64,000 bases of DNA from Methylophilaceae bacterium (GTDB lineage Bacteria; Pseudomonadota; Gammaproteobacteria; Burkholderiales; Methylophilaceae): the NCBI GenBank assembly GCA_028342535.1, contig JAOLWQ010000002.1:97484-161483 (forward strand), in the 5' to 3' direction. The notes beneath the pieces are model-generated. The model saw only the letters and a program-made list of their open reading frames with translations. It was not told the DNA's origin and made no database searches. Positions 1 through 64,000 of this stretch are shown in pieces. Both the position numbers and the translations under genes were made by a program. The number at the start of each line of letters is the position of its first letter. Positions within the stretch are counted from its first letter, which is position 1.

Positions 1-479
1 CATTAGAATCACTGGTTATTTCATCGAAAATAGCAAAAGATTTTTTACCAAAAATACAGAAGATATTCAACATAAAAAAAATAGAGATGCGCGGATGCGC
101 TGAAACAAAAAAAATTATTCTCGATGTTAAAGAAGCTAAAGAAGAAGATTATTATATGGAATATGCAGGTCCAATTATTTCGATTAAGATTGTCAACTCA
201 ATTGATGAGGCAATTGAACATATCAATAAGTATTCTTCAAAACACACAGAGTCAATCATTACAAAAAATCAAGAAAATGGGGAAAAATTTATCAGAGAAA
301 TTGATTCATCAAGTGTCATGATTAATGCATCAACTCGATTTGCTGATGGTTTTGAATACGGTCTAGGCGCTGAAATTGGTATATCTACTGATAAATTTCA
401 TGCTAGAGGTCCGGTTGGGCTTGAAGGGCTAACCTCACTAAAATATATTGTATTAGGAACAGGTCAGATTAGAAAATAA
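1..479 (+). CDS. proA: Gamma-glutamyl phosphate reductase, C-terminal part (5' end outside window)
   Basis: NADPH-dependent reduction of glutamyl-5-phosphate to glutamate-5-semialdehyde, the second step of proline synthesis. About 158 C-terminal residues are visible; the first whole codon begins at base 3 and the frame is open to the window edge, so the ATG at 87 is internal. Family signatures are [18 protein letters not shown], then a C-terminal block containing [14 protein letters not shown] and [10 protein letters not shown], followed by [12 protein letters not shown], all typical of ProA. The stop is at 477-479 and nadD starts two bases later, so the two are probably cotranscribed. The partner kinase proB is in this window at 19877-21022 on the other strand, so the pathway is split over two loci. 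The assignment is secure; only the N-terminal part is missing. Confidence 0.93.
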
Positions 480-481
480 CA

Positions 482-1153
482 ATGGTAGATAATAAACTAA
501 TTGGCTTGTATGGGGGTGCTTTCGATCCAATTCATAAAGCTCACATATTAATAGCTCAAAACTGTGTAAAAATTATTGGCTTAAATAAAATTATTTTTAT
601 ACCTACTGGTAATTCTCCTAATAATAAAATAATGAGTGCTCATCATCACAGAATAGAGATGTTGAAAATAGCTTGTAAAGATAATTTATTTGAATTTTCA
701 GATTTTGAAATTAATGAGTATTTAGAGCAAAAAAAAATATCTTATACAATTAATACCCTTAAGCATTTTAAAAAAAAGACTAATTCTACTTTACTTTTTA
801 TCCTTGGTACTGATGCCTTTTCAACCATTACTTCGTGGCATAAATGGAATGAAATACTAAGCTACTGTCATTTAGTTTTAATTGAAAGGGGTAGAAAGAA
901 ATCAGATATAGAAAAAATGTCACCCGAGGTTCAAGAATTTTTTAGAGATAATATCGCTAACGATGTTAATGATCTTAGAAAAAATAATTATGGAAAAATT
1001 TACCTTATTCCAATGTCTATATTTCAAGAATCATCAAGTGAGATTAGAGATAGATCCATGATGAATTTAGATATTAAAAATTTTCTACCTAAAACTATTC
1101 GAGACTATATTAAAAAAAATAGGCTTTATAAAGTACCTGGCCATAATAAGTAA
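482..1153 (+). CDS. nadD: Nicotinate-nucleotide adenylyltransferase
   Basis: Transfers AMP from ATP to nicotinate mononucleotide to form deamido-NAD in NAD synthesis. The 223-residue length fits the family. The nucleotidyltransferase signature GGAFDPIHKAH is at residues 11-21, the usual second-position glycine of the HxGH motif being alanine here. A C-terminal SSSEIRDR motif corresponds to the SxTxxR ATP-binding element. It starts 2 bases after proA, suggesting one transcript. Its last 28 bases overlap the 3' end of bioD on the opposite strand, a convergent overlap. The usual betaproteobacterial downstream partner rsfS is not here. Confidence 0.93.
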   Translation: MVDNKLIGLYGGAFDPIHKAHILIAQNCVKIIGLNKIIFIPTGNSPNNKIMSAHHHRIEMLKIACKDNLFEFSDFEINEYLEQKKISYTINTLKHFKKKTNSTLLFILGTDAFSTITSWHKWNEILSYCHLVLIERGRKKSDIEKMSPEVQEFFRDNIANDVNDLRKNNYGKIYLIPMSIFQESSSEIRDRSMMNLDIKNFLPKTIRDYIKKNRLYKVPGHNK

Positions 1154-1803
1154 TCAGCAATCTTACTTGTATTAATTTTTTTTTGAAATGGTATCTTTCC
1201 CATAAATGGTGCTTCGATATTGTTTACGAGATATTTAATATTCTCATCAACTTCGTTCATATTTGGATCAATACAGTTTGCTACCCATCCAGTTAAATTA
1301 TGATTGTTATTTTTGATTGATTCTACGGTAAGCATCGTATGATTAATACACCCCAATCGTATACCTACAACTAAAATAATTGGTGTATTTAGATAGCTAA
1401 TTAGGTCTTGAACAGACTTATTTTTTGCTAAAGGAACTTTGTAGCCACCAGCACCTTCAACAAATAAATACTCACATTCTTTTTGTAATAATAATAAATT
1501 TTCTTTAATTTTAGAAAATAGTATTTCATTACTAGTTAAATTTGAAGCTATATGTGGAGCAATTGCCTGATCAAAGCAATAGGGATTAATAATTTTAACA
1601 GATTTTTTTATACTATTTATTAATAAAAATTTATACACATCACTATTTATTAATTGATTGTCAATAATCTCAGTCCCCGCTGCAACAGGCTTCATACCCA
1701 TTGCAAGTAAGCCTTTTCTCTTAAAAAAATTAATTAGGGCACAAGTAATTTCTGTTTTACCTATATGTGTATCTGTACCGGTTATAAAATAAGAATTATT
1801 CAT
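1126..1803 (-). CDS. bioD: ATP-dependent dethiobiotin synthetase
   Basis: Carboxylates and ring-closes 7,8-diaminopelargonate to dethiobiotin, the penultimate step of biotin synthesis. The 225-residue protein opens with the P-loop GTDTHIGKT (residues 9-17) and carries VEGAGGYKVPL, the Mg/substrate-binding loop of BioD. It is the last gene of the bioB-F-H-C-D operon, 25 bases after bioC. The 3' end overlaps nadD convergently by 28 bases, so termination must occur inside or beyond nadD antisense sequence; I see no intrinsic terminator. A run of nine T on the plus strand near 1175-1183 lies in its coding region. Confidence 0.95.
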   Translation of the reverse strand: MNNSYFITGTDTHIGKTEITCALINFFKRKGLLAMGMKPVAAGTEIIDNQLINSDVYKFLLINSIKKSVKIINPYCFDQAIAPHIASNLTSNEILFSKIKENLLLLQKECEYLFVEGAGGYKVPLAKNKSVQDLISYLNTPIILVVGIRLGCINHTMLTVESIKNNNHNLTGWVANCIDPNMNEVDENIKYLVNNIEAPFMGKIPFQKKINTSKIADYLLWPGTL

Positions 1804-1828
1804 AATTCAAAAATAATTTAGAATTGAT

Positions 1829-2632
1829 TTATAATTCATTAGAGGTATTCCAAGTATAGCAATACACTGCCTCATAAGTTGCAGGGTAAATACCGTCATA
1901 GCTGTATTCGTTATAGCCATCTGAAATCAATTTTAAATATGATTTTCCAGATAACCCATTTTTTTTATTCTTGAATCCACTTGTAGCCCCAATCTTTCTT
2001 AAGTCTAAGAAAAGTTTATTAATATTATTATATGTTAAACAGAATTCTTCTGAATCAATAACTGGATTAGTAAAGCCCTCTCTAATAAGCTTGTTCTTGA
2101 TACTTAAAATATCTAAAAAATTATTAGTTTTTTGATAATTAGATATTTTTTTAGTCACATTCTTTAATTCAAAAAGCGTATTTGGCCCAAATGTACTAAA
2201 TATAAATAATCCTCCTGGTTTTAATATTAACTTTAATTTCTTAAAGATATATGAAAGATTATTGCACCATTGTAAAGAGCTTGTTGACCAAATGACATCA
2301 AATGTGTTTTCGGTAAAGGATAATTCTTCAATATCCCCACATGTAAACTCAGATTTAGAACCCAATACTTTTGTTTGATTTTTTTTTGCTTCTTGCAACA
2401 TATTTATTGAGAAATCGTAATTTATTAACCTTATATTTTGATATTTTTCTTTCAAAATTATCCCATTTCTTCCTGTTCCACAACCAAGATCTAAAATTAA
2501 GCTTGGTCTCACTTCTATTAAGTCTAATTTTTTAAAGAGATTATCTGATATTTTATTCTGAAGAGACGAATATTCATCATATGTTTTAGCATGCCTATCA
2601 AAAACTTTTCGCTTATACTCTTTATCAATCAT
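1829..2632 (-). CDS. bioC: Malonyl-[acyl-carrier protein] O-methyltransferase
   Basis: SAM-dependent enzyme that methylates the free carboxyl of malonyl-ACP so that fatty acid synthesis can build the pimeloyl chain for biotin. The 267-residue protein has the class I methyltransferase glycine loop LDLGCGTGRNG at residues 47-57 and motif-IV-like IWSTSSLQWCN, and starts with the BioC-like FDRHAKTYDEYSSLQ. It starts 3 bases after bioH and shares its pathway, since BioH removes the methyl group that BioC adds. Codon use is AT-rich like its neighbours. Confidence 0.92.
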   Translation of the reverse strand: MIDKEYKRKVFDRHAKTYDEYSSLQNKISDNLFKKLDLIEVRPSLILDLGCGTGRNGIILKEKYQNIRLINYDFSINMLQEAKKNQTKVLGSKSEFTCGDIEELSFTENTFDVIWSTSSLQWCNNLSYIFKKLKLILKPGGLFIFSTFGPNTLFELKNVTKKISNYQKTNNFLDILSIKNKLIREGFTNPVIDSEEFCLTYNNINKLFLDLRKIGATSGFKNKKNGLSGKSYLKLISDGYNEYSYDGIYPATYEAVYCYTWNTSNEL

Positions 2633-2635
2633 TTT

Positions 2636-3397
2636 CTAGCTTGATCCTAAAAATTCTTCGACCAACTCAAAACATTTTCTTTGGTAATTTATAAATGGTA
2701 TGTGTCCTGCTAAATCAAAAATAAATATTTTTGATTCTTTAATTTGTGACTGCATCCAAATAGATGCTTTATAGTTTGAAATATAATCTTGTTTACCACT
2801 AATTATTAATGTTGGAATATTTATATTCTTTACATCATTTCTCATATCAATTTCTTCTAAAATTTCTAATGACTTTTCCAGGCCCTCTTTTGTGGGAGAC
2901 TGTTGATCCATAAAATCATTTTCTAACTTTTTTATAATATTTTTACTTTCTTTATCTTCTTTTATTTGTAATAGAAAAAAACTTTTTAATGTTTTTTGCC
3001 AATTGATTAATAAATTTTTTTTGAATTTATAAAAAAAATTAATACTAACGCCGTACTCCCATCCTGGCTTTCTAATAAAACATGGTGTTGAGGATATGCA
3101 TACTAATTTTTTTACAGTCTTTGGGTGCTTTAAGCAGTATTTCATCGCAATTTGTCCACCCAATGACCACCCTATTATTGTTGCTTTCTCTGGAATTGAC
3201 TCATGTATTTTATCTATTAAATTATCAATTTTATATGGATTAATTATTGGACTTTTGCCCATTCCTGGAAGGTCAATAATATATAATTTATTTTTATATT
3301 TCATTACCTTTGAAAATTCTTTCCAAATCTTACCTGACATACCCCAGCCATGAATTAAAACTATCGGCTTCCCTTTTCCTATAATTTTTATATACAT
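2636..3397 (-). CDS. bioH: Pimeloyl-[acyl-carrier protein] methyl ester esterase
   Basis: Alpha/beta hydrolase that cleaves pimeloyl-ACP methyl ester and ends the BioC-BioH elongation cycle in biotin synthesis. At 253 residues it matches E. coli BioH. The oxyanion-side HGWGMSG is at 16-22, the nucleophile elbow GWSLGG puts Ser at 78, and the likely other triad members are Asp204 (GKQDY) and His232 (AGHIPF). It sits between bioF (2-base gap) and bioC (3-base gap), which supports the specific assignment over a generic hydrolase. A perfect 11-bp inverted repeat with a 2-base loop lies in its coding sequence at 2713-2736. Confidence 0.92.
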   Translation of the reverse strand: MYIKIIGKGKPIVLIHGWGMSGKIWKEFSKVMKYKNKLYIIDLPGMGKSPIINPYKIDNLIDKIHESIPEKATIIGWSLGGQIAMKYCLKHPKTVKKLVCISSTPCFIRKPGWEYGVSINFFYKFKKNLLINWQKTLKSFFLLQIKEDKESKNIIKKLENDFMDQQSPTKEGLEKSLEILEEIDMRNDVKNINIPTLIISGKQDYISNYKASIWMQSQIKESKIFIFDLAGHIPFINYQRKCFELVEEFLGSS

Positions 3398-3399
3398 TA

Positions 3400-4572
3400 T
3401 TACTTTGTTTTTAAATTAATTAGTTCAGCTAACCTTAAAATTACTTTTGGTTCATGCAAGGCTGAAATTGAAATTCTTAAACGTGATGTTTTTTTTGGCA
3501 CTGTTGGCGGCCTAATTACTGGAACATAAAATCCTTCCTTTAATAGCTTCTCTGAAATCTTTATTGACTTAATAGTGTCATTAATAAAAATTGGTTGAAT
3601 TGCTGTAATAGACTTTCCTATTAGTATTTTATTTTCAATTTTATCTCTTAATAAATTTATTGATTTTAAAATATTGTTTCTTAGCTTTTTACCTTCTTTA
3701 ATAATCCTTAATGAGGTAATGATTCCGCATGAAATAGCTGGAGATGAGGCTGTTGTATAAATATAGGTTTTAGCCTTTTGAATTAAGTAATTAATAATCT
3801 CTTTATTTGCTACGACTATTGCGCCTGTAATACCTACCGACTTCCCTAAGGTAAACATGTAAATTATTCTTTTCTTTTGTGTGGGTTTCAGATCTAGCTT
3901 TGGATAATAATGTTCCAATATTCCTTGTCCATTTTTTCCTAATACTCCATATCCGTGAGCATCATCAACATAAAGATATGCATCATACTTTTCACATAAA
4001 GCCATTAATGCTGGTAAATTAATTAAATCTCCATCCATACTAAATACCGCATCTGTAATGATCAGCTTTCTTCTTCCGTCATTCTTTTTAAGTATTTTTT
4101 CTAAATGTTCTAAATCCAAATGGTTGTAACGAATAAATTTTGATTTACTTAATAACGAAGCCTCGTTTAATGAAGCATGGTTTAATCTGTCAGATAAAAT
4201 TAAATCATTTCTGTCACAAAGAGCAGTAATTACCCCCATATTTGCAGAAAATCCTGAAGAGAACAAAATACTTTTATCAAATCCTAAGTTTTCTGCAGCC
4301 AACTTTTCTAACTGATCATGAATCTCATAATGGCCTGATATGAGATGCGATGCTCCGGAGCCATTTCCATACTTCTTTATCCCATCGATTATGGATTTTT
4401 TTATTATTTTATTCTGCGTTAAGCCAAGGTAATCGTTACTAGAGAAATTATGTACCCACTGGCCATTGATTTTTATCTTTCCTTGTTTTACGTCTTGAAT
4501 TGATCTTCTATGCCTATATAAATCATTACTAGCCAAGCTTTTTAGGTCTACTGATAAGTCTTGATGCAGCAT
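3400..4572 (-). CDS. bioF: 8-amino-7-oxononanoate synthase
   Basis: PLP-dependent decarboxylative condensation of pimeloyl-ACP with alanine, the first dedicated ring-assembly step of biotin synthesis. The protein has 390 residues with SSNDYLGL at 44-51, the YVDDAHGYGVLG block near 201-212 and the PLP lysine in FTLGKSVG (Lys244). It follows bioB by one base and precedes bioH. The N-terminus is conventional, starting with ATG. Other alpha-oxoamine synthases such as Kbl are excluded mainly by the operon context. Confidence 0.95.
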   Translation of the reverse strand: MLHQDLSVDLKSLASNDLYRHRRSIQDVKQGKIKINGQWVHNFSSNDYLGLTQNKIIKKSIIDGIKKYGNGSGASHLISGHYEIHDQLEKLAAENLGFDKSILFSSGFSANMGVITALCDRNDLILSDRLNHASLNEASLLSKSKFIRYNHLDLEHLEKILKKNDGRRKLIITDAVFSMDGDLINLPALMALCEKYDAYLYVDDAHGYGVLGKNGQGILEHYYPKLDLKPTQKKRIIYMFTLGKSVGITGAIVVANKEIINYLIQKAKTYIYTTASSPAISCGIITSLRIIKEGKKLRNNILKSINLLRDKIENKILIGKSITAIQPIFINDTIKSIKISEKLLKEGFYVPVIRPPTVPKKTSRLRISISALHEPKVILRLAELINLKTK

Positions 4573-4573
4573 A

Positions 4574-5584
4574 TTACAAAGTTGAAAGATTTAATCGGTT
4601 AAACAATTTTTTGTCTTTTTCAATATCTGGATTACCTGTAGTTAATAACTGCTCCCCGTAAAATATTGAATTTGCACCTGAGAAAAAAGCTAAAGCCTGA
4701 ATACCATCATCCATAATTTCTCTTCCAGCAGATAACCTAACAAAGCTTTTAGGCATAGTAATCCTTGCAACAGCAATTGTTCTTATAAAGTCAAAATGAT
4801 CTAATTTCTCAATATTACTTAATGGTGTCCCTTCTACTTGAGTTAAAAGATTAATTGGAACACTTTCGGGGGGTCTTTCCATATTAGCTAATTGTGATAT
4901 CAAACTAACTCGATCATCTATTGATTCACCTAACCCAACAATACCTCCGCAACAAACGTTTATTGATGCCTCTCTAACACGTTCTAAAGTATCTAGCCGA
5001 TTTTGATAGGTCCTAGTTGATATAATGTCCCCATAAAACTCTGGAGAAGTATCTAGGTTATGATTGTAATAATCTAACCCAGCTTCTTTTAGCTCCTCTG
5101 CTTGACCTTCTTTCAGCATCCCTAAAGTCGCACATGTTTCAAGTCCTAGTTCCTTGACTTTAAATATCATTTCTTTCACTGAATTTAAATCTTTTTCCTT
5201 AGGGCCTCTCCATGCAGCACCCATACAAAAACGACTAGCTCCCGCTTCTTTAGCAAGTTTTGCGGAGGCTAAAACCTCTGCAATATCCATCAATGGCTCA
5301 TTCTTAACTTCTGTGTCAAATCGGGCTGATTGTGGGCAATATCCACAATCTTCAGAACAGCCTCCAGTCTTAATTGATAATAATGTGCTCAATTGGACTT
5401 CATTGGGGTTAAAATTAGCTCTGTGGATAACATGCGACTGGTATACTAAATCATTAAATGGCAGTTGAAAAAGAGATTTAATTTCTTTCTTTGACCATTT
5501 TTCTATATTATTCTCTTTGAGCTTCTCTTTGGGCTTTATAAAGTGAAGTTTTTTATGATTTTCTACTGATTTTTGGGTGGTCAT
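4574..5584 (-). CDS. bioB: Biotin synthase
   Basis: Radical SAM enzyme that inserts sulfur into dethiobiotin. The radical-SAM cysteines are C76, C80 and C83 in CSEDCGYC, followed by the family motifs [12 protein letters not shown] and the Arg-containing SAGREIM. An N-terminal extension of roughly 25 residues precedes the core. It is the first gene of the biotin operon, read from an AT-rich promoter region shared with divergent trmL. An AGGTGA ribosome-binding sequence lies 4 to 5 bases before the ATG. I see no BirA-type operator upstream, so biotin-dependent repression is not evident. Confidence 0.96.
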
Positions 5585-5685
5585 ATATCACCTAAGTAAT
5601 TGATTTTATTTTATATATTTATTAAAAATATATATGTTAATTGATTTTACACTATTTTAATAACAACTGTCTAAATTTTAATCAT

Positions 5686-6150
5686 ATGTTTAATATTGTT
5701 CTTTACGAGCCTGAAATTCCGCCAAACACTGGAAATATAATTCGCCTTTGCGTAAATACATCTTCGACTTTGCACCTAATTAAGCCATTAGGTTTTAATT
5801 TAGATGAGAAGCAAGTTCGGCGTGCAGGTCTTGATTATCATGATATGGCAAATATTAAAATCTATGAAACTTATAATGACTGTTTAGAAAAATTAAAAGG
5901 CAATAGATTTTTTGCTGTTACCACTAAAGCAACTCGATATTATGGTGATTTTGAATATAAAAAAGGAGATGCTTTTGTTTTTGGACCTGAAACTCGAGGG
6001 TTACCTTTAGATATTCTAGGTAAAATGTTTGAAAGTGAGAAAATTAGGGTTCCAATGGTTAAAAATAATAGGAGCTTAAACCTATCTAATACAGTTGCTA
6101 TAGTTTTGTACGAGGCATGGCGTCAAGTAAATTTTGAATTAGGAGTCTAA
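5686..6150 (+). CDS. trmL: tRNA (cytidine(34)-2'-O)-methyltransferase TrmL
   Basis: SPOUT-class enzyme that 2'-O-methylates the wobble base of certain leucine tRNAs, including the CAA isoacceptor encoded at 52723-52809. I chose the ATG at 5686 because family members begin MFNIVLYEPEIPPNTGN; a TTG at 5641 would add 15 residues without similarity. The SPOUT motifs are NTGNIIRLC near the N-terminus, VFGPETRGLP in the middle and NRSLNLSNTVAIVLYE at the C-terminus, which form the knotted SAM site. The 154-residue length is normal. It diverges from bioB and overlaps gpsA convergently by 4 bases. Confidence 0.93.
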   Translation: MFNIVLYEPEIPPNTGNIIRLCVNTSSTLHLIKPLGFNLDEKQVRRAGLDYHDMANIKIYETYNDCLEKLKGNRFFAVTTKATRYYGDFEYKKGDAFVFGPETRGLPLDILGKMFESEKIRVPMVKNNRSLNLSNTVAIVLYEAWRQVNFELGV

Positions 6151-7145
6151 TTTTCAGGCTTTATAGATCGACCTAAGAGATCTAATACTGCGTCTTTTGG
6201 TGATTTTCCAAGTTGAATAACATTATTAACCTCGGATGTTATTGGCATCTCAATTTTTGTGCTCTCAATTCTTCTTATTACCTCAGTGGCTGTGAAAACA
6301 CCCTCAGCAACATGTCCTAAATTTTTGAGAATATCATTCAAAGATTGTCCTTTTGCTAATTGAATTCCCACTTCGCGATTTCTTGAGTACTCCCCTGTGC
6401 AAGTTAAGACTAGATCTCCTGAGCCAGCTAAACCACTAAAGGTGTCTTGGTTAGCACCCAAATGAGAACCAAATCTTGAAATCTCAGCCAATCCTCTTGT
6501 GATTAAAGCTGCACGAGCATTATTGCCAAAACCCATTCCATCCGAAATTCCAGAAGCAATTGCTATTACATTTTTTAATGCCCCACCAACTGATACACCT
6601 ACAACATCGTCACTTGTATAAACTCTCAAATTATGGTGATGAAAAAATTTTGTAGCAAGTATTGTGGCCTCTTTACTTGTTGAGGCAATAGTTAATGCAG
6701 TTGGAAGAGATCTTACTAATTCTGCAGCAAAACTTGGTCCGGATACAACTCCCCAATGCCGATTAGTAGTTTTTGGGTCACCTAATTCTTCAATAGCGAT
6801 TTCGTGAGGTAATTTAGCAGAATCTTGCTCAAGTCCTTTATTAGCCCAGATTACTGGTGCTGATTGATTAATCTCATTTATAGATTTTAAGATTTCTCTA
6901 AAACCTGAAGTGGGTACAGCACAAACTATCAAATCTATATCTAATAAAGTTGCATTAAAATCATCGCTAATCTCTAAAAGTGATGGAAATTTAAAATCGC
7001 CTAAATATAGAGGGTTTGATTGGGCTTTTTTCATTCCGGATACGTGCCCAGAGTTTCTAGCCCAAAGCGTAGTTGGGTGTAATTTAGCCAAATGAATAGC
7101 TAAAGCTGTTCCCCAGGCTCCAGCACCAAGAACACATATTTTCAA
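6147..7145 (-). CDS. gpsA: Glycerol-3-phosphate dehydrogenase [NAD(P)+]
   Basis: Reduces dihydroxyacetone phosphate to sn-glycerol-3-phosphate, the backbone for phospholipids. The 332-residue protein has the Rossmann glycine motif GAGAWGTALA at 7-16, ANKGLEQ with the catalytic-region lysine, VSGPSFAAEL, and the GLAGSGDLVLTCT signature. It is the last gene of the minus-strand set rhodanese-grxC-secB-SH3-gpsA, one base after the SH3 gene, an order with secB common in Proteobacteria. Confidence 0.96.
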   Translation of the reverse strand: MKICVLGAGAWGTALAIHLAKLHPTTLWARNSGHVSGMKKAQSNPLYLGDFKFPSLLEISDDFNATLLDIDLIVCAVPTSGFREILKSINEINQSAPVIWANKGLEQDSAKLPHEIAIEELGDPKTTNRHWGVVSGPSFAAELVRSLPTALTIASTSKEATILATKFFHHHNLRVYTSDDVVGVSVGGALKNVIAIASGISDGMGFGNNARAALITRGLAEISRFGSHLGANQDTFSGLAGSGDLVLTCTGEYSRNREVGIQLAKGQSLNDILKNLGHVAEGVFTATEVIRRIESTKIEMPITSEVNNVIQLGKSPKDAVLDLLGRSIKPEN

Positions 7146-7146
7146 G

Positions 7147-7608
7147 TTATATTCCCCAAACTTCTTCAGTTCTTATAAAGCCTTGGATTCCTTCAGAGAT
7201 CGCTTGTACTTTGATCCAACCATCTGTAACTATTGGCGATAATAAATTAAGAGCAATAAGCTTATCAATATATGCCAATTTAGCTTCATTCTTACTTGGT
7301 TTATTGTAAATAGTTACTTGAGATTTTAAAGTAATAACAGTTCTTTCGGAATCAAGTCCTTTAACTTGTGCCCAGCTAATCTTACCTAAATGATCTTCTA
7401 CCTTCTTCCAGTCTTTTAAACTAACAATGACTTTAAGAGGATATCCTTCGGTTACAATAAACTTTTTTTTAGTTGAAGCAGAAGGACCTTCATATAAAAT
7501 TAAACTTTTATTCTTAACGGATAGGAATTCAGCAGCTACACTCGAACTATAAAATGTAAAAAAAATACTTAAAAAGAGAACAACCCTAAAAAAAAAATTA
7601 GGGATCAT
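7147..7608 (-). CDS. Exported bacterial SH3-domain protein
   Basis: Predicted secreted or periplasmic protein of 153 residues with a bacterial SH3-like domain (SH3_4/COG3807 type); function unknown, possibly peptidoglycan binding. I start at the ATG at 7608, one base past the secB stop, because the following MIPNFFFRVVLFLSIFFTF is a signal peptide; the longer frame from 7662 would run back through secB. SH3-like sequence includes LILYEGPSASTKKKFIVTEG and DWKKVEDHLGKISWAQ, repeated in weaker form to the C-terminus. A run of ten A on the plus strand (7578-7587) falls in codons 4 to 8, just after the start. Confidence 0.78.
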   Translation of the reverse strand: MIPNFFFRVVLFLSIFFTFYSSSVAAEFLSVKNKSLILYEGPSASTKKKFIVTEGYPLKVIVSLKDWKKVEDHLGKISWAQVKGLDSERTVITLKSQVTIYNKPSKNEAKLAYIDKLIALNLLSPIVTDGWIKVQAISEGIQGFIRTEEVWGI

Positions 7609-7609
7609 C

Positions 7610-8086
7610 CTATGATTTTTTAGAATCTTTTTTTTGTTGTTCTTGCATGTATAAAGCTTCAAAATTTATTGGCTGTAATTGAACAGGATTAAAACCAGCT
7701 TTTACAGTAAAATTAGCAATGGCTTCTCTTGCATATGGGAACAAAATATTGGGGCATGTAATAGAAAGAACAGCCTCTAATCCATCTTCAGGAATATTCT
7801 TAATAGCGAAAATTCCCGCTTGAACTATATCCACTACAAAAGCAGTTTGCTCATCAATTTTAGAGGTTATCGTTAGTTGAAGTGAAACCTCATAAAAACT
7901 ATCTGCAAGGGGTTTTATCTCATTATTTAATTCAACGCTAATCTTTGGAGCTTCTCGGCTTGTAAATATCTCTGGGGCATTTGGAACCTCAACTGATACA
8001 TCTTTTAAATATAATTTTTCTAATGCGAAACCAGGCTGATTTTCTTTGCCTATTTTAACTTTTGATTTTTTTTTATCTGCTGCCAT
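7610..8086 (-). CDS. secB: Protein-export chaperone SecB
   Basis: Cytoplasmic tetrameric chaperone that keeps preproteins unfolded and hands them to SecA. The 158-residue protein has the SecB signatures LYLKDVSVEVPNAPEIF, EQTAFVVDIVQAGIFAI and CPNILFPYAREAIANFTVKAGF. The C-terminal SecA-interacting zinc tail of some SecB proteins is absent here. A 96-base gap separates it from grxC upstream and holds a TATAAT-like element on the minus strand at 8110-8115, so it may have its own promoter. Confidence 0.95.
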   Translation of the reverse strand: MAADKKKSKVKIGKENQPGFALEKLYLKDVSVEVPNAPEIFTSREAPKISVELNNEIKPLADSFYEVSLQLTITSKIDEQTAFVVDIVQAGIFAIKNIPEDGLEAVLSITCPNILFPYAREAIANFTVKAGFNPVQLQPINFEALYMQEQQKKDSKKS

Positions 8087-8182
8087 ATTTTTATTCCTAA
8101 TCTATAAATATTATAAGTTAATTAAACTAAAACGATATTCTAGCGCTTTAAACGATAAGAATGAAGCATTAAGAATAAATTT

Positions 8183-8443
8183 TTAATTTAATTCCAACAT
8201 TCTATCTAATTCCCCAGATAAATCGATCGCTCTTAACTCATTAAAGCCACCAATGTGTTTTTTTTCGATAAATATTTGTGGAACAGTTCTTTTACCTGTT
8301 ATCTGAATCATCTTTTCTAGATCTTTAGGGTTCTCATCTACAAGTATTTTTTCAATTTCATCATAACCTTTCTCAGATAATAATCTTTCTGCATTTTCGC
8401 AATAAGGACAATAAGAGCTTGTGTACATTAAAATATGTTTCAT
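8183..8443 (-). CDS. grxC: Glutaredoxin 3 (GrxC family)
   Basis: Dithiol glutaredoxin that reduces disulfides with glutathione. I start at 8443, giving 86 residues beginning MKHILMYTSSYCPYC; the ATG overlaps the rhodanese stop as ATGA. The active site CPYC has cysteines at 12 and 15, and TVPQIFI (cis-proline) and the glutathione-contact GGFNEL follow. A longer frame from 8482 lies inside the rhodanese gene and is rejected. Translational coupling with the upstream rhodanese is likely. Confidence 0.92.
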   Translation of the reverse strand: MKHILMYTSSYCPYCENAERLLSEKGYDEIEKILVDENPKDLEKMIQITGKRTVPQIFIEKKHIGGFNELRAIDLSGELDRMLELN

Positions 8444-8853
8444 ATATTTTTTTGTGTAACAGGTAGTTGTAATTTTGACCATTCCGAAAATCCACCCTCG
8501 ATACTTAATACTGACTCGAATTTTTCTTGATTAAGAAGCTTCATTGCTCTTCCTGAACTATTTCCTGAGCCACAATAAACCAAGATTGTTTTTTTAGACT
8601 GTTTATTTAATTTTTCCAACATGCCAGGTAGTTTGCTATATGGAATACTGATTGCATTAGGTATATGACTAATATTAAACTTTTCTTCAGTTCTCACATC
8701 TACAATTGTGCAAGCTTCTCTATTCATAAGCAAAACCGCATCTTTAACATTAATTGATTTGACTCCTCCAGAAAGAGCTTGTGGGAATAAGAGTAATAAG
8801 CCAGAAGTTAATATAATAAAAACTAATAAATAATCATTTAATGAGAAATCCAA
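8440..8853 (-). CDS. Membrane-anchored rhodanese-like sulfurtransferase
   Basis: A 137-residue protein with one N-terminal membrane segment (about residues 8-26) and a single rhodanese domain. The active-site loop is YCGSGNSSGR with Cys94, preceded by IVDVRTEEKFNISHIPNA, the family's first signature. In proteobacteria such proteins often sit, as here, beside grxC and secB. It probably transfers sulfane sulfur or handles thiol redox chemistry; the substrate cannot be read from sequence. It is the first gene of this minus-strand operon and diverges from gpmI. Confidence 0.85.
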   Translation of the reverse strand: MDFSLNDYLLVFIILTSGLLLLFPQALSGGVKSINVKDAVLLMNREACTIVDVRTEEKFNISHIPNAISIPYSKLPGMLEKLNKQSKKTILVYCGSGNSSGRAMKLLNQEKFESVLSIEGGFSEWSKLQLPVTQKNI

Positions 8854-8884
8854 AAAAAATCCTTTAAAATTTAAAACAATTATA

Positions 8885-8903
8885 GATTTAGCATAGCTAA
8901 ATC
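8885..8903. promoter_or_regulatory. 8-bp dyad in the rhodanese/gpmI divergent region
   Basis: GATTTAGC and GCTAAATC form a perfect inverted repeat with an ATA spacer, lying 31 bases from the rhodanese start and 55 bases before gpmI. A TATAAT on the plus strand at 8916-8921 could be the gpmI -10, which would put the dyad over the -35 region. This is a candidate operator only; no regulator is known. Confidence 0.35.
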
Positions 8904-8958
8904 CAAAAGTGGCATTATAATTGAAGGTTAAGACATAAGAAAATTAAATTTAAAAAAA

Positions 8959-10500
8959 ATGCAAAAAAAACCAATAGTTTTACTTATTTTAGATGGCTTC
9001 GGTCATAGCGAAAATCACGAATATAACGCAATAGCTAAGGCTAATACGCCAAATTGGGATTCTTTAAATATAAAATATTCAAATACATTAATTAATGCTT
9101 CAGAATCACATGTTGGACTACCTTCTGGCCAAATGGGTAATTCAGAGGTTGGGCACCTAAATATTGGTTCAGGTAGAATAATTGATCAGGATATAGAGCG
9201 AATAAACTTAAGTATAAAAAATAAAAAATTTTTTTCAAAATCTTTATTAAACAAAAATTTTCAATCACTAAAGAAAAGTAAAAAAACATTACATATTCTT
9301 GGTCTTTTATCAGATGGTGGTGTTCACAGCCATATAGAGCATTTTGATGCTATTTTATTATTAGCAAAACAAAATAAATTAAAAAAAGTTTACGTCCATG
9401 CATTCTTAGATGGGAGAGATACTCCACCCAAAAGCGCTGAAAAATACATTACAAGTATAGAAAATTCTTTCCAAAAATATAAAACTGGGGAACTTGCATC
9501 AATATCTGGTCGTTTTTATTCAATGGATAGAGATAATAGATGGGATAGAACTGAAGCTACATTTAATTTGTTAGTTCATGCGAAAACAAAATATAAAGAA
9601 AAGTCTTCTCAGGAAGCATTAAAAGAGGCTTACAAAAGAGATGAAACAGATGAGTTTGTCACTCCGACACTGATCGAAGTAAATGGAAAGTTTGAAGGGA
9701 TTAGCAGTGATGACACAATAGTATTTATGAATTTTAGATCAGATCGTGCAAGACAAATAACCGATGCAATCTTAAATAATAATTTTGAACACTTTGATAG
9801 AAAAGTATTACCAAAAAACCTAAACTACTTAACACTTACTGAATATGATAAAAATCAAAAAAAAGCGTTACCTATTTTTGAGGCAATTCAAATAAAAAAT
9901 TCGTTAGGGGAATTTATTTCAGATAAAGGAAAAACGCAATTAAGAATTGCTGAAACAGAAAAGTATCCGCATGTAACTTTCTTTTTTAATGGGGGAGAAG
10001 AAAGTATATATCCTGGAGAAGATAGAATTTTAGTGCCATCTCCTAAAGTTGAAACTTACGACTTAAAGCCTGAGATGAGTGCATATGAGGTAACAGATAA
10101 ATTATGTGGAGCGATACTAAATCAAAAATATGATGTAATAATTTGTAATTATGCAAATGGTGACATGGTAGGTCACACAGGGAACATAAATGCAGCAATC
10201 AAGGCAATTGAATCTTTAGATAAATGTATTGGTAAGGTTTATGATGCGATAAAAAAAATAAATGGCCACATGCTAATAACAGCTGATCATGGAAATGTTG
10301 AACTTATGATGGATAAAAAAAATAACCAATTACATACACAGCACACTACAAACTTAGTGCCTTTTCTCTACATAGGTAAGGAATGTTCAATAAATAAAAC
10401 TGGCAGCCTATCAGATATTGCTCCTACAATACTTTATATTATGGGAGAAAAACCTCCGCAAGAAATGACAGGTAGCACTCTAATAAAATTTAATGAATAA
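8959..10500 (+). CDS. gpmI: 2,3-bisphosphoglycerate-independent phosphoglycerate mutase
   Basis: Interconverts 3- and 2-phosphoglycerate through a phosphoserine intermediate with two Mn ions. The 513-residue protein has the N-terminal metal ligand in LDGFG (Asp12), the phosphoserine in GQMGNSEVGH (Ser62), HAFLDGRDTPP, FRSDRARQ and the C-terminal ADHGNVELM metal site, in the expected order. The stop overlaps the start of the following envC-like gene by 8 bases, an association seen widely in Proteobacteria. No cofactor-dependent mutase is in the window. Confidence 0.97.
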   Translation: MQKKPIVLLILDGFGHSENHEYNAIAKANTPNWDSLNIKYSNTLINASESHVGLPSGQMGNSEVGHLNIGSGRIIDQDIERINLSIKNKKFFSKSLLNKNFQSLKKSKKTLHILGLLSDGGVHSHIEHFDAILLLAKQNKLKKVYVHAFLDGRDTPPKSAEKYITSIENSFQKYKTGELASISGRFYSMDRDNRWDRTEATFNLLVHAKTKYKEKSSQEALKEAYKRDETDEFVTPTLIEVNGKFEGISSDDTIVFMNFRSDRARQITDAILNNNFEHFDRKVLPKNLNYLTLTEYDKNQKKALPIFEAIQIKNSLGEFISDKGKTQLRIAETEKYPHVTFFFNGGEESIYPGEDRILVPSPKVETYDLKPEMSAYEVTDKLCGAILNQKYDVIICNYANGDMVGHTGNINAAIKAIESLDKCIGKVYDAIKKINGHMLITADHGNVELMMDKKNNQLHTQHTTNLVPFLYIGKECSINKTGSLSDIAPTILYIMGEKPPQEMTGSTLIKFNE

Positions 10501-11710
10501 TCATTTGCTATCAAGAGATATCAAAAGAGTATTTATATTTTTTAGTATATTAATATTCTCATCATTATGCATCGGAGATAATGAAGCAACTAAAACAAAA
10601 AAAGACTTAAGTGATATTCAAAAAGAAATTAATCAGCTTGATCAAAAGATAAAAAAAAATACAAAGGTCAAGAAAGATTTATCCTCCCAACTAAAACAAA
10701 AAGAAAAAAAAATAAGCAAAACAAAGAAAGAACTCTATAAGATAAAGAAAAAATTCAAAAGTAATAAAAAGAAAATTAAATCATTAAATAAACAACTTCT
10801 CAACCTTAAAAAAGAAATAAAAATAAGAAAGAAATCACTTTCTTCTAGGCTTTATCAAGCATATACAAAAGGTAGTCCAGGTTATTTTCAAATGTATCTA
10901 GATGGAATTAATCCTAGTCAAATCTCAAGGGAATCTTATTATATTGGCTACTATAGTAAGCAACAGGACATTGAGATTAAAGAAATTAAAAACGCTTATA
11001 AAGAAATTGAAATTACAAAAAAACTAACAAATAAAACATTAAAAAAAGTTGCCTCGCTAAAAAAGAGAAAAGAAAAAAATGCAAAAAAACTACAGAAACA
11101 AAAAAAAGATAAAGCTAAAGTAATAAAGAAAATTAATAAAAAAATATTATCACAGAAAAAAAAGAAGCAAAAATTAATTCAAAATGAAAAAAAATTAACT
11201 ACTATTTTTAAAGCATTAATTAAAAAAATTAAGGCTGATGCAAATAAAAAACCGAGTAAGAAACTTAAGGCTAAAAAGGAATTAATCCCAGATAGTAAAT
11301 TTGATGGTATTGATTTCAGAAAACTCAAAGGAAAATTAAAGCTTCCTGTTAAAGGAAAAATAATACATAAATTTAATTCGAAAAGAAAAGATACTGGTGT
11401 GGCTTGGAAAGGATTATTTATAAAGGCAAAAGAAGGTAGGGATGTTTACGCAATAGCATCAGGTAAAGTAGTATTTTCAGATTGGATAAAAGGATTTGGC
11501 AATATTATTATAATTGATCATGGCAAAGGATATATGAGTCTCTATGGAAATAATTCTTCCTTACTTAAAGTGAGTAATGATATTGTAAAAGGGGGCTCAG
11601 TGATTGCGATTGTAGGCAACAGTGGAGGCAATTCAACTAATGGTCTTTATTATGAATTAAGAAAAAATAGTAAGCCATTTAACCCATTAAAATGGACAAC
11701 TTTTAAATAA
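10493..11710 (+). CDS. envC: EnvC-like murein hydrolase activator, degenerate M23 domain
   Basis: Periplasmic protein that in E. coli recruits and activates the amidases AmiA/AmiB for daughter-cell separation. It has 405 residues: a signal sequence in the first 30, a very lysine-rich coiled coil to about residue 270, and a C-terminal LytM/M23 domain from about 280. The domain lacks the catalytic histidines; the final HxE position reads YYELR, as in EnvC. It is therefore an activator, not an enzyme. The gene overlaps gpmI by 8 bases and meets yjbQ tail to tail one base away. Confidence 0.85.
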   Translation: MNNHLLSRDIKRVFIFFSILIFSSLCIGDNEATKTKKDLSDIQKEINQLDQKIKKNTKVKKDLSSQLKQKEKKISKTKKELYKIKKKFKSNKKKIKSLNKQLLNLKKEIKIRKKSLSSRLYQAYTKGSPGYFQMYLDGINPSQISRESYYIGYYSKQQDIEIKEIKNAYKEIEITKKLTNKTLKKVASLKKRKEKNAKKLQKQKKDKAKVIKKINKKILSQKKKKQKLIQNEKKLTTIFKALIKKIKADANKKPSKKLKAKKELIPDSKFDGIDFRKLKGKLKLPVKGKIIHKFNSKRKDTGVAWKGLFIKAKEGRDVYAIASGKVVFSDWIKGFGNIIIIDHGKGYMSLYGNNSSLLKVSNDIVKGGSVIAIVGNSGGNSTNGLYYELRKNSKPFNPLKWTTFK

Positions 11711-11711
11711 C

Positions 11712-12131
11712 TCACTCTCCAATTAAGTGAATCTTTACTTTTCTATCAAATTCATTGTAACGGTGTTCAAAAATATATATGCCCTGCCACTGTCCTAATA
11801 ATAGTTTTTTATTTTTTATAGGGATTGATAAATTAGTTTGCGTTAACGCAGTTCGAATATGTGCAGGCATATCATCATCGCCTTCAATTGTATGGATAAA
11901 TAGACTATCCCCATCTTTAACTAATCTAGAGAAAAAACTTTCAATATCTTTTTGTACATCAGAATCATAATTTTCATTTAGCAATAAACTTGCTGACGTA
12001 TGTTGGATTAGTAATGTAAGAAGTCCATCTTGTATTTCTTGTTTTTTAGCCCAATTAATAACCAGAAAAGTGATGTCATAAAGACCTCTTCCTTTTGTAT
12101 GTATGATTATTTCATCAAAATTTTGCTTCAT
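11712..12131 (-). CDS. yjbQ: YjbQ/UPF0047 family protein
   Basis: A 139-residue member of UPF0047; some members show weak thiamine-phosphate-synthase activity, but the physiological role is not settled. Family motifs seen are LIQHTSASLLLNENYD, DMPAHIRTAL and LGQWQGIYIFEHR, which carry the conserved metal-binding histidines. Its ATG overlaps the lspA stop by 4 bases, so it closes the ribF-ileS-lspA-yjbQ run. It is convergent with the envC-like gene. Confidence 0.9.
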   Translation of the reverse strand: MKQNFDEIIIHTKGRGLYDITFLVINWAKKQEIQDGLLTLLIQHTSASLLLNENYDSDVQKDIESFFSRLVKDGDSLFIHTIEGDDDMPAHIRTALTQTNLSIPIKNKKLLLGQWQGIYIFEHRYNEFDRKVKIHLIGE

Positions 12132-12598
12132 TCTATATCTAATTTATTTTTTTTAATTATTATTTCATAAATTATAATTGCCGCTCCAATCGATATTGAA
12201 GTGTCGGCAATATTAAAAGCAGGCCAATAAAAGTCCTTATAATGAAAATATAGGAAATCAGTTACATAACCCAAAGATATTCGATCATATAAATTACCTA
12301 TAGCTCCCCCCAATATTAATGACAACCCTATAGCCATATAAAGCTCGTCTCTATGTTTTTTTATCATAAAGATAATAAATACAGATGCTATAACAGCAAC
12401 TATTGACAAAAAATATCTTTGCCACCCCCCTGCATCACTCAAGAAGCTAAATGCAGCTCCTTCATTTTTAAAATGCACAAGATAAAAATATGAATTAATT
12501 CTGATAAATTGATCGTCAATTATATTTTTAATTATTAGTGCCTTTGTAAGCTGATCTGATAAAGCAATTAAACTAGCTAATAAAAAATATTTAAGCAT
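12128..12598 (-). CDS. lspA: Lipoprotein signal peptidase
   Basis: Inner-membrane aspartyl protease that cleaves the signal peptide from diacylglyceryl-modified prolipoproteins. The start at 12598 gives 156 residues beginning [10 protein letters not shown]; a start at 12613 would add five residues and lie deeper in ileS. Four membrane helices are evident. The catalytic aspartates are Asp114 in the block GNLYDR...VTDF and Asp132 in FNIADTSI. It overlaps the ileS stop by 8 bases, the common ileS-lspA pairing. Confidence 0.95.
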
Positions 12599-15359
12599 GC
12601 TTTCTTCTCTCACCCTCTTCGAAAAGATTACTAATACATCTTTTACAAATTGTTGGATGTTTAGAGTTTTGGCCTATATTTTCGACATAATGCCAACACC
12701 TCTCACATTTACTATTTTTACTAGCACTTACATTGACTTCTAACTCACCTTTAGATTCCTGCAGAGTGCTGTTAGATGTTATTAGAATATATTTTAATTC
12801 TTTATCGAAAAAAGATAAGCTCTTATAAATGTCTGAAGGAGCTGAAATTTTTACTTCAGCTTGAAGTGAAGATCCAACTATACCTTTCTCCCTGAGTGCT
12901 TCTATTTTTTTATTAGCCAAGTTTCTAACATCAATTGCATGACGCCATCCTAACAACTCTTCCTTAGAAAGGCCGTGAATGGGTAATTCATACCAACTTT
13001 CGACAAAAATAGTACTTTTATTTTTTTTATTTACTACATTCCATAACTCTTCAGCAGTAAAGCTTAAAACAGGCGCCATAAGCCTTATAAGTGATTGTGT
13101 AATATGAAATAACGCAGTTTGGGCCGATCGTCTAGCATGCGAATTTTCTGCTGTCGTATATAACCTATCCTTTAAGATATCAAGATAGAAGCCACCCATA
13201 TCTTCAGAGCAGAATGATAAAAACTTTTGCATAGCCAAATAAAAATCAAATTCTTCATAATCTTTTATGACATTATTTTGTAGTTCTCCAACTAGATATA
13301 ATCCATATCTATCAATTGATAAAATTTCATTTGGATTAATAAGCATACTATTTGAATCAAAATCTTCTAAATTTGCTGATAAGAATCTCAATGTGTTTCT
13401 TATTCTTCGATAGCTTTCTGAAACTCTTTTTATAATTTCATTTGAAATATTTAACTCGCCAGAATAATCAGTTGTAGCAACCCATAATCTTAAAATGTCT
13501 GCGCCAAATTGATCCATTATTTTTTGCGGAGCAATAACATTGCCTTTTGATTTGCTCATCTTATACCCCTGGCCATCAACTACAAAACCATGAGTTAAAA
13601 GTGACTTATAAGGTGCATCTCCATTAATTGCGCAACTTGTAAGAAGGCTCGATTGGAACCATCCTCTATGCTGGTCTGAACCTTCAAGATATAAATCAGC
13701 TGGGGAAGTCAGATCATCTCGTTGCTTTAAAATAGATTGGTGAGTTGTTCCAGAATCAAACCAAACATCAAGTGTGTCCGTAATTTGAATATAATTTTCA
13801 ACGTCATCACCTAAGAGTGATTGCGGGTTAATATTAAACCATGCATCAATACCATCTTTTTCAATCTTTTCAGCAACAATTTCGAAAAATTTAAGAGTAT
13901 TAGGGTGAGGCTCATCAGTATCTTTATTTATAAATATTGGTATTGGAACACCCCAACTTCTTTGCCTAGAAATACACCAGTCAGGTCTATTTTCAATCAT
14001 AGATTCAAGACGTTTTTTTCCCCATTCTGGATAAAATTTAGTTCTTGTTACTGCTTTTTTTGCTAATTCTCTAAGAGAAATATTATCAGAAGACTTATGT
14101 TCCATCCCAATAAACCATTGAGATGTTGCTCTAAAAATAATTGGGGTTCTATGACGCCAACAGTGGGGGTAGCTATGAATAAAATTTTCTTCATGCACCA
14201 ATAAATTCTTATTCTTCAAAATATCAATAACTTTAGGATTAGCTTCCCATACAGTTAAGCCTGAAAAATATTGAATATCAACTTTAAATCTTCCTTTTCC
14301 ATCAACTGGATTTTCTACTGGAAGGCTGTATTTTATTCCAATAATATAATCATCTAATCCATGCGCTGGTGCAGTATGAACTAGTCCAGTTCCTGTTTCA
14401 GTTGTGACATGATCACCACATATAATTGGAACATTTTTCTTTAGAAATGGATGCGAAAATAATATCCCTTCTAAAGCCAAGCCCGAACAAGATGCAACTT
14501 TTTTTGCCGAAATGTCATAAACCTTAAATCTAATATCAGCTAATTCTTCAGCAAGAATAAAGAAATTATTTTTGTATTTGTACAGTCCATATTGGAATTT
14601 TGGATTGACTGATATTGCCTCATTTGCAGGCAATGTCCAGGGTGTAGTTGTCCAGATAATGGCTGAAGCTTTTTCTACCTCTTTAATACTAAAGATATTT
14701 TCAATATCCTTAGTATTAACACAGTCAAATTTTACATCAATTGCAAGGGAAGGCTTATCTTCGTATTCAACCTCAGCTTCAGCTAAAGCTGATGCACAAT
14801 CAGTACACCAATGGACTGGTTTATTTCCTTGGTATAACAATCCTTTGTCGTAGATTTTTGCAAGAGCTCTTACTATATTGGCTTCTGTTTTAAAATTTAT
14901 TGTGAGGTAAGGATTATCCCAATCTCCAAGAACGCCTAATCTCTTAAAATCATTTTTCTGTTTTTCTACTTGGATTAATGCGTATTCTCGACATAGCTTC
15001 CTAAATTTATTTGGATCAATATTTTTACCATGCTCTTTCTCAACGACAAGCTCGATAGGGAGGCCATGACAATCCCATCCAGGAACATATGGAGCATCAA
15101 AACCAGAAATTGTTTTCGACTTAATAATAAAATCTTTTAGAATTTTATTAACAGCATGACCAATATGAATATCGCCATTTGCATAAGGAGGACCATCATG
15201 CAAGATATATTTTTTTTTACCTTTTCTTGCTGCTCTTATTTGCTTGTAAAAGTCTTTCTCTATCCATTCTTTTACCCACTCTGGCTCTCTTTTTGCCAAG
15301 TTCCCTCTCATTGGAAACTTAGTATCGGGAAGATTTAATTTATATTTATTTTCAGTCAT
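12591..15359 (-). CDS. ileS: Isoleucyl-tRNA synthetase
   Basis: Charges tRNA-Ile with isoleucine; it has a class I Rossmann core plus a CP1 editing domain. The 922 residues include the HIGH motif at 65-68 in DIHIGHA, KMSKS near residue 600, the [11 protein letters not shown] editing motif and a C-terminal zinc site CERCWHY...CKRC. The overlap with ribF is 8 bases. A 17-bp hairpin sits in the coding sequence at 14683-14719, within a linker between VKFDCVNTK and VEKASAII near the start of the editing domain. Confidence 0.97.
14683..14719 (-). repeat. 17-bp inverted repeat inside ileS
   Basis: The arms 14683-14699 and 14703-14719 are complementary except for one position (693/709), which is an A-C mismatch on the plus strand but a G-U pair in the ileS mRNA. 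The loop is 3 bases. It encodes the stretch [12 protein letters not shown]. Its length is far beyond the many 6 to 8 bp repeats I saw elsewhere. The function is unknown. Confidence 0.8.
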
Positions 15360-16254
15360 AATTTTTTAGGTAAATTTCAGCATTAGTAATATCTTTCTTT
15401 ATTTGTAGCTTTAAATCTTCTGTCGATTCAAATTTTATCTCATCTCTTATTTTTTTTAAGAAAGTTATGCGTACATGATGACCATATAGATCTTTAGAAA
15501 AATTTAAAACATGTACTTCAAGATGTAGCTTAGAAATACCTTTTAAAGTTGGTCTTGTTCCTAAATTTGCTACACCAAATTTTTCATTCAATTTTACAGC
15601 AAAGACGCCTTTTATTGGTGGGCGATTATGAAACATATGTATATTTGCAGTTGGATAACCTAATTCTCTTCCTAGGTGATCTCCATGTATAACTTTTCCA
15701 GATATTGAATAATACCTGCCAAGTAAGTCCTTTGCTAAATCTAAGTCTCCAGAAGCTAATGCATCTCTTACATGCGTACTAGAAACCCGTTTATTATTGT
15801 TTTTTATCTCTTTTACAATTAAAGTTTTAATATCACTTTCAAGTAGATCAGTTATCCCAAATTCCCGATTTCTCCCAAATCTAAAATCTTCACCTACTAA
15901 AATTGTATGTGCTGTAATTTGTTCTTTAAGTTTAAATATAAATTCATTCCCAGACATAAGAGCAAATCGCATATTAAATTTAATAATATAAATGCGATCA
16001 ATTTTTCTTGATTGAAAATACTCAATTTTTTCACGAAGACTTGTTATTCTTGTCGGTGCATCTTTCGGTGTAAAAAATTCTCTAGGGTGTGGCTCAAAAA
16101 TCATAATTGCAGATTCTATTTGGTTACTCTTTGATTTAATTAATAACTCATCAATTAGTTTCTGATGTCCTAAATGTATGCCGTCATAATTTCCAATTGT
16201 TAATACACAAGGAGGATGATATCCAGAGTCAGGAATATGTCTATATATTTTCAT
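15352..16254 (-). CDS. ribF: Bifunctional riboflavin kinase / FMN adenylyltransferase
   Basis: Converts riboflavin to FMN and FAD. The 300-residue protein has an N-terminal nucleotidyltransferase domain with [15 protein letters not shown] (about residues 21-35) and the [10 protein letters not shown]-like [10 protein letters not shown], then a C-terminal riboflavin kinase domain with GYPTANIH and the LEVHVLNF core. It is placed murJ-ribF-ileS-lspA as in many proteobacteria, 3 bases after murJ. This arrangement and the motifs make the assignment firm. Confidence 0.95.
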
Positions 16255-16257
16255 CTA

Positions 16258-17793
16258 TTAAATAGTTTTCTTAAAAAAATCGGTAATGTCTAATCTGCAT
16301 AGTTTTAAAGTTATAAAGTATAAAATTGTTCCTAAAAATACCATTGTCAATAGATGTAAGATTCGAGAAAAAGCTGAATAATTTACCCATAACTCAATTT
16401 CCCCTTTAAAATAAATCAGCCCAAGGGCCATCACGAAAGTTGCGAAAATTACTTTAAGTAAAAACATTAGCCAACCAATATTTAATTTAAATAAATTTCC
16501 TTTTTTTAAATGATAAAAAAGCAACCCTGCATTAATACATGCACCTAGCCCAATTGCTAAAGCCAATCCAGCATGCTGAAAGTAGCCAATAAAAATTAAA
16601 TTCATGAATTGAGTACAAAATAAAGTAAATATAGCAATTTTGACAGGGGTTTTTACATTTTGTTGAGCATAAAAGGCTGGCGCTAAAATTTTAATTAAAA
16701 TCAAACCAACTAAACCAATGCTGTAGGCAGTTAAAGCATATTGAGTCATTAAAATATCTTTTTCTGTAAAGGCTCCATAATGAAATAAAGTCGATATTAA
16801 AGGAATAGCTAAAATTGCCAAAGCTGTTGCAGCGGGTACTGCTAATAATAGCCCTAACCTCAAACCCCAATTAACCAGTTCTGAGTAATCTGCTGACTTC
16901 TTCTTCGAAAAACTTTTTGATAGACTTGGAAGTAAAACTACGCTTAAAGAAACCCCGATAATACCTGCAGGAAATTCCATGAGGCGATCTGCATAATATA
17001 GCCAAGATACGCTTCCAGAGGTTAGAAAAGATGCAAAGATAGTATTAATTAATAAGGAAATTTGTACTACTGAAACTCCTAAAATTCCTGGGCCCATAAG
17101 CTTTAATATTCTCCACACCCCCTTGTCTTTAATATCTAAATTAATTTTAGGTAAGAATCCAATTTGCTTTAAAAAAGGAATTTGAAAAAATAATTGTAAA
17201 ACACCTCCAACAAATACAGCCCAAGCTAAAACTGTAATAGGCTCATTAAATAATTCTGAAAAATATAATGCCCCAACAATTAGTGAGATATTAAGCCAAA
17301 CAGGGGTAAATGCCGGCACAATAAATTTTCCATATGTATTTAATATCGCACCCGCCATGGATGCAAGTGAAATGAAAAAAATATAAGGAAATGTTATTTG
17401 AAGTAGATTTACAGTTAAATCGAATTTATCAGGTTCTGAGATAAATCCTGGCGCACTTATATATATAAGCCATGGGGCTCCAAATACCCCTAAAAGGGTA
17501 ATTAAAACCAAGAATAACCCTAATAAAGTAGCTACTTTATTAATTAAATAGTTTACATCTAATTTTAACTTTTTATTCTTATACTCAGCTAAAACTGGAA
17601 CAAATGCTTGAGTAAATGCACCTTCAGCAGAGATTCTTCTTATTAAATTTGGTATTTTAAAAGCCACAAAAAAAGCGTCAGTTTCAATGCCAACACCAAA
17701 TACTCTAGCAATAATACTATCCCTAATAAACCCTAATATTCTGGATATAGTGGTCATTCCTCCAACGCTAGCAAGTGTTTTAAATAATTTCAT
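16258..17793 (-). CDS. murJ: Lipid II flippase MurJ
   Basis: MOP-superfamily membrane protein that flips lipid II across the inner membrane for peptidoglycan synthesis. It has 511 residues and about 14 membrane helices, with the family's N-terminal SVGGMTTISRILGFIRDSIIAR and AFKIPNLIRRISAEGAFTQAFVPV blocks, which include the essential arginines. It is divergent from rpsT, the classic murJ/rpsT arrangement. The coding sequence contains a 22-base perfect palindrome at 17521-17542. Confidence 0.95.
   Translation of the reverse strand: MKLFKTLASVGGMTTISRILGFIRDSIIARVFGVGIETDAFFVAFKIPNLIRRISAEGAFTQAFVPVLAEYKNKKLKLDVNYLINKVATLLGLFLVLITLLGVFGAPWLIYISAPGFISEPDKFDLTVNLLQITFPYIFFISLASMAGAILNTYGKFIVPAFTPVWLNISLIVGALYFSELFNEPITVLAWAVFVGGVLQLFFQIPFLKQIGFLPKINLDIKDKGVWRILKLMGPGILGVSVVQISLLINTIFASFLTSGSVSWLYYADRLMEFPAGIIGVSLSVVLLPSLSKSFSKKKSADYSELVNWGLRLGLLLAVPAATALAILAIPLISTLFHYGAFTEKDILMTQYALTAYSIGLVGLILIKILAPAFYAQQNVKTPVKIAIFTLFCTQFMNLIFIGYFQHAGLALAIGLGACINAGLLFYHLKKGNLFKLNIGWLMFLLKVIFATFVMALGLIYFKGEIELWVNYSAFSRILHLLTMVFLGTILYFITLKLCRLDITDFFKKTI
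17521..17542. repeat. 22-base perfect palindrome inside murJ
   Basis: The two 11-base arms, TAATAAAGTAG and its exact complement, abut with no spacer. It lies in codons for NKVATLL of MurJ. It could fold as a 9-bp hairpin with an AGCT loop or bind a dimeric protein. No function is known. Confidence 0.7.
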
Positions 17794-17868
17794 ATAATGT
17801 TTACAATAATAACTTGATTTAACATGCTGACCAAAACTAAATTTAGCAAAGTAAATGCATTCAAACGC

Positions 17869-17897
17869 TTGTATCTATAAGCGAAAATGGATAAAAT
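17869..17897 (+). promoter_or_regulatory. Probable sigma-70 promoter of rpsT
   Basis: TTGTAT (17869-17874) and TAAAAT (17892-17897) are separated by 17 bases. The likely transcript start is about 30 bases before the rpsT ATG, and an AAGGA ribosome-binding site lies at 17923-17927. A small CGCTT/AAGCG dyad (17866-17883) overlaps the -35. Confidence 0.5.
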
Positions 17898-17933
17898 ACG
17901 TTTTCAATTAAATATAGTACATAAGGATATTAT

Positions 17934-18194
17934 ATGGCCAACACGGCTCAAACAAGAAAACGTGCAAGACAGAATGATACACAACGCATTCATAATGCAA
18001 GTCTTCGTTCAATTTTAAGAACTGCTTTAAAAAAAATTACTAAAGCAATACTTTCAGGTGATAAAAAAGTTGCAAAAAAAACTTTTGATGAAAATGTACC
18101 TGTTATCGATAGAATTGCGGATAAAAAAATTATTCATAAAAATAAAGCAGCACGTCATAAGTCAAGATTAAATTCTGCATTAAAATCAATGTAA
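17934..18194 (+). CDS. rpsT: 30S ribosomal protein S20
   Basis: Small-subunit protein that binds 16S rRNA early in assembly. The 86 residues begin [23 protein letters not shown] and are rich in lysine, arginine and alanine, with the family's C-terminal [14 protein letters not shown]. An AAGGA ribosome-binding site sits 6 bases before the ATG. It stands alone between divergent murJ and convergent purK, with its own promoter and terminator. Confidence 0.97.
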
Positions 18195-18201
18195 TTACTT
18201 T

Positions 18202-18227
18202 GAGCTTCTTATTTTAGAGGCTCTTTA
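18202..18227 (+). terminator. Intrinsic terminator of rpsT
   Basis: GAGCTTCT and AGAGGCTC form an 8-bp stem (one T-G pair) with a 6-base loop, followed by TTTAGTTTT. It starts 8 bases after the rpsT stop and its tail overlaps the last codons of purK on the other strand. Confidence 0.65.
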
Positions 18228-19373
18228 GTTTTCCCATAAAATTTTTCTTAATGTGTTAGCCTTATTCATAAGGTCTTTTTGTGTTTGATTTTCTGTTCCC
18301 AATATTGTTATATGGCCCATTTTTCTTCCTATACGAGGTTCTGCTTTTCCATATAAATGAAGACTAATCCCAGATCCTGCAATCAATTCAAATTTTGGCT
18401 CGCTTTGCTCTCCATTTCTAAACCATACATCGCCTAAAAGATTCAACATCAAAGATATAGGAAATTTTGTTGCCTCATCTCCTAATTCATTTCCAGCTAA
18501 AGTTAGAACTTGTTGATCAAACTGATTATAAACACAAGCATCAATAGAGAAATGTCCTGAATTATGAGGCCTTGGTGCAATCTCATTGACAAATAGAGTA
18601 TCGCCGCTTAAAAAAAATTCTACTGCCATAACTCCAACGTAACTTAATTCGTTAGTAATTCTCTTTGCTAGCTTTATTGCCTGATTCTCAAGAGACTCTG
18701 CTATCGAGTTAGGGTAGATCAAAGAGCAATCCAAGATACCTGATTCATGTTGATTTCTGATCAATGGATAAACCATAAACTCTCCATTAAATGTCCTAGC
18801 CAACACTATAGAAAACTCACAATCTAAATCTATTTTTAATTCAAAAGTACATGGAATGCTATTAAAAGACTTAAATGCAGCTTCTAGCTCAGTTTTATTA
18901 TTGACATGAATTTGACCTTTACCATCATAACCAAATTGAGCTGTTTTAAGAATTCCTGGAAATATTTCAATCTTAGTGTTTAAATTATTAATTGACTCAA
19001 TACTGTCAATAACAACATAGGTCCCTATAGGAATCCCAAATTCTTTAAGAAAACCTTTTTCTTTGATGCGATTTTGAGCAATAGATATTGCCTTAGAGCT
19101 GGGACGAACAATAATATCTTTCTCAAGGTACTGAAGTGTTTCAGCAGGAACATTTTCAAATTCAGTAGTAACTGCACTACAATCTGTTTTTAATTCATCA
19201 AGAGCATTTAAATCATTATATGGCTTACAAATATGTTTATCAGCTATTTTACCTGCTGGACTTTTCTCATCTGGGTCAAATACAACTACCGCATAACCCA
19301 TATTCTGAGCTGCCATAGTAAAAAAACGACCTAATTGACCACCGCCCAAAATTCCCAGAGATTTAGCAGGCAT
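18225..19373 (-). CDS. purK: N5-carboxyaminoimidazole ribonucleotide synthase
   Basis: ATP-grasp enzyme that makes N5-CAIR from AIR and bicarbonate in purine synthesis. I prefer the ATG at 19373 (MPAKSLGILGGGQLGRF), which has GGAAGAA a few bases upstream; an ATG at 19385 would add four residues. The 382-residue protein shows the N-terminal GGGQLGR nucleotide fold, KTAQFGYDGKGQ, and the metal-binding block with VNEIAPRPHNSGH. It follows purE and feeds it directly. Confidence 0.95.
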   Translation of the reverse strand: MPAKSLGILGGGQLGRFFTMAAQNMGYAVVVFDPDEKSPAGKIADKHICKPYNDLNALDELKTDCSAVTTEFENVPAETLQYLEKDIIVRPSSKAISIAQNRIKEKGFLKEFGIPIGTYVVIDSIESINNLNTKIEIFPGILKTAQFGYDGKGQIHVNNKTELEAAFKSFNSIPCTFELKIDLDCEFSIVLARTFNGEFMVYPLIRNQHESGILDCSLIYPNSIAESLENQAIKLAKRITNELSYVGVMAVEFFLSGDTLFVNEIAPRPHNSGHFSIDACVYNQFDQQVLTLAGNELGDEATKFPISLMLNLLGDVWFRNGEQSEPKFELIAGSGISLHLYGKAEPRIGRKMGHITILGTENQTQKDLMNKANTLRKILWEN

Positions 19374-19386
19374 AATTTCTTCCATC

Positions 19387-19876
19387 TTACTTTGTATTTA
19401 ACTTCATATTTAACACCTTAGTAACTTGTTTTTTTCTAAATTCTTTTAGCTTTTGGTTGGTAACTTCATTATTTAAAGCAATTAAAGAAACAGCAAATAA
19501 TCCAGCGTTATATGAGCCAGCCTCCCCGATAGCAAAAGTTGCTACAGGAATACCTTTTGGCATTTGCACAATTGATAAAAGTGAATCATGTCCTTCGAGA
19601 TGTTTTGATGGCACTGGTACACCTAAGACTGGTAAGGTAGTTTTAGAAGCAACCATCCCTGGAAGATGCGCCGCACCTCCCGCCCCTGCAATAATGACTT
19701 GAAAACCATTTTTTTCTGCGTCTTCTGCAAATTTAAACATCAAATCTGGAGTTCTATGGGCTGATACCACCTTAGCCTCATATGAAATCTTAAAATCATC
19801 AAGAACTTCTGCCGCATGTTGCATTATGGGCCAATCACTGTCTGACCCCATAATAATTGCTACTAAAGATTTGTTT

Positions 19877-19884
<8 letters not shown>
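19387..19884 (-). CDS. purE: N5-carboxyaminoimidazole ribonucleotide mutase
   Basis: Rearranges N5-CAIR to CAIR, the step after PurK. The 165-residue class I PurE has [11 protein letters not shown] (residues 11-21), SAHRTPDLM with the catalytic histidine, [12 protein letters not shown] and [10 protein letters not shown]. The start overlaps the end of proB by 8 bases, so proline and purine genes share one transcript here, proB-purE-purK. Confidence 0.96.
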
Positions 19885-22083
<2,199 letters not shown>

Positions 22084-22100
22084 GATACATTTAAATTCTC

Positions 22101-22358
22101 TTAAACAGGCAGTATATTAACTAATTTTCTTCTTAAAGCACCCTTCGTTGTGAAGTTTACCTTACCATCTGTTTTAGCAAATAAAGTATGATCTTTACCC
22201 ATACCTACATTTTCACCCGGGTGCATTTTTGTTCCTCTTTGCCTTAAAATAATACTTCCAGCTCGAACAAATTCATCCCCAAAAGCTTTAACACCTAATC
22301 TTTTTGCATTAGAATCTCGTCCATTCCTAGAACTACCGCCTGCTTTTTTATGTGCCAT
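22101..22358 (-). CDS. rpmA: 50S ribosomal protein L27
   Basis: Large-subunit protein whose N-terminus reaches the peptidyl-transferase centre. The 85 residues begin [20 protein letters not shown] and continue with [17 protein letters not shown], both diagnostic. No N-terminal cleavage extension of the Firmicutes type is present. It lies 19 bases after rplU in the usual pair. Confidence 0.97.
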
Positions 22359-22377
22359 ATTTAATTACCCTTAAAAT

Positions 22378-22692
22378 CTATTTAACTACAATTTTTTCAA
22401 TCTTAATCTCAGTGAAAGTCTGTCTATGTCCTTGAGACTTTCTATAGCCTTTTCTACGATTCATTTTGAATATTTTTATTTTATCACCCTTGCCATGAGA
22501 TATAACAGTTGCGCCAACACTGGCACCTTTCACTATTGGAGTACCAATTGTTACTTTGTCGTCATCGACAAGTGTTAACACTGAATTTAAATTAAAAGCT
22601 TTTCCAACTTCAGCTGCAAGCTTCTCTACTTTTAGTGTATCGCCTTCAGCCACTTTGAACTGTTTACCACCTGTTTTTATTACAGCATACAT
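22378..22692 (-). CDS. rplU: 50S ribosomal protein L21
   Basis: Large-subunit rRNA-binding protein. The 104 residues start [18 protein letters not shown] and end with the [20 protein letters not shown] block typical of L21. It is the first gene of the minus-strand ribosomal pair, divergent from ispB across 185 bases. Confidence 0.97.
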
Positions 22693-22802
22693 TTAGAATA
22701 CCTTATTGAAATAATATACAAATCAGACCAGCGATTATACTCATAAAATTAAAAACTATCAATTTTATTAAATGTTTTAAAACAAGTAATTATTAAGTAA
22801 CT

Positions 22803-22808
22803 TATAAT
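22803..22808 (+). promoter_or_regulatory. Likely -10 element for ispB
   Basis: A perfect TATAAT on the plus strand. A start of transcription some 7 bases downstream would make the 5' leader begin within about 6 bases of the long hairpin at 22821. The -35 is weak. Confidence 0.4.
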
Positions 22809-22820
22809 CATTGAGAATGA

Positions 22821-22875
22821 GATTTATGTTTAATGTGATAAAATTTTATTTTATTTATTACATTAGACATAAATC
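22821..22875 (+). repeat. 22-bp hairpin in the ispB leader
   Basis: Arms 22821-22842 and 22854-22875 are complementary over all 22 positions if two G-U pairs are allowed (positions 22830/22866 and 22837/22859); the loop is 11 AT-only bases. The 3' arm ends two bases before the TTG start of ispB. Both imperfect pairs are G-U only in the plus-strand RNA and would be A-C mismatches on the other strand, which suggests an RNA structure in the ispB message. No oligo-U follows, so it is not a standard terminator. Confidence 0.8.
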
Positions 22876-22877
22876 CC

Positions 22878-23846
22878 TTGCCTTTAGAAAATATAATATC
22901 TCCAATTCAAACAGATTTAGAATCCGTTAATAATGTAATCAGAAAATCGCTTAGCTCTGATATTCCAATTATAAATCAAATTTCCCACCATATTATTAGT
23001 AGTGGCGGCAAAAGAATGAGGCCAATCTTACACCTATTAATCTCAGGAATGAATGGGGAAATTAATGAGATCAACCACAAAATTGCTGCAATTATTGAGT
23101 TTATTCATACCGCGACTCTATTGCATGATGACGTTGTTGATAAATCTGAAAAACGAAGAAATATAAAAACTGCAAATGCACTTTTTGGTAATGCTGCTAG
23201 TGTGCTAGTTGGAGACTTTATTTATTCTCGCTCATTTCAGATGATGGTTGATATCGATAATATGAAAATAATGAAAATATTGTCTGATACTACCAATTCA
23301 ATTTCCGAAGGCGAAGTGTTACAACTTCTAAATAATCATAATCCTGATATTAGCGAGGATCAATATTTTAAGGTCATTCAATTTAAAACTGCAAAACTTT
23401 TTGAAGCTTGTGGAAGTCTTGCAGGAATATCAAATGAGAATAGCCCAGAAATAATTGATTCGTATTCAAAAATTGGGCTTCATTTTGGAATTATTTTTCA
23501 ACTAATAGATGATATTTTGGATTATTCAGGCGATTCAAGTCAAATTGGAAAGAACTTAGGTGATGACTTAAATGAGGGAAAAGTTACTTTACCTTTAATT
23601 TATGCAATGCATGACTCTAACGAACAACAGTGCAAAATTATTAAAGATGCCATTAAAATAGGTGATATAAGTAGACTTCCAGATATTATTGAAATTATCG
23701 AAGAAACAAAATCTATATCTAAGGTTCAAATTAAATCCGAAGATCATTTTAAGAAAATAAAACTTATACTAGATAAAATACCAGATAATGATTTTAAAAG
23801 AATAATACTGAATCTTGCAGAATACTCAGTGTATAGGCAAAATTAA
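22878..23846 (+). CDS. ispB: Octaprenyl diphosphate synthase (polyprenyl synthetase)
   Basis: Builds the polyprenyl side chain of ubiquinone. The 322-residue protein has both aspartate-rich motifs, DDVVD (84-88) and DDILD (211-215), plus SGGKRMRP at 42-49. I keep the TTG start at 22878 because MPLENIISPIQTDLESVN matches the N-terminus of betaproteobacterial homologues; no ATG occurs before codon 47. There is no clear Shine-Dalgarno, and a long hairpin ends two bases before the start. The divergent rplU neighbour supports IspB over other prenyltransferases; the chain length is not determinable. Confidence 0.93.
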   Translation: MPLENIISPIQTDLESVNNVIRKSLSSDIPIINQISHHIISSGGKRMRPILHLLISGMNGEINEINHKIAAIIEFIHTATLLHDDVVDKSEKRRNIKTANALFGNAASVLVGDFIYSRSFQMMVDIDNMKIMKILSDTTNSISEGEVLQLLNNHNPDISEDQYFKVIQFKTAKLFEACGSLAGISNENSPEIIDSYSKIGLHFGIIFQLIDDILDYSGDSSQIGKNLGDDLNEGKVTLPLIYAMHDSNEQQCKIIKDAIKIGDISRLPDIIEIIEETKSISKVQIKSEDHFKKIKLILDKIPDNDFKRIILNLAEYSVYRQN

Positions 23847-24193
23847 TTTAAAAGAATCTTCTCACCACTTTCAACACTGTAATAACTTAAACAAGCTGAA
23901 CTAGCATTTTTTTCCATAATATCGCCCTGAAAAACTGATTTTCCATCTATATCAACTCTTGCATAACCGGTATTATAAAGAGTAACTTCGGCATCTAGGT
24001 TTTCTTGTTTTAAGAAATAAATCATGTGATTATCATTTTCAGATTCTGACCACACCTCCCAATTTTTCCGGCCTGATAAGTTACAAATCCAGCCAGTTAA
24101 ATCAACTTCAACCTTACAAACAACTGAATCGACTAAAGAGAGGTAATCTGTGGGTAAATCTACGAGGTGGTTTTCTATTTTTTTTTCATTCAT
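23843..24193 (-). CDS. Hypothetical protein, 116 residues
   Basis: I do not recognise this protein. It has no signal peptide or membrane segment and is acidic, with a tryptophan/cysteine patch (VDLTGWICNLSGRKNWEVW) and a beta-rich C-terminal half. It overlaps ispB convergently by 4 bases and diverges from coaE across 73 AT-rich bases. Codon use resembles its neighbours. In a genome this compact, retention suggests a real, possibly clade-specific, gene. Confidence 0.6.
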   Translation of the reverse strand: MNEKKIENHLVDLPTDYLSLVDSVVCKVEVDLTGWICNLSGRKNWEVWSESENDNHMIYFLKQENLDAEVTLYNTGYARVDIDGKSVFQGDIMEKNASSACLSYYSVESGEKILLN

Positions 24194-24266
24194 AATTATT
24201 ATTTAATTTATCATATAAACTTATAAATTAATACGTTATTGAATAAATATTTTCAAGGAACTTAAA

Positions 24267-24872
24267 TTGTATATAGTAGGAATGACTGGCGGCATCGGTT
24301 CTGGAAAAAGTGAGGCAAAGAAAGCTTTTAGGGAGCTCTCTGTTCCTACAATAGATCTTGATGATATTGCACACCAAATAACTCAAAAAAATTGTTCTGG
24401 GTACGTTGAGATTACAAAGAATTTTGGGAATATATATCTTGATGGAAATGAAGAAATCGATCGTAAGAGCCTTAAAATAGATATTTTCAATTCACCTGAG
24501 TTAAAAAATAAAATTGAATCAATATTGCATCCTATAATCTTTGAAGAATGCAAAAAACAAATACATAAATATAAAGCAGAAGAATATATAGTAATAATAA
24601 TAGCATTACTCTTTGAGACAGAAAATTATTTAAACTTCATTGATGAAAGTATTCTGATTGATTGTGATGAAACACTTCAATTTAACAGGGTGAGCTCAAG
24701 GGATAAAATAGATAAAAAATTAATTAAATCTATTATAAAATCTCAATTACATAGATCTCAAAAAATTATAAAGGCTGATACAATAATTAATAATAATCTC
24801 AGCAAAGCTAGCCTTAAGAAAGAGATTTACCAATATCATCAAGATTTAAAACTTAGGATTAATAGAAAATAA
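24267..24872 (+). CDS. coaE: Dephospho-CoA kinase
   Basis: Last step of coenzyme A synthesis: phosphorylation of the 3'-hydroxyl of dephospho-CoA. The 201 residues begin with the P-loop GMTGGIGSGKS (5-15), then DLDDIAHQI and the LLFET lid region. The start is TTG at 24267, supported by AAGGAA seven bases upstream and by family N-termini. It is one base before zapD, and with yacG forms the conserved coaE-zapD-yacG set. Confidence 0.95.
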   Translation: MYIVGMTGGIGSGKSEAKKAFRELSVPTIDLDDIAHQITQKNCSGYVEITKNFGNIYLDGNEEIDRKSLKIDIFNSPELKNKIESILHPIIFEECKKQIHKYKAEEYIVIIIALLFETENYLNFIDESILIDCDETLQFNRVSSRDKIDKKLIKSIIKSQLHRSQKIIKADTIINNNLSKASLKKEIYQYHQDLKLRINRK

Positions 24873-24873
24873 T

Positions 24874-25608
24874 ATGATTAAATACGAATTTCCACTGAAC
24901 GAAAGGGTAAGAAAATTTCTTCGGATTGAGGAAATTTTTAAGAACTTTGATAATCAGCTAGTTGTTAAAAATAGATTTGATGACTATGCCTGTTTTAATT
25001 TATATTTTCACATTATGGCAACAGCCTCGCGCACAGACCTCAAAGTTGAGCTTATTCAGGAAGTTGAAAAACAAAGAGCTTTAATTTCAAAAAAAATTAA
25101 AACTAAAAAAAATATACTTGCTCAAAATCAATTAAAAAAAGTAAAATTGCAACTTGAAAAAAATAAAACTAAAACTGGATTTGATTTTGGTAGGGATAAA
25201 TTCTTACATGAACTTAAAACAAGATCCATCACCCCATCTGGAATAATTATTACCGACTTTCCAGAATTGCAGTATTGGTTAGAATCAACAGCTCAAAAAG
25301 ATAGAAAAATATACTTTATGAATAAAATTAAGGAATATAGCTCAATAAAAGCTGCAATTACAACTTTGATGAAAATTTTAAGAGATAATATTGAGACAAA
25401 TGTAATGCAATCTAAAAATGAAGCTGTTCAATATAAACTGAATCCATTACTCAAAAATGATCTTGTAGTCATATCTCTGCCTGAAGCATCGAAGTACTAT
25501 CCTAATATTTCATCAAATAAGTATGCTGTTAATATTCATTTTGCTAGGCCCACAACTATTAGCCCATTTAAATTACTTAAATTTAAGCTTGGAATAGCTT
25601 CTTTTTAA
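24874..25608 (+). CDS. zapD: Cell division protein ZapD
   Basis: FtsZ-binding protein that cross-links Z-ring filaments. The 244 residues open with the family's YEFPLNERVRKFLRIEEIF and carry the central FFHIM-like FHIMATASRTDLKVELIQEVEKQR helical core. Its placement between coaE and yacG is the standard proteobacterial context. Cytoplasmic; no signal peptide. Confidence 0.93.
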   Translation: MIKYEFPLNERVRKFLRIEEIFKNFDNQLVVKNRFDDYACFNLYFHIMATASRTDLKVELIQEVEKQRALISKKIKTKKNILAQNQLKKVKLQLEKNKTKTGFDFGRDKFLHELKTRSITPSGIIITDFPELQYWLESTAQKDRKIYFMNKIKEYSSIKAAITTLMKILRDNIETNVMQSKNEAVQYKLNPLLKNDLVVISLPEASKYYPNISSNKYAVNIHFARPTTISPFKLLKFKLGIASF

Positions 25609-25609
25609 T

Positions 25610-25780
25610 ATGTCTAATAAATGTCCTAATTGTAATCATGATGCCGATATTTCTTCAGGTAACAAATCTAGACCATTTTGCTCAGAAAAATGTAAATTAA
25701 TAGATTTTGGGGCATGGGCAACAGAAAAATTTAAAATTCCTGGTAACAACACTGGATCTGAACATGATGAAAACTTATAA
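25610..25780 (+). CDS. yacG: DNA gyrase inhibitor YacG
   Basis: Small zinc-finger protein of 56 residues that in E. coli binds GyrB. The four-cysteine site is C5-x2-C8 (CPNC) and C25-x3-C29 (CSEKC), followed by IDFGAWATEKFKIPG, the family's LGxWxxExYxIPG motif. It starts one base after the zapD stop. It is short but unambiguous. Confidence 0.93.
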   Translation: MSNKCPNCNHDADISSGNKSRPFCSEKCKLIDFGAWATEKFKIPGNNTGSEHDENL

Positions 25781-26198
25781 TTCCTTAGTATTTTTTATAC
25801 TATTTTCTTTATTTCCTCTTTTTTTGTATGGGGAAGAATTTTCTATTTCCAATGAAAATAGTATAGTTTCTGAATTAAGACCTGGTCAAAAAATTAGCGT
25901 TGGCTATTTAGATATAACAACAAGTGAAGATGTAAAAATAATAAAGATTGAAGCAGATAGAATTGATCGTATTGAGGCTCATTCGATGATAATGGATGGT
26001 GAGATAATGAAAATGAGAAAAATTACACCTGAGCTAATCAAAAATAAAACATTTAAATTTATGCCCGGTGGCAATCATCTCATGTTGTTTGGAATTGATA
26101 GAGAGCTTAAAGCTGGTGACGATATAAGCTTGTTATTTACTTTCCAGCTAAAAAATAAAAAAATGTTTACAAAATCTATTGAATTTAAGATTAAATAA
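25764..26198 (+). CDS. PCu(A)C-family copper chaperone-like protein
   Basis: Exported protein of 144 residues. It starts at the ATG pair 25764/25767 inside the end of yacG; a frame start at 25707 would add 19 residues that break the signal peptide. A signal sequence (about 20 residues ending near FLYG) precedes a beta-sandwich with the copper motif AHSMIMDGEIMKMR and PGGNHLMLFG, the H-x-M plus distal H-x-M ligands of PCu(A)C. Such periplasmic chaperones help load the CuA centre of cytochrome oxidase, whose genes are at 47681-52072. It ends one base before the convergent mutT fusion. Confidence 0.85.
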   Translation: MMKTYNSLVFFILFSLFPLFLYGEEFSISNENSIVSELRPGQKISVGYLDITTSEDVKIIKIEADRIDRIEAHSMIMDGEIMKMRKITPELIKNKTFKFMPGGNHLMLFGIDRELKAGDDISLLFTFQLKNKKMFTKSIEFKIK

Positions 26199-27128
26199 TC
26201 ATTGCCAGATTGACCTTTGTGATGCTATCCCTATTGCCCCATTCTCCAAAGCAACTGAATAATCATTAACGCCTAGCCCGCCAAGTGCATATATCGGGGT
26301 ATTAACTCTATTTACTATTTTTTCAAATTCATCCCAACCTATTGGCTTTATATCTGGGTGAGATAAAGTTTTTTTGATAGCTGACAATACTAGAAAATTG
26401 ATATTTAATTTTTCAGCAATATAGATTTCTTCCTGAGTATGACAAGAAGCTGAAACTATTAGGTTCTTAGGTATTTTTTTAATACTAATAAGATCTTTTG
26501 ATCTTAAGTGAACTCCATCAGCTTTTATTTCGTACGCTAAATTTACATCAGAATTAATGATTACTTTTACCCCTTTTGGCTTACAAATTTTAATAACCTC
26601 ATTCGAAAATATTTTAAACTCATCAAAAGAAATATTTTTTTCACGAACCTGGATCATCTTTAATCCATTACTTATTCTATTTTGTAGCTGATTAAAAAAT
26701 ACTTTTTTTGATGTTTCTGATAAATTTGTTATTGCATAATACTTTGGGAGATCGAATGCTTTTTGGATAAATAGGTTGGCAGGAAGAATAGGAGAAACAT
26801 TTGGATTTTGAAGATGTGTCCATACTAATTTTTGATTCTCTTTCGAAGTAACCTCACCTTCCCATCCATACACTTTAAAAAAATGAAGGGTAATATCATT
26901 TCCACCATGGGAATACTTTCTTATAACCCACTTTTTAAACTGAGTTATTTTGACACCAATCTCTTCATCAATTTCACGATACAAAGCATCAACAGAAGTT
27001 TCACCTTTTTCTATTTTTCCACCTGGAAACTCCCACCAGCCTTCCCATGACTTCGGATGTGGTCTTTGACCAAGAAGTACTTGACGATTATTATTTATTA
27101 AAACTGCAACAGAAACGTTAACATGCAC
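26199..27128 (-). CDS. Nudix hydrolase (MutT-like) fused to a TenI/ThiE-like domain
   Basis: Two domains in 309 residues. Residues 1 to about 125 are a MutT-type Nudix hydrolase with a perfect Nudix box from Gly37 to Val59 (GKIEKGE...REIDEEIGV), likely removing 8-oxo-dGTP or a related oxidised nucleotide. From about 130 a TIM-barrel resembling thiamine phosphate synthase/TenI follows, with IQVREKN, ADGVHLRSKD, SASCHTQEE and ALGGLG. Several ThiE catalytic positions look altered, so thiamine synthesis is doubtful. This fusion is known in Beta- and Gammaproteobacteria. It is 4 bases downstream of argJ. Confidence 0.88.
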   Translation of the reverse strand: MHVNVSVAVLINNNRQVLLGQRPHPKSWEGWWEFPGGKIEKGETSVDALYREIDEEIGVKITQFKKWVIRKYSHGGNDITLHFFKVYGWEGEVTSKENQKLVWTHLQNPNVSPILPANLFIQKAFDLPKYYAITNLSETSKKVFFNQLQNRISNGLKMIQVREKNISFDEFKIFSNEVIKICKPKGVKVIINSDVNLAYEIKADGVHLRSKDLISIKKIPKNLIVSASCHTQEEIYIAEKLNINFLVLSAIKKTLSHPDIKPIGWDEFEKIVNRVNTPIYALGGLGVNDYSVALENGAIGIASQRSIWQ

Positions 27129-27132
27129 TGCT

Positions 27133-28359
27133 TTAGGTTCTATATTCAGCGTTAATTTTTACGTACTCATATGATAAATCAGTCGTCCAAACTGAAGCTT
27201 TATGGGTACCTCCGTTTAAATTAACTTTTAGATAAATTTCGGAATTTTTCATTTCATTTTGAATTTCTAACTCATCAAAGTCTTTTGCAATAACACCCTT
27301 ACTAGAAAATAGTATTTCATTGATATATAAATCAATTATAGAAATATCCAAATCCTTTAAATTACTATTGCCAATCGCTGCTAATATTCTTCCTAGGTTT
27401 GGATCGCTAGCAAAAAAAGCTGTTTTTACTAATGGGGATCTAGCAATGCTCATACCTACTTCCCTACACTGATCTACATTATTTCCACCCAGCACTTCAA
27501 TCGTTATAAATTTTGTAGCACCCTCCCCATCCCTTATAATAGCTTGTGCAAGCTCGAGAGCAATATCAAAAATTCCTGATTTTAAAATTTTATAATTATT
27601 ATTTTCTTCAACTATCTTAGAATGTCTAGATTGATTTGTTGCTACACATATAAATGAATCATTTGTTGACGTATCTCCATCTACGGAAATACAATTAAAT
27701 GTTGTGTCCGCAATTTCTTTATTTAATTTTTGCAATATTTCTTGTGAGATATTTGCGTCAGTTGAAATGAAAGCAAGCATTGTAGCCATATTAGGATGTA
27801 TCATTCCCGATCCTTTACTTACTCCAGTAATTATTACTTTTTGATCTTCAATTAATATACTTCTTGATACAGCCTTTGGGATAGTATCGGTCGTCATAAT
27901 TGCCTCTGCTGCTTCAAGCCAATTATCTCCATCCAAGCCTTTAACTAAAATAGGGATGGCTTTATTTATTTTTTCAGTTGGAAGTGGTGTCATTATAACT
28001 CCAGTCGAAAAAGGTAAAATTTGGTTAGGCATTACTTTCAATTCTACCGCTAAGGTTTTACAGATTGATTCAGCATCTTCCATACCTATATCTCCAGTTC
28101 CAGCATTAGCTGAACCAGTATTTACAATAAGAGCTTTTATAGCACTAGTTGATTCGAGGTGTTTTTTTGAGACGACGACTGGGGCTGCACAAAATTTATT
28201 TTGAGTAAATGTACCAGTCACTAAAGATCCGTCATCAAAAACCATTAACATTAAATCTTTACGGCCCTTATCTTTCAGTCCAGCTGATACACTAGCAACC
28301 TTGACTCCAGGTATGCTCAATAGCTCTTTCTTAATAGGCATTTGTAAATTAATAGCCAT
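27133..28359 (-). CDS. argJ: Bifunctional ornithine acetyltransferase / N-acetylglutamate synthase
   Basis: Recycles the acetyl group in arginine synthesis. I start at 28359 (MAINLQMPIKKELLSIPGV), 4 bases after the cysS stop; an upstream ATG at 28416 would overlap cysS by 53 bases and add an unconserved extension. The 408-residue precursor self-cleaves before the threonine of ATMLAFI (Thr193), giving alpha and beta chains. Family motifs FTQNKFCAAPV and GEGATKF are present. Confidence 0.95.
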   Translation of the reverse strand: MAINLQMPIKKELLSIPGVKVASVSAGLKDKGRKDLMLMVFDDGSLVTGTFTQNKFCAAPVVVSKKHLESTSAIKALIVNTGSANAGTGDIGMEDAESICKTLAVELKVMPNQILPFSTGVIMTPLPTEKINKAIPILVKGLDGDNWLEAAEAIMTTDTIPKAVSRSILIEDQKVIITGVSKGSGMIHPNMATMLAFISTDANISQEILQKLNKEIADTTFNCISVDGDTSTNDSFICVATNQSRHSKIVEENNNYKILKSGIFDIALELAQAIIRDGEGATKFITIEVLGGNNVDQCREVGMSIARSPLVKTAFFASDPNLGRILAAIGNSNLKDLDISIIDLYINEILFSSKGVIAKDFDELEIQNEMKNSEIYLKVNLNGGTHKASVWTTDLSYEYVKINAEYRT

Positions 28360-28363
28360 ATCT

Positions 28364-29740
28364 TTATTTTTTTCTCCAAATAGTGCCATCAGCTGTGTCT
28401 TCCAATAGGATATCATTTTCTAAAAGAAGTTTTCTGATTCTGTCAGCCTCTTCGTAATCTTTATTTTTTTTTGCTGAATTTCTTTCTTTAATCAAATCAT
28501 CAATAATTAATCCGTCATCTCCAATAGAAGACATCATAACTCCTTGTAAAAAATCTTCTGGATTCATAGTTAAAATACCTAGGCTATTTGCTAGATTAAC
28601 TAGAAGCTCTATTTTTTGATTATCTTTATTCCTGTTTATTTCATTAGCTAATTCATATAAAACAGCTATAGCTGCAGGCGTATTAAAGTCATCATCAAGA
28701 GCTGCTTTAAATCTTATTGCATAATTATTTGTCCAATCAATAACAAACTTCTCAGATTTAATTTTATTTCTAATAGATAAATATAGCCTTGTTAATCCTT
28801 GTTTGGCATCATCTAACTGAATATCTGAATAATTTAAAGGGCTTCTATAATGTGCTTTTAAGATAAAAAACCTAACAACTTCTGGTAAATACTTTTTTAA
28901 AATTGATCGAATAGTAAAAAAATTGCCTAGGGATTTCGACATTTTTTCATCATCAATTTTTACAAAGCCATTATGCAGCCAGTAATTTGCCATTTTACAA
29001 TCATTTGCAGCCTCAGATTGTGCAATTTCATTTTCATGATGAGGAAATTGTAAGTCTTGACCTCCCCCATGAATATCAAAATGATTTCCTAGGATTTTAT
29101 TACTCATTGCAGAACATTCAATATGCCAACCTGGTCTGCCTGCTCCCCATGGAGATTCCCATGATGGCTCATCCTTCTTCGCTGACTTCCACATCACAAA
29201 ATCAAAATTATTTTTTTTATTTAAATCAATATCAACTCGATTTCCAGCTCTTAAGTCTTTTAATGTTTTGCCAGAAAGTTTTCCATATCCTTTAAAATCT
29301 GATACAGAGTAGTAAACATCTTTGTTATCACCGATATAGGCAAACCCCTTATCTATTAATATTTGAATCATATTAATAATATCGGCAATATGATTAGTTG
29401 CCCTTGGTTCAGAATCTGGTCTTAAAACACCTAGTGCATCTCCATCTTTATTCATCTCCATAATGAAAGTTTCAGTAAGCTCTTTAATGGTGATATTTTG
29501 CTCAGCTGCTTTAGCTATAATCTTGTCATCTATGTCAGTAATATTTCTAACATATTGAACTCTATAACCACTTAACCTTAACCATCGATTAATCACATCA
29601 AAAATTACCATAACTCTTGCGTGACCTAGATGACAGAAATCATAAACTGTCATTCCACATACGTACAAACGAACCTCTTTTGGTTTAATAGGCTTAAAAA
29701 TTTCTTTTTGATTTGTTAAGCTGTTGTATAGTGAAAGCAT
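28364..29740 (-). CDS. cysS: Cysteinyl-tRNA synthetase
   Basis: Class I synthetase of 458 residues. HIGH appears as HLGH at 37-40 and KMSKS at 266-270. The catalytic zinc ligands Cys28 (YVCGMTVYD), Cys209 (HIECS) and His234/235 (PHHENE) are all present. It heads a minus-strand run cysS-argJ-mutT fusion and diverges from the cyclophilin pair. Confidence 0.97.
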
Positions 29741-29874
29741 TTATAATTAATATAGTTGAGTCATAAGGTGGTGTTAAAATTCATTTATGATAAATTAAAT
29801 GTTCAAAAATTATACCATGCAACTTTTTTAGTTTTACAATCTTAAATTAATAAAAATAATAAGAGAGATTTTCC

Positions 29875-30444
29875 ATGAAAAATATACTTAAAATAATAGT
29901 CTTAAATTTATTGCTCCTAATAAGTATTAGTAGTTTTAGTAAAGATTCTAATACGTTCATCATTGAAACTAATCGAGGCAATATAACAATCGAGGTTTAT
30001 CCAAAAAAAGCACCTAAAACAGTAGCGAATTTTAAGACGTATGTTGCTAATGAATTCTATAATGGACTTATTTTTCACCGAGTCATTAAAAATTTTATGA
30101 TACAAGGTGGTGGTTTTGATAAAAATATGATGCAAAAGAAAACGAATGATCCAATTATTAATGAATCCAATAATGGGCTTAAAAATAAACCTTATACATT
30201 AGCAATGGCACGAACGAATGATCCTAATTCTGCTACCTCTCAGTTTTTTATTAACTTGATTGACAATAGTTTCTTAAATTACACTGGTAAAAGCTCAAGT
30301 AAAATAGGTTATTGTGTTTTTGGTAGAGTAGTTGAAGGAAAAGATATTGTAGATAAGATAGGTCAATATAAAACACATTTAAAAAATGGGCAAAGCGACG
30401 TACCCATTAAAAAAGTCGTCATTAAATCAATCAAACAAAGGTAA
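29875..30444 (+). CDS. ppiA: Periplasmic peptidyl-prolyl cis-trans isomerase (cyclophilin)
   Basis: Cyclophilin of 189 residues with an N-terminal signal sequence (about residues 4-22, cleavage near SFSKD) and the active-site arginine in FHRVIKNFMIQGG. QFFIN and FGRV motifs follow. It is probably a periplasmic protein-folding catalyst. The next gene encodes a cytoplasmic paralogue and starts 6 bases later, so the pair likely arose by tandem duplication. A GAGAG ribosome-binding site precedes the ATG. Confidence 0.92.
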   Translation: MKNILKIIVLNLLLLISISSFSKDSNTFIIETNRGNITIEVYPKKAPKTVANFKTYVANEFYNGLIFHRVIKNFMIQGGGFDKNMMQKKTNDPIINESNNGLKNKPYTLAMARTNDPNSATSQFFINLIDNSFLNYTGKSSSKIGYCVFGRVVEGKDIVDKIGQYKTHLKNGQSDVPIKKVVIKSIKQR

Positions 30445-30450
30445 TTATAA

Positions 30451-30933
30451 ATGAAAATTAAAACAAACTTTGGTAGCTTTTCTTTAGAACTGGATGAGGT
30501 AAAGGCTCCGCTATCATCAAAGAACTTTAAGGAATATGTTGAGAAAACTTTTTTTAACAATACTATTTTCCATCGAGTAATAGATGGATTTATGATTCAA
30601 GGTGGTGGGTTTGAATTAGATATGACTCAAAAAGAAACTAATGCTCCCATTAAAAATGAAGCGAGTAATGGGTTAAAAAATGAAAAATATACTATCGCAA
30701 TGGCGAGAACGAGCGACCCAGATTCTGCAACCTCCCAATTCTTTATTAATACATCTAATAATAGTTTCCTAGATTATCCAGGGCAAGATGGTTCTGGTTA
30801 CTGTGTTTTTGGTAAAGTCACTGAAGGTTTTGATGTTATCGATAAAATTAATTCAGTTAAGACAGGTTCTAAAAATGGACACCAGGATGTTCCTGTTGAA
30901 CAAGTAATTATTGAGGAAGTAACAGCTGATTAA
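30451..30933 (+). CDS. ppiB: Cytoplasmic peptidyl-prolyl cis-trans isomerase (cyclophilin)
   Basis: A 160-residue cyclophilin without a signal peptide; it starts directly in the fold (MKIKTNFGSFSLEL). Active-site FHRVIDGFMIQGGG, AMARTSDPDSATSQFFIN and GYCVFGKV are conserved. It closely resembles its upstream neighbour, which has the signal peptide. Its last codons overlap the probable start of lpxH, a ppiB-lpxH pairing also seen in E. coli's wider neighbourhood. Confidence 0.95.
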   Translation: MKIKTNFGSFSLELDEVKAPLSSKNFKEYVEKTFFNNTIFHRVIDGFMIQGGGFELDMTQKETNAPIKNEASNGLKNEKYTIAMARTSDPDSATSQFFINTSNNSFLDYPGQDGSGYCVFGKVTEGFDVIDKINSVKTGSKNGHQDVPVEQVIIEEVTAD

Positions 30934-31645
30934 GGTTGATACAAGTGCTCTATTCGTTTCTGATACTCACTTAAGTGAGGATTCGCCAACTATAATTAAT
31001 AAATTTAATAATTTTTTAGAAACTCATGCTAACAAGCATGAGTTTCTATTTATTCTTGGTGATCTTTTTGAATATTGGATTGGTGATGATGCTAATCAAT
31101 TCAATTCGGTAATAACAACACTTCATAAATTAAATACTAAAATTTATTTTATTCCAGGCAATAGAGATTTTCTTATTGGATCAGATTTTTTAAATAAAAC
31201 TAACATGACTCTTCTTGAAGATCACACCTTAATTCAACTTGGAAATCAAAAAACTGTAATTCTTCATGGTGATACTTTGTGCACTGATGATAAAGATTAT
31301 CAAGAATTTAGAGCAAAGGTTAGGTCAGAAATTTGGAAAAAAGATTTTTTAAATCAAAACATTCATACTAGGTTAGAAATTTGTAAAGAGCTAAGAAAAA
31401 AAAGTAATGCGGCTCAAAAAAATAAAAGTGAAATCTTAATGGATGTAAATGAGAATGAAGTAGAAAAATTATTTAGAAATTTAAGCTTTCCTTCAATAAT
31501 GATTCATGGCCATACCCACAGACCAAAAACACATAACTATCTTTTAGACAATAATGCATGCGAAAGATGGGTTTTAAATGATTGGTATGATTCTGAAAGT
31601 TACTTGATTTGGCAGGATAATCAATTAAACTCCAAAACATTATAA
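30926..31645 (+). CDS. lpxH: UDP-2,3-diacylglucosamine diphosphatase, non-ATG start
   Basis: Calcineurin-like hydrolase that makes lipid X in lipid A synthesis. All N-terminal metal motifs lie upstream of the first ATG (31205): FVSDTHL (DxH), GDLFEYWIGDD and GNRDF; the later HGHTHR and HGDTLC follow. The frame is open only from 30923 and has no ATG, GTG or TTG before 31205. Initiation is therefore probably at CTG 30926, with GAGGAAG upstream at 30913-30919, or ATT 30929, which overlaps the ppiB stop. From 30926 the product is 239 residues, the normal LpxH length. The gene is intact; only the start is unusual. Confidence 0.88.
   Translation: MIKVDTSALFVSDTHLSEDSPTIINKFNNFLETHANKHEFLFILGDLFEYWIGDDANQFNSVITTLHKLNTKIYFIPGNRDFLIGSDFLNKTNMTLLEDHTLIQLGNQKTVILHGDTLCTDDKDYQEFRAKVRSEIWKKDFLNQNIHTRLEICKELRKKSNAAQKNKSEILMDVNENEVEKLFRNLSFPSIMIHGHTHRPKTHNYLLDNNACERWVLNDWYDSESYLIWQDNQLNSKTL
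30966..30979. repeat. 14-base perfect palindrome in lpxH
   Basis: CTCACTTAAGTGAG, a palindrome without spacer, 40 bases after the presumed CTG start, covering codons for DTHLS of the first metal motif. It lies 37 bases before the longer hairpin at 31017. Confidence 0.65.
31017..31048 (+). repeat. 14-bp perfect hairpin in lpxH
   Basis: Arms 31017-31030 (TAGAAACTCATGCT) and 31035-31048 are exact complements with an AACA loop, followed by TTTATT. It resembles a weak intrinsic terminator but lies inside the coding frame, in codons for LETHANKHEFL between two conserved motifs. Confidence 0.85.
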
Positions 31646-31646
31646 T

Positions 31647-32114
31647 TTATTTATACTTACTGTATTCTTCTTTTCTATTTTTTTCAGCGGCTTGATTTAA
31701 AATACCATTGATATATTTAAACCCATCGACACCGCCAAATGACTTTGCCACTTCTATTGCCTCATTGATTACAACCTTATATGGAACTGAGGGGGAATAT
31801 TTTAGTTCGTATAACGAGCTATAAATAATAGACAACTCAATTGGGCTTAAATCTTCATAAGATCGATCTATATAACTTACAATCTCTAATTTTAAAGTTT
31901 CTAAATTCTTAAAAACACCCTTCAAAATCTCAATGTAGAATTTTTCATCTGCTCTTATAAAATCTGGGTCATCACGAATATCTTTTTGAATTTGTGATAA
32001 ATCGAAGGTATTAACTAAGCCACAATAAATACTTTTCATAGCTAATTCGCGTGATTTTCTTCGATTATTAATTTTTTTTCTTGATTTACTTTTAGTTGAA
32101 AAAGAATTAATCAT
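31647..32114 (-). CDS. nusB: Transcription antitermination factor NusB
   Basis: RNA-binding protein of the rRNA antitermination complex. The 155 residues have an arginine/lysine-rich start (KKINNRRKSRELAMKSIY) and the family's ERSYEDLSPIELSIIYSSLYEL-like core and the C-terminal INEAIEVAKSFGGVDGFKYINGIL. The start overlaps ribH by 8 bases, the classic ribH-nusB pair. It is tail to tail with lpxH. Confidence 0.94.
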   Translation of the reverse strand: MINSFSTKSKSRKKINNRRKSRELAMKSIYCGLVNTFDLSQIQKDIRDDPDFIRADEKFYIEILKGVFKNLETLKLEIVSYIDRSYEDLSPIELSIIYSSLYELKYSPSVPYKVVINEAIEVAKSFGGVDGFKYINGILNQAAEKNRKEEYSKYK

Positions 32115-32547
32115 TATGATAAATTTTTAATGCCATCTCAATAGCCGCTTTTGCAGCCTCTTCTCCCTTAATAACAACTCTAGAAAGAGCTTCTTTTGAA
32201 TTATTTGTTGTAAGCACAGCATTTATAATTGGAATAGAATGATCTAACTGAACTCGCATAATACCACTAGCTGATTCATTTGAAACTATTTCGAAATGAT
32301 ATGTATCACCTCTAATTACTAATCCGATTGCAATCATTACATCAACGATAGTTTCAGATTTCATTTTTTGCAATGCTATGGGTATCTCTAAAGCCCCAGG
32401 TACAGTTTTATGAATAATGTATTTTTTGTTAACTCCTAAAGCCTGCAATTTTAATATACAAGCTTCTGAAATTTTTTCTACGATTTCATTATTAAATCTA
32501 GATGAGATTATCCCAACAGACAAACATTTTATTTCTTCTTCACTCAT
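32107..32547 (-). CDS. ribH: 6,7-dimethyl-8-ribityllumazine synthase
   Basis: Penultimate step of riboflavin synthesis, forming an icosahedral or pentameric assembly. The 146 residues contain SRFNNEIVEKI, PGALEIPIAL, and GLVIRGDTYHFEIVSNES with the catalytic histidine. It lies 6 bases after the OFA transporter gene, so it has no promoter of its own in the gap and no FMN riboswitch is visible; it probably depends on the transporter's promoter. Confidence 0.96.
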   Translation of the reverse strand: MSEEEIKCLSVGIISSRFNNEIVEKISEACILKLQALGVNKKYIIHKTVPGALEIPIALQKMKSETIVDVMIAIGLVIRGDTYHFEIVSNESASGIMRVQLDHSIPIINAVLTTNNSKEALSRVVIKGEEAAKAAIEMALKIYHND

Positions 32548-32553
32548 ATTTTT

Positions 32554-34101
32554 TTATTGAAAGATTATCAATCCTTTTTGTAAAGCATTCATAATTCCCC
32601 AAGCAATTGGAACACTAACAACCAACCAAGCTAATGGTAAGAGAATCGATTGTAAAGAGGTGTTAGTCATAGTTGATGCGACTAAAACTTCTTTCTTAGT
32701 TGAACTTCCTTGTTCATCTTGAAGTTGTTTTTCAGTCATATAAAATTTCTTATTTACTGGCTTAACCAGTAAATTAAGAACAAAACCTAGAACTAAAAGT
32801 CCAGCTAATATTTTAAAGCTAGAATTATATGCCTGATCAGTTGGAATTCCCAAGGCTAATTGATATTCACGTAAATAAGAAATTAGCATTGGCCCTATAA
32901 TTCCTGCCAATGACCATGCTGTTAATAATCTTCCGTGTATTGCTCCAACATGTTGGGTGCCAAAGATATCAGCTAAATATGCTGGAATAGTTGCAAAACC
33001 GCCTCCATACATTGTTAAAATCACAAGATTAATTATTACAAAAGTTGCAATATATTGATTTAATCCAGCCCATGGGGCTGCTAAATATAATGCTGTTCCT
33101 AAACTAAAAAAGATAGCATAAGTTAACTTTCTTCCAAGAAAATCTGATGATGATGCCCAAAAAATTCTACCAATAATATTGGCAAATGATAATAGAGCTC
33201 CAAAACCAGTTGCAACTGCTCCTATAACAAGAGGGTCGAAGCTGCTTGCCGCTATCTCCTTAAACATTGGTTTTGCAACAGACAAAACACCAATACCTGC
33301 CGAAACATTTAAACAAAGAACTCCCCAAAGCAACCAAAATTGAGGTGTTTTATGGGCGGTACTAACATGCACATGATTAGCTGAAATCATTGTTGATTGT
33401 TTTTTAACTTCAGGGTTCCAACCTTCAGGCTTCCAACCTTCAGCCGGTACTCGATAACCAAAAGCACCAATAGACATTGATACTAAATAAATACATCCCA
33501 TAACAAAAAATGTTTGTGCAACACCATAAGAGCCAATCAAACTATCTCCTAATGGCATTCCAATCATAGCCCCACCACCAAAGCCCATAATTGCCATACC
33601 AGTTGCAAGACCTCTCCTGTCAGGAAACCACTTAATTAATGTTGATACAGGTGAAATATAGCCTAATCCTAAACCAATTCCGCCAATTACCCCTGCCCCG
33701 AGCCAAATTAGCCATAATTGATGTAGTGATGCTCCTAATCCAGTGATCATCAAACCTCCACCCCACGCAATAGCTGCAGCAAATCCAGCTTTTCTTGGGC
33801 CCGCTTTCTCAAGCCAATGTCCAAAAACTGCTGCAGACATTCCAAGAAAAACTATTGCAATTGCAAAAGTCCAAACAACATCACTTCTTAACCAGTCGCA
33901 TGAGGTAGTAAATATTCTCTCCATGAAAGTAACTGAAGCATCACATTCAACTCCAACTAACTTTGTAAGTTCATCCCAAAAAATACTAAACCCATAAATC
34001 ATACCTATAGATAAATGAATAAATAAAGCTGCAGGGGGTACCATCCATCGATTAAATGCTTTATCTGCAATAATTCTATCTTTCCTTAATATCTCAAACA
34101 T
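32554..34101 (-). CDS. OFA-family major facilitator transporter with fused small subunit
   Basis: A 515-residue inner-membrane transporter of the oxalate:formate antiporter (OFA) branch of the MFS. It has 12 membrane helices, with GLGYISPVSTLIKWFPDRRGLATG as the branch's loop 4 signature, and GMPLGD. The C-terminal 35 residues add a further helix, LPLAWLVVSVPIAWGIMNALQK, which resembles the separate MFS transporter small subunit often encoded next to OFA genes. The substrate is probably a small carboxylate; I cannot say which. It starts after AAGGA at a good spacing, diverges from phoB and lies directly upstream of ribH-nusB. Confidence 0.88.
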   Translation of the reverse strand: MFEILRKDRIIADKAFNRWMVPPAALFIHLSIGMIYGFSIFWDELTKLVGVECDASVTFMERIFTTSCDWLRSDVVWTFAIAIVFLGMSAAVFGHWLEKAGPRKAGFAAAIAWGGGLMITGLGASLHQLWLIWLGAGVIGGIGLGLGYISPVSTLIKWFPDRRGLATGMAIMGFGGGAMIGMPLGDSLIGSYGVAQTFFVMGCIYLVSMSIGAFGYRVPAEGWKPEGWNPEVKKQSTMISANHVHVSTAHKTPQFWLLWGVLCLNVSAGIGVLSVAKPMFKEIAASSFDPLVIGAVATGFGALLSFANIIGRIFWASSSDFLGRKLTYAIFFSLGTALYLAAPWAGLNQYIATFVIINLVILTMYGGGFATIPAYLADIFGTQHVGAIHGRLLTAWSLAGIIGPMLISYLREYQLALGIPTDQAYNSSFKILAGLLVLGFVLNLLVKPVNKKFYMTEKQLQDEQGSSTKKEVLVASTMTNTSLQSILLPLAWLVVSVPIAWGIMNALQKGLIIFQ

Positions 34102-34181
34102 AAAAATTCCTTGGAAGTTTTCTATATATTAATCATAAGCTATTTCTTATAAATTTTCTTGGGATTTATTAAATTAAACTA

Positions 34182-34220
34182 TTTCATATAAATGTCATAT
34201 AAATGTCATATAAATGTCAT
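34182..34220 (+). promoter_or_regulatory. Pho box array upstream of phoB
   Basis: TGTCAT occurs three times, at 34193, 34204 and 34215, in exact 11-base steps separated by ATAAA, with a degenerate fourth copy TTTCAT at 34182. This is the 11-base direct-repeat pattern bound by PhoB. TATAAA at 34223-34228 could be the -10. It implies autoregulation of phoBR and may also touch the divergent transporter-ribH-nusB transcript. Confidence 0.85.
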
Positions 34221-34252
34221 AATATAAAAATAAACTTTAAAAGGAATCTAAA

Positions 34253-34942
34253 GTGGCAGCAAATATATTAATAGTTGAAGATGAAAGTTCTATACTAGAA
34301 TTAATATCACTGAATCTCCATCAGGCTGGCTTTAATCCAATTAGAGCTATTAGTGCTGAATATGCAGATAACTTAGTAAAAGAAACCTTACCTGATTTAA
34401 TAGTCCTTGACTGGATGTTACCTGGAATGAATGGGATTGAATTTGCTAAAAGACTTAGAGCAAATTCCACAACTAAATTAATCCCGATTATAATGTTAAC
34501 TGCAAAAGGAGATGAGGATAATAAATTAGAAGGCTTGACTGTAGGAGATGATTACCTCACAAAACCTTTTAGTCCTAGGGAATTAGTAGCACGAATCAAA
34601 GCATTACTTAGGAGGAGAAGTCCGGAGTTGGTAAATGATCCAATCATAGTTGAAAGTTTAGTTCTTGATCCAAGCTCTCACAAGGTACAAATAAATAATA
34701 AAATTATTAGTATAGGTCCTACTGAATTTAAAATACTCCATTTCTTTATGAAGAATTCTGATCGTGTTTATAGTAGAAATAAAATTCTTGATAAAATTTG
34801 GGGGAATAAATCAGAAATAGATGATAGGACAGTTGACGTTCATATAAAAAGATTAAGAGGGTCGCTTAAACAATCTGGTTATGATAAGTTAATTCAAACA
34901 GTGCGTGGGGCTGGCTATAGATTTTCTAAAGAATTAGAATAA
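34253..34942 (+). CDS. phoB: Phosphate regulon response regulator PhoB
   Basis: OmpR/PhoB-type regulator of 229 residues. The receiver domain has the acidic pair Asp10/Glu11, phosphoacceptor Asp53 (VLDWMLPGMNG) and the KPFSPRELVARI lysine. A winged-helix DNA-binding domain follows from about residue 135, with IWGNKSEIDDRTVDVHIKRLRG and VRGAGYRF. The start codon is GTG, preceded by AAGGAA. The Pho boxes just upstream and adjacent phoR make PhoB specific. Confidence 0.95.
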   Translation: MAANILIVEDESSILELISLNLHQAGFNPIRAISAEYADNLVKETLPDLIVLDWMLPGMNGIEFAKRLRANSTTKLIPIIMLTAKGDEDNKLEGLTVGDDYLTKPFSPRELVARIKALLRRRSPELVNDPIIVESLVLDPSSHKVQINNKIISIGPTEFKILHFFMKNSDRVYSRNKILDKIWGNKSEIDDRTVDVHIKRLRGSLKQSGYDKLIQTVRGAGYRFSKELE

Positions 34943-35004
34943 ATAAACATAGCAAGCAATCCTCATTATGATTAGATTAATAACTCAATAAAGAGATACA
35001 TATT

Positions 35005-36300
35005 TTGCAAGACATTCGTTGGAGCACATTCTGGTTTTTTGTATTTGAGATTTTATTATTTCTCATTCTTTCTAATATTTACTCAATAGAAAAAGCGTTA
35101 ATTGTTTGCTTATTTTTAATGAGTTGTTCTTTAATTTTACATGTATTTTGGATTTATAAGCTGTCAAAATGGCTAAATAATCCTTCATTATCTAATCTAC
35201 CGCATGGTACAGGAATTTGGCAACACATATTTACAAAACACTATCAAATCCATAAAGAAAGTAAGAAATCTAAAAAAAATCTTGTTTCGACACTAGACCA
35301 ATTTACCAAGGCTGCAGAAGCATTAATGGATGGGGTTGTTGCCCTAAATGAAAGCAATGAAATTATTTGGAGTAACAAAAGATCTCAAATAATGCTAAAT
35401 TTAAATTCGAAAAAAGATACAGGGCAACCTATTAATTATATATTTAGGAATACAGATTTAATTAGCTATCTCGAAAAAGGTAACTTCGAAGAATCGATTA
35501 AGATACATCTAGATGCTAGTAATACTAAAATAATTGAGATAAAAATTGTAAGATTTGGTGAAAAACAAAAAGTATTAATTGCGAAAGATATAAGTCAGGC
35601 AATCAAAATAGAATCTGATAGGAAAGAATTTATATCTAATGTTTCACACGAATTAAGAACCCCCCTCACCGTTATCTCAGGATTTATAGAAACACTTGAA
35701 GATATTCTTAAAATTAAAGGTAAAGAACATAAAGACATACTAAAAATGATGGGTGATCAGGCTTACAATATGTCTAAACTTATTGATGACTTACTATTGC
35801 TATCAAACGTTGAATCGAGCCTTTTTCAAAATCGCTCTGAAAAAATTGTTATAAATAAAATGATTAGTAAGATTAAAAAATCTATTTTAATTTTGGATTC
35901 AAAAAATCATATAATTAAATATCAGATTGATCAAAACCTAAAAATATATGGATCAAAAAAAGAGATAGAAAGTGCATTTACAAATTTAATTACTAATGCC
36001 ATTAGATACACCAACAAAAATGGTTCTATATCTATTAGTTGGCGCTTAATAAATGGATTGCCTATTTTTGAAGTTAGAGATAATGGGAATGGAATTGAAA
36101 AAAAGCATATTAATAAAATTACAGAAAGATTTTACAGGGTAGATGCAGATAGAAGTAGAAACTCTGGAGGTACTGGTCTAGGGCTATCAATAGTTAAAAA
36201 TATTATAAAACAACATAATGGTGAGTTAAAAATTTCTAGTGATATAGGAAAAGGTAGTTCGTTTAAATTAGTTTTCAATAAAGAATCTATTTTTAATTAA
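35005..36300 (+). CDS. phoR: Phosphate regulon sensor histidine kinase PhoR
   Basis: Membrane sensor of 431 residues that phosphorylates PhoB when phosphate is scarce. Two N-terminal membrane helices (about 9-26 and 30-50) with almost no periplasmic part are typical of PhoR, which senses through the Pst transporter. A PAS-like domain (about 98-200) precedes the H-box FISNVSHELRTPL with His215, then the N-box NLITNAIRYT, DNGNGI and GGTGLGLSI. The start is TTG at 35005; there is a 62-base gap after phoB. Confidence 0.93.
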   Translation: MQDIRWSTFWFFVFEILLFLILSNIYSIEKALIVCLFLMSCSLILHVFWIYKLSKWLNNPSLSNLPHGTGIWQHIFTKHYQIHKESKKSKKNLVSTLDQFTKAAEALMDGVVALNESNEIIWSNKRSQIMLNLNSKKDTGQPINYIFRNTDLISYLEKGNFEESIKIHLDASNTKIIEIKIVRFGEKQKVLIAKDISQAIKIESDRKEFISNVSHELRTPLTVISGFIETLEDILKIKGKEHKDILKMMGDQAYNMSKLIDDLLLLSNVESSLFQNRSEKIVINKMISKIKKSILILDSKNHIIKYQIDQNLKIYGSKKEIESAFTNLITNAIRYTNKNGSISISWRLINGLPIFEVRDNGNGIEKKHINKITERFYRVDADRSRNSGGTGLGLSIVKNIIKQHNGELKISSDIGKGSSFKLVFNKESIFN

Positions 36301-36302
36301 TA

Positions 36303-37004
36303 ATGAAAATTTTAATACTTTTTCTTAGTCTCTTCTTATATTCATGTTCAACTTCAACACTTCAGAAGAAAGATTCAACTCAATATGATAAAGGCTCTAT
36401 AAATCAATTTGGTAAAACAGATTTTGATCGAATGGCCGACTATGAGATTCGTGAAAATATAGAAAGCTTAAAAATATTGATGATTAAATTTTACAAAAAG
36501 AACCCCAATCAATTAAAGAAAAGTACTTCTGATAATGCTGAAAAAATGACTAACTGGGTATTTAATGGCGATCATAATTGGAAATTTGAAAAAATTAATA
36601 ATACTCAAGGCATTGATGCACTAAATCAAGTTTTTGATGACAACTTTGAAGGGGACAGAGTTTTATCATTAATAACTGGTTTATATACAATGCTCATAAA
36701 AGCTCATGGAAATAAAAAAGAATTCTATATGTTTGATTCATTAGATCCTCAAAAAATTTATAATACTTCTAGAAATTTTGAAATGATTGTTTGGAAGTTA
36801 TCCACAAAAAAAAATAGCAAAGGTCATCTTTATCTTTTGTCTAATGAAATTAATTCTTTAGAAGCTAATTTATCTTTTGAAAGGGAATTTGGAAAAATAA
36901 TAGGTCGCACAGATTATTTTGCTTTTACATTATCTGAAAAAACTGAAAGGGCTGTAACACGAGCTATCCAAAGCTTTACAACTGGAATTTTCTTACCCTT
37001 TTAA
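36303..37004 (+). CDS. Putative lipoprotein of unknown function
   Basis: A 233-residue protein with a lipobox (LSLFLYSC, Cys at about 15), so probably an LspA substrate anchored in the envelope. After DRMADYEIRENIESLKILMIKFYKKNP comes a helical domain with WVFNGDHNWKFEKIN. I recognise the type only as an uncharacterised protein of related Betaproteobacteria. It begins 2 bases after phoR, so it is probably cotranscribed with phoBR. No catalytic motif is evident. It ends base-to-base against the large oxidase on the other strand. Confidence 0.8.
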   Translation: MKILILFLSLFLYSCSTSTLQKKDSTQYDKGSINQFGKTDFDRMADYEIRENIESLKILMIKFYKKNPNQLKKSTSDNAEKMTNWVFNGDHNWKFEKINNTQGIDALNQVFDDNFEGDRVLSLITGLYTMLIKAHGNKKEFYMFDSLDPQKIYNTSRNFEMIVWKLSTKKNSKGHLYLLSNEINSLEANLSFEREFGKIIGRTDYFAFTLSEKTERAVTRAIQSFTTGIFLPF

Positions 37005-40000
37005 TTATAGTAGAATTTTTTCAATTCCACCTTTTGTAACTTTATCAACATATTCTTGCAGCCATCTATTTCCTAAATTGTGTTTTGCAAGTTCGACAAC
37101 AATATAATCTGCTTCTGTATTTGTATCATCGCTATATCTTGCCAATCCTTGAAGGCATGAGGGGCAGGATGTAAGAATTTTTACTGGCTGCTGAAGATCA
37201 GTTGTTTTTGGTAGCTCTTTTAACCCCTTTTCGATTTCCTCTTGCTTCCTCATTTTAACTTGTGATGCAATGTCTGGTCTTGCTACAGCAAATGTACCTG
37301 ATTCTCCGCAACACCTATCATTGAGTGGTACAGCCTGGTCCATTAAGGTATTTGTAACCTCAGTGGGTGAATAAGTCTTCATTGGACTATGGCATGGGTC
37401 ATGATACATATATTGCTGTCCATTAATACCTTTCATCTTCACACCTTTTTCCATTAAATACTCATGTATATCAAGCAAGCGACAGCCTGGGAAAATTTTT
37501 TCAAATTCGTATTTTTGCAATTGATCCATACATGTTCCGCAAGAAACAATAACAGTCTTAATATCTAAATAATTTAAAGTATTTGCCACCCTGTGAAATT
37601 GCACTCTATTATCTGATGTTATCTCTTGCCCTTTGTCATGGTCGCCAGATGAAGTTTGAGGATATCCGCAACATAAATAACCTGGGGGTAAAACTGTAAT
37701 CGCTCCAACTTCATAAAGCATGGCTTGCGTAGCCAATCCAACTTGCGAAAATAAACGCTCTGAACCACAACCAGGAAAATAAAATACAGCCTCTGCATCA
37801 TCATCAATCCGATCTAGATTCCTTATTACTGGAATAACTTTGTCGTCTTCAATTCCTAAAAGTCCTCTAGATGTCTTTGTCGGCATATCTTTTGGCATAG
37901 GTCTATTCATAAAATGAATAACCTCAGTAGTTATTGATGGTTTCCCAACAGTTGTTGTTGGTGATTTCTTTGAATAATTTACTAAACCAAGCTTCTTAAA
38001 GACAGAATGCCCCCATCTCTGGACTTTGTAGCCAACATCAACCATGAACTTTCTCATTATTTTAATGGTTAATGGGTCTTTAAGATTTAAATAAGTCATT
38101 GCCATCAAAGTGCCAGCATTAAAGTTTTTCTTATTCTGTTCTCTTAGAAAATTTCTCATAGCTATAGAAACATCGCCATAATCAATATCTACCGGACAAG
38201 GTGACAAGCATTTGTGGCAGACAGTGCAATGGTCGGCTACATCGTTAAACTCATCGAAATGTTTAAATGAGATTCCTCGTCTTGTTTGTTCTTCATAAAG
38301 AAAGGCTTCTATCAACAGTGAAGTTGCTAAAATTTTATTTCTAGGACTATAAAGTAAATTTGCCCTTGGAACATGTGTTGTGCAAACTGGCTTACACTTT
38401 CCGCATCTTAGGCAGTCACTGATTGAATCTGCAATTTCTCCTATAGCGGATTGCTCCATAATAATTGACTCTTGTTCAAGTAATCCAAAACTTGGAGTAT
38501 AGGCATTACCTAAACCAGATCCAGGCATTAACTTACCTTTATTGAAATGGCCATTTGGATCTACTTTTGCCTTATAGTTTGCAAATGTATTAATTGTAGA
38601 TTCATCTATAAACTCCATTTTTGTAATACCAATTCCATGCTCACCAGAAATAACTCCATCTAAGCTTTTAGCAAGCCTCATAACTCTTGCAACAGCTCTA
38701 TTAGCATCTTGCATCATTTCATAGTCATCTGAATTAACTGGAATATTGCTATGAACATTTCCATCGCCTGCATGCATATGCAAAGCAATGAAGACTCGGG
38801 ACTTCAAAACTTCTTGGTGGATATCATTTATTCTTTTAAAAATTACTTCAAAATCACGACCAGCGAAAATTTCATTCAAAGGTTCTTTTAATTCTGATTT
38901 CCAAGACACCCTAATTGCATGAGATTGAATGGCTTCTAATAAATTTGAATTGCTATCTTTTGCATCTATAAAATTCTCAAGCGTATTGAGAGGGGAATCA
39001 AGATTGGAAAGAAAATAAATCCACTTCTCTTTAACGCTGTCAAGAAGCGATAATGCTAAGGATTTTTTATTTTCAAATAACTGAGTATCATTATCTTCAT
39101 CTTCTAAGCTTGCTGAGGCTGTCTCAATATATTGCTCAAGCTCATAAATAAGTTTTAATTTATTATTAATCGACAACTCAATATTAATTCTTTCTATACC
39201 ATTTGAGTAGCTCCCTAAGTTATGAAGAGGAATAACAACATCTTCATTAATTTTAAATGCATTGGTATGCTTAGCAATTGCAGCGGTTCTAGCTCTATCT
39301 AGCCAAAATCGTTTTCTCGCCTCAGGCGACACAGCAATAAATCCTTCTCCGTCTTTTATATTTGATATTTTAACAACCTGGGATGCAGCTTTGCCAACAG
39401 CATCTTCAGTGTCACTAGCGATGTCTGCAATTAAAACCATTTTAGGCCTCATAGTTCGAGTTGATTTTGTGCTGTAACCCACCGCCTTGATATATCTTTC
39501 ATCTAGATGCTCTAGACCTGCAAGTAATACGTCATCGAGATTATCTACGTAATCTTTAATCTCAACAATTGTTGGAACTGCCTCAGAAACCTTACCAAAA
39601 AATTCAAGGCAAATAGTCCTTACATGTTGTGGCATTTTGTGGAGAATAAAAGTAGCAGAAGTAATAAGACCGTCGCACCCTTCTTTTTGTATACCGGGTA
39701 ATCCACTTAAAAACTTATCTGTAACATCTTTACCTAGCCCAATTTTTCTAAAGCTTGCACCAGGAATTTCCAATATCTCTTCTGAACCCTCTGATAGTTT
39801 TCCATTACTAGAAAATCTATTAACCTTAAACCGTGCTTTATCAACATCGTGAATCTTACCTAAATTATGATCTAATCTTTCAACCTCTACCCAATTACCA
39901 TCTGGATCCACCATTCTCCATGAAGATAGATTATCTATAGCTGTACCCCATAGTACTGCTTTTTTTCCGCCGGCATTCATAGCAACGTTACCACCGATAC

Positions 40001-40856
40001 AACATGCATCTGCAGATGTTGGATCAGTCGCAAATTCTAATCCAGCATTAGAAGCCAAATCCATCGCCCTTCTTGTCACAACCCCAGCCCCACAATGAAT
40101 AGTAGGAATTTCTTTATTAAGTCCGGGTAAATTTTTATACTCTATTGGGCTTATATTATCCAATTTTTCAGTATTAATTACTACAGAGAAAGGGGTTAAT
40201 GGAATTGCTCCTCCCGTATATCCCGTACCTCCACCTCTAGGGATAATTGTTAGCTCCAAAGCTATGCATTCTTTTACTATGTTAGCAATTTCTTCTTCTG
40301 TGTCTGGATTTATTACGACGAAAGGATATTCGACCCTCCAGTCTGTTGCGTCTGTAACATGAGATACCCTAGCTAAACCATCAAATTGAATATTGTGTTT
40401 CTTTGTATAGCGCCTTAAACGCGAAGATACTCGCTTTCTTAGTTTTTTTGTTTTCTTAAATTCAGATTCAAACGTACTAATTGCAGACAATGCCGAAGTT
40501 GTTAATTGGGCCACTTTCATATTACCAAAACTTCTATCTTCTATTGATTGAACTCGATGATGCATTGCTTGAATAAGCATCTTGAGTCTTTTAGGATTTT
40601 CTAAAAGATCATCCTGAAGGTAGGGATTTCTATTTACTACCCAAAGGTCTCCCAGTACCTCAAATAGCATTCTAGCTGAATGCCCTGTCTTTCTTTCACC
40701 TCGTAATTCCTCTAAAATCGTCCAAATCTTATCGCCAAGAAAACGCAGTACAATCTCTTTGTCTGAAAATGATGTGTAATTGTAAGGAATTTCACGCAAA
40801 CGCGTTGAAAACTTAGATTGAGCTTTCATGAAGCCAGGAGATATAGGTGCGTTCAT
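37005..40856 (-). CDS. Large FAD-linked oxidase with Fe-S and CCG domains (DUF3683 type)
   Basis: At 1283 residues this is the largest gene here. In order: an N-terminal DUF3683-like region (to about 150); an FAD-binding_4 domain (about 190-390, [21 protein letters not shown]); an FAD-oxidase C-terminal domain (about 430-775, [14 protein letters not shown] and [10 protein letters not shown]); two 4Fe-4S clusters ([11 protein letters not shown] near 816 and [15 protein letters not shown] near 874); and CCG-type repeats (PGCGSE, CCGYP, DPCHSP, CCGESG, CPSCL) as in LutA/GlpC/GlcF. It resembles D-lactate or glycolate oxidase with its electron-transfer subunits fused. It probably feeds electrons to quinone; the substrate is unknown. 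Confidence 0.85.
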
Positions 40857-40949
40857 TAGTTATTCTGTGCTATTTCGGTTAGGGTTATTGTACATTTTAT
40901 GAGAAAATTTATCATAATTATTAAGAACATTTTTTATAGGTAAAGTTTC

Positions 40950-41363
40950 ATGCTTTGGATAAAAGCTTTTCATATTATTTTCATGGTTACCTGGTTTGCT
41001 GGCTTATTTTACTTACCGCGACTTTTTGTTTATCACGCGATGTCAAAAGATAAAATTAGTCACGAACGATTTATTGTTATGGAAAGAAAATTATTTTATG
41101 GAATTATGACTCCAGGTTCAGTAATTACTTTGATTTTAGGTATTTGGCTCTGGTTAGGTTATGGGTATAGTGGATTATGGATTCAATTAAAATTATTTTG
41201 TGTTATTCTCTTGGTCTTTTATCACATAGCTTGCTTTAAATATTTGATTGATTTTAAACTCAAAAAAAATAAACATTCTCATATCTTCTATCGATGGTTT
41301 AACGAAGTGCCCGTCATTCTTCTTTTCGCAATAGTTATTTTAGTCGTGGTGAAACCTTTATGA
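40950..41363 (+). CDS. hemJ: Protoporphyrinogen IX oxidase HemJ
   Basis: Membrane protein of 137 residues with four helices that oxidises protoporphyrinogen IX in heme synthesis. The family's N-terminus MLWIKAFHIIFMVTWFAGLFYLPR contains the conserved His8, and the EVPVILLFAIVILVVVKP tail is typical. Often annotated as CopD-like. It overlaps the following kinase by 4 bases (ATGA). In this oxidase-rich neighbourhood a heme gene makes sense. Confidence 0.9.
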   Translation: MLWIKAFHIIFMVTWFAGLFYLPRLFVYHAMSKDKISHERFIVMERKLFYGIMTPGSVITLILGIWLWLGYGYSGLWIQLKLFCVILLVFYHIACFKYLIDFKLKKNKHSHIFYRWFNEVPVILLFAIVILVVVKPL

Positions 41364-42289
41364 GTAATGTACTAATTTGTGGATCAATAGCATATGACTC
41401 AATCATGGTTTTTAATGACTACTTTAAGAATCATATTTTACCCGACCAAATTCATAAATTAAGTGTTTCATTTTATGTTCCTGAGCTAAAAAAAAATTTT
41501 GGTGGGACTGCTGGGAATATTGCATATAATTTATCACTACTCAATACATCTCCTTTGATTATGGCAACTGTAGGAGAGGACTTTCAACCATACACTGAGC
41601 GGTTAAGTAAGTATGAGATTATTCAAGATTATATAAAAAAAATTCCCAATACTTTTACAGCCCAAGCCTACATCACAACTGACCTAGATGATAACCAAAT
41701 TACAGCATTCCATCCTGGCGCTATGAGTGAGTCTCATCAAAATAACATCTCATCAATTACAGAAAATATAAGCCTTGTAATAATTGCTCCTGATGGAAAA
41801 GATGGAATGATTCAACATGCTAATGAATGTGTTGAAAAAAATATTCCTTTTCTATTCGATCCAGGTCAAGGATTACCTATGTTTGATAAAAGTGAATTAA
41901 TGACCTTTATAAATCAGGCTCACTACATAGCTTTAAATGATTATGAATTACAGCTTGTATTAGAAAAAACTAATCTAACTCTTTCTAAATTAGCTTCAAC
42001 TGTAGATGCTTTAATAGTAACGAAAGGATCTCAAGGCTCTTCTATCTACTCTAAAGGTGAAGAAATTATTATCAATGCTATTCCAATTAAAACACCAATT
42101 GACCCAACAGGCTGTGGGGATGCTTATAGAGCAGGTTTGATATATGGGATTTTAAATAAATATGATTGGGCCAAAACGGGTCAGCTTGCTTCTGTTATGG
42201 GAGCAATAAAAATTGAATCCCAAGGAGGCCAGAATCACACCGCTACATTATCTGACATTGAAAATCTTCTTGGCAGTTCTTTAAAATAA
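41360..42289 (+). CDS. PfkB-family carbohydrate/nucleoside kinase
   Basis: A 309-residue ribokinase/adenosine-kinase-type enzyme. The N-terminal KKNFGGTAGNIAYNLSLL motif and C-terminal DPTGCGDAYRAGLIYG (anion hole and catalytic Asp near 253) are clear, and LFDPGQGLP is in the middle. Related bacterial proteins are annotated as adenosine kinase or sugar kinase; the phosphorylated substrate cannot be fixed from sequence. It is coupled to hemJ by a 4-base overlap and overlaps apaH convergently by 9 bases. Confidence 0.88.
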   Translation: MSNVLICGSIAYDSIMVFNDYFKNHILPDQIHKLSVSFYVPELKKNFGGTAGNIAYNLSLLNTSPLIMATVGEDFQPYTERLSKYEIIQDYIKKIPNTFTAQAYITTDLDDNQITAFHPGAMSESHQNNISSITENISLVIIAPDGKDGMIQHANECVEKNIPFLFDPGQGLPMFDKSELMTFINQAHYIALNDYELQLVLEKTNLTLSKLASTVDALIVTKGSQGSSIYSKGEEIIINAIPIKTPIDPTGCGDAYRAGLIYGILNKYDWAKTGQLASVMGAIKIESQGGQNHTATLSDIENLLGSSLK

Positions 42290-43090
42290 ATCTCTAGGGT
42301 CTGCAGGGACTGATATAATCTTTTTTTCGTCAAAACTATAAGCGCTTAATTTCCTTCCCCACACACATCCTGAATCTAAAGTAATACCATTTGTATAAGC
42401 CTGAACTCCAATTGCAGACCAATGGCCTGACAGAATAAATTCTTTTCTTTCTTCGGCAGGAAAAAGATACCAAGGTGTTAGATTAGATGGTAATTTATTT
42501 ATACTTTCTTTAAAGGAAAAATTAATTGAGCCGTCTTGATTTAAAGTCCGCATTCTTGTCATGGTGTTAATTGCGAACCTTAGGCGATCTTCTTTTTTAT
42601 CATTTTCATTCCATATATTTGGGAGATTTCCATACATCTCTTTTAAAAATTTTTTTGGATTTTTATTTAATTCGATTGTGACTTCATTTGATAATTTTTT
42701 TGTTAACTCTGAAGACCAAGATGGAGCAATACCTGCATGAACCATTAAGTTCTTTTCATTCCCATAAACTAATGGAATTGACAACAACCAGTCAATAATT
42801 TTTGATAAATTCTTAATTTTAAGAATAGATTCGAATGTGTCTTTTTTAGAAAGTTTTTTAACTTTAAAGAAAACGGCTAGAAAATGAAGGTCATGATTGC
42901 CTAATACAATTTTTATATTATCTCGGTGCTCGTAACACCATTTAAGGACTTCTAGTGAGCCTTGGCCACGGTTAACTAAATCGCCAACAAACCAAACTTC
43001 ATCCTCTTTTTTATTAAAATTTATGGTATCTAATAAAGATTGAAGTGAGAAGAAACATCCTTGGAGATCCCCAATAGCATAAATTGACAT
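42281..43090 (-). CDS. apaH: Bis(5'-nucleosyl)-tetraphosphatase (symmetrical)
   Basis: Hydrolyses Ap4A to two ADP, limiting alarmone dinucleotides; also decaps Np4-RNAs in E. coli. The 269 residues begin MSIYAIGDLQGCF and carry VWFVGDLVNRG, VLGNHDLH and MVHAGI, the phosphoesterase metal motifs. The length matches E. coli ApaH. An 8-base gap separates it from the upstream cytochrome c5 gene. Confidence 0.95.
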   Translation of the reverse strand: MSIYAIGDLQGCFFSLQSLLDTINFNKKEDEVWFVGDLVNRGQGSLEVLKWCYEHRDNIKIVLGNHDLHFLAVFFKVKKLSKKDTFESILKIKNLSKIIDWLLSIPLVYGNEKNLMVHAGIAPSWSSELTKKLSNEVTIELNKNPKKFLKEMYGNLPNIWNENDKKEDRLRFAINTMTRMRTLNQDGSINFSFKESINKLPSNLTPWYLFPAEERKEFILSGHWSAIGVQAYTNGITLDSGCVWGRKLSAYSFDEKKIISVPADPRDLF

Positions 43091-43098
43091 CTAGTAAT

Positions 43099-43584
43099 TT
43101 ATAACTTGCCCCCAGATGCATTTGCCATACTTATAACAGCTGCAGCAACTTCTTCATCAGTAAGTCTTGAATTTCCACCTTTAGCAGGCATCATTCTAAT
43201 ACCTTTAATAGCATTATTAATAAGCATATCTTTACCTTGAGCAATTCTTGGTGCCCATTGTTTAGCATCTCCAATTTTTGGAGAACCCATTAAACCCGTC
43301 GTATGGCACATTGCACAATTAGCTTTTATAATTTTATCTGCAGATATTGAATTTTCAGATCCAGATTTAGTAGCAGATTTAGTAGCAGATTCATTTGCAA
43401 CTGCCACTTGAGCAACTGGTGATATATCTTCTTGGGTATTATTTTCGACAATCTTAGATTCCTCTGCTTGGCTAAAATCATATTTAGTTGTAGCAGCAAC
43501 AATAATAATAATTGCACCTGCCAAGCTACCAACAACAACCCCGACTGTTTCTAAAATACCTTTTAATTTTCTTTTCTCACTCAT
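43099..43584 (-). CDS. Membrane-anchored cytochrome c5-type protein
   Basis: A 161-residue electron carrier with one N-terminal membrane helix (about 12-31) that probably stays as an anchor, a low-complexity linker with a repeated SATK unit (66-75), and a class I cytochrome c domain. The heme site is CAMCH (Cys90, Cys93, His94) and the axial Met is in GIRMMPAKGG, with GLMGSPKIGD before it as in cytochrome c5. It probably donates electrons to the adjacent oxidase. It lies 19 bases after ctaB. Confidence 0.88.
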   Translation of the reverse strand: MSEKRKLKGILETVGVVVGSLAGAIIIIVAATTKYDFSQAEESKIVENNTQEDISPVAQVAVANESATKSATKSGSENSISADKIIKANCAMCHTTGLMGSPKIGDAKQWAPRIAQGKDMLINNAIKGIRMMPAKGGNSRLTDEEVAAAVISMANASGGKL

Positions 43585-43603
43585 AAATCTTCCTTCTTAA
43601 AAA

Positions 43604-44512
43604 TTAAACAAAAATAAATTTAAAATAATGGTCTATCAAAAAAGCTGTGAATATTAAACCAAGATATAGTATTGAATATCTAAAAATTTTCATAGATAGT
43701 TTATCAGAATAATTCCTGTAGAGCATGACAACATAATAAAGAAATATAGCATTTAGTATCGTTGCAAAAAATAAATAAATGAGTCCTGTCATACCAATAC
43801 TAAATGGCATCATGGTAACAATAACCAAAATAATTGTGTAAAGAACGATATGAAGTAAGGTAAATTTCTCTCCATGCGTAACTGGCAGCATTGGTATCCC
43901 TACTTTAGCGTACTCTACTCGACGATATAATGCTAATGCCCAAAAATGAGGTGGCGTCCAACAAAAAATAATTAAGAACAATATCCATGCTTCAGGGGAT
44001 AAATGATTATTTACTGCTGCCCACCCTAAAACTGGTGGCATTGCTCCGGAAGCACCGCCTATTACTATATTCATCGGGGTCGCTGGTTTTAGAAAAATTG
44101 TATAGACTACAGCATAAGCGAAAAAAGTTACTGCAGTGAGCCACATCGTTAAGAAATTTACAAAATAAAAAAGAATAAACAGTCCTAGTCCACCTAAAAC
44201 TGAAGCAAAGAAAATAGTTTCTTGATGAGAAACCTTCCCCATAGGCAAAGGTCTTCCTCGAGTTCTTGCCATTCGAGCATCAATTTTTTCTTCAATTAGG
44301 CAATTAAAAGCTGCTGCAGCTCCAGATACAAAACCGATTCCAAGAATTGCACTAATTAATACATTCCATGGAACCATGCCAGGTGTAGATAAAAACATTC
44401 CTATAACAGCTGTAAAAACTATTAAAGCATTTACTCTTGGTTTACAGAGCGAAAAAAAAGCTTTTAGATTTTCAATAGAGCAATAACTTTTAATAGGTAT
44501 AGTTTTTATCAT
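43604..44512 (-). CDS. ctaB: Protoheme IX farnesyltransferase (heme O synthase)
   Basis: Membrane UbiA-family prenyltransferase that converts heme B to heme O for heme-copper oxidases. The 302 residues hold about nine helices, [16 protein letters not shown], the substrate motif [25 protein letters not shown] and [11 protein letters not shown]. It overlaps the ctaA end by 23 bases and lies in the order ctaA-ctaB, so heme O and heme A are made from one transcript. Confidence 0.95.
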
Positions 44513-45506
44513 ATTGCGGAGTAATTCTTGAATTAATAATGGTAGTTATTATAACCAATAATGCTGCACCTAAGTTGTGAAGAGTAGCTAATAATAATGG
44601 TAAGTACATTATTAAATTAGCAATGCCAATAATAACCTGAAAAAGTAAGACTAAAAGTAAAAGGTTTCGATAAAACCGAGTAGATGGATAATTCCTTAAT
44701 AGAAAAGCCATAAAAATAAAATAGATAGTCAATATAAGGGCCCCAACTCTATGTACCCATTGAATTGCTTGGAGAGCTTCAATTGATAAGCCCTCTCCTG
44801 ATGATGTCATCCCAAGCTCTCTAAAAGGACTAAAGCCATTTTTAAAGTCCATATCTGGCATAAGTGACCCATGACAAGTCGGAAAATCTGTACATGCTAG
44901 TGCCGCATAATTAGTACTTGTCCAGCCACCAAGTAAAATTTGAATAAATAACAATACAAATCCAAATCTTATATAGGATTTAATCCCTGGGTTAATAATA
45001 ATAGTATTGCTAACAGCACCTAAATGACGATGAGTTAAATAGGTTAATAATGCCAATATCGTCATCCCCCCCATTAAATGTGCGGTCACGATTGCCGGCT
45101 TTAGAAGCATTGTAACTGTCCACATCCCTAAAGTGGCTTGAAACATAACTAGGGCTAGTATAAAAAAAGGTAAGATAATTTTTACTTTGAGATCATGACG
45201 AATTTTGTAACTTACAAAAGAAATTAATAAAATCAATAGCCCAAGAATGCCAGCTAAATATCTATGAATCATTTCTCTCCAAGCCTTTCCTACTTCTACA
45301 ATACTCTCTGGATATAAACTTTGAGCTTCGATAATTGCAACTTCACTTTCTGGTACTGTCAGTGTTCCAAAGCAACCTGGCCAATCAGGACAACCAAGAC
45401 CTGCATCAGTTAGTCTTACATAAGCACCGAATACCACAACACATAATGTTAAGAATGTAGCAAACAATATTAATCGTTGAAACCAAACCATATCTATAAA
45501 GTCCAA
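44490..45506 (-). CDS. ctaA: Heme A synthase
   Basis: Oxidises heme O to heme A for the aa3-type oxidase. The 338-residue membrane protein has eight helices with the four heme-ligand histidines: EMIHRYLAG and AHLMGG in the first half and IQWVHRVGA and LHNLGA in the second, plus [16 protein letters not shown], the conserved cysteine loop. Its 5' region contains a 14-base palindrome. It is the first gene of the ctaA-ctaB-cytochrome c5-apaH run. Confidence 0.95.
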
Positions 45507-45519
45507 AAAAAAAGTGGTA

Positions 45520-45533
45520 CTACATTAATGTAG
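45520..45533. promoter_or_regulatory. Palindrome in the ctaA/tlpA divergent region
   Basis: CTACATTAATGTAG is a perfect 14-base palindrome 14 bases upstream of the ctaA start. A minus-strand TTGACA (45583-45588) could be a -35. This is a candidate operator or leader hairpin; the regulator is unknown. Confidence 0.35.
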
Positions 45534-45606
45534 AATACTATTTTATAATCATTTAACAATCTTGACTTTTCTACTAAGAGAGTGTCAAACCATTCAATAA
45601 AAAACT

Positions 45607-46116
45607 ATGAATATAAATAAAAAGATTATCATTTCATGCTTAGCAGTTTTTTTGACTAGTCTTACTTTATTAAGTTTCCAAAAAGATACTATAGATAGTT
45701 TAGATATGATAACTATCACTGGGGAAAAAATCACTTCACAAAGCCTTCTGGGCAAAGTGGTGTTAATTAATTTCTGGGCAACAGATTGTCCTGGGTGTAT
45801 TGCTGAAATGCCAGATTTAATTAATACATATAATGAGTACAAGGATCAAAATTTTGAGCTCATTGCAGTATCAATGTATTATGATCCTCCAAGTCGAGTT
45901 TTAAGTTTTTCTAAAAATAATAATCTTCCATTTCCTGTAGTTCTTGATATTAAAAAACAGATAGCGTCACAGTTTAAAAACGTTACTCTTACGCCTACTT
46001 CATTCCTCATAGATCACCAAGGGAGAATAATTAACAGAATAATTGGAGAGATAGATTTTGATGATTTCAATCCTTTACTTCGGGAAACAATTAAAGAGTC
46101 TAATTCGAGTTCTTAA
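45607..46116 (+). CDS. TlpA/ResA-type membrane-anchored thioredoxin
   Basis: A 169-residue periplasm-facing thioredoxin-fold protein. The N-terminal helix (about 7-23) anchors it; the active site is CPGC (Cys61, Cys64) in INFWATDCPGCIAEMP, with the cis-proline in TPTSFLID. Relatives reduce cysteines in apo-cytochrome c or the CuA site, which fits the neighbouring oxidase assembly genes. It is divergent from ctaA and overlaps the SCO-like gene convergently by 17 bases. Confidence 0.88.
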   Translation: MNINKKIIISCLAVFLTSLTLLSFQKDTIDSLDMITITGEKITSQSLLGKVVLINFWATDCPGCIAEMPDLINTYNEYKDQNFELIAVSMYYDPPSRVLSFSKNNNLPFPVVLDIKKQIASQFKNVTLTPTSFLIDHQGRIINRIIGEIDFDDFNPLLRETIKESNSSS

Positions 46117-46684
46117 TAAGTCTTTCGATGTCCTTAATAATCCCTTTTGGCTCTGTTCCTTTAGGGTATTGCATCATTAAATAACCATATGGATCAATTA
46201 AGAAAATTGGACTTTCTTTTGTCGAGTATAAGTTTTTAAATTTTTCAAACAAAATTTGATAATTCATAAAACTACTATCAACAAATTTTTGACCAGGAAA
46301 TGAATTCCTAATTTGATCAAGGTCGTTTTCTGTATTAAAAATTACTACCCTATCAACCTTATTTCTATCTTCTCCTAATGCTAAACGAATCTGGCGGAGC
46401 TGATATATTCTTTCTTTACAAAATTTTGCACACACTTTATTTTGTATAAAAATTAAAACCCATTTCTTATCAATTAATACTTCATTCATGGTGGAAATTT
46501 CTTTTGCCTTTATTGGTCCAACACTAACAACAGGACTAATTAATGTTCCATGCTCCACACCTTTTGATCCTTGCATAAAATCAGTATAAAAAACTAAGTA
46601 CCATGCGGTTACAATTGGTATAAAAAATAAAAGAGAGATACCAATTAAAGTTAATTTTCCTTTATCTTTTTGACTTAATGACAT
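46100..46684 (-). CDS. SCO-like cytochrome oxidase assembly protein
   Basis: A 194-residue protein with one membrane helix (about 12-32) and a thioredoxin-like domain with a CxxxC pair (Cys85, Cys89, in QNKVCAKFCKERI). I start at 46684, where AGGAG lies 6 bases before the ATG; an ATG at 46702 adds six residues. It sits where Betaproteobacteria keep a Sco1/SenC-like gene between surf1 and ctaA. The distal copper-ligand histidine of true Sco proteins is not evident, so a redox rather than copper-carrier role is possible. Confidence 0.75.
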   Translation of the reverse strand: MSLSQKDKGKLTLIGISLLFFIPIVTAWYLVFYTDFMQGSKGVEHGTLISPVVSVGPIKAKEISTMNEVLIDKKWVLIFIQNKVCAKFCKERIYQLRQIRLALGEDRNKVDRVVIFNTENDLDQIRNSFPGQKFVDSSFMNYQILFEKFKNLYSTKESPIFLIDPYGYLMMQYPKGTEPKGIIKDIERLIKNSN

Positions 46685-47408
46685 TTTTTCTCCTAATCCC
46701 AATCTTTAAAAAAATAATTAATAAAGTAAAAGCGAAGGCGAACCACTGAAATGCATAACCATAATTTTTCTCAGAACCGGGTGCTGGAAGCCTAAATGTA
46801 CTGTAATTTTCTTTATCTAGAAGCGGATCTAAATAGATCATATATGGTAATAAATTAAATGTTAGGAAATGTCTGAGTTCATCAATTTCCAATTTTTGCA
46901 TTCTAAAAACTGATGAATTTAATGTCTCAATATTTTCTTGTCCCAAACTAATTCCACCAGTCGGGAATTTAGCAATATGTCCATTAAGAACAATATCGCC
47001 ATCAATACTCCGAATATTTGGTATCAAATCTCTCCTAGCAAGATTAGGTTGCCAGCCTCGATTAATTAAAACAGTATATTGACTATCCTTGATTTTGAAT
47101 GGAGTTAATACATTAAAGCCAGCAATTTTATTTAAGATCTGGTTATCTAAAATTATGCTTTTTTTATTTAAAAATGAACCATTTACCTTAGTGCGCCTCC
47201 ATAGTAGTGATTCCGCCTTCTCTATTGGCAGTGCTTTATTAAGATCTATTGAATTATCTGCTTGGCGTAACGTATAATTAGTATTCTTGCTGTTTTTTTC
47301 GTTAGCTCTATCAAGCTGCCAAAATCCCAGCATGATAAAACATATACATGCAGCTATGAAAGTAATAGTTGGAATTAATGTGATGTTAAATTCATATTTT
47401 TTAAACAA
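46662..47408 (-). CDS. SURF1-family cytochrome oxidase biogenesis protein
   Basis: A 248-residue inner-membrane protein with helices at both ends (about 8-27 and 222-240) around a periplasmic domain, the Surf1/Shy1 layout. Motifs seen are GFWQLDRANEKN, RRTKVNGSF, and LINRGWQPN, and the closing KNYGYAFQWFAFAFTLLIIF. It assists heme a insertion into subunit I. It overlaps the SCO-like gene by 23 bases and starts only 26 bases from the divergent DUF2909 gene. Confidence 0.92.
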   Translation of the reverse strand: MFKKYEFNITLIPTITFIAACICFIMLGFWQLDRANEKNSKNTNYTLRQADNSIDLNKALPIEKAESLLWRRTKVNGSFLNKKSIILDNQILNKIAGFNVLTPFKIKDSQYTVLINRGWQPNLARRDLIPNIRSIDGDIVLNGHIAKFPTGGISLGQENIETLNSSVFRMQKLEIDELRHFLTFNLLPYMIYLDPLLDKENYSTFRLPAPGSEKNYGYAFQWFAFAFTLLIIFLKIGIRRKNVIKSKR

Positions 47409-47434
47409 TAATCTTTATCCTTCTGGAGAAAGTA

Positions 47435-47650
47435 ATGGATATCTCGGTAGTTTTTAAGTTTCTAATAATTTTTATTCTGTTAATAATTTTAATCTCTTTA
47501 ACTAAGGGTTTGCATTTCCTAATGAAAGATGATGATCAATCTATTAAAATGGCGAAATCATTAACTATCAGAGTCGTACTTTCTGTATTTCTTTTCATTT
47601 TAATATTTTTTGGGTACTCAATGGGGTGGATCACACCAAATCACATTTAA
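47435..47650 (+). CDS. DUF2909 twin transmembrane protein
   Basis: A 71-residue protein with two helices (about 7-26 and 46-63) joined by a polar loop (FLMKDDDQSIKMAKSLTIRV), as in DUF2909 proteins found within betaproteobacterial cytochrome oxidase loci. A CTGGAGAAAGTA ribosome-binding region precedes the ATG. Unlike its neighbours it is on the plus strand, and it ends at a bidirectional terminator shared with ctaE. A role in oxidase assembly is inferred from position only. Confidence 0.8.
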   Translation: MDISVVFKFLIIFILLIILISLTKGLHFLMKDDDQSIKMAKSLTIRVVLSVFLFILIFFGYSMGWITPNHI

Positions 47651-47678
47651 AAAAGCTACATAGAGTAGCTTTTTTAAA
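47646..47678. terminator. Bidirectional intrinsic terminator
   Basis: TTTAAAAAAGCTAC and its exact complement form a 14-bp stem with an ATAGA loop, giving a T-run on either strand. It terminates both the DUF2909 gene (+) and the ctaC-ctaD-ctaG-ctaE operon (-). Confidence 0.85.
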
Positions 47679-47680
47679 TG

Positions 47681-48559
47681 TTATATCCAATATACAAATA
47701 TAAATAAACCCAGCCATACAACATCAACAAAATGCCAGTACCAAGCCACCGCCTCGAAAGCGAAATGATCTTTCTTACTAAAGTGTCCTTTTAATGATCT
47801 AAACAAAATCACCGCTAGCATTACAGCACCCATAGTCACGTGAAACCCATGGAAGCCTGTTAACAAATAGAATGTTGAACCGTAAATTCCACCATTAATA
47901 GTTAAATCTAGATCATTCATAGCATGAGCATATTCACCAGCTTGAAAATAAACAAATATAAATCCTAGAGCAACTGTAGCAAACAGCCATGCACTTAGCG
48001 CAGTCCTATTCGCTTTTTTTAATGCCCAATGAGCAAACGTAACAGTTACTCCACTAGCCAATAAAAGAGCGGTATTGATTGCTGGTACTCCAAATGCCGG
48101 CACTACATCCTTGTATTGTGTATATTTAGCAGGATCTGGCATAACATTCATTGGCCAACTCGCCTGGAAGGATGACCATAAAAATTCATGGGTTCCATTA
48201 TGACCTCCTTGACCTTCGCCACTTAACCATGGAATCGAAAACATGCGTGCGTAATAAAGTGCACCAAAGAACGCAGCAAAAAACATAACTTCAGATAAAA
48301 TAAACCAACCCATACCCATCCTAAAACTTACATCAACCTGTTTACTATATTTTCCTGCAATACTTTCTGCAATAACATCAGCAAACCAGCCAGCAAACAT
48401 ATAGGTTAATAAAGCTAAGCCAATAATTAATACATACTTACCGGCATCAACACTATTAAACATCATGGCGCCACCTAAAAAAGTAACGAATAAAGAAAGC
48501 GTTCCAACAATCGGCCACTTACTGCCTTCTGGAATATAGTATATTTCTTGAGTTGCCAT
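47681..48559 (-). CDS. ctaE: Cytochrome c oxidase subunit III
   Basis: Core subunit of the aa3-type oxidase, 292 residues with seven helices. Family motifs include MGWFILSEVMFFAAFF, FQAGEYAHA, and TGFHGFHVTMG, ending in AVAWYWHFVDVVWLGLFIFVYW. It is the last gene of the ctaC-ctaD-small-ctaG-ctaE operon and ends 3 bases from the terminator. Confidence 0.96.
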   Translation of the reverse strand: MATQEIYYIPEGSKWPIVGTLSLFVTFLGGAMMFNSVDAGKYVLIIGLALLTYMFAGWFADVIAESIAGKYSKQVDVSFRMGMGWFILSEVMFFAAFFGALYYARMFSIPWLSGEGQGGHNGTHEFLWSSFQASWPMNVMPDPAKYTQYKDVVPAFGVPAINTALLLASGVTVTFAHWALKKANRTALSAWLFATVALGFIFVYFQAGEYAHAMNDLDLTINGGIYGSTFYLLTGFHGFHVTMGAVMLAVILFRSLKGHFSKKDHFAFEAVAWYWHFVDVVWLGLFIFVYWI

Positions 48560-48586
48560 ATTAAGTTTCCTGTCTTAAAAATTTAA

Positions 48587-49126
48587 TTAATTTATTGATG
48601 CTACTTTCTTTACCCTGAAAAAAGTATATGAAAGTGTCAACTCTGCAACGTCCTCAGGTAGGTCTTTATCTACTTCAAACCTAACTACCATCTCTTTAGT
48701 TTCACCTGCTTTAAGAAGCTGATTCACAAAGCAAAAACATTCGGCCTTCTTAAAATATAATGATGCTACTTGTGGAGACACGCTTGGAATTGCTTGGCCA
48801 GTAATGTCTTTATCCTTTATATTTTTAACAGTATATACCGCCTCATAAAACTTACCTGGCTGCACCCTCATTATTCTTTGATTGGGCTGCAGAGTCCATG
48901 GCAAATCACCGTTTATATTCGCATCAAACTGGACTTTGATTAAACGATCGGTGACTATCGCTTCTCTATTTATATTTTCTGTAACACGGATGGTTTTACC
49001 ATTTAGTCCAGTTATTTTACAAAAAACATCATATAAAGGAACCAATCCGTAGCCAAAACCAAACATGAAAACTGTAAATAGAAGTAAACTAGCCGTTGTT
49101 TTCTTTACACCTTTCTTATTATCCAT
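48587..49126 (-). CDS. ctaG: Cytochrome c oxidase assembly protein CtaG/Cox11
   Basis: Inserts copper into the CuB site of subunit I. The 179 residues have one N-terminal helix (about 11-30, FGFGYGLVPLYDVFCKITG) and a periplasmic immunoglobulin-like domain with the copper motif ECFCFVNQLL. Its start overlaps the 42-residue small oxidase gene by 8 bases. The order is the usual betaproteobacterial one. Confidence 0.95.
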   Translation of the reverse strand: MDNKKGVKKTTASLLLFTVFMFGFGYGLVPLYDVFCKITGLNGKTIRVTENINREAIVTDRLIKVQFDANINGDLPWTLQPNQRIMRVQPGKFYEAVYTVKNIKDKDITGQAIPSVSPQVASLYFKKAECFCFVNQLLKAGETKEMVVRFEVDKDLPEDVAELTLSYTFFRVKKVASIN

Positions 49127-49247
49127 TTATAGCATGCATCAGTACAAAAAATCCGTAGAATAAACAAGCAACTAAGCCTAATATTAAAGCAAGTCGCTTA
49201 TTTTTTTTCCGCAATTGTTCTTCTACATTATCCTTTTCTTCAACCAT
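49119..49247 (-). CDS. Cytochrome oxidase small assembly protein (42 residues)
   Basis: A very short gene between ctaD and ctaG. The product has a charged N-terminus (MVEEKDNVEEQLRKKNKR) and one membrane helix (LALILGLVACLFYGFFVL), ending HAING. Proteins of this size, layout and position are annotated in Betaproteobacteria as cytochrome oxidase small assembly protein. It starts 8 bases after the ctaD stop and overlaps ctaG by 8 bases. The function is inferred from family and context. Confidence 0.8.
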   Translation of the reverse strand: MVEEKDNVEEQLRKKNKRLALILGLVACLFYGFFVLMHAING

Positions 49248-49254
49248 TGATAAA

Positions 49255-50850
49255 TTAATACAGGCTTTCAAGCACTTTCTTGGTTAATTTAGGTGGTGTT
49301 TCAAAAGTATGGAATGGTGCTGGTGATGGAACTTCCCATTCAAGTCCTTTGGCGCCATCCCATGATCTAGCTCTAGCTTTTTTTCCACCCATAGCACATT
49401 TGATAACTATATAAACAAATAGTAATTGGGTAATACCATATGCAAATCCACCAATACTAGAAATCATGTTGAAATCAGCAAATTGGATATTATAATCAGG
49501 TATTCTTCTTGGCATACCTGCGAGGCCAAGGAAATGCTGAGGGAAAAATAATACATTTGATGAAATTAAAGACAGCCAGAAATGAATTTTACCTAATCGC
49601 TCATCATACATATTTCCTGTCCATTTTGGTAACCAGTAATAGGCAGCTGCCATTAGAGCAAATATAGCTCCGGTTAATAATACGTAATGGAAGTGGGCAA
49701 CTACAAAGTAAGTATCATGATATTGAAAATCAACTGGTGTAATTCCAAGCATCAAGCCAGAAAATCCTCCAATAGTAAATAAGATTACGAATGCAACTGA
49801 AAAAAGCATAGGTGTTTCAAAAGTCATTGACCCTTTCCACATTGTAGCAATCCAATTAAAGACTTTTACTCCTGTTGGAACAGCGATTAGCATCGTTGCG
49901 TACATAAAGAATAATTCTCCTTTAATCGGTAAACCAACAGTAAACATATGATGCGCCCAAACAAAGAATGAAAGAATTGCAATTGAAGCTGTTGCATAAA
50001 CCATAGATGCATAACCAAATAAAGGTTTTCTCGCAAATGCAGGGATAATCTGTGACACTATTCCAAATGCTGGTAACGCTAGAATATAAACTTCAGGGTG
50101 TCCAAAGAACCAGAAAATGTGTTGGAATAAAACTGGGTCGCCGCCACCTGCAGCATCAAAGAAACTAGTCCCAAAATATTTATCAGTTAACAGCATTGTC
50201 ACTCCACCAGCAAGTACAGGTAAGGATGCAATTAATAAAAATGATGTAATTACCCAAGTCCATACGAATAATGGCATTTGCATAAGCGTCATTCCGGGAG
50301 CTCGCATATTAAAAACGGTAGCAATAATATTAATTGCTCCCATTATTGATGAGATTCCTAAAAAATGAACTGCAAATATAAGGAATGGAAATGCATCGCC
50401 TGTCTGAAGAACCAATGGAGGGTACATTGTCCAGCCACCTGCTGGAGCTCCACCATCCATGAATAAAGTACTTAGTAAAAGTGCAAATGCAAATGGCAGA
50501 ATCCAAAAACTCATATTATTCATTCGAGGCAAAGCCATATCAGGCGCACCTATCATTAAGGGAATCATCCAATTTGCTAAACCAACACCGGCTGGCATAA
50601 CGGCACCAAAAATCATTATCAGAGCATGTACAGTAACCATTGAATTATAAAACTGCGGATCAACAAATTGGAGTCCAGGCTGAAATAATTCTGCACGAAT
50701 AATCATGGCCATTGCGCCACCAATAAAAAACATGGTTAACGCGAATATTAAATAAAGCGTCCCAATATCTTTATGATTTGTAGAAAAAAACCAGCGTTTT
50801 AAACCTGTTGGCTTATGATCGTGATGATCATCATGTGCAATTGTACTCAT
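49255..50850 (-). CDS. ctaD: Cytochrome c oxidase subunit I
   Basis: Catalytic subunit of the aa3-type heme-copper oxidase, 531 residues with 12 helices. The Cu-B/Tyr crosslink motif is [14 protein letters not shown], with the histidine pair in WAHHMFTVG, the low- and high-spin heme ligands in FHYVLLTG, and [14 protein letters not shown] near the N-terminus. The K- and D-channel signatures indicate an A-type proton-pumping enzyme. It is downstream of ctaC by 46 bases. Confidence 0.97.
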
Positions 50851-50896
50851 AATTCGCTTCCTAAATTAAAAATATTATTATTCAAATGGATCTTAT

Positions 50897-52072
50897 TTAC
50901 TTAATCACCTTTGCCGCTTTTCTGGCCTCAGCAACCTCTTTAGCTTGGATAATATCTCCTGTATTATTTCCCCAAGCATTTCTAGTGAAAGAGACTACTG
51001 ATGCAATATCAACATCAGATAATTGCTCACCAAAAGCTGGCATTAGTCCTTTTCCATAAATGATTTGTTGATTATGTCTCATTCTATTATCTGCCTCAAC
51101 AGCAACAGGACTTCCAACTATAGAAGGGAAAGCTCCCTTAAGCCCCTCACCATTCGCCTGGTGACAAACAAGACATTGCGCTTTATAAACTGCTTCGCCC
51201 TTTGTCATTAATTCTTCCATATTTAAAACAATATTGCTTGTATTTTTTGATGCTGCTTGAGCTATTTTTTTCTCATCAACCCATGCAGTATAATCTTGCA
51301 TCGAAACAGCCTTTAAAACAATTGGCATATAACCATGGCCAGCGCCACATATCTCTGTACATTTTCCTCGATAGGTTCCAGTTTTCTCTATCACTGCCCA
51401 ATTATCATTTATAAATCCTGGTATCGCATCTCTTTTCCATCCAAGATCCGGAAGCCACCAAGCATGAATTACATCTTGTGATGTAGTTAGAATTCTAATT
51501 TTAGTATTAATTGGTAATACAATTGGCTCATCTACATCTCTCAAGTAATTTACATGATCCATTGGATCTAAACCTGAGTCGCGTTGACTTATTTCTTTGC
51601 TTTTGGCATCTAAACTACTAAAAATAGTTATTCCTTCACCCACACCATCAAGATAATCATATTTCCATTTCCACTGAGAACCAGTGGCTTTAACTGTAAT
51701 AGCAGATTCAGATGTATCATCCATTTTAATCAATAATTTTGTTGCAGGAATTGCTAAGGATATAATAATTGCAGTCGGAATAATCGTCCATATAATTTCT
51801 ACTGTTGTACTGTGGGAAAACTTAGAAGCTTTCGCCCCCTTAGATTTTCGATGATGGAAAATTGACCAAAACATTACTCCAAAAACTAAAATACCAATAA
51901 CGGTAACAACCCATAGGGTTACCATATGCATTTGATAAATTTCCTGACTAATTGGGGTTACGCCTTGACGCATATTGAGCGCCCAGTCAGCCATTGCTGA
52001 TAGTGGCATAAAAAATAAAGCTAAAACTAATTTTTGCAGACTTGATTTCAATTTTGAGATACCTTTCATCAA
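50897..52072 (-). CDS. ctaC: Cytochrome c oxidase subunit II with fused cytochrome c domain
   Basis: A 391-residue subunit II. Residues 1-27 are a signal peptide; two helices follow (about 50-70 and 95-112). The CuA site is complete: His203, Cys238, Glu240, Cys242, His246 and Met249 (CTEICGAGHGYMP). A C-terminal cytochrome c domain follows from about 285 with CLVCH (Cys300, Cys303, His304) and an axial methionine in KGLMPAFG. The fused heme makes it a caa3-like subunit II. It heads the operon. Confidence 0.96.
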   Translation of the reverse strand: MMKGISKLKSSLQKLVLALFFMPLSAMADWALNMRQGVTPISQEIYQMHMVTLWVVTVIGILVFGVMFWSIFHHRKSKGAKASKFSHSTTVEIIWTIIPTAIIISLAIPATKLLIKMDDTSESAITVKATGSQWKWKYDYLDGVGEGITIFSSLDAKSKEISQRDSGLDPMDHVNYLRDVDEPIVLPINTKIRILTTSQDVIHAWWLPDLGWKRDAIPGFINDNWAVIEKTGTYRGKCTEICGAGHGYMPIVLKAVSMQDYTAWVDEKKIAQAASKNTSNIVLNMEELMTKGEAVYKAQCLVCHQANGEGLKGAFPSIVGSPVAVEADNRMRHNQQIIYGKGLMPAFGEQLSDVDIASVVSFTRNAWGNNTGDIIQAKEVAEARKAAKVIK

Positions 52073-52119
52073 ATTAATTTCGATTATTTAAAACAGCGAG
52101 AGTTTTTTAAAACTTAAGA

Positions 52120-52148
52120 ATATTATCAGTTTATAAAACATATATCAA
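52120..52148 (-). promoter_or_regulatory. Probable promoter of the ctaC-ctaE operon
   Basis: On the minus strand TTGATA (52143-52148) and TAATAT (52120-52125) are separated by 17 bases, about 48 bases before the ctaC ATG. A second TTGTCA-N17-TAAATT pair lies further upstream. No Fur or FNR-like site is visible. Confidence 0.45.
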
Positions 52149-52201
52149 TAATCATTATGATACTAATTTAACTTCTTATAGCTTCATTGACAACTGTTTT
52201 T

Positions 52202-52663
52202 TCAGAAAGTTTTAAGAAGATTAAATAACTTTTTTCTATCAGCCTCATTAACTTTTTCTGCTATTAATAAAATTCTTCCTTTTTTTGAGATTGAAATCTC
52301 CGAGGGCACTAAATTAGTTGCTGGTTTGAATTTAAATTTTGTCCACTGTCGAACAAAATCATATTTTTTTATATTCTTTCTATTAATAAATGAAATAGTA
52401 ATATTAAATTTATCAATTTTGACCTCTTCATAATATGAGCTTTTTAATGCTGTTATATATAATGCATAACCTAAGAAAATAACTTCAACTCCATAAAAAG
52501 GAATTGCTAAATACAAATTAATCATACTTAATATAACTGCAATTATTAATATAAATATAGCGAAGACTATATAAATTTTTTTTATCAAATTCCAGGACAT
52601 CGCAGGATTAGGACGAATAATGAAGCGATGTTCATCTAGTTTTAAAAGTTTATGTTCAATCAT
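52202..52663 (-). CDS. DUF2244 domain-containing membrane protein
   Basis: A 153-residue protein with two central helices (about 31-49 and 52-70) after a short N-terminal RFIIRPNPAMSWN block, then a cytoplasmic tail with YDFVRQWTKFKF. This is the DUF2244 layout, a family commonly adjacent to oxidase genes in Proteobacteria, function unknown. It lies between tRNA-Leu and ctaC on the same strand. Confidence 0.85.
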   Translation of the reverse strand: MIEHKLLKLDEHRFIIRPNPAMSWNLIKKIYIVFAIFILIIAVILSMINLYLAIPFYGVEVIFLGYALYITALKSSYYEEVKIDKFNITISFINRKNIKKYDFVRQWTKFKFKPATNLVPSEISISKKGRILLIAEKVNEADRKKLFNLLKTF

Positions 52664-52697
52664 AAGTATTTTCGATTAGATAAAGAAGTTATAATTC

Positions 52698-52724
52698 ATT
52701 ATTAATTTACTATAATTAATAATG
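52698..52724 (-). repeat. Hairpin at the 3' end of tRNA-Leu
   Basis: ATTATTAATT (52698-52707) and its exact complement (52714-52723) enclose a TACTAT loop; the repeat extends by a C-G pair (52697/52724). It begins within the encoded CCA and continues into the trailer. No oligo-T follows. It may act in termination or 3' processing, or be chance in AT-only sequence. Confidence 0.45.
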
Positions 52725-52809
52725 GTGCCGAGAGCGAGAATCGAACTCGCACGCTATTACTAGCGCTGGATTTTGAATCCAGTGCGTCTACCAGTTCCGC
52801 CATCCCGGC
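52723..52809 (-). tRNA. tRNA-Leu (anticodon CAA)
   Basis: Minus-strand sequence folds as a class II tRNA: acceptor GCCGGGA pairing with TCTCGGC (one G-T), D arm beginning TGGCGGAACTGG, anticodon stem-loop CTGGA-TTCAAAA-TCCAG with anticodon CAA, a long variable arm (CGCTAGTAATAGCG) and T arm GCGAG-TTCGATT-CTCGC. The 3' CCA is encoded. It reads UUG. A TATAAT lies 13 to 14 bases upstream on the minus strand (52823-52828) and is the probable -10. TrmL, encoded at 5686, modifies this tRNA type. Confidence 0.95.
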
Positions 52810-52845
52810 AAGATAGAGTGGCATTATAACAAGCTATAACACTAA

Positions 52846-53883
52846 ATGAATATTGAAAATTTTAATTACGAATTACCAAATAAACTAATAGCTCAATACC
52901 CTCCAAAGAATCGTGGAGGTAGTAAGTTGTTAGTGGCCAACCCTTTTTCAGATAAGCTCCAGGATCTATCCTTTCAAAATTTTATAAATCTTATAAGTCC
53001 TAATGATTTAATAATCTTTAATAATACCAAAGTAATTAAAGCTAGATTATTTGGACAAAAAGAGACTGGAGGTAAAATTGAAATTTTAATTGAGCAAGTT
53101 CTTAGCGACCAAAAAGCATTAGCAATGATTAAGTCCTCAAAAAAAATAAATTTGGATTTAAAAATAATACTATCAGATGAGTATGTCGTTAAAATTTGTG
53201 AAAGAAAAGAAAATTTATTCTTAATACAACTAAATCAAGGTTCATTTCATGAGTTAATGGAACTAAATGGGCACGTTCCTTTACCTCCATACATAAATCG
53301 GCCGGATGAAATAGATGATATTGAAAGATATCAAACTGTGTTTGCAAAAAATAAAGGTGCTATAGCAGCGCCAACTGCAGGTCTTCATTTTTCAGAATCT
53401 GATTTTACATTATTTGATCAAAATAAGATTAATTTCACTTTTATAACTTTGCATGTAGGTTCTGGCACTTTCCAGCCAGTTAAAGCTTTAGATATAAATC
53501 AACATACTATGCATAGTGAGCAATTTGAAATAACAGAAGAAACAAAAATTAAAATTGAGTTAGCAAAAAAAAATAATGGCAGGATAATTGCAATAGGTAC
53601 TACAGTTTTGAGGGCCTTAGAAAGTTCTTTTATTGATAATGAAATTTCTACCGGCCATCAAGAAACAAAAATTTTTATTAAACCAGGGTATAAATTTAAA
53701 TTAGTTGATAGTTTATTTACCAATTTCCATTTACCTAAAAGTACTTTACTTATGTTAGTGTCTGCTTTTGCTGGTTATGAATTTACAAAAAAAATGTATA
53801 GTCATGCAATAAAAAAAAATTATCGTTTTTTTAGTTATGGAGATGCAATGTTTATTGAACAAAAATCTTTAAATATTGACTAA
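52846..53883 (+). CDS. queA: tRNA preQ1(34) S-adenosylmethionine ribosyltransferase-isomerase
   Basis: Makes epoxyqueuosine in tRNA from preQ1 and SAM. The 345 residues begin with NFNYELPNKLIAQYP and contain GKIEILIEQ, AAPTAGLHFSE, ITLHVGSGTFQPV and FHLPKSTLLMLVSAF, which cover the family core. There is only a 36-base gap to tRNA-Leu, no ribosome-binding site and a TATAAC at 52835-52840, so the message may be leaderless. It overlaps the following gene's reading frame but not its chosen start. Confidence 0.95.
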   Translation: MNIENFNYELPNKLIAQYPPKNRGGSKLLVANPFSDKLQDLSFQNFINLISPNDLIIFNNTKVIKARLFGQKETGGKIEILIEQVLSDQKALAMIKSSKKINLDLKIILSDEYVVKICERKENLFLIQLNQGSFHELMELNGHVPLPPYINRPDEIDDIERYQTVFAKNKGAIAAPTAGLHFSESDFTLFDQNKINFTFITLHVGSGTFQPVKALDINQHTMHSEQFEITEETKIKIELAKKNNGRIIAIGTTVLRALESSFIDNEISTGHQETKIFIKPGYKFKLVDSLFTNFHLPKSTLLMLVSAFAGYEFTKKMYSHAIKKNYRFFSYGDAMFIEQKSLNID

Positions 53884-53911
53884 TAAATTATTAAAATTAG
53901 GGAATAAAATA

Positions 53912-54784
53912 ATGCTTAAAAATATACTTATATTAGTTTGCTTAACAATTTTAAATACCAATCATGTATATGCTGAAATAAATCCAAATGCTGAATTTGT
54001 TTTTAAAATTAAACTTACAAAAAAACCAACAACTAGACCACAAACAATTGCCTATATTCCAGGCGAGAAAAAATATTATGTTGCAGATGGCGGATTAGCT
54101 GCTCGTGGTTCTGACTATGAAGCACCAATATCAAAATCTCTTATTCATACTTTCGATGAAGCTGGAAAATATATAGAGTCTACAAGGGCTGGCTTTGATA
54201 ATAGATCAATATATTTTAATGAACGCTCTTTTAAATTAGAAACTATTACTTACAATGTTTCTACTGCTGCAGGATTTGCGCCAATGACTGGTATATTTTC
54301 ATTGGAATTAGATGAAAAGGGTTTATTGACTGAAAAATCAGATGTTGTTTCTCAACCTTCATCAACATTTGGAAGTGCAGGAACAATGCCGTCTTATGAT
54401 TCAAAAAACGATTTATATTATGCAAAGCAGGAAACTTCTAATAAAGTATTTGTATTAGATGGTAAATCAAAAAAATTAAAAAAAGAAATTACATTAGATT
54501 TTGATACGCCTAAAGTAATGCATCATGATGTTGCGTCCCATTTTGTTGCTTTTACAGGAAAACTTAATGAAGAATTGATTTTGCTAGATGTTGATCATAA
54601 AAGATTTCTTATTTACAACAAAGATGGAAAGTATCAAGGAGCAAGTGCACTTCCTAAATCATTAAAAATTAGATCTCAAAATCATTTCAATGGTCTTGGT
54701 TACACACTAAATGGTTATTACTTTATCTATTTAGATTCTGATGGTGAGTTTGGAAGTTACCATGCTTACCAAGTTTTAAGGTAA
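53912..54784 (+). CDS. Secreted protein of unknown function, probably beta-propeller
   Basis: I do not recognise this 290-residue protein. It starts at 53912, where a signal peptide begins (MLKNILILVCLTILNTNHVYA) and TTAGGGA lies about 8 bases upstream; an earlier TTG-type frame start at 53876 would bury the signal. The mature part has repeated short strands (YIPGEKKYYVADGG, YDSKNDLYYAKQETSNKVFVLDGKS, HFVAFTGKLNEELILLDVDH), suggesting a six- or seven-bladed propeller and an exported, perhaps ligand-binding or scaffold role. It lies 28 bases after queA. Confidence 0.7.
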   Translation: MLKNILILVCLTILNTNHVYAEINPNAEFVFKIKLTKKPTTRPQTIAYIPGEKKYYVADGGLAARGSDYEAPISKSLIHTFDEAGKYIESTRAGFDNRSIYFNERSFKLETITYNVSTAAGFAPMTGIFSLELDEKGLLTEKSDVVSQPSSTFGSAGTMPSYDSKNDLYYAKQETSNKVFVLDGKSKKLKKEITLDFDTPKVMHHDVASHFVAFTGKLNEELILLDVDHKRFLIYNKDGKYQGASALPKSLKIRSQNHFNGLGYTLNGYYFIYLDSDGEFGSYHAYQVLR

Positions 54785-54836
54785 ATTATTCTTAATCATA
54801 ACTAATCTAATCTTACGGAATTTAATTGTAATTTGT

Positions 54837-56066
54837 TTATTTAATATGGTTTTTTAATAATGTTAAATCGATTAATTCGGATTCTTCAGCCCCTCTTTTT
54901 TTATACTCTACTTTATTTGCTTCAATTGTTTTATCACTGATCGTTACACGATGGGGAATACCAAGTAACTCTGCCTCACTAAACATTACTCCTGGCCTTA
55001 AACCTCTATCATCCAAGAGAACATCTAAGCCTAAACCCAGTAGCTCACTATAAATAGAGTCTGTCATTTTTTTAACTTCCTCACTTTTATCATAATTAAT
55101 TGGTGTAAGAATGACTTCAAATGGAGCAATAGAGTTTGGAAATATAATACCTTTTTCATCATGTCCTTGCTCTATTGCTGCAGCCACAATTCTTGAAACG
55201 CCAATACCATAGCAACCCATCAACAAAGGTTTAGACTTTCCTGATTCATCAATAAATTCTGCTTTCATAGCATCAGAATATTTCGTGCCTAACTGAAAAA
55301 TATGTCCTACTTCAATTCCACGACATGTTTTTAATTTGTCTATATCGGGATGATTTTTAGCTACCTCACTATTAGCAGCAAAATCTGTCTCGTCACTATA
55401 AACAAGTTCATCTTCCCCAGAATCTGCCAAAACATGAAATTCATGTGAGCCATCCCCACCTATAGCTCCATTATCAGCCTGCACAGCCCTAAAATTTAAA
55501 CCTATAGCTTCAAATATTTTACTATATGTCTTATACATTTTCTCATAAGTACTTTTCAAACAGTCATTATCTGAATGAAATGAATATGAATCTTTCATTA
55601 AAAATTCTCTTGCGCGCATTACGCCATATCTGGGTCTTATCTCATCTCTAAACTTTGTTTGTATCTGATAAAAATTGACAGGTAATTGCTTATAACTATT
55701 AATTTCTTTTCTCACAATATCGGTTATTACTTCTTCATGAGTAGGGCCAAAACAAAAAAGACGGTCGTGTCTATCATTTATTTTAAGCATTTGAGGACCA
55801 AAGGCATCCCATCGCTCAGATTCCTCCCAAAGCTCTGATGGCTGAATTGCAGGCATTAGTAACTCAATTGCTCCAGCTTTATTCATCTCTAGTCGAATTA
55901 TGGATTCAATTTTTTTAAGTATCTTTAATCCCATTGGCATCCAGCTATAAAGACCGGAACCTAGACGACGAATTAATCCTGCACGAATCATTAATTTATG
56001 ACTAATTAATTCTGCCTCAGCAGGAGCCTCTTTGAGAGTGGAAATATAGAATCTAGATGCGCGCAT
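54837..56066 (-). CDS. proS: Prolyl-tRNA synthetase, short form without editing insertion
   Basis: Class II synthetase that charges tRNA-Pro. At 409 residues it lacks the roughly 180-residue INS editing domain of typical bacterial ProRS: the FAANSEVA block passes directly into [21 protein letters not shown]. Class II motif 2 ([20 protein letters not shown]) and motif 3 ([19 protein letters not shown]) are intact, as is the C-terminal anticodon-binding domain. Clearance of Ala-tRNA-Pro would need a separate YbaK/ProXp factor. It is last in a run with yoaA, tsaB, rimI and the HolD-like gene. Confidence 0.93.
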
Positions 56067-56075
56067 AATTATATT

Positions 56076-56564
56076 TTATTGCTTTAATGATTTTATTAAT
56101 TCTTTTATATCTTGCCACAACTTTCTCTTTTTCTCTGGATTTTCAACCATTTCTTTTAACGAGACAGAAGAAATGTATGGAATAGTTAAATTTTCTTTCT
56201 TTATCACTTTATCTAAGCCCTGTTCAAGAAATATTAAATGCTCACAAAGTTGAATTTCACTTGCAAGTTCTGCTTCTTGGGCAATCTTTATCGATTCTGG
56301 CTGTGATAATTTATTTGACAGCGTATCTAAATAGACACTAATTTTTTTAAATAATTCTAATTCGATAGTATCAGACGAATTAGAAATTTGCGCTATAAAC
56401 AACACATTAAGATTATCTAATTCAATTTTTTTTAAATTAAATATATTTTTTTTAGTTGGTAATTTGTCATTTTTAACTTCAACTTTTTTTGGATGAGTGA
56501 CCCATATCGGACTTAAGCCAAGTTCATCATATATTAATGACTCTTTTATTATGCCTTTATTCAT
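56076..56564 (-). CDS. holD: DNA polymerase III psi subunit (HolD)-like protein
   Basis: A 162-residue protein with local similarity, as I recall the sequence, to E. coli HolD, the psi subunit of the polymerase III clamp-loader complex: N-terminal YDELGLSPIWVTHP resembles HolD's LQQLGITQWSLRRP, a central LFIAQI-type strand follows, and the C-terminal SSVSLKEMV...NPEKKRKLWQDIK matches the family's NPxxRxxLWQxI ending. It overlaps rimI by 4 bases, as holD is next to rimI in E. coli. I am fairly but not fully sure; profile comparison is needed. Confidence 0.65.
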   Translation of the reverse strand: MNKGIIKESLIYDELGLSPIWVTHPKKVEVKNDKLPTKKNIFNLKKIELDNLNVLFIAQISNSSDTIELELFKKISVYLDTLSNKLSQPESIKIAQEAELASEIQLCEHLIFLEQGLDKVIKKENLTIPYISSVSLKEMVENPEKKRKLWQDIKELIKSLKQ

Positions 56565-57007
56565 GTAGCCAAGCCCATTAAAATTGCATCTTCTTTGCCA
56601 TCTTTATTTTGATAATAATTATTTCGCACTCCAATATCGTTGAATCCAATTTTTTTATATAATTTTATTGCCACTAAATTAGACTTTCTAACCTCAAGAA
56701 AAATATTAGCAATATTAGCTTTTCTACACTCACTTAAAAGATCGTTAAGCATCAACTCTCCAAGCCCTTTTTGCTGCAACTCTGACTTTATAGTTATATT
56801 TAATAATTCACACTCATCGAAGGAAAATAAAGCAATGTAATATCCAATAATATCATTTTCATTTTTTAAAACTTTAAATAAATTATTAGCGCCATATGAA
56901 TCGATAAAATTCTTATTAGTCCATGGTGTTAAATGGCATCTTTTTTCGATTTTAACAACATCAACCAAATCTTCTTCGGTAAACATAGATATTTTATTTT
57001 TAAGCAT
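56561..57007 (-). CDS. rimI: Ribosomal protein S18 alanine N-acetyltransferase
   Basis: GNAT-fold enzyme that acetylates the N-terminus of S18. The 148 residues carry the acetyl-CoA motif QQKGLGELMLNDLL and the LEVRKSNLVAIKLYKKIGF signature of RimI, followed by NNYYQNKDGKEDAILM. It follows tsaB by 7 bases and overlaps the HolD-like gene, the standard tsaB-rimI pairing. Confidence 0.94.
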   Translation of the reverse strand: MLKNKISMFTEEDLVDVVKIEKRCHLTPWTNKNFIDSYGANNLFKVLKNENDIIGYYIALFSFDECELLNITIKSELQQKGLGELMLNDLLSECRKANIANIFLEVRKSNLVAIKLYKKIGFNDIGVRNNYYQNKDGKEDAILMGLAT

Positions 57008-57014
57008 CTTAAAA

Positions 57015-57695
57015 TTATTGTTGATTGAGTCTTTCTTTTTCAGTTAGAGCAACTTTATTTCGAATGTAAATTGGGGTAGCATTTTTTAAATTGAATTCAT
57101 TTCCAAATTGCCCAATAGATAGAATTCCAATTGCAGACGCTAGTTTACATTTACCTTCAAAATACTCTAGCTCAATATCAGCATACTGAGATTTAAATTG
57201 TTCTTTATAAGAGCTAAGGCCAGAGCCAATAACTATCGCTTTTTTTATTTTTGGTTGGTCAGGTAATTCGTTTGGGTTAAAGAGTCCCGGATCCACAAGG
57301 GGAGTTATAACGTCATTCCTATTTTGATATATTCCTAAATATACTTGCCCCATTCTTGCATCAATACATGAGATAGAATTTTCATGCTGTGATAAAAAGG
57401 CTAAAGCCTCAAGAGTGTTAACTCCGATAATTGGTAAATTATTGGCGTAGGCTAATCCATATGCAATGCCACAAGCAACCCTAATCCCAGTAAAGGAGCC
57501 GGGTCCTGCACCAAAAGCAATGCCCTCTATATTTTCTATTTTTAAATTACTTTCATTTAATAAAATTTTTATTTCTTGAAGAATATTGCCAGAATAATTC
57601 TTTCCTGACGGAAAATTTTTCTCAGTAATTATGTTTCCGACTATCAAGGCAATTGAAATAGTTTCAGTACAAGCGTCTATAGATAATATTTTCAT
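57015..57695 (-). CDS. tsaB: tRNA threonylcarbamoyladenosine synthesis protein TsaB
   Basis: Scaffold partner of TsaD in t6A37 formation on ANN-reading tRNAs. The 226-residue ASKHA-fold protein begins MKILSIDACTETISIALI and has FGAGPGSFTGIRVACGIAYGLAY and ISCIDARMGQVYLGIY. It lies 7 bases after the yoaA gene, the tsaB-yoaA adjacency also known in E. coli. Confidence 0.95.
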   Translation of the reverse strand: MKILSIDACTETISIALIVGNIITEKNFPSGKNYSGNILQEIKILLNESNLKIENIEGIAFGAGPGSFTGIRVACGIAYGLAYANNLPIIGVNTLEALAFLSQHENSISCIDARMGQVYLGIYQNRNDVITPLVDPGLFNPNELPDQPKIKKAIVIGSGLSSYKEQFKSQYADIELEYFEGKCKLASAIGILSIGQFGNEFNLKNATPIYIRNKVALTEKERLNQQ

Positions 57696-57702
57696 TTAAA
57701 CA

Positions 57703-59637
57703 TTATAAATGTTTTAAGAATTCAATTACATCATCTTGCTCTCTTGTTCTTTTAAATTCAGGCAGGCTTAGCCAGAATTTTCTGCCATAAGGTTTAGATA
57801 CAATTCTTTGGTCACAAATCATCAAAACCCCTTTATCTAACTCATCACGTATTAGTCTTCCGGCTCCTTGCTTAAGGGTGATAATTGCTTTCGGGAGCTG
57901 AAATGTCATAAATGCATTAACGCCTTTAGCTGAGAGCATATTAATTTTTGATTCAAATATTGGGTCTCCAGGAGATTGGAATGGTAATTTATCAATGATT
58001 ACCAATGAAAGGGCTGACCCCCTTACATCTACACCCTCCCAAAAGCTTAAAGAACCAATTAAAACAGCATTGCCGTGACTCTTAAACTGCTCTAATAATT
58101 TTGTTTTAGAGCCTGCACCTTGGTTAAGAATTGGGTAATTGATATTATTTTTCTCAAATTCATCTCTTAATAGTACAGTTATTTCATTCATCGATTTAAT
58201 GCTAGTTGATAAAATAAATGCTCTTCCCTTTGAGGCAATAAGGAGTGGGTAAATATAGCTTACTAAATGATTATTAAATAATCTACTAGATGCTTCTGGC
58301 ATATCTTTTGGAACATATAAATATGCATTTTCCGAGTAATTAAACGGGCTTTTAAGTAATTTAGTTTTTGCATTTTCTAAACCCATTAAGGATTGAAAAT
58401 GATTAAAACTAGAATTCACTGCCAATGTTGCTGATGTAAAAATCCAAGCCGTATCGTTAATCTCTTGAAATTTTCTAAAATTATCTGCAATACTGATTGG
58501 TGTTATATTAAACTGAATTGATTTTGAGAATACCTCAATCCAGTATACATAATTTTGATCGACATCTTTGTTCCAGCGTTTTAATTTAGAAATAATTTCT
58601 TCAGTACGCTCTAGAAGTTTCTTAAAATCGATATCTTGATCGCTATACTCACTAAAAAAATTAGAAAGTTTATTAAGTTCAGCTATTAAATCTATTAGTT
58701 TTTCCTTAAAAAGGTCTAATTTTTCTATTTTTTCAATACCAATCCTCTGATTTCTTGCGTCAAAAAATAAATTCAATAGCTGTATTGCATCTATTATTAA
58801 TTTTGATAATTCTATTAATTTTTGTTTATCTTTGATATGTTTAGATAGAATTTGGTGCATATCCTGAATTAAATAAATAATTTGATTTGTAGAAAGATTT
58901 TCCCCAAAGAAAATGGAGGCAATCTCAGGGATTTGATGAGCTTCATCAAAGATAACAGTATTTGCTTTTGGTAAAATTTCTGATAATTCAGCATCTTTTA
59001 AAACCAAATCAGCAAAAAAAAGATGGTGATTAACAATTACAACTTCAGAAGTAATTGCTTTTTTTCTAGCTTTTATTAAAAAACAACTCTTATAAAATTC
59101 GCAATCCTGACCCATACAGTTTTCTTTAGTTGATGTTACAAACGGCCATATGGTGGATTTTTCTGGGATATTATTAAACTCAGATATTTCTCCTGATTCA
59201 CTATGATCTGATATTTTTTTTATTTCATGAATGTACTTTGCATCTTCTTTATTTAAAAATTGCCCTTCAAGTAATGAATTTTCCATTCTTAACTGACAAA
59301 TATAATTAGCTCTCCCCTTAAGAATGTTAATATTAATTGGAATCTTAAGGGCATCACGAATTGTTGGTATATCTTTAAAAAATAATTGATCTTGCAAATT
59401 TTTAGTTGCAGTGGAAATAACCACCTTTCCCCCATTCATTAAAGCTGGGACTAAATAAGAAAAAGTTTTACCTACTCCCGTACCAGCTTCTACAATTAAT
59501 GATTCTTTCTTTTCTACTGCTTCATTAACAATTTTAGCCATCTCAACCTGATCCTCTCGCTCATGAAAATTAGTTACGATTTCACTGAGAGGTCCTGATT
59601 TTTTAAAAAATTCTTCTATTATTATTTCTTTTTTCAT
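57703..59637 (-). CDS. yoaA: YoaA/DinG-type ATP-dependent DNA helicase with Fe-S cluster
   Basis: XPD-like superfamily 2 helicase of 644 residues. Walker A is EAGTGVGKT (50-58), the DEAH box is at 231-234, and cluster cysteines are Cys114, Cys174, Cys179 and Cys185 (CMGQDCEFYKSC). The C-terminal motif VI includes ITLKQGAGRLIRD. It belongs to YoaA/DinG, repair helicases acting on stalled forks; in E. coli YoaA binds the chi subunit of polymerase III. It is first in the yoaA-tsaB-rimI-holD-proS run. Confidence 0.9.
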   Translation of the reverse strand: MKKEIIIEEFFKKSGPLSEIVTNFHEREDQVEMAKIVNEAVEKKESLIVEAGTGVGKTFSYLVPALMNGGKVVISTATKNLQDQLFFKDIPTIRDALKIPININILKGRANYICQLRMENSLLEGQFLNKEDAKYIHEIKKISDHSESGEISEFNNIPEKSTIWPFVTSTKENCMGQDCEFYKSCFLIKARKKAITSEVVIVNHHLFFADLVLKDAELSEILPKANTVIFDEAHQIPEIASIFFGENLSTNQIIYLIQDMHQILSKHIKDKQKLIELSKLIIDAIQLLNLFFDARNQRIGIEKIEKLDLFKEKLIDLIAELNKLSNFFSEYSDQDIDFKKLLERTEEIISKLKRWNKDVDQNYVYWIEVFSKSIQFNITPISIADNFRKFQEINDTAWIFTSATLAVNSSFNHFQSLMGLENAKTKLLKSPFNYSENAYLYVPKDMPEASSRLFNNHLVSYIYPLLIASKGRAFILSTSIKSMNEITVLLRDEFEKNNINYPILNQGAGSKTKLLEQFKSHGNAVLIGSLSFWEGVDVRGSALSLVIIDKLPFQSPGDPIFESKINMLSAKGVNAFMTFQLPKAIITLKQGAGRLIRDELDKGVLMICDQRIVSKPYGRKFWLSLPEFKRTREQDDVIEFLKHL

Positions 59638-59764
59638 ATTTCGTTTAAATTTACTATTGATATAAGGAACTAAAACAACTGAGCATAAGTCACATCGTAC
59701 AAATGTTATTAATTAATTCTTATTTATCTAGATAAGCATAATTTTTTTATCATGTCTCGACATT

Positions 59765-59793
59765 TTGTGAATAACATAACATTTTTTTATAAT
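59765..59793 (+). promoter_or_regulatory. Probable sigma-70 promoter of ctpA
   Basis: TTGTGA (59765-59770) and a perfect TATAAT (59788-59793) are separated by exactly 17 bases. Transcription would begin near 59800. The rest of the 241-base gap between the yoaA start (59637) and ctpA holds this promoter, an imperfect TTATCTAGATAA palindrome (59724-59735) and the leader ORF; I see nothing else. Confidence 0.65.
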
Positions 59794-59829
59794 TTAATTC
59801 TACTTCTCATACATTATGAGGGAGTTTTA

Positions 59830-59877
59830 ATGTATATTCTGATTTATAAACAACTAAATTTTAAGATGAAAGTTTAA
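59830..59877 (+). CDS. Possible 15-codon leader ORF before ctpA
   Basis: ATG at 59830 follows a strong ribosome-binding sequence GAGGGAG (59818-59824) by 5 bases. It encodes MYILIYKQLNFKMKV and stops at 59875-59877, one base before the ctpA ATG. The ctpA start itself has only a weak ribosome-binding site, so coupling of ctpA translation to the leader is plausible. Expression is unproven. Confidence 0.4.
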   Translation: MYILIYKQLNFKMKV

Positions 59878-59878
59878 T

Positions 59879-61267
59879 ATGAGATTAAAACTAAAAAAAT
59901 TTATACCAATCCTTTGTGGTGCAATTATTGGAATTCTTATCAGTATTAATTTTCCAGTCTTTGCTGATAAAACAAAGTCTTCCACCCTTCCGATTGATGA
60001 GCTCCGAACATTTGCTGAGGTATTTGGAAGAATAAAATCTGATTATGTTGAGCCTATTGAAGATAAAAAATTAATTAATGAAGCATTAAATGGTATGTTA
60101 TCTGGCTTAGATCCTCATTCAACTTTTTTAGATCTGGATCACTTCAAAGATTTAGAGATGGGGACCACAGGTGAATTTGGTGGACTTGGAATTGAAGTTG
60201 GCATGGAAGATGGTTTTGTTTTAGTAATTTCACCTATTGAAGATACACCAGCATACAAGGCAGGCTTGAAAAGTGGCGATCTTATTATGAAACTTGATTC
60301 TAAAGATGTTAAGGGTTTAACCTTAAATGAAGCGGTAAAATTAATGCGAGGAAAGCCAGGCTCAACATTAAAGTTACTAATTTTAAGGAAAGGTCTTAAT
60401 AGTCCTTTTGAATTAAAAGTGACTAGAGCTCAGATTAAAACAAAAAGTGTTAAAGCTAAGCTTGTCGAACCTAACTTTGCTTACATCAGAATTACCCAGT
60501 TTCAAGAAAGAACTGGGGAAGACCTTGCTAAAGCTCTTAAAAAACTAAGGGCTGAAAATAAATTTGCTTTTAATGGGATCATTCTTGATATGAGAAATAA
60601 CCCTGGGGGACTTCTTAATTCATCCGTAGCAGTATCTGCTGCATTTTTGAAAGAAGGAGAATTAGTTGTTTATACAGAAGGCAGGGCACCTGACTCAAAA
60701 ATGAATCTAACAACATCTCCTGAAAATTTTATTAGAGATAATCCAGAGAAAAATAATTACCTTAAAGATTTGGCTGCTGATATCAAAGATACTCCAATGG
60801 TAGTTCTTATTAATAATGGATCCGCTTCAGCCTCAGAAATTGTTGCAGGAGCATTACAAGATCATAAACGTGCATTAGTTGTCGGTACTAGAAGTTTTGG
60901 TAAAGGCTCAGTTCAAAGCATCCTTCCCATGGCAAATGGAACAGCGATTAAGCTTACAACTGCAAGATACTTTACCCCTAATGGGAGATCTATACAGGGA
61001 AAAGGTATTGAGCCAGATGTCGTTGTAGAAGATGGGATGGAAAGTATTGCTATGCGTGAATCAGATTTAAACAATACCTTATCTAATCCTAATGAAGAAA
61101 AGAATAAAGAAGAAGAATCAACACCAAAAGTAGAAGATGTCCCTACTAGTGATGGTGCAGCGGCTTTGAGAAATTTTAAACCTACGAAGTTTGGCGAAAA
61201 AGATGACAAACAGTTTATAGAAGCATTAAATATTCTTAAAGGTATTGATCTTTATCAAAAAAACTAA
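59879..61267 (+). CDS. ctpA: Carboxyl-terminal processing protease CtpA
   Basis: Periplasmic S41 serine protease of 462 residues. It has an N-terminal signal or anchor (residues 8-29), a PDZ domain (about 95-183, GGLGIEVGMEDGF) and the S41 catalytic domain, with the nucleophile in GSASASE (about 315-320) and the lysine base in SFGKGS (Lys342). A low-complexity acidic region follows from about 395. Such proteases process or degrade envelope proteins and peptidoglycan hydrolases, which may link it to the EnvC-like protein. Promoter and leader ORF are described separately. Confidence 0.94.
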   Translation: MRLKLKKFIPILCGAIIGILISINFPVFADKTKSSTLPIDELRTFAEVFGRIKSDYVEPIEDKKLINEALNGMLSGLDPHSTFLDLDHFKDLEMGTTGEFGGLGIEVGMEDGFVLVISPIEDTPAYKAGLKSGDLIMKLDSKDVKGLTLNEAVKLMRGKPGSTLKLLILRKGLNSPFELKVTRAQIKTKSVKAKLVEPNFAYIRITQFQERTGEDLAKALKKLRAENKFAFNGIILDMRNNPGGLLNSSVAVSAAFLKEGELVVYTEGRAPDSKMNLTTSPENFIRDNPEKNNYLKDLAADIKDTPMVVLINNGSASASEIVAGALQDHKRALVVGTRSFGKGSVQSILPMANGTAIKLTTARYFTPNGRSIQGKGIEPDVVVEDGMESIAMRESDLNNTLSNPNEEKNKEEESTPKVEDVPTSDGAAALRNFKPTKFGEKDDKQFIEALNILKGIDLYQKN

Positions 61268-61287
61268 TTTAATGGCTTAAAGGTATT

Positions 61288-61911
61288 ATGCTTGATTCAA
61301 TCATTAATGAATTTGACAAAGCTCTTAAAATCTTAACCGTTGAAACAACACCTGAAAGATTAAGGCCTGATGAAGATTTTAAAAATTCACACGCTTTAAC
61401 TCCTCAAGAGAAAAAAATCCACAGTAGATTTATGCGCGTAAATCACTCTGGTGAGATATGCGCGCAAGCATTATATCGAGGCCAACTTTTCTTTAATAAA
61501 AATCATAAAATTCAAAAACAATTAGAAAAATCTGCAAACGAGGAGCTAGATCACTTAGCATGGTGCCAATCAAGAATTAAGGAGCTCAATGGCAGAATAA
61601 GCTATCTCAATCCAATTCTTTATTTAGGTTCTTTTGCTATTGGAAGCATAGCTAGCATTATTGATGAAAAATATAATCTAGGTTTCTTATCAGAAACAGA
61701 AAAACAAGTATCGCTGCACTTAGAGAGTCATTTAAAAAAAATCTCCTTAAAAGATAGAAGAACAATTGCAATAATTAAGCAAATGAAAAAAGATGAAGAG
61801 AGACATGAAGCATCAGCGAAATCAATGGGGGCTAAAGAATTACCTAATGTTATCCAAAAAACTATGAAATTTACATCTAAACTTATGACCGCATCAACAT
61901 TTAGAATTTAA
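61288..61911 (+). CDS. coq7: 3-demethoxyubiquinol 3-hydroxylase Coq7
   Basis: Di-iron monooxygenase acting at the penultimate ubiquinone step. The 207-residue protein has the ferritin-like motifs VNHSGEICAQALY and NEELDHLAWCQSRI (ExxH) in the first half and HLESHL...DEERHEASA in the second, forming the two-iron site. It lies 20 bases after ctpA. With ispB at 22878 it provides two ubiquinone steps in the window, consistent with aerobic respiration through the oxidase. Confidence 0.93.
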   Translation: MLDSIINEFDKALKILTVETTPERLRPDEDFKNSHALTPQEKKIHSRFMRVNHSGEICAQALYRGQLFFNKNHKIQKQLEKSANEELDHLAWCQSRIKELNGRISYLNPILYLGSFAIGSIASIIDEKYNLGFLSETEKQVSLHLESHLKKISLKDRRTIAIIKQMKKDEERHEASAKSMGAKELPNVIQKTMKFTSKLMTASTFRI

Positions 61912-61935
61912 AGGATTAGCGGATATAATTATTGT

Positions 61936-63999
61936 ATGGAAAACAAATTTCAAGAAGCTTTTGAGCTCCATAAAAATGGAAGCCTTCAGGAAGCAAAAAA
62001 AATTTATGAGGCAATATTACAAACAACTCCGAACGATTTTAATTGCCTTCACCACCTAGGGCTTATCGCAAAAAATAATAAAGAATATCTATTAGCCCTC
62101 GACCTATTCTCGCAAGCAATCAATATAAATCCAAAGAATGCTGCAGTTCATTTCAACCTTGCCAATACCTTAAAAGAGCTAAATAAAATAAATGATGCCA
62201 TTGCAAGTTACGATAAAGCAATTGAAATCAAGCCAGACTATGAACTTTATTTACTAAGGGGATTGGCCTTCTATGAGCTCGAAAAATTTGATGAAGCAGT
62301 ATCGAGTTATGATGAATCTATTAAGCTCAAACCAGATCCCATCACATATTGTAATAGGGGCTTAGCTCTTGTTGATCTGAACAAAATTGAAGTAGGAATT
62401 GCTGATTACGATAACGCTATCCAAATGGATTCTAATTTTATACAAGTAAGGCATAATCGCGGTCTTGCTTTAAAGTTATTAGGAAAGACAAAAGAGTGTA
62501 TTGAAGCATTTAAAGCAATAGTCAAAATAGAGCCTAACAACTATGAAAGTTTATATGAGATTGCTACGATATATAATGTTTTAAAAGAATTTAAATTAGC
62601 ATTAAATTTTTGCGGACAAGTCCTAAAAATTAACCCAAATCATAACCCAACAATTTTATTAGGTATAAAAATAAGAAAAAGAACATGTGATTGGACTTCG
62701 GATGAACAAGATATCACATATGCATTAAAAAATATAAATGATGGCGAAGAATCAGTTGGGCCATTTTCTTCATTAGCATTCTTTGCTGATCCAGCAATAC
62801 AAAAAAAATTAATTGAAAGGCATACCTCTAAAAAGTATCCTCCTAATAATTTTTTTAATAAAATCTTGCCTTATAAAAATCATAAAAAAATTAGAATTGC
62901 ATATTTTTCTCCGGATTTTTGCGATCATCCTGTTTCAAATTTAATGGTTGAATGCATTGAAAAACATGATCAATCAAAATTTGAAATATATGGATTTTCT
63001 TTGGTTGATAAGCCAGATGACCCAATTAATAAGAGGTTAAAAAAAGCATTCACAAAATATATAAACATAGAAAATAAACTAGCCAAAGATATTGTTAGGC
63101 TTGCCAGGGAAATGGAAATTGATATTTCGATCGATCTGGCAGTTTATACTGGGCAAACTAGGCCTGAAATTTTTGCTATGCGTACAGCGCCAATTCAAAT
63201 TAATTACCTAGGTTTTCCCGGCACTTCAGGGGCTGATTACTATGATTATATTATTGCTGATTCAGTTTTGATTCCAAAAGATAATCAAAAACATTACTCT
63301 GAAAAAATTGTTTACCTCCCAAGCTTTCAAGCGAATGATTCAAATCACCCTACTCCAAGTACTTTATTTAAACGTCAAGATCTTGGGCTCCCTGAAAAAG
63401 GTTTCATATTCTGTTGTTTTAATAATTCGAATAAATATAACCCATCTATTTTTGATAGTTGGATTAAGATACTAAGCAAGGTTAATGATAGTGTATTGCT
63501 TCTTTATGCCGATAATGAATCAGTAAAAACAAATTTAAGAAATGAAATTACCCTTAGAGGAATTAAGCCTTCTAGGCTTATTTTTGGAGATCGTTTACCA
63601 ATGCCTGAATACTTGGCAAGATTTAAAATTATTGATCTTTTTCTCGATACACTTCCCTTCAATGCTGGTACTACTGCTAGTGATGCACTTCGAAGCGGCT
63701 TACCAATACTAACTTGTAAAGGAAAGTCATTTGCTGGGCGAATGTGTTCCAGTTTATTAAATGCAGTTAACTTACCAGAGCTTATAACTTGCAGTCTAGA
63801 ACATTATGAGTCTCTTGCAATTGAGCTAGCAACAAATCCGGAACAGTTAAAAATTATTAGAGATAAGTTAGATAAGAGCTTGCCTACAGCTCCGTTGTAC
63901 AACAGCACTTTATTCACAAAAAATATAGAGTGTGCTTATTCAATGATATATGAAAGGATGCAAAATAAATTTAACGTAGAGCATATTATTGTGGAATAA
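61936..63999 (+). CDS. TPR protein with SPINDLY/O-GlcNAc-transferase domain
   Basis: A 687-residue glycosyltransferase-like protein. Residues 5 to about 240 hold about seven tetratricopeptide repeats with the A-x2-Y-x-A-I pattern; from about 310 comes a GT41-type domain with YFSPDFCDHPVSNLMVE (catalytic histidine region), INYLGFPGTSGADYYDYIIAD, CFNNSNKYNPSIFDSW and FNAGTTASDALRSGLPILT. It may glycosylate a protein such as flagellin or an envelope component; the substrate is unknown. The gene is complete and its stop is the last codon before the window end. Confidence 0.9.
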   Translation: MENKFQEAFELHKNGSLQEAKKIYEAILQTTPNDFNCLHHLGLIAKNNKEYLLALDLFSQAININPKNAAVHFNLANTLKELNKINDAIASYDKAIEIKPDYELYLLRGLAFYELEKFDEAVSSYDESIKLKPDPITYCNRGLALVDLNKIEVGIADYDNAIQMDSNFIQVRHNRGLALKLLGKTKECIEAFKAIVKIEPNNYESLYEIATIYNVLKEFKLALNFCGQVLKINPNHNPTILLGIKIRKRTCDWTSDEQDITYALKNINDGEESVGPFSSLAFFADPAIQKKLIERHTSKKYPPNNFFNKILPYKNHKKIRIAYFSPDFCDHPVSNLMVECIEKHDQSKFEIYGFSLVDKPDDPINKRLKKAFTKYINIENKLAKDIVRLAREMEIDISIDLAVYTGQTRPEIFAMRTAPIQINYLGFPGTSGADYYDYIIADSVLIPKDNQKHYSEKIVYLPSFQANDSNHPTPSTLFKRQDLGLPEKGFIFCCFNNSNKYNPSIFDSWIKILSKVNDSVLLLYADNESVKTNLRNEITLRGIKPSRLIFGDRLPMPEYLARFKIIDLFLDTLPFNAGTTASDALRSGLPILTCKGKSFAGRMCSSLLNAVNLPELITCSLEHYESLAIELATNPEQLKIIRDKLDKSLPTAPLYNSTLFTKNIECAYSMIYERMQNKFNVEHIIVE

Positions 64000-64000
64000 T

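Follow-up and report, generated by a model that had tools for sequence, protein, structure and literature searches.

The window analysed here is a 64,000-nucleotide stretch of contig C11 of a Methylophilaceae genome (1.19 Mb, 17 contigs, 93% complete). The genome belongs to the HTCC2181 group of Methylophilaceae, which we take to be the streamlined marine bacteria called OM43 in titles of the literature. The gene lpxH overlaps the end of ppiB, and the region contains the following features.

30451..30933, + strand: ppiB, cyclophilin-type peptidyl-prolyl isomerase (PF00160, 155.6 bits); its stop codon TAA, 30931-30933, overlaps the lpxH start region
30913..30919, + strand: GAGGAAG, putative Shine-Dalgarno sequence of lpxH within the ppiB coding sequence (duplex with the 16S 3' end, -6.9 kcal/mol)
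30926..31645, + strand: lpxH, predicted UDP-2,3-diacylglucosamine diphosphatase, 239 codons plus stop when read from CTG (NF003743 and TIGR01854 above cut-off; nine solved LpxH)
30926..30928, + strand: CTG, probable start codon of lpxH (the same in all 18 subclade genomes, no change on the tree)
30929..30931, + strand: ATT, codon 2 and rival start (not invariant in the 18 genomes)
31205..31207, + strand: first in-frame ATG, likely a mis-annotated start (no Shine-Dalgarno sequence, +1.6 kcal/mol; codon position not conserved)

Two cyclophilin genes stand in tandem 5' of lpxH, at 29863-30444 and 30451-30933. A hydrophobic N-terminus makes the product of the first look exported, unlike that of the second.

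Direct reading of the sequence places an in-frame TAA at 30920-30922, and the lpxH frame is open from CAG 30923, with CTG 30926-30928 next and ATT 30929-30931 after it. No ATG, GTG or TTG occurs before the ATG at 31205, which is codon 95 of the open frame. The motifs FVSDTHL, GDLFEYWIGDD and GNRDF are all encoded between the CTG and this ATG. The original prediction had described this frame, the three upstream motifs, the GAGGAAG and the overlap of ATT 30929 with the ppiB stop, and all its coordinates are confirmed. Also as predicted, initiation at CTG gives an LpxH of 239 residues, and reading from 31205 gives a protein of 146 residues that lacks the motifs. Among the 67 open reading frames of at least 120 residues in the window, chance frames included, lpxH is the only one in which more than 30 codons (94) precede the first ATG, GTG or TTG.

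The product is by its sequence an ordinary LpxH, UDP-2,3-diacylglucosamine diphosphatase. It passes the profiles NF003743 (273.1 bits, curated cut-off 134) and TIGR01854 (233.4 bits, cut-off 190.35) and is the single match in its own genome. Nine solved LpxH sequences align to the open frame from residue 8 or 9 to residues 224-229, with E values of 1.1e-46 to 1.6e-42.

Conservation of lpxH and of its CTG codon

An lpxH match is present in 27 of the 31 genus genomes, and the other four are 50-84% complete. The loci include those of Methylophilales bacterium HTCC2181, Methylophilaceae bacterium AH-273-G03 and Methylophilaceae bacterium LSUCC0401. The LpxH protein tree of the 27 divides into a subclade of 18 with the window (support 90/89) and a sister subclade of nine (100/99). 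Proteins of the 18-genome subclade are 49-83% identical to that of the window. The metallophosphoesterase motifs SDxH, GDLFxxWxGDD, GNRD, HGDxLC and IHGHTHR are found in all 18 aligned proteins. The C-terminal tail of one protein (L014, genome G029) departs from the other 17 in a frameshift-like manner.

The part of the gene upstream of the first ATG is maintained. For ten pairs chosen by hand, dN/dS from the CTG to the window's first ATG is 0.105-0.439. The rest of lpxH has values of 0.076-0.367, lower than the upstream part in seven of these ten pairs. All ten upstream values are below 0.5, showing at the level of codon substitution that the codons behind the CTG are under purifying selection. 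The backup enzyme LpxI was found in none of the 31 genus genomes, while the same search found LpxI in Caulobacter among 14 control genomes. An lpxB match is present in 24 of the 31. With lpxB present and LpxI not found, LpxH should therefore be needed. The lpxB of two sister-subclade genomes (G008:C1:634401-635495 and G011:C43:296-1390) has one in-frame TAA within the family match.

The same in-frame CTG is found in all 18 subclade genomes, HTCC2181 and AH-273-G03 included. Ten codons separate it from the SDxH motif, except in L010 and L012, where eleven do. At codon 2, 13 genomes have ATT, four have ATA and one (L011) has TTA, and therefore the invariant codon is CTG. The original prediction had named CTG 30926 and ATT 30929 as candidates and proposed aligning the loci of relatives at 30926-30931; this alignment retains the CTG and speaks against the ATT. 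In 14 of the 18 genomes there is no ATG, GTG or TTG in the open stretch 5' of the motif. In the remaining four (L002, L004, L010 and L014) the sole canonical codon before the motif is a TTG five codons 5' of the CTG. The Shine-Dalgarno energy of this TTG is -2.7 to +0.6 kcal/mol, whereas the CTG in these four genes has -6.2 to -6.9. Usable canonical start codons are therefore missing from the subclade. The position of the first in-frame ATG ranges between codons 73 and 195, and this scatter, together with the missing Shine-Dalgarno sequence at 31205, leaves the truncated protein unsupported.

The codon itself is rare. CTG accounts for 58 of 1903 leucine codons (3%) in 57 window ORFs and for 17 of the 456 other leucine codons in the 18 lpxH genes. 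The five other invariant leucine columns of LpxH hold 3, 4, 4, 4 and 3 different codons, and each requires 5-7 changes on the subclade tree, where the start CTG requires none. Out of 52 invariant, degenerate amino-acid columns only two have an invariant codon, the start CTG and one phenylalanine TTT. Any single-base change of the C would create ATG, GTG or TTG, and none of these is found in the 18 genomes. Conservation of the CTG thus goes beyond coding need within the 18 genomes; the CTG is missing in five of the nine sister genomes.

Shine-Dalgarno sequence and overlap with ppiB

A good Shine-Dalgarno sequence at proper spacing precedes the CTG in all 18 genomes, with duplex energies to the 16S 3' end of -6.0 to -6.9 kcal/mol. 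The first ATG of 56 window ORFs has a median of -1.4, and only two of the 56 have -6.3 or lower. Of 1000 random 17-mers, 5% reach -5.0 and 1% reach -7.1, which counts against the weight of this feature. The GAGGA is spaced 8-9 nt from the CTG and 11-12 nt from codon 2. RNA structure around the lpxH start gives z values of -0.29 and -0.49, nothing special.

In every one of the 18 genomes the ppiB coding frame extends across the lpxH start, covering both the CTG and the ATT in the window. It does so in two different frames. In nine genomes ppiB reads the start region as NCT-GAT, with TAA directly next in eight and further on in L014; here the C of the CTG is the second position of a ppiB codon. 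In the other nine ppiB reads NNC-TGA, or NNC-TGT-TAA in L011, and the C is a ppiB wobble base. The codons ending on this C encode different residues (CTC and GTC three times each, AGC, ACC and GCC once each). The sequence CTGA overlaps a ppiB TGA in eight of the 18 genomes, and CTGATTAA carries the ppiB TAA in eight. In the codon use of the window, C makes up 8-11% in the five fourfold boxes counted, and AGC is 123 of 393 AGC/AGT codons. The subclade tree requires three or more switches of the ppiB frame across the CTG, which is retained throughout. Judged from these alignments, ppiB coding would hardly hold the CTG letters in place, and dual coding and a frameshift fusion are therefore disfavoured.

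Sister subclade, other genera and the initiation machinery

The original prediction had named an ATG at the same codon in relatives as evidence against an unusual start. None of the 27 genus genomes has one at that codon. In eight of the nine sister-subclade genomes an in-frame ATG lies four codons 5' of the aligned CTG position, with a Shine-Dalgarno energy of -0.9 or -1.0. The aligned place itself is CTG in four of these eight, with poor Shine-Dalgarno values (-0.2 to +0.4), and AAA in the other four. A CTG start is therefore not indispensable in the genus. The sister ATG arises from ppiB codons GAT-GAA in five of the nine and AAT-GAA in four, where the window's subclade has GAG-GAA or GAG-GA(C/T). 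The GAT form of five sister genomes, with its ATG and poor Shine-Dalgarno sequence, is one base apart from the GAG form with Shine-Dalgarno sequence and CTG; the AAT form is two bases apart. The ninth sister genome (L027, G016; single contig) has a stop after the relatives' ATG, and before the motif it has no canonical codon and no CTG, but two ATT codons. From the sequence, its lpxH would have to start at ATT or similar, the ATT codons being likeliest.

Beyond the genus, an LpxH match is found in 138 of 150 genomes drawn from the family, 118 of these outside the genus. The lpxH start was read in 80 of the 118, and a canonical codon lies near the motif in 77 (among them three in which the script found no motif and a methionine is visible in frame). 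The three with no canonical codon make up the whole of genus g6 in the 150-genome draw. In each of them six codons separate a CTG from the motif, a CTGA lies over the ppiB TGA and the Shine-Dalgarno energy is -5.1 to -9.5. This genus is G+C-rich and CTG is, by impression, not rare there; the argument rests on the absent canonical codons. Three further family members (L019, L021 and L028) have an ATG start. In one set of 112 loci, 17 (15 genomes, two of them twice) have no canonical codon, all in the genus of the window; five loci had no motif and were left unjudged. In the small-genome genus g38 of the same family, a TTG lies eight codons before the motif of lpxH, at the same place in 13 of 13 genomes read (L143-L155).

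The gene for initiation factor IF3, infC, is matched in 28 of the 31 genus genomes. All 26 loci read (L113-L138) have an in-frame ATA at one and the same position ahead of the conserved N-terminus; L139 and L140, which are incomplete matches, are outside this set. The codon before the ATA is ACT, GCT, AGC or GTT. From the known infC pattern we infer that this ATA is the infC start in the genus, and the comparison with infC made in the original prediction was apt. An altered initiator tRNA was considered as the cause of CTG use and rejected: a normal GGG-CTCATAA-CCC anticodon stem is present in 21 of the 31 genus genomes, HTCC2181 (G015) included. A search with the whole initiator tRNA matches 24 of the 31 at E 0.001, some weakly or partly. 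Neither the anticodon stem nor the whole tRNA gives a match in the window genome (G000) or its nearest relatives G004 and G028. This absence, shared by close kin, is probably a gap in incomplete assemblies.

Taken together, the alignments make it very likely that lpxH initiates at CTG 30926, and likely that the CTG is retained by selection. Four other explanations were weighed. The CTG may be the start and yet have no regulatory purpose, the ppiB stop and last codons or a mutation bias fixing CTGA. The CTGA over a ppiB TGA and the CTGATTAA with its TAA, each in eight of the 18 genomes, are consistent with this, as is the ATG in eight of nine sister genomes. Against it, ppiB uses the C as a wobble base in nine genomes and as a second codon position in nine, the ppiB residues differ, the ppiB frame has switched at least three times, and ATG, GTG and TTG, each one base away, never appear in the 18. 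We regard this explanation as improbable, though it is the strongest of the four.

A start at ATT 30929 in the manner of infC, with the CTG merely upstream sequence, fares worse and has only a slim chance of being correct. It draws on the ATT or ATA that follows the CTG in 17 of the 18 genomes, on the ATA of infC in the genus and on the two ATT codons of L027. However, L011 has TTA at this place, and ATT and ATA alternate whereas the CTG never varies. Given that ppiB reads the CTG in two frames, an ATT start would not explain the invariance of that codon, and the GAGGA would lie 11-12 nt from the start rather than 8-9. Programmed frameshifting at the overlap, yielding a PpiB-LpxH fusion, fits the ppiB frame that crosses the lpxH start in all 18 genomes, but is highly implausible since the required shift is +1 in nine of them and -1 in the other nine. 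In an incomplete assembly of 17 contigs one might suspect a sequencing or assembly error, or else gene decay with reading from ATG 31205, but this can be practically discounted with an identical CTG in 18 genomes (the HTCC2181 and AH-273-G03 records among them), upstream dN/dS below 0.5 in ten pairs, conserved catalytic motifs and a first ATG scattered over codons 73-195.

A proposed weak start codon and its known counterparts

For a start at CTG 30926, the ordinary initiator tRNA would read the codon, and the protein would begin with formyl-Met followed by Ile-Lys-Val. The GAGGA in the last codons of ppiB would position the 30S subunit on the CTG. As the ppiB stop is on the start, lpxH initiation is probably coupled to ppiB termination, and initiation at the CUG could be by ribosomes that have just completed ppiB or by 30S subunits docked on the GAGGA. 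On CUG, initiation complexes have lower stability than on AUG, GUG and UUG, according to excerpts of PMC11497404. Output per mRNA should therefore be low and fall with IF3. Overexpression of many lipid A enzymes is toxic in E. coli (PMC4807358, in part), and a reason to hold LpxH low therefore exists. The CTG would then most likely be kept as a weak, IF3-discriminated start that keeps LpxH low, and the strong Shine-Dalgarno sequence would prevent its level from dropping too far.

We propose attenuation and IF3 control of lpxH through its CTG only tentatively. The fuller version is likewise speculative: a selected CUG attenuator, fixed in at least two Methylophilaceae genera at the ppiB stop, would throttle lipid A synthesis and tie it to IF3 and to ppiB translation. 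CUG is considered an especially poor start codon. If the proposal is true, start-codon weakness itself is selectable, as the CUG kept on an essential envelope gene would show, and lipid A synthesis could belong among the IF3-sensitive processes. For annotation, gene finders restricted to ATG, GTG and TTG would shorten LpxH here; in the window 146 residues would remain, and the first three catalytic motifs would be lost. Invariance of a codon under a changing overlapping frame offers a simple comparative test for more such genes.

Several known systems resemble the lpxH start. Like lpxH, infC has a conserved non-canonical start on an essential gene. However, infC controls its own product, IF3. 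The lpxH gene, by contrast, encodes an enzyme and is not known to be connected with IF3; the codon is CTG, and the start lies inside the upstream gene. Stop-start overlaps of the type ATGA or TTGA, with termination-reinitiation, are a known arrangement. The CTGA of lpxH is alike, but it is non-canonical although ATGA, GTGA and TTGA are each one base away.

CUG starts are rare in bacteria. They account for 20 annotated ORFs, or 0.024%, in 69 genomes (quoted in a portion of PMC9845219), and in a reconstruction of 68,906 starts four changes led to CUG (PMC5622118, in part). By the latter figure a subclade-wide CUG is therefore unusual. The lpxH case differs from these rare starts in that CUG is retained in a single gene throughout a subclade and is also all that a second genus offers at that place. 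In the open-access literature, the matches listed contain nothing that joins a CTG start codon with lpxH; for OM43 start codons, for non-canonical or non-AUG starts and for ppiB with lpxH, the matches listed likewise hold nothing on this case.

A further counterpart is sigR of Streptomyces, as described in excerpts of PMC5472188. It combines a strong, conserved Shine-Dalgarno sequence with a conserved weak start, as lpxH does, its GTC being present in 32 of 34 species. The likeness extends to a stoichiometry-sensitive operon and to annotators having chosen a canonical codon. IF3 represses the GTC start, and this control is proven for sigR, whereas for lpxH it is a prediction. The two also differ in that sigR is a regulator, the upstream gene of its pair and starts with GTC, while lpxH is the downstream gene, starts with CTG and belongs to another phylum. 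Very few bacterial starts outside ATG, GTG and TTG have been characterised by experiment, according to the same excerpts. On its comparative sequence evidence, the lpxH start joins infC and sigR among the few non-canonical starts conserved in bacteria.
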